A stretch of DNA of 10,199 nucleotides from Candidatus Aerophobota bacterium (lineage in GTDB: Bacteria > Aerophobota > Aerophobia > Aerophobales > B3-G15), in the NCBI GenBank assembly GCA_030607765.1, contig JAUWJJ010000019.1, forward strand, positions 1-10,199, written 5' to 3'. Under the pieces are notes generated by a model. The model was not told the origin of the DNA. It ran no database searches and saw nothing but the letters and a program-made list of their open reading frames with translations. Position 1 is the stretch's first letter. Every line of letters starts with the position of its first letter. Position numbers and translations under genes: made by a program. Below, piece after piece: positions 1-10,199 of the stretch.

Positions 1-404
1 ACACTTTTCATTCCCGGGGAGCAGGTGGGCAGCACGTAAATGTTACCGATTCAGCAGTAAGGATTACCCATATTCCCACAGGGATCGTGACTCAATGCCA
101 GGATGAGCGTTCTCAATACCAAAACAAGATTAAAGCTATGCGTATTTTGAGATCTAAACTTCTCCAGAAAATTGAAGAGGAGCAAAAAAATAAAATCTCC
201 CAGCAGAGGAAGGCTCAAATTGGAAGAGGGGAAAGATCCGAGCGTATTCGCACTTATAATTTTCCTCAGGGTAGAGTAACCGACCATCGGGTTCATTTAA
301 CCCTGTATAACTTAGAGGAAATTTTAAATGGAGGGATGGATCGACTTCTTAATCCTCTGCGAAAGAAGTTAAAAGGAGAAAAAATTGTAAGTGGTTTTAC
401 CTAA
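1..404 (+). CDS. prfA: Peptide chain release factor 1 (RF1), C-terminal part; 5' end outside window
   Basis: RF1 reads UAA and UAG in the ribosomal A site and triggers hydrolysis of peptidyl-tRNA. The visible reading frame begins with the codon at 3 and gives 133 residues before the TAA at 402-404. The catalytic GGQ is coded at 24-32, in the context GAGGQHVN, followed by [15 protein letters not shown] and CQDERSQ, which are class I release factor signatures. The segment [14 protein letters not shown] at about 247-290 belongs to RF1 and separates it from RF2, which has a different sequence there. The codon-recognition domain lies upstream of the window and cannot be inspected. The end of the gene overlaps the start of mfd by 14 nt, which suggests co-transcription and translational coupling. 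The methyltransferase gene prmC, a common downstream neighbour of prfA, is not here. Confidence 0.95.
373..378 (+). promoter_or_regulatory. Ribosome binding site of mfd
   Basis: AAGGAG lies inside the end of prfA, 12 nt before the GTG at 391. The in-frame TAA at 388-390 excludes any earlier start, so this site supports the GTG despite the long spacing. Confidence 0.6.
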
Positions 405-3400
405 GGCTAAGAGATTTTTGCACGGTAAAGATGAAAAAAATTATCCCTTTTGGTTGTATGGGTTAGTTCCAGAAGCTAAAGCATATGGGGTATTTTTATT
501 GTGGCAAAAACTCTCCTCCCCTATACTTTACCTCACCGTTAATGACTCAAGAGCTGAGGACATTTACCGCGACTTAATTACCTTCTACGGAAAAGAAAAT
601 GTTTTTTTTCTTCCCTTTAAAAAGGAAAACTCATCTACTCCCCGCTATCAAATTCTTTACCAATTACAAAAAAAGAATAAAATTCTGCTAGTAACTCCCC
701 TATCCACTCTCCTCCAAAAAGTTCCCTCTATAGACCTAATAGAGAAGGATAACCTTCATCTCAAAAGAGGGGAAAGTATATCTCGCGATAATCTTTCAAG
801 AAACCTCTCACAAAAAGGCTATGAATTTTCTTCCCTGGTAGAGGAAAAAGGAGATTATTCAGTAAGAGGTGGAATAATTGATTTTTACTCACCCCTGTAC
901 TCTAACCCTATAAGAATTGAACTTTTAGATGAAAAAATAGAATCCATTCGAGAATTTGATTCTTTAAATCAACTCTCTATCAGGAAAAGGGAAGAGGTTA
1001 CTATATCCTCTCGTGATGAGCTTTTCTTGGTTAAAAGAGAAAAAGGTGAGCTGTCCTATTTTATCAAAGCTTTACCTCAATCCTACTTTTTAATAGTGGA
1101 TGAGCCCTTTGAGGCAGAGGCGAAGAAATTGCTTAATCAGGAATTAATCTCTTTGCTTTTACAAAGACCCCATTTTTACCTTTCTACTTTGCCTCAGAAA
1201 ACCTTCTGGATGAGACCAAAGGAAACTTTCTCTGTTTCTTCCTCTTCGCTTAGTTCTTACAGGGGTAATCTTGATTTATTGGTTAAGGATATCAGGAAAT
1301 GGGAGGAAAAAGACTACCAGGTAACGATACTTACCTCTACCAGTGGACAAGCACAGAGACTTCAAGAAATTATTTCAGAAAAAGGAGTACAGGTTTATTT
1401 AAAGAAAGAGCTTTCTCTTCTTAATGAGACTTCCTCTCCTGTTATTAGCACAGGGGATATCCAGAAAGGTTTCATTTTAAGGGAGACAAAAGATGTTTTT
1501 ATCAGCGATGAAGATATTTTTAGAAGATACCAGGAAAGAAGAAAAAGATGGCCTCTTCAACCCCGGAGCAGAGTTATTCAAAAATGGACAGAGCTTCAAG
1601 AAGATGACTATGTGGTTCATATAGATCATGGAATTGGGATATTTAAAGGAATTACCACCCTTGAGATGGAAGGAGAAAAGTACGATTATTTTCAAATCAA
1701 TTATAAAGGGTCCGACAAGCTTTATGTGCCACCTAATCAACTTGATCGTTTGCATAAATATGTGGGTGATTCCGATAACCCTCCCCCAATTTATACTTTG
1801 GAAGGAGGGAGATGGGAGTGGACAAAGAGAAGAGTTAAAGAGGCTACTCAGGAATTAGCCTCCTCCCTTTTAAAGTTGTACTCTTTAAGAAAAGTAGTTT
1901 GCGGATATTCCTTTTCTTCTGATACAGAGTGGCAATTGGAGTTCGAAGCTTCCTTCCCTTATCAGGAGACTTCGGATCAGCTGAAGGCTACAGAGCAGGT
2001 AAAAAAAGATATGGAAAATTCTTTTCCTATGGATAGACTGATTTGCGGAGATGCAGGTTACGGGAAAACTGAAGTAGCTATCCGGGCAAGTTTTAAGGCT
2101 CTGATGGATAACAAACAAACGGCAATTTTAGTTCCTACCACTGTCCTTGCTGAACAGCACTACAGAGTCTTCAAGGAAAGAATGGCTGCTTATCCTGTGA
2201 ATATAGAGATGCTTTCCCGATTTCAATTACCTCGGAGGCAAAGAGAAATAATTGGAGATTTAAAGAGAGGGAAAGTCGATATTATTATTGGAACTCACAG
2301 ATTGATTCAAGATGATATTAATTTTAAAGATCTGGGATTGGTAGTCATTGATGAGGAGCAAAGATTTGGAGTAAAACAAAAGAAAAAATTAAGAGAGATG
2401 CACAGTACTATAGATGTTTTAGCTTTAAGTGCTACACCAATTCCTCGTTCTTTTTATATGTCTTTAACAGGCATCCGCCAATTAAGTACTATCCTTTCAC
2501 CCCCTGAGGAAAGACTCAATGTAGAAACTCGGGTAACTGAATATAATGAAGAGTTGATTAAAAAAGCTATTGAGGTGGAACTGGAACAGGGAGGACAGGT
2601 ATTTTATCTGTATAATAGAGTTAAGGAAATTAATCAGATTGCCGCTAAGGTAAGCAGAATAATCCCCGGGGCAAGTATTGCTATATCTCATGGTCAGCTC
2701 TCTCCAAAAGAATTGGAAAAAACAATGAGAGATTTTCTGCAGGGCAAATACGGTATCTTAGTATGCACCTCTATTATTGAATCAGGAATAGATATGCCCA
2801 ATGTAAACACTTTAATTGTGGAAAGAGCTGAACAATTTGGTTTAGCTGACCTTTATCAACTAAGAGGAAGAGTGGGACGGGGGAAAAGAAAAGGATACGC
2901 TTATTTTTTCTTTACCCCTGCTAAATTGCTCACTGAAAAAGCTAAGAAGCGTCTTCAAATTATCAATCAATTTAAAGGTTTTGGAGCCGGCTTTCGTATA
3001 GCAATGGAAGATCTTCAAATAAGGGGAGCAGGTAATCTTTTGGGAAAAGAACAACACGGCCATATGGCAGCCGTTGGTTTTACTCTCTACTCTCAACTTC
3101 TTTCCCGGGAAATTAAAAAATTAAAAGGAGAGAAAGTTAAGCCTTCCTTTACTATTAATCTTGATTTAGGAGTGGAAGCAAGAATTCCCTCTTCTTATGT
3201 GGCCTACCCGGAACAAAGATTGGATATTTACCTGAAGACTGGAGAGATTAAAAACGAAAAAGATCTGCTGAAGTTTAAGGAAGAGCTGAGAGATCGTTAC
3301 GGTCCCCTACCTCATCCGGCAAGAAATCTCATTCACCTGCTGGAAATAAAACTATTATCTCAGGACTTAGGTGTTACCTCTTTAAGAAGAAAAAATTCTA

Positions 3401-3591
3401 AAATTTGGGTTAGTTTTTTTCACTCTCTTCTCTTAACCGAGAAGAAGAAAGTAAAAATAAGAAAAAATCTAATTGGTGTTCAAACACTACCTCTGGATAG
3501 TAAAAATTTAATATTGGAGAGCAAAGGAAAGGGAGAAGAATTTTTAGTAAATTTAAAGAAAATTTTACAAAATATGAAAGATATGATATAA
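391..3591 (+). CDS. mfd: Transcription-repair coupling factor Mfd
   Basis: Mfd is an ATP-driven DNA translocase that removes RNA polymerase stalled at lesions and recruits UvrA for nucleotide excision repair. The 1066-residue protein has the family's domain order. A UvrB-like N-terminal module spans about 1-330, with a degenerate ATP site and the [12 protein letters not shown] block near 154. The CarD-like RNA-polymerase-interacting domain lies at about 400-480 ([19 protein letters not shown]). The RecG-like translocase follows, with Walker [10 protein letters not shown] (K559), DEEQ at 654-657, SATPIPR, and LRGRVGR at 824-830. The TRG segment is near 871-885 and the C-terminal D7 domain at about 930-1030. 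It is somewhat shorter than the usual 1,150 or so residues, but no domain is missing. GTG at 391 is chosen because an in-frame TAA sits directly before it and AAGGAG lies at 373-378, a rather long 12-nt spacing. Confidence 0.97.
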
Positions 3592-3592
3592 T
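3565..3592 (+). promoter_or_regulatory. Predicted sigma-70 type promoter for the chaperone gene
   Basis: The sequence shows TTACAA (3565-3570, four of six matches to TTGACA), a 16-nt spacer, and a perfect TATAAT at 3587-3592. TG at 3584-3585 makes this an extended -10 element (TGATATAAT). It overlaps the last codons and the stop of mfd. Transcription would begin near 3598-3600 and give a leader of about 90 nt. TATAAT can arise by chance in AT-rich DNA, but the full arrangement just before a gene with its own long leader is persuasive. No terminator for mfd is visible, so read-through is also possible. Confidence 0.6.
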
Positions 3593-3600
3593 TAACTACT

Positions 3601-3680
3601 GAAGACACTGAAAATAAGTAAAAGGCAAAGGGCTAAAGATTAAAAGAGATTGAAAAATAATTCAGTAGATACGTAAACGA
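3601..3680 (+). repeat. Degenerate 8-nt periodic array in the leader of the chaperone gene
   Basis: The mfd-chaperone spacer splits into successive octamers in one phase, for example AGTAAAAG (3617-3624), GCAAAGGG (3625-3632), CTAAAGAT (3633-3640), TAAAAGAG (3641-3648) and GTAAACGA (3673-3680). An A-run recurs at the same place in most units. The units resemble those in the middle of the array before murA, such as CTAAAAGG. The region is short and A-rich, so some periodicity could be accidental. The match to the second array is what makes it credible. I see no ORF or clear hairpin here. Confidence 0.45.
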
Positions 3681-3688
3681 AATAAAAA

Positions 3689-4669
3689 ATGAAGAAAGTT
3701 TTTTTTATAATTTTTCTGATAAGTCTTACCTTTATTTTTTTTAAATTTAATGCCGGGTGGTCCCATTCTGAGTTAGTGGATCGGGTAATAGCTACAGTAA
3801 ATGGGAAAATAATTACTGAGGGTGAGCTACAAAGGGAGATTTTTCTTGTTAGAAAAGAACTGGGGATAGAGAATGGCGACTTAGAGAAAAAAGTTATTTC
3901 GCAGATGATAGATGACTCTTTGCTTGAGCAAGAAGCAGAAGAAAGAAAAATAAAAGTTTCTTCCCTTGAAGTAGAAGAAACCGTGGAAAAAATCAGAGGA
4001 AATCTTTCTGAAGAGAAGTTTTTAGAAAGTTTAAGGAAAGAAGGATTGTCCCTTGATGAATTCAAAGAAAGACTTAGGGGACAGGTTCTTCAAGAGAGGT
4101 TGCTGTCTCAAAAGGCGGAGGAGATAAGAGAGGAAATCATAATACGGGAAGATGAAATAGAGGATTTTTATCAAAGATTAAAAGCTTACTTGCAAGGTGA
4201 GGAGAAAAAAGAAGAGGATACTGAGCGATTCTATCAATCCTATCAGGAAAAATTAAAGCAGGTTCAAATAGCTCAAATTATAGTTGAGGGAAAAGATAAA
4301 GCAGAGGAGGTTGGTTATTTATTAGAAAAGGGAGAGGATTTTTCTACTCTGGCAAAAAATTTTTCCTTAACTCCAGAAGCCGAAAAAGAAGGGAACTTAG
4401 GGTGGTTTAGTTTATTTCAGATAAAACCTTCCCTAAGAGAAGAAATTATGAAACTGAAAAAGGGGGAAGTAAGCAAGATGTTTAAAATTGAGGATGATTA
4501 TTATTGCTTTATCAAGTTAACGGATGAAAGAAAGTTTCTATTCAGTGAGTGGAGAGATAAACTTAAAAATTATCTGTTCCAAATAAAGATAGGAGAGGCT
4601 ATGGAGGCTTGGATAGTAGGGTTAAGGTCAAAAGCTCAAATCGTGATAATTGAGCCTTCTTTACAGTAA
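3689..4669 (+). CDS. Exported SurA/PrsA-type foldase with a parvulin-like domain
   Basis: This is probably an extracytoplasmic chaperone that helps outer-membrane or secreted proteins fold. Residues 1-22 form a signal peptide (MKK, a hydrophobic core, possible cleavage after A22). There is no lipobox cysteine, so it resembles periplasmic SurA more than lipid-anchored PrsA. Residues 28-165 form a SurA-N type helical chaperone domain beginning VDRVIATVNGKIIT. Residues 192-280 match a parvulin (PpiC) domain, with FSTLAKNFS and NLGWFS conserved. Both histidines expected in the parvulin active site are replaced, by Q196 and C273, so isomerase activity is doubtful. The only sensible start is the ATG at 3689. 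It lacks a clear Shine-Dalgarno, the sequence before it being A-rich. The gene stands apart from its neighbours by spacers of 97 and 213 nt. Family assignment is firm; the exact role is inferred. Confidence 0.85.
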   Translation: MKKVFFIIFLISLTFIFFKFNAGWSHSELVDRVIATVNGKIITEGELQREIFLVRKELGIENGDLEKKVISQMIDDSLLEQEAEERKIKVSSLEVEETVEKIRGNLSEEKFLESLRKEGLSLDEFKERLRGQVLQERLLSQKAEEIREEIIIREDEIEDFYQRLKAYLQGEEKKEEDTERFYQSYQEKLKQVQIAQIIVEGKDKAEEVGYLLEKGEDFSTLAKNFSLTPEAEKEGNLGWFSLFQIKPSLREEIMKLKKGEVSKMFKIEDDYYCFIKLTDERKFLFSEWRDKLKNYLFQIKIGEAMEAWIVGLRSKAQIVIIEPSLQ

Positions 4670-4688
4670 TACAAGGAATAATTACTAT
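4660..4688 (+). promoter_or_regulatory. Predicted sigma-70 type promoter for the murA operon
   Basis: TTTACA (4660-4665, five of six matches to TTGACA) is followed by a 17-nt spacer and TACTAT (4683-4688, four of six matches to TATAAT, keeping the first TA and the last T). It overlaps the stop codon of the chaperone gene. Predicted initiation near 4695 falls at the first unit of the octamer array, leaving a leader of about 188 nt before murA. The placement mirrors the promoter overlapping the end of mfd. Confidence 0.5.
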
Positions 4689-4691
4689 TCA

Positions 4692-4858
4692 GCCACAAAG
4701 ACACGAAGACACCAAGATAAATGCGTAAATGTGTGAAAGCGTTAATGGGTAAATGGATAAGAGGCTAAAAGGTGAATGAGTAAAGTGCTTCTACACTTCT
4801 ACACATTAACAGATTAACGAGATTATGGCACTTCTTTGTGCCTTAGTGACTTAGTGGC
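4692..4858. repeat. Terminal inverted repeats of the octamer array
   Basis: The left arm is 4692-4717 and the right arm is 4833-4858. Comparing the left arm with the reverse complement of the right gives 21 matches in 26 positions. The five mismatches are at arm positions 6, 10, 14, 18 and 22, exactly every fourth base. The conserved triplets alternate CAC and AAG. In a transcript the arms could close a large stem of 3-bp helices and single mismatches around the central units. There is no flanking target duplication that I can see and no encoded protein. Confidence 0.7.
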
Positions 4859-4860
4859 GG
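4693..4860 (+). repeat. Array of 21 degenerate octamers in the murA leader
   Basis: All 168 nt divide into 21 octamers in a single phase. The left end has CCACAAAG, ACACGAAG and ACACCAAG (4693-4716). The middle has units such as GTAAATGT (4725), GTTAATGG (4741), GTAAATGG (4749) and CTAAAAGG (4765). A perfect tandem pair TTCTACAC lies at 4789-4804, then ATTAACAG and ATTAACGA (4805-4820). The right end carries TGTGCCTT, AGTGACTT and AGTGGCGG (4837-4860), the inverted form of the left end. Nearly every unit contains a stop triplet and no ORF crosses the region. I recall broadly similar degenerate repeats in intergenic DNA of assorted environmental bacteria but cannot cite a named family. The function is unknown. 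Confidence 0.8.
4827..4842 (+). other. Small perfect hairpin inside the murA leader
   Basis: GGCAC (4827-4831) and GTGCC (4838-4842) can pair around the 6-nt loop TTCTTT. The T-run is in the loop and not after the stem, so this is not an intrinsic terminator. The right strand of this hairpin is also part of the right arm of the long inverted repeat, so the two folds would exclude each other. Confidence 0.4.
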
Positions 4861-4870
4861 AACTGTTAAA

Positions 4871-4874
4871 AGGA
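4871..4874 (+). promoter_or_regulatory. Ribosome binding site of murA
   Basis: AGGA lies 8 nt before the ATG at 4883. The octamer phase ends at 4860, so the site is just outside the array and would stay accessible unless the leader folds onto it. Confidence 0.7.
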
Positions 4875-4882
4875 ATAATAAA

Positions 4883-6139
4883 ATGGAGAAATTTGTTATT
4901 GAGGGAGGCGTTCCCCTTGAAGGTACGGTTAAGGTTGGTGGAGCAAAGAATGCTGCCCTGCCCATTATGGCTGCTTGTCTTTTGACAGAGGAAGAGTGCT
5001 TTCTGGAAAATATTCCTTATTTAACCGATACTCAAGTTATGGGAGAAGCTTTAAAAGAATTGGGAGTAAGAGTAGAAAGGAAGGGAGAGAAATTAAAGAT
5101 TAATGCCGGGCATCTGATCCAATATGAGGCTTCCTATGAAATGGTAAGGAAAATGAGAGCCTCTTTTCTAATTTTAGGCCCCCTCTTAGCCCGCTTGGGC
5201 AGGGCTCGGGTAGCCCTACCAGGGGGTTGTAACATTGGAAGAAGACCTATAGATTTGCACTTAAAGGGATTAAGTCAAATGGGTGCAAAAATTGAAATAA
5301 AACACGGATATGTGGAAGCTATTGCCAAAAGAAGGTTGCAAGGAGCAAACGTTTATTTTGATTTTCCCAGTGTGGGAGCTACTGAGAATATAATTCTTGC
5401 CGCCTGTTTAGCTAATGGGACTACTACTATTAAAAATTCCTCTTGCACTCCCGAAGTTTTAGACATGATTAACTTTTTAAAGAAGATGGGGGTAAGGATA
5501 GATGGTGGGGGAACTAATATTGTTAAAATTGAAGGAAAAAGGGAAATTTCTTCCGCTAATTATTCTATTATTTCTGAGCGCATAGACGCGGGAACAGTAA
5601 TGATAGCAGCAGGTATTAGCAAAGGAAAAATAACTCTAAAAAGAGGAAATCCAGATCATCTTGGGGCTCTTCTTGCAAAATTAAAGGAGATGGGAGTAAA
5701 AATTGAGATATCGGATAGCGCTATAAGAGTTAATGGAGAATCTGATATTAACCCTATTAGAGCAAGGACTCTTGCTTATCCTGGTTTTTCTACAGATTTT
5801 CAACCCCAGTTATCCTCTTTAGCCTGTCTGGCTAAAGGAAAAAGTATAATAGAGGAAAATATCTTCGAAAATAGATTTACCCATGTTCCTGAATTGAGGA
5901 GGATGGAAGCTCAGATTGAAGAAGGAAACTCAAGAATAATAATTGAGGGAGTTCCTTTCCTATCAGGAGCCCCGGTAACAGCTCCTGACATAAGGGGAGG
6001 AGTAGCTTTAGTATTAGCTGGATTAGCAGCCCGAGGAGAAAGTGAAATTTTTGAGATTCATCATATTGACCGGGGATACGAAAGATTAGAAGAAAAACTT
6101 TCTCAGCTTAAAGTGAAGATAAAAAGAAAAGAGGGTTAA
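4883..6139 (+). CDS. murA: UDP-N-acetylglucosamine 1-carboxyvinyltransferase MurA
   Basis: MurA catalyses the first committed step of peptidoglycan synthesis in the cytoplasm: transfer of enolpyruvate from phosphoenolpyruvate to UDP-GlcNAc. The 418 residues match the family's full length. The substrate-binding K22 and N23 sit in GGAKNAALP. The loop PGGCNIGRRPIDLH carries the catalytic cysteine at C116, so sensitivity to fosfomycin at this residue is expected, unlike lineages with aspartate there. D305, in STDFQPQ, corresponds to the general base Asp305 of the E. coli enzyme. The C-terminal THVPELRRM and HIDRGYE blocks are also typical. It opens a tight gene run: its TAA directly abuts the ATG of mreB. 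A predicted promoter and an unusual repeat-built leader precede it. Only one murA copy is visible here, so MurA versus MurA2/MurZ cannot be decided. Confidence 0.97.
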   Translation: MEKFVIEGGVPLEGTVKVGGAKNAALPIMAACLLTEEECFLENIPYLTDTQVMGEALKELGVRVERKGEKLKINAGHLIQYEASYEMVRKMRASFLILGPLLARLGRARVALPGGCNIGRRPIDLHLKGLSQMGAKIEIKHGYVEAIAKRRLQGANVYFDFPSVGATENIILAACLANGTTTIKNSSCTPEVLDMINFLKKMGVRIDGGGTNIVKIEGKREISSANYSIISERIDAGTVMIAAGISKGKITLKRGNPDHLGALLAKLKEMGVKIEISDSAIRVNGESDINPIRARTLAYPGFSTDFQPQLSSLACLAKGKSIIEENIFENRFTHVPELRRMEAQIEEGNSRIIIEGVPFLSGAPVTAPDIRGGVALVLAGLAARGESEIFEIHHIDRGYERLEEKLSQLKVKIKRKEG

Positions 6140-7141
6140 ATGCCTTTTAAAGGTAAAAGAATAGGAATAGATCTTGGGACTACTACTATTATAATATATT
6201 TAGAGGGAAAGGGGGTGGTTTTTAAAGAACCTTCAGTAATATCAATAGATAGTGAGTCCGGAGAAATTTTGGCTATAGGAAGTAAAGCTAAGGAAATGCT
6301 GGGCAGAACTCCTGGGAATATTATAGCTCTTAGACCAATGAAAGATGGGGTAATCGATGATTATGAAATCATAGAAAGTATGCTCAAATACTACATCAGG
6401 AAAATCTGTGGTAGATGGGAACTTTTTCATCCCTATCTTATGGTTTGTATTCCCACCGGAGGTACTTCAGTGGAAAAAAGGGCAGTAGTGAATGCAGCTA
6501 TGCGGGCAGGGGCAAAAAAAATTTTCCTGATTGAGGAACCTAAAGCAGCAGCCATAGGAGCAAGTGTAGATATAACCAGACCTGAAGGAAGTATGGTTGT
6601 AGATGTGGGTGGAGGAACTACTGATATAGCTGTTCTTTCTTTAGGAGGTATCGTGGTTGGAGAGTCTATTCGGGTAGCAGGAAATAAAATGGATGAGGCA
6701 ATTGTGAGGTATATAAAAAAAGAATACAATGTAGCCTTAGGAGAGATTAGTGCCGAGCAGGTAAAGCAAAAAGTTGGTTATGCTACGCTTCCTCCAAAAG
6801 ATGAGGAAATGGAAGTTAAAGGAAGAGATTTGATAAGCGGTCTTCCCAAAAAAATTAAAGTCAGTGCTGAGGAGATATGCAAGGTTTTATCCGAACCTTT
6901 ATCTTTCATTATAACCGGGGTCAAGACAGTTTTAGAAAAAACACCTCCAGAATTGGCAGCGGATATAATAAATCGAAAAATTGTTCTCACCGGGGGAGGA
7001 AGTCTTTTAAAAAATTTTGATCTTTTGATAGAAAAGGAAACCGGGATATCAGCTTACCTGGCGGAGGACCCTATCTCTTGTGTAGCTATTGGGACGGGAA
7101 AGTCTCTAAAGAGTATGGACATAATCAAGAAGGGATATTAA
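6140..7141 (+). CDS. mreB: Actin-like cell-shape protein MreB/Mbl
   Basis: MreB polymerises on the inner face of the membrane with ATP and guides the lateral cell-wall synthesis machinery. The 333 residues show the actin-fold signatures: phosphate-1 IGIDLGTTT at the N terminus, IEEPKAAAIGA in the middle, phosphate-2 DVGGGTTD (155-162), and the adenosine motif TGGGS (284-288). L95-F96 in WELFHP match the hydrophobic membrane-insertion loop known from Thermotoga MreB. The N terminus is short (MPFKGKRIG) and lacks the amphipathic helix of the E. coli protein, so membrane contact probably depends on that loop. GAGGG at 6131-6135 lies only 4 nt before the ATG, and the start abuts the murA stop, which suggests translational coupling. 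The usual partners mreC and mreD do not follow; radA does. A murA-mbl association is known in Bacillota, so an Mbl-type paralogue is an alternative name. Confidence 0.93.
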   Translation: MPFKGKRIGIDLGTTTIIIYLEGKGVVFKEPSVISIDSESGEILAIGSKAKEMLGRTPGNIIALRPMKDGVIDDYEIIESMLKYYIRKICGRWELFHPYLMVCIPTGGTSVEKRAVVNAAMRAGAKKIFLIEEPKAAAIGASVDITRPEGSMVVDVGGGTTDIAVLSLGGIVVGESIRVAGNKMDEAIVRYIKKEYNVALGEISAEQVKQKVGYATLPPKDEEMEVKGRDLISGLPKKIKVSAEEICKVLSEPLSFIITGVKTVLEKTPPELAADIINRKIVLTGGGSLLKNFDLLIEKETGISAYLAEDPISCVAIGTGKSLKSMDIIKKGY

Positions 7142-7142
7142 T

Positions 7143-8513
7143 ATGAGAAACAAAACAAGGTTTGTCTGTCAGAAATGTGGGTATGTTTCTCTTAAATGGA
7201 TGGGGAAATGTCCGGAATGTGGAGAATGGGACAGTTTATATGAAGAAATGGTAAAAGAGAAAAAACTTTTTTCTCCCTCTGCTATTTCTGCTCCTAAAAC
7301 TATAAATGAAATTAAAATCTCAACTAAAAATTACTATCACAGTGGAATTTCTGAATTTGATCGTATTCTGGGGGGAGGAATAGTTCCCGGTTCCCTGATT
7401 TTAATTGGGGGAGAACCAGGCATTGGTAAATCCACTCTTTTGTTGGAAGTAGTAGATAAGTTAAGTTATCTCAAAGATTCCATTCTCTATGTTTCGGGAG
7501 AAGAATCGGCACAGCAGACTAAATTGAGAGCTTCACGTCTGGGAGTAAACTCTCCTTTCCTTTATATTTTACCAGAGACAAACTTAAAGATTATCCTTCA
7601 ACAAATAGATAAGTTAAAACCCCGGGTAGTAGCCATAGATTCTATTCAAAGTATTTATTTAGAAGATTTAAACTCTATTCCTGGCTCCATCACCCAAATT
7701 AGAGAGTGCACAACTCATTTTACGAGGGTAGCTAAAAAGGAAAATATAACCATCTTTTTAGTAGGTCATGTGACTAAAGAGGGAGCTATTGCCGGACCAA
7801 GGGTTCTGGAGCATATGGTAGACACAGTTCTTTACTTTGAGAGTAGCCGGGATTATCAGTACCGAATATTAAGAGCTACAAAGAATAGATTTGGACCTAC
7901 ATCAGAAATTGCCATCTTTAAGATGGAGAAAGAAGGACTAAAAGAAGTAGTTGATTCCTCCAGATTGTTTTTGAGGGAATCTTTTTTAGATACCAATGCA
8001 CCAGGAACAGTCATAGTGCCTACTGTAGAGGGAAGCAGAGTTTTTTTAGTAGAAATTCAGGCTCTGGTAAGTAATTCAAATTTAGCTATTCCCAGAAGAA
8101 TAACCCAGGGAGTGGATTACAATAGAATCTGTTTATTGTTAGCTGTTCTGGGGAAAAGAGGGAAGTTTCGTTTTTTTAACAAGGATGTATATATAAATGT
8201 TGCCGGAGGAATGAGAGTGGATGAGCCTGCTTGCGATTTAGCTATCGCCCTGGCTATTATCTCCAGTCTAACCAATAAACCTGCATCTTCCCGTAGCGCA
8301 GTTTTAGGAGAAATAGGTCTTGATGGAGAAATTAGACCAGTGGGATTTATAGAAAAGAGGATAAAAGAAACCATTAAACTGGGATTTACCCGATGTCTTT
8401 TGCCTTCCTCAGAACTACAAAGGCTAAAGGGGAACCAAGAGTTATCACGGATAGAGCTTATTGGAGTGAAAAAAATTGAGGAAGCCCTGAGAAAAGGATT
8501 GGAGGGAAATTAA
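7143..8513 (+). CDS. radA: DNA repair protein RadA/Sms
   Basis: RadA is a RecA-like ATPase and DnaB-type helicase that promotes branch migration of recombination intermediates. The 456 residues are full length. A four-cysteine zinc finger lies at the N terminus (C9, C12, C23, C26). Walker A is GEPGIGKST at 90-98 with K96. The RadA-specific KNRFG motif is at 247-251. Residues from about 275 to the end form a Lon-like domain in which EPACD replaces the protease's serine site, so no peptidase activity is expected, as is normal for the family. AGGGA at 7131-7135 stands 7 nt before the ATG, and only one base separates it from mreB. It abuts disA directly. In Bacillus subtilis and mycobacteria RadA interacts with DisA and lowers its cyclic-di-AMP output, so the adjacency is functionally meaningful. 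Confidence 0.97.
   Translation: MRNKTRFVCQKCGYVSLKWMGKCPECGEWDSLYEEMVKEKKLFSPSAISAPKTINEIKISTKNYYHSGISEFDRILGGGIVPGSLILIGGEPGIGKSTLLLEVVDKLSYLKDSILYVSGEESAQQTKLRASRLGVNSPFLYILPETNLKIILQQIDKLKPRVVAIDSIQSIYLEDLNSIPGSITQIRECTTHFTRVAKKENITIFLVGHVTKEGAIAGPRVLEHMVDTVLYFESSRDYQYRILRATKNRFGPTSEIAIFKMEKEGLKEVVDSSRLFLRESFLDTNAPGTVIVPTVEGSRVFLVEIQALVSNSNLAIPRRITQGVDYNRICLLLAVLGKRGKFRFFNKDVYINVAGGMRVDEPACDLAIALAIISSLTNKPASSRSAVLGEIGLDGEIRPVGFIEKRIKETIKLGFTRCLLPSSELQRLKGNQELSRIELIGVKKIEEALRKGLEGN
8501..8505 (+). promoter_or_regulatory. Ribosome binding site deciding the TTG start of disA
   Basis: GGAGG lies within the last codons of radA, 8 nt before TTG at 8514. The alternative GTG at 8520 would be 14 nt away. 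The TTG is therefore preferred, directly next to the radA stop at 8511-8513. Confidence 0.65.
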
Positions 8514-9578
8514 TTGGCAGTGAATACTCAATTTGAGGAAGAATTAGGAAAATTGCTCAGGTTAGTTGCACCTGGTACTCCTCTAAGGCAAGGACTGGAA
8601 GTGATCCTCCAATTGGGTACAGGAGGATTAATTGTGGTTGGAGATACGGAAAAGGTGCTTAGCGCTATAGATGGAGGATTTCAGATAGATTATTCCCTTA
8701 CATCTACAGCTTTAGCAGAACTGGCTAAAATGGATGGAGCTATTATTCTTTCCCGGGATGCGAAAAGAATCCTCTATGCTAATACTCAACTGGTCACTGA
8801 TTATCTTATCCCCAGCAAAGAAAGAGGGACCAGACACAAAAATGCTGAGAGAATGGCTAAACAAACCAATTGTCCGGTAATAGCTATTTCTCAATCTCGC
8901 AAGATTATCACCCTGTATCAAGGAGAGATAAAATATGTGCTAAAGTCTTTACCTGAGCTTATGCGCAGGGTTAATCAATCTCTGCAAACTCTGGAAAGAT
9001 ACAGAGAGGTTTTTGATAATGTTTTGGTGGAATTAGAAGTCTTAGAATTTCAGACTGAGGTAATGCTCTTTGATGTAGTAAAGGTTATTCAAAGAGGTGA
9101 GATGATAAGAAGAATAAAAGAAGAAGTTGATAGATATATTGTGGAATTGGGAGAAGAAGCTCGTTTAATTCGGATGCAATTGAAGGAAGTAGTGAGAGAA
9201 AGTTTGGAGGAAACCCAGCAAATAATCCAGGATTATGTTAGAGATGATCACAATAAAGTGATATCTAAATTAAAAGTGCTTACCTCAGATGAACTTTTAG
9301 ATCTTACAACTGTTGCTGAAGTTTTGGGTTACAAAATAAAGCAAAAAAATTTAGATGTTTTAGTTTTTCCAAGAGGCTACAGAGTTATGTCAAAAATTCC
9401 TCGTTTACCTAAGATAGTAGTAGAAAATGTAGTAAAGTCGTTGGGTAGTCTGCAGGATATTATTAAAGCTACCCCCAATGATTTGACAAAGATTGATGAA
9501 GTTGGAGGAAAAAGCGCTGATTTAATTAAAATTGAACTGGAGCACCTTAGAAATAGGGCTTTAATGAAAAAATATTAA
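8514..9578 (+). CDS. disA: DNA integrity scanning protein DisA, diadenylate cyclase
   Basis: DisA makes cyclic di-AMP from two ATP while scanning DNA; branched recombination intermediates shut the reaction down. The 354 residues match the family length. The N-terminal diadenylate cyclase domain covers about 1-145, with the catalytic DGA at 74-76 and the ligand motif GTRHK at 105-109. Most relatives have RHR in place of RHK, so K109 is a conservative departure. A helical linker that builds the octamer core spans about 146-290. The C terminus (about 297-350) holds the helix-hairpin-helix DNA-binding region, including IDEVGGKSADLI. The start codon is TTG, which may keep translation modest. The gene abuts radA and is followed by a yacL-type gene, the same order as in Bacillota. 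No other cyclic-di-AMP gene is in view. Confidence 0.95.
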   Translation: MAVNTQFEEELGKLLRLVAPGTPLRQGLEVILQLGTGGLIVVGDTEKVLSAIDGGFQIDYSLTSTALAELAKMDGAIILSRDAKRILYANTQLVTDYLIPSKERGTRHKNAERMAKQTNCPVIAISQSRKIITLYQGEIKYVLKSLPELMRRVNQSLQTLERYREVFDNVLVELEVLEFQTEVMLFDVVKVIQRGEMIRRIKEEVDRYIVELGEEARLIRMQLKEVVRESLEETQQIIQDYVRDDHNKVISKLKVLTSDELLDLTTVAEVLGYKIKQKNLDVLVFPRGYRVMSKIPRLPKIVVENVVKSLGSLQDIIKATPNDLTKIDEVGGKSADLIKIELEHLRNRALMKKY

Positions 9579-9588
9579 AAAAACAAAT

Positions 9589-9595
9589 GGAGAAG
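9589..9595 (+). promoter_or_regulatory. Ribosome binding site of the yacL-type gene
   Basis: GGAGAAG lies 10 nt before the ATG at 9606, which picks this ATG and frame over the ATG at 9587 in another frame. Confidence 0.6.
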
Positions 9596-9605
9596 TTAAC
9601 TAAAA

Positions 9606-10199
9606 ATGCAAATAAAAATAAAACTACGCATATTATTTATTATTTTAATAGCTGCGGTGTGCTATGGGATATCTGCATCTATGGGAGTAAATCCCCGGAT
9701 ACCTACTTTAATTGGTGGATGCATAACTGCCGTAGTGGTAATTATGGAGATAAGTTTTTCTCGAATCTCTGTAAGAAAACTAATTGCTGGTGGAATGGGT
9801 TTAGGGGGAGGAATTGTTATAGCTAATCTTTTAGCTTATCCTCTTCTTTTAATTGAACCTTTAAAGCTATCCGCTCCCTTTATCCTTTTAGTGATAAATT
9901 TAATAGGTGCCGGTGCAGGATTAACAATTGCTTTAAATAAAACCAGGGAACTGTTTGATCTCTTTTTCTATCTTATAGGTAAAAAATCTCAAGTTGTAAT
10001 AAGGGGAGGACGTAAACTTTTAGATACATCGGTTATAATTGATGGTAGAATAGTGGAACTTTGCGAAACTGGCTTCATAGAAGGGGTTCTGGTTATACCT
10101 CAATTTATCCTTACCGAGGGTCAACAAATTGCCGATTCTCCTTCTTCCATTAAGAGACCCAGAGGAAAAAGGGGACTGGATATAGTAAACAAACTGCAG
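9606..10199 (+). CDS. yacL: YacL-type membrane PIN-TRAM domain protein, 5' part; 3' end outside window
   Basis: This frame stays open for 198 codons to the window edge. The product has a short basic start and about four hydrophobic segments (roughly 8-28, 33-52, 60-82 and 90-108), then a soluble PIN nuclease domain. That domain begins KLLDTSVIIDGRI, with acidic residues D140, D146 and E171 at positions expected for the metal site, and continues through VIPQF and RGKRGLDIVNKLQ, which is characteristic of the YacL family. In full-length relatives a TRAM RNA-binding domain follows; here it would lie beyond the edge. The biochemical role of the family is poorly defined, so ribonuclease activity is only inferred. 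A gap of 27 nt from disA fits operon membership. E171 is followed by G172 where relatives usually have leucine, which is minor. Confidence 0.9.
   Translation, partial: MQIKIKLRILFIILIAAVCYGISASMGVNPRIPTLIGGCITAVVVIMEISFSRISVRKLIAGGMGLGGGIVIANLLAYPLLLIEPLKLSAPFILLVINLIGAGAGLTIALNKTRELFDLFFYLIGKKSQVVIRGGRKLLDTSVIIDGRIVELCETGFIEGVLVIPQFILTEGQQIADSPSSIKRPRGKRGLDIVNKLQ

Follow-up and report, generated by a model that had tools for sequence, protein, structure and literature searches.

An octamer array upstream of murA in an Aerophobota genome is probably an inserted copy of a palindromic, MITE-like element

Introduction

What is an array of degenerate octamers doing directly upstream of murA, and how did it come to lie there? 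The locus belongs to Candidatus Aerophobota bacterium (contig JAUWJJ010000019.1 of assembly GCA_030607765.1), from which a stretch of 10,199 nt, here called the window, was analysed. An initial annotation of the sequence described positions 4693-4860 as 21 degenerate octamers in unbroken, exact register whose units drift into inverted forms, and suggested an RNA element, a repeat-expansion relic or a mobile sequence without coding capacity. It would have given up this reading if neither a second genomic copy nor conservation in relatives had been found.

In the present study we describe the periodicity of the array, its limits, and related sequences in bacterial genomes and viral contigs. With a probability of about 0.7, we consider the array to be a copy of a non-coding, palindromic, MITE-like element of the Candidatus Aerophobetes lineage, inserted in the murA ribosome-binding region with duplication of 8 bp.

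Periodicity of the spacer

The ppiC-like gene ends with a stop at 4669 and the murA ATG is at 4883, which leaves a spacer of 213 nt. Among the neighbouring genes, mfd, murA, MreB, RadA and DisA are assigned by NCBIfam matches above cut-off, and the ppiC-like protein has a SurA match below the NCBIfam cut-off. Over 4693-4860 the identity at lag 8 is 0.588, compared to a mean of 0.265 (sd 0.033) in 2000 dinucleotide-preserving shuffles (z 9.8), and 0/2000 shuffles reach it; the 8-nt period is real. Lag 16 is elevated as well (z 4.5), and lags 2-7 and 9-15 are not raised over the same interval (largest z 1.5). The ends are not the sole source of the signal, since 4720-4830 alone gives a lag-8 z of 7.8. 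The highest lag-8 score in any other 168-nt stretch of the window is 0.39.

The register is near-exact, but to call it unbroken was an overstatement: Tandem Repeats Finder divides the spacer into five separate period-8 rows, one of them with 5% indels, and a one-base phase slip is seen by eye near 4772. The drift into inverted octamers was correctly described, and the whole array is a single long imperfect palindrome, folding 1.6 sd better than shuffles as RNA and 2.2 sd better as DNA. The octamers are part of a larger unit, 4681-4869.

A probable insertion at the ppiC-murA junction

A MurA scan of genome contigs, of which the best 80 of 309 loci were considered, identified a locus in Candidatus Aerophobetes AUK284 (L001) with a MurA that is 80% identical, the runner-up being 51% identical. 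In AUK284 the ppiC-murA spacer measures 14 nt and holds no array. In the window, an exact AAGGAATA immediately flanks both sides of the 189-bp unit, whose tips and arms form terminal inverted repeats at its two ends and within which no ORF of at least 80 aa is listed. The parts of the unit and its flanks are as follows.

4673..4680, no strand: AAGGAATA, target-site duplication of 8 bp, left copy; it adjoins the tip on the outside and recurs without mismatch at 4870-4877.
4681..4869, no strand: inserted palindromic element of 189 bp, absent at the L001 ppiC-murA junction, with ends that match the tips of dispersed elements in the AUK284 genome.
4681..4693, plus strand: left tip ATTACTATTCAGC, of the family GTWACNRTTCAGC, with the first base different.
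4694..4716, plus strand: left arm, CACAAAG A CACGAAG A CACCAAG, that is, three CACNAAGN units; viral relatives, too, usually have three per arm.
4717..4833, no strand: octameric core with units such as GTAAATGG, CTTCTACA and ATTAACAG, itself partly inverted; it contains the 4720-4830 stretch with period 8, and related cores occur in L113, L122, L415 and L420.
4834..4856, minus strand: right arm, with the reverse complement CACTAAG T CACTAAG G CACAAAG.
4857..4869, minus strand: right tip, with the reverse complement TTAACAGTTCCGC, of the family GTWACNRTTCAGC with 2 differences.
4870..4877, no strand: right copy of the 8-bp duplication AAGGAATA, an exact repeat of the left copy; murA starts at 4883.

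Judged from these sequences, the array is best read as an insertion rather than as a murA leader, and from its position the right copy of AAGGAATA is probably the murA ribosome-binding site. As the two MurA proteins are only 80% identical, a small chance of loss in AUK284 is left, but the 8-bp duplication argues for gain. A blastn search of plasmid and phage records with the spacer as query gave no match.

Related elements in Aerophobetes

The AUK284 genome (G001) is a fragmented 1.5-Mb draft in many contigs, and the copy counts that follow refer to this genome and not to the window organism. With up to 2 mismatches allowed, the arm pattern CACNAAGNCACNAAGNCAC matches at 63 sites, 30 of which show no mismatch at all, compared to 0 for a reversed control; at the same tolerance the tip followed by CAC has 71 matches compared to 5. 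The related copies are scattered over many unrelated sites. In 27 regions that were inspected, the elements have 13-nt tips GTWACNRTTCAGC, one arm like CACCAAGACACGAAGACACCAAG and another like CACTAAGTCACCAAGGCACAAAG, with variable cores, and several lie at contig ends. Tips were paired allowing at most 4 mismatches per tip and requiring at least 12 nt of flank (one further pair, ending at a contig end, was dropped), which gave 14 elements including the one in the window; 12 of these are 150-190 bp long.

The flanks repeat exactly over 8 bp in 4/14 paired elements (the window, L118, L124 and L127) and at 7/8 positions in L109; in the other 9 they agree at 6/8 or less. None of 182 mismatched control flank pairs was exact at 8, and duplication lengths of 4 to 12 other than 8 produced at most one exact case each. 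In 20 further regions the same tip caps elements with other arm units, for example CACGAATTTA/CACGAATAGA spaced 10 nt apart. Ten of these could be paired, with 8/8 duplications in 2 and 7/8 in 2, a count that has no separate control and includes one doubtful pairing (L422). At L414, L417, L419 and L423, GTWAC tips cap 10-nt-spaced arms that are CACNAATNNN-like or of CACGGATGGA type, not octamers.

Lag 8 is the top lag in 17/18 elements with CACNAAG-type arms, the exception being L101, where lag 7 comes first and 8 second, and in 0/6 elements with other arms. The window-like cores listed above differ in the number of octamers. The empty site in AUK284, the exact 8-bp flanking repeat and the dispersed related copies together make a mobile sequence without coding capacity a well-supported reading, and the copies in relatives remove the ground on which the initial annotation would have been given up.

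The arm pattern occurs in 2/17 genomes of the phylum of AUK284. In the second of them (G009), the tip and CACNAAG arms of locus L128 enclose a AATTGTCAATTTTCAATTG-like core at about 1488-1600; this unit type is also found between genes of phage L392.

Octamer arms in other bacterial phyla

Three consecutive CRCNRAGN units were found in 9/145 genomes of Omnitrophota (the phylum of G029), with 0 in the control. Seven of 12 fetched loci from this phylum were inspected by eye and hold single arms or longer direct arrays, not clean hairpins. One locus, L137, from a genome with 38 such matches (G117), has a longer direct CACTAAGG array and no opposite arm. A two-armed hairpin pattern is present in 14/395 genomes of the phylum of G021 (Syntrophorhabdaceae), again with 0 in the control, and in one genome (G308) the four copies inspected (L455-L458) are nearly identical. 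By eye, an outer palindrome, TCGTAAAAAG...TTTTTACGA, encloses the octamer hairpin at these four loci, an arrangement that would fit the nesting of one hairpin in another's loop.

Among the genomes reached through the MurA scan (best 80 of 309 loci), 1/23 has the triple CRCNRAGN pattern and the control also gave 1; the arrays are thus patchy. In WOR-3, the phylum of G031, the tip pattern is not above chance by count (7 exact matches compared to 5 for the reversed control); at 4/7 of the exact tip matches, an octamer array is found no more than 200 nt away.

CACNAAG hairpins in viral contigs

The three-octamer pattern occurs in at least 120 stretches of viral contigs, of which 80 were analysed; the scan required three units in one arm. 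Of neighbouring runs no more than 260 nt apart, 53/56 are in facing order, CACNAAG...CTTNGTG, and the arms have three units on both sides in 44/58 elements. Successive units are spaced by 8 nt in 337 cases, 9 in 5, 10 in 2 and 16 in 12, and the reversed motif gave one pair in all. Given that three units were demanded in one arm, the second arm is the fairer test: a partner arm with at most 5 mismatches in 18 follows 96/132 viral arms (63 exactly), compared to 2/132 for the reversed pattern, elements with two exact arms being counted twice. Partner arms were chosen by their triplets, and the variation is 0-0.8 bit in triplet columns and 1.6-1.8 bit in the N columns.

The free bases of the two arms might pair with each other, but this idea was rejected. 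The N positions are equal at a frequency of 0.281, compared to 0.344 when shuffled, in the 32 elements with three full octamers per arm, which is no excess and, if anything, less; over all 58 elements the values are 0.302 and 0.324, also without excess. Together with the low variation of the triplets, this indicates that it is the triplet letters that are kept, not fourth-base pairing.

By a crude ORF caller, coding overlap is below 30% in 57% of the viral elements compared to 8% of random stretches, and 16/58 elements overlap a called ORF by half or more. The viral copies have no tips of the Aerophobetes type. Target duplications show no clear excess in the 58 elements: a 6-nt repeat was found in 6 cases compared to 2.8 expected, and 7- or 8-nt repeats in 3 compared to 1.3, the three longest not being arm-adjacent in a common register. 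A second unit pattern, three GTNAATNG units in a row, occurs in 27 viral stretches; this count has no control, the window core has no exact match to the pattern, and nothing is concluded from it.

Repeat units in phage gene gaps

Phage contig L161 has four CACNAAG-type hairpins in short intergenic gaps, and one neighbour is a tail tape-measure protein (PHROGs). Gaps were surveyed in relatives of another L161 protein, which has no PHROG match, and of the L179 major head protein (PHROGs); 100 loci were collected and 54 used, duplicates and partial matches being left out. Bare gaps are common, with 35/82 unique gaps shorter than 45 nt. Other gaps often hold hairpins of units identified by eye as GTTCAAN, CAGTNGN, GGCTGAA, AGCTCAT or CGCAGAGA, and in some phage operons similar hairpins lie directly before ribosome-binding sites.

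In the 47 gaps of at least 45 nt, some of which are mis-delimited and include coding sequence, lag 7 has the highest mean z, +2.35, followed by lag 14 with +1.53 and lag 8 with +0.86; no other lag from 4 to 15 exceeds 0.32. A z of 2.5 or more is reached at lag 7 in 22/47 gaps and at lag 8 in 5/47, about a third of the gaps having no such period and the octamer gaps L308, L386 and L387 coming from or lying beside the contigs that prompted the survey. Where both gaps of a phage are at least 60 nt long, they have two or more 7-mers in common in 8/11 phages compared to 23% of 220 between-phage pairs. The mean number of shared 7-mers is 11.8 within a phage and 1.2 between phages; L313, L390 and L399 share none. 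The pattern may reflect a turnover of host- or lineage-specific hairpins.

L387 and L386 are 99% identical over the major head protein gene, and the gaps lie on both sides of it. In each gap of L387 a 38-nt palindrome (CCGTTCGACAGGC...) lies inside a CACNAAGN arm, after an AAG triplet and with no clear duplication, and in the upstream gap a related palindrome interrupts the opposite arm.

Mechanism and alternative explanations

The element of the window is short and non-coding, it has terminal inverted repeats, a fixed 8-bp duplication and dispersed copies in AUK284, and on these features it is MITE-like. It would have landed in the murA ribosome-binding region and duplicated 8 bp there, and as the duplication leaves murA a copy of the ribosome-binding site, the insertion could persist. 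A transposase supplied in trans would move the element, and the fixed 8-bp duplication suggests one of DDE type. Judged by conservation and spacing, each arm, with its three CACNAAGN units at rigid intervals, is a putative series of iterated binding sites, in which both triplets would be read and the base after each would not.

Two families were considered as the source of the transposase and rejected. IS66 elements have a GTAA-type tip and 8-bp duplications, much as found here, but their transposase is absent from the AUK284 genome and from 10/12 other genomes, and the loci in the remaining 2/12 have neither the tip nor an octamer array. IS1595 is likewise absent from AUK284. Among the tip matches of this fragmented draft no autonomous element with the same tips was seen, and no tip pair of protein-coding size. 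These negative results weigh against the MITE-like reading, as do the 9/14 paired elements whose flanks agree at 6/8 or less, the viral copies without duplications beyond chance, and the match of the arm pattern in no more than 2/17 genomes of the phylum.

Alternatively, the hairpin could owe its spread to a Y1 (RAYT-type) transposase acting on single strands, the mechanism suggested for REPINs, and the 8-bp duplications in Aerophobetes would then stem from a separate transposon that captured the hairpin. The viral copies, which have octamer arms without such tips or duplications, are in line with this, as are five Y1_Tnp matches in AUK284 and a hairpin architecture and extragenic preference like those described for REPINs (PMC3116915). 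However, Y1_Tnp and the element do not go together: Y1_Tnp is found in 7/17 genomes of the phylum, of which six lack the arm pattern, and G009 has the element and no Y1_Tnp. None of the AUK284 Y1_Tnp loci inspected (L407, L434-L437) has an octamer array; in L437 there are only two weak hits to the tip, at 3 mismatches. By this route one would also not expect the exact duplications of 8 bp that flank the window copy and three others. We regard this origin as unlikely for the window copy; for the wider class discussed below, a single-strand route may still apply.

Still less probable is a cis-acting RNA or DNA element retained in the murA leader to regulate murA. The array does lie directly before the murA ribosome-binding region, and in some phage operons similar hairpins also precede ribosome-binding sites, but the junction in AUK284 lacks the array, related copies occur at many unrelated places in that genome, and bare gaps are frequent in the phage relatives. 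The two best Rfam hits score 20.7 and 16.5 bits against gathering scores of 45 and 46.9, the RNA fold is a mere 1.6 sd above shuffles, and promoter- and terminator-like sites in the spacer are not above shuffles. The leader role implied by the initial annotation therefore appears improbable from the sequence.

Growth of the tract in place by replication slippage and its later decay, the repeat-expansion relic of the initial annotation, would account for octamer numbers that vary between related cores and is at most part of the story. It leaves unexplained why the flanks are duplicated, why the tips are shared and the order is inverted, why the arms keep to three units, and why the same CACNAAG triplets occur in other phyla. 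With dispersed copies that have common tips found in AUK284, it has hardly any probability as the origin of the array. For an inserted MITE-like element, the octameric core could have arisen from octamer blocks that were gained, lost or nested in register.

Relation to known repeats

The element can be compared to three described systems. The BrickBuilt MITE of Porphyromonas gingivalis is described as short, non-coding, multi-copy and intergenic, with inverted-repeat ends and tandem repeats without spacers (PMC4596501). The window element resembles it in being short and non-coding with inverted-repeat ends and tandem repeats; by that account, however, BrickBuilt has a 23-nt unit between small inverted ends and occurs in one species only, whereas here the ends themselves consist of degenerate 8-nt units with a free fourth base, found across phyla and viral contigs. 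REPs and REPINs are, like the element, small, non-coding extragenic palindromes, with inverted doublets able to form hairpins, but a REP is presented as one palindrome that carries a tag tetranucleotide (GTAG or CGTC), and octamer arms, a free fourth base and 8-bp duplications are not among the features described (PMC3116915, PMC3733652). Their association with a RAYT (Y1) gene was not found for the present element, which Y1_Tnp presence does not track.

The TAACTGA repeats of Beggiatoaceae, Cyanobacteria and Bacteroidetes are likewise short tandem units, intergenic and often placed just before start codons, and the patchy spread of these heptamers is taken to suggest horizontal transfer (PMC4679880). 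They are reported as one nearly invariant unit, in 169 direct sets and one indirect, with no predicted secondary structure, whereas the units studied here are degenerate and inverted (PMC4679880). As far as these descriptions go, none of the three systems has inverted, degenerate, rigidly spaced octamer arms. The main text of a review of prokaryotic MITEs makes no mention of tandem repeat, octamer, heptamer, 8 bp or phage (PMC10969869). The open-licence literature gave no description of CACNAAGN hairpins, which is weak evidence of absence.

Beyond the murA locus, we tentatively propose, at somewhat less than even odds, a widespread and undescribed class of hairpins defined by its rhythm and not by any one sequence. 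Each arm would repeat a unit of 7 or 8 nt (in some cases 9 or 10) a few times in tandem; a recognition system would read the fixed letters, and defined positions of the unit would be free to vary. There would be many unit "dialects", each common to one host or phage lineage, and the hairpins would enter intergenic sites and one another's loops and mostly stay in register. If such a class is real, part of the unexplained intergenic repeats in uncultivated bacteria and phages would follow one logic, that of mobile hairpins with iterated-site ends. It would offer a concrete target, the putative protein that reads CAC-N-AAG every 8 bases, and would advise caution before such an array upstream of a gene is taken for a leader RNA or a regulatory site. 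As the two gaps of one phage usually share their unit, the unit type of a phage might trace its host.

Genes at the window edges

Two ORFs at the edges of the window were assigned by eye. A short ORF at 87-404, upstream of mfd, is similar to the C-terminal region of a peptide chain release factor and is probably cut by the window start. The ORF at 9606-10199, downstream of disA, is cut by the window end and looks like a membrane-anchored protein of PIN/TRAM type.
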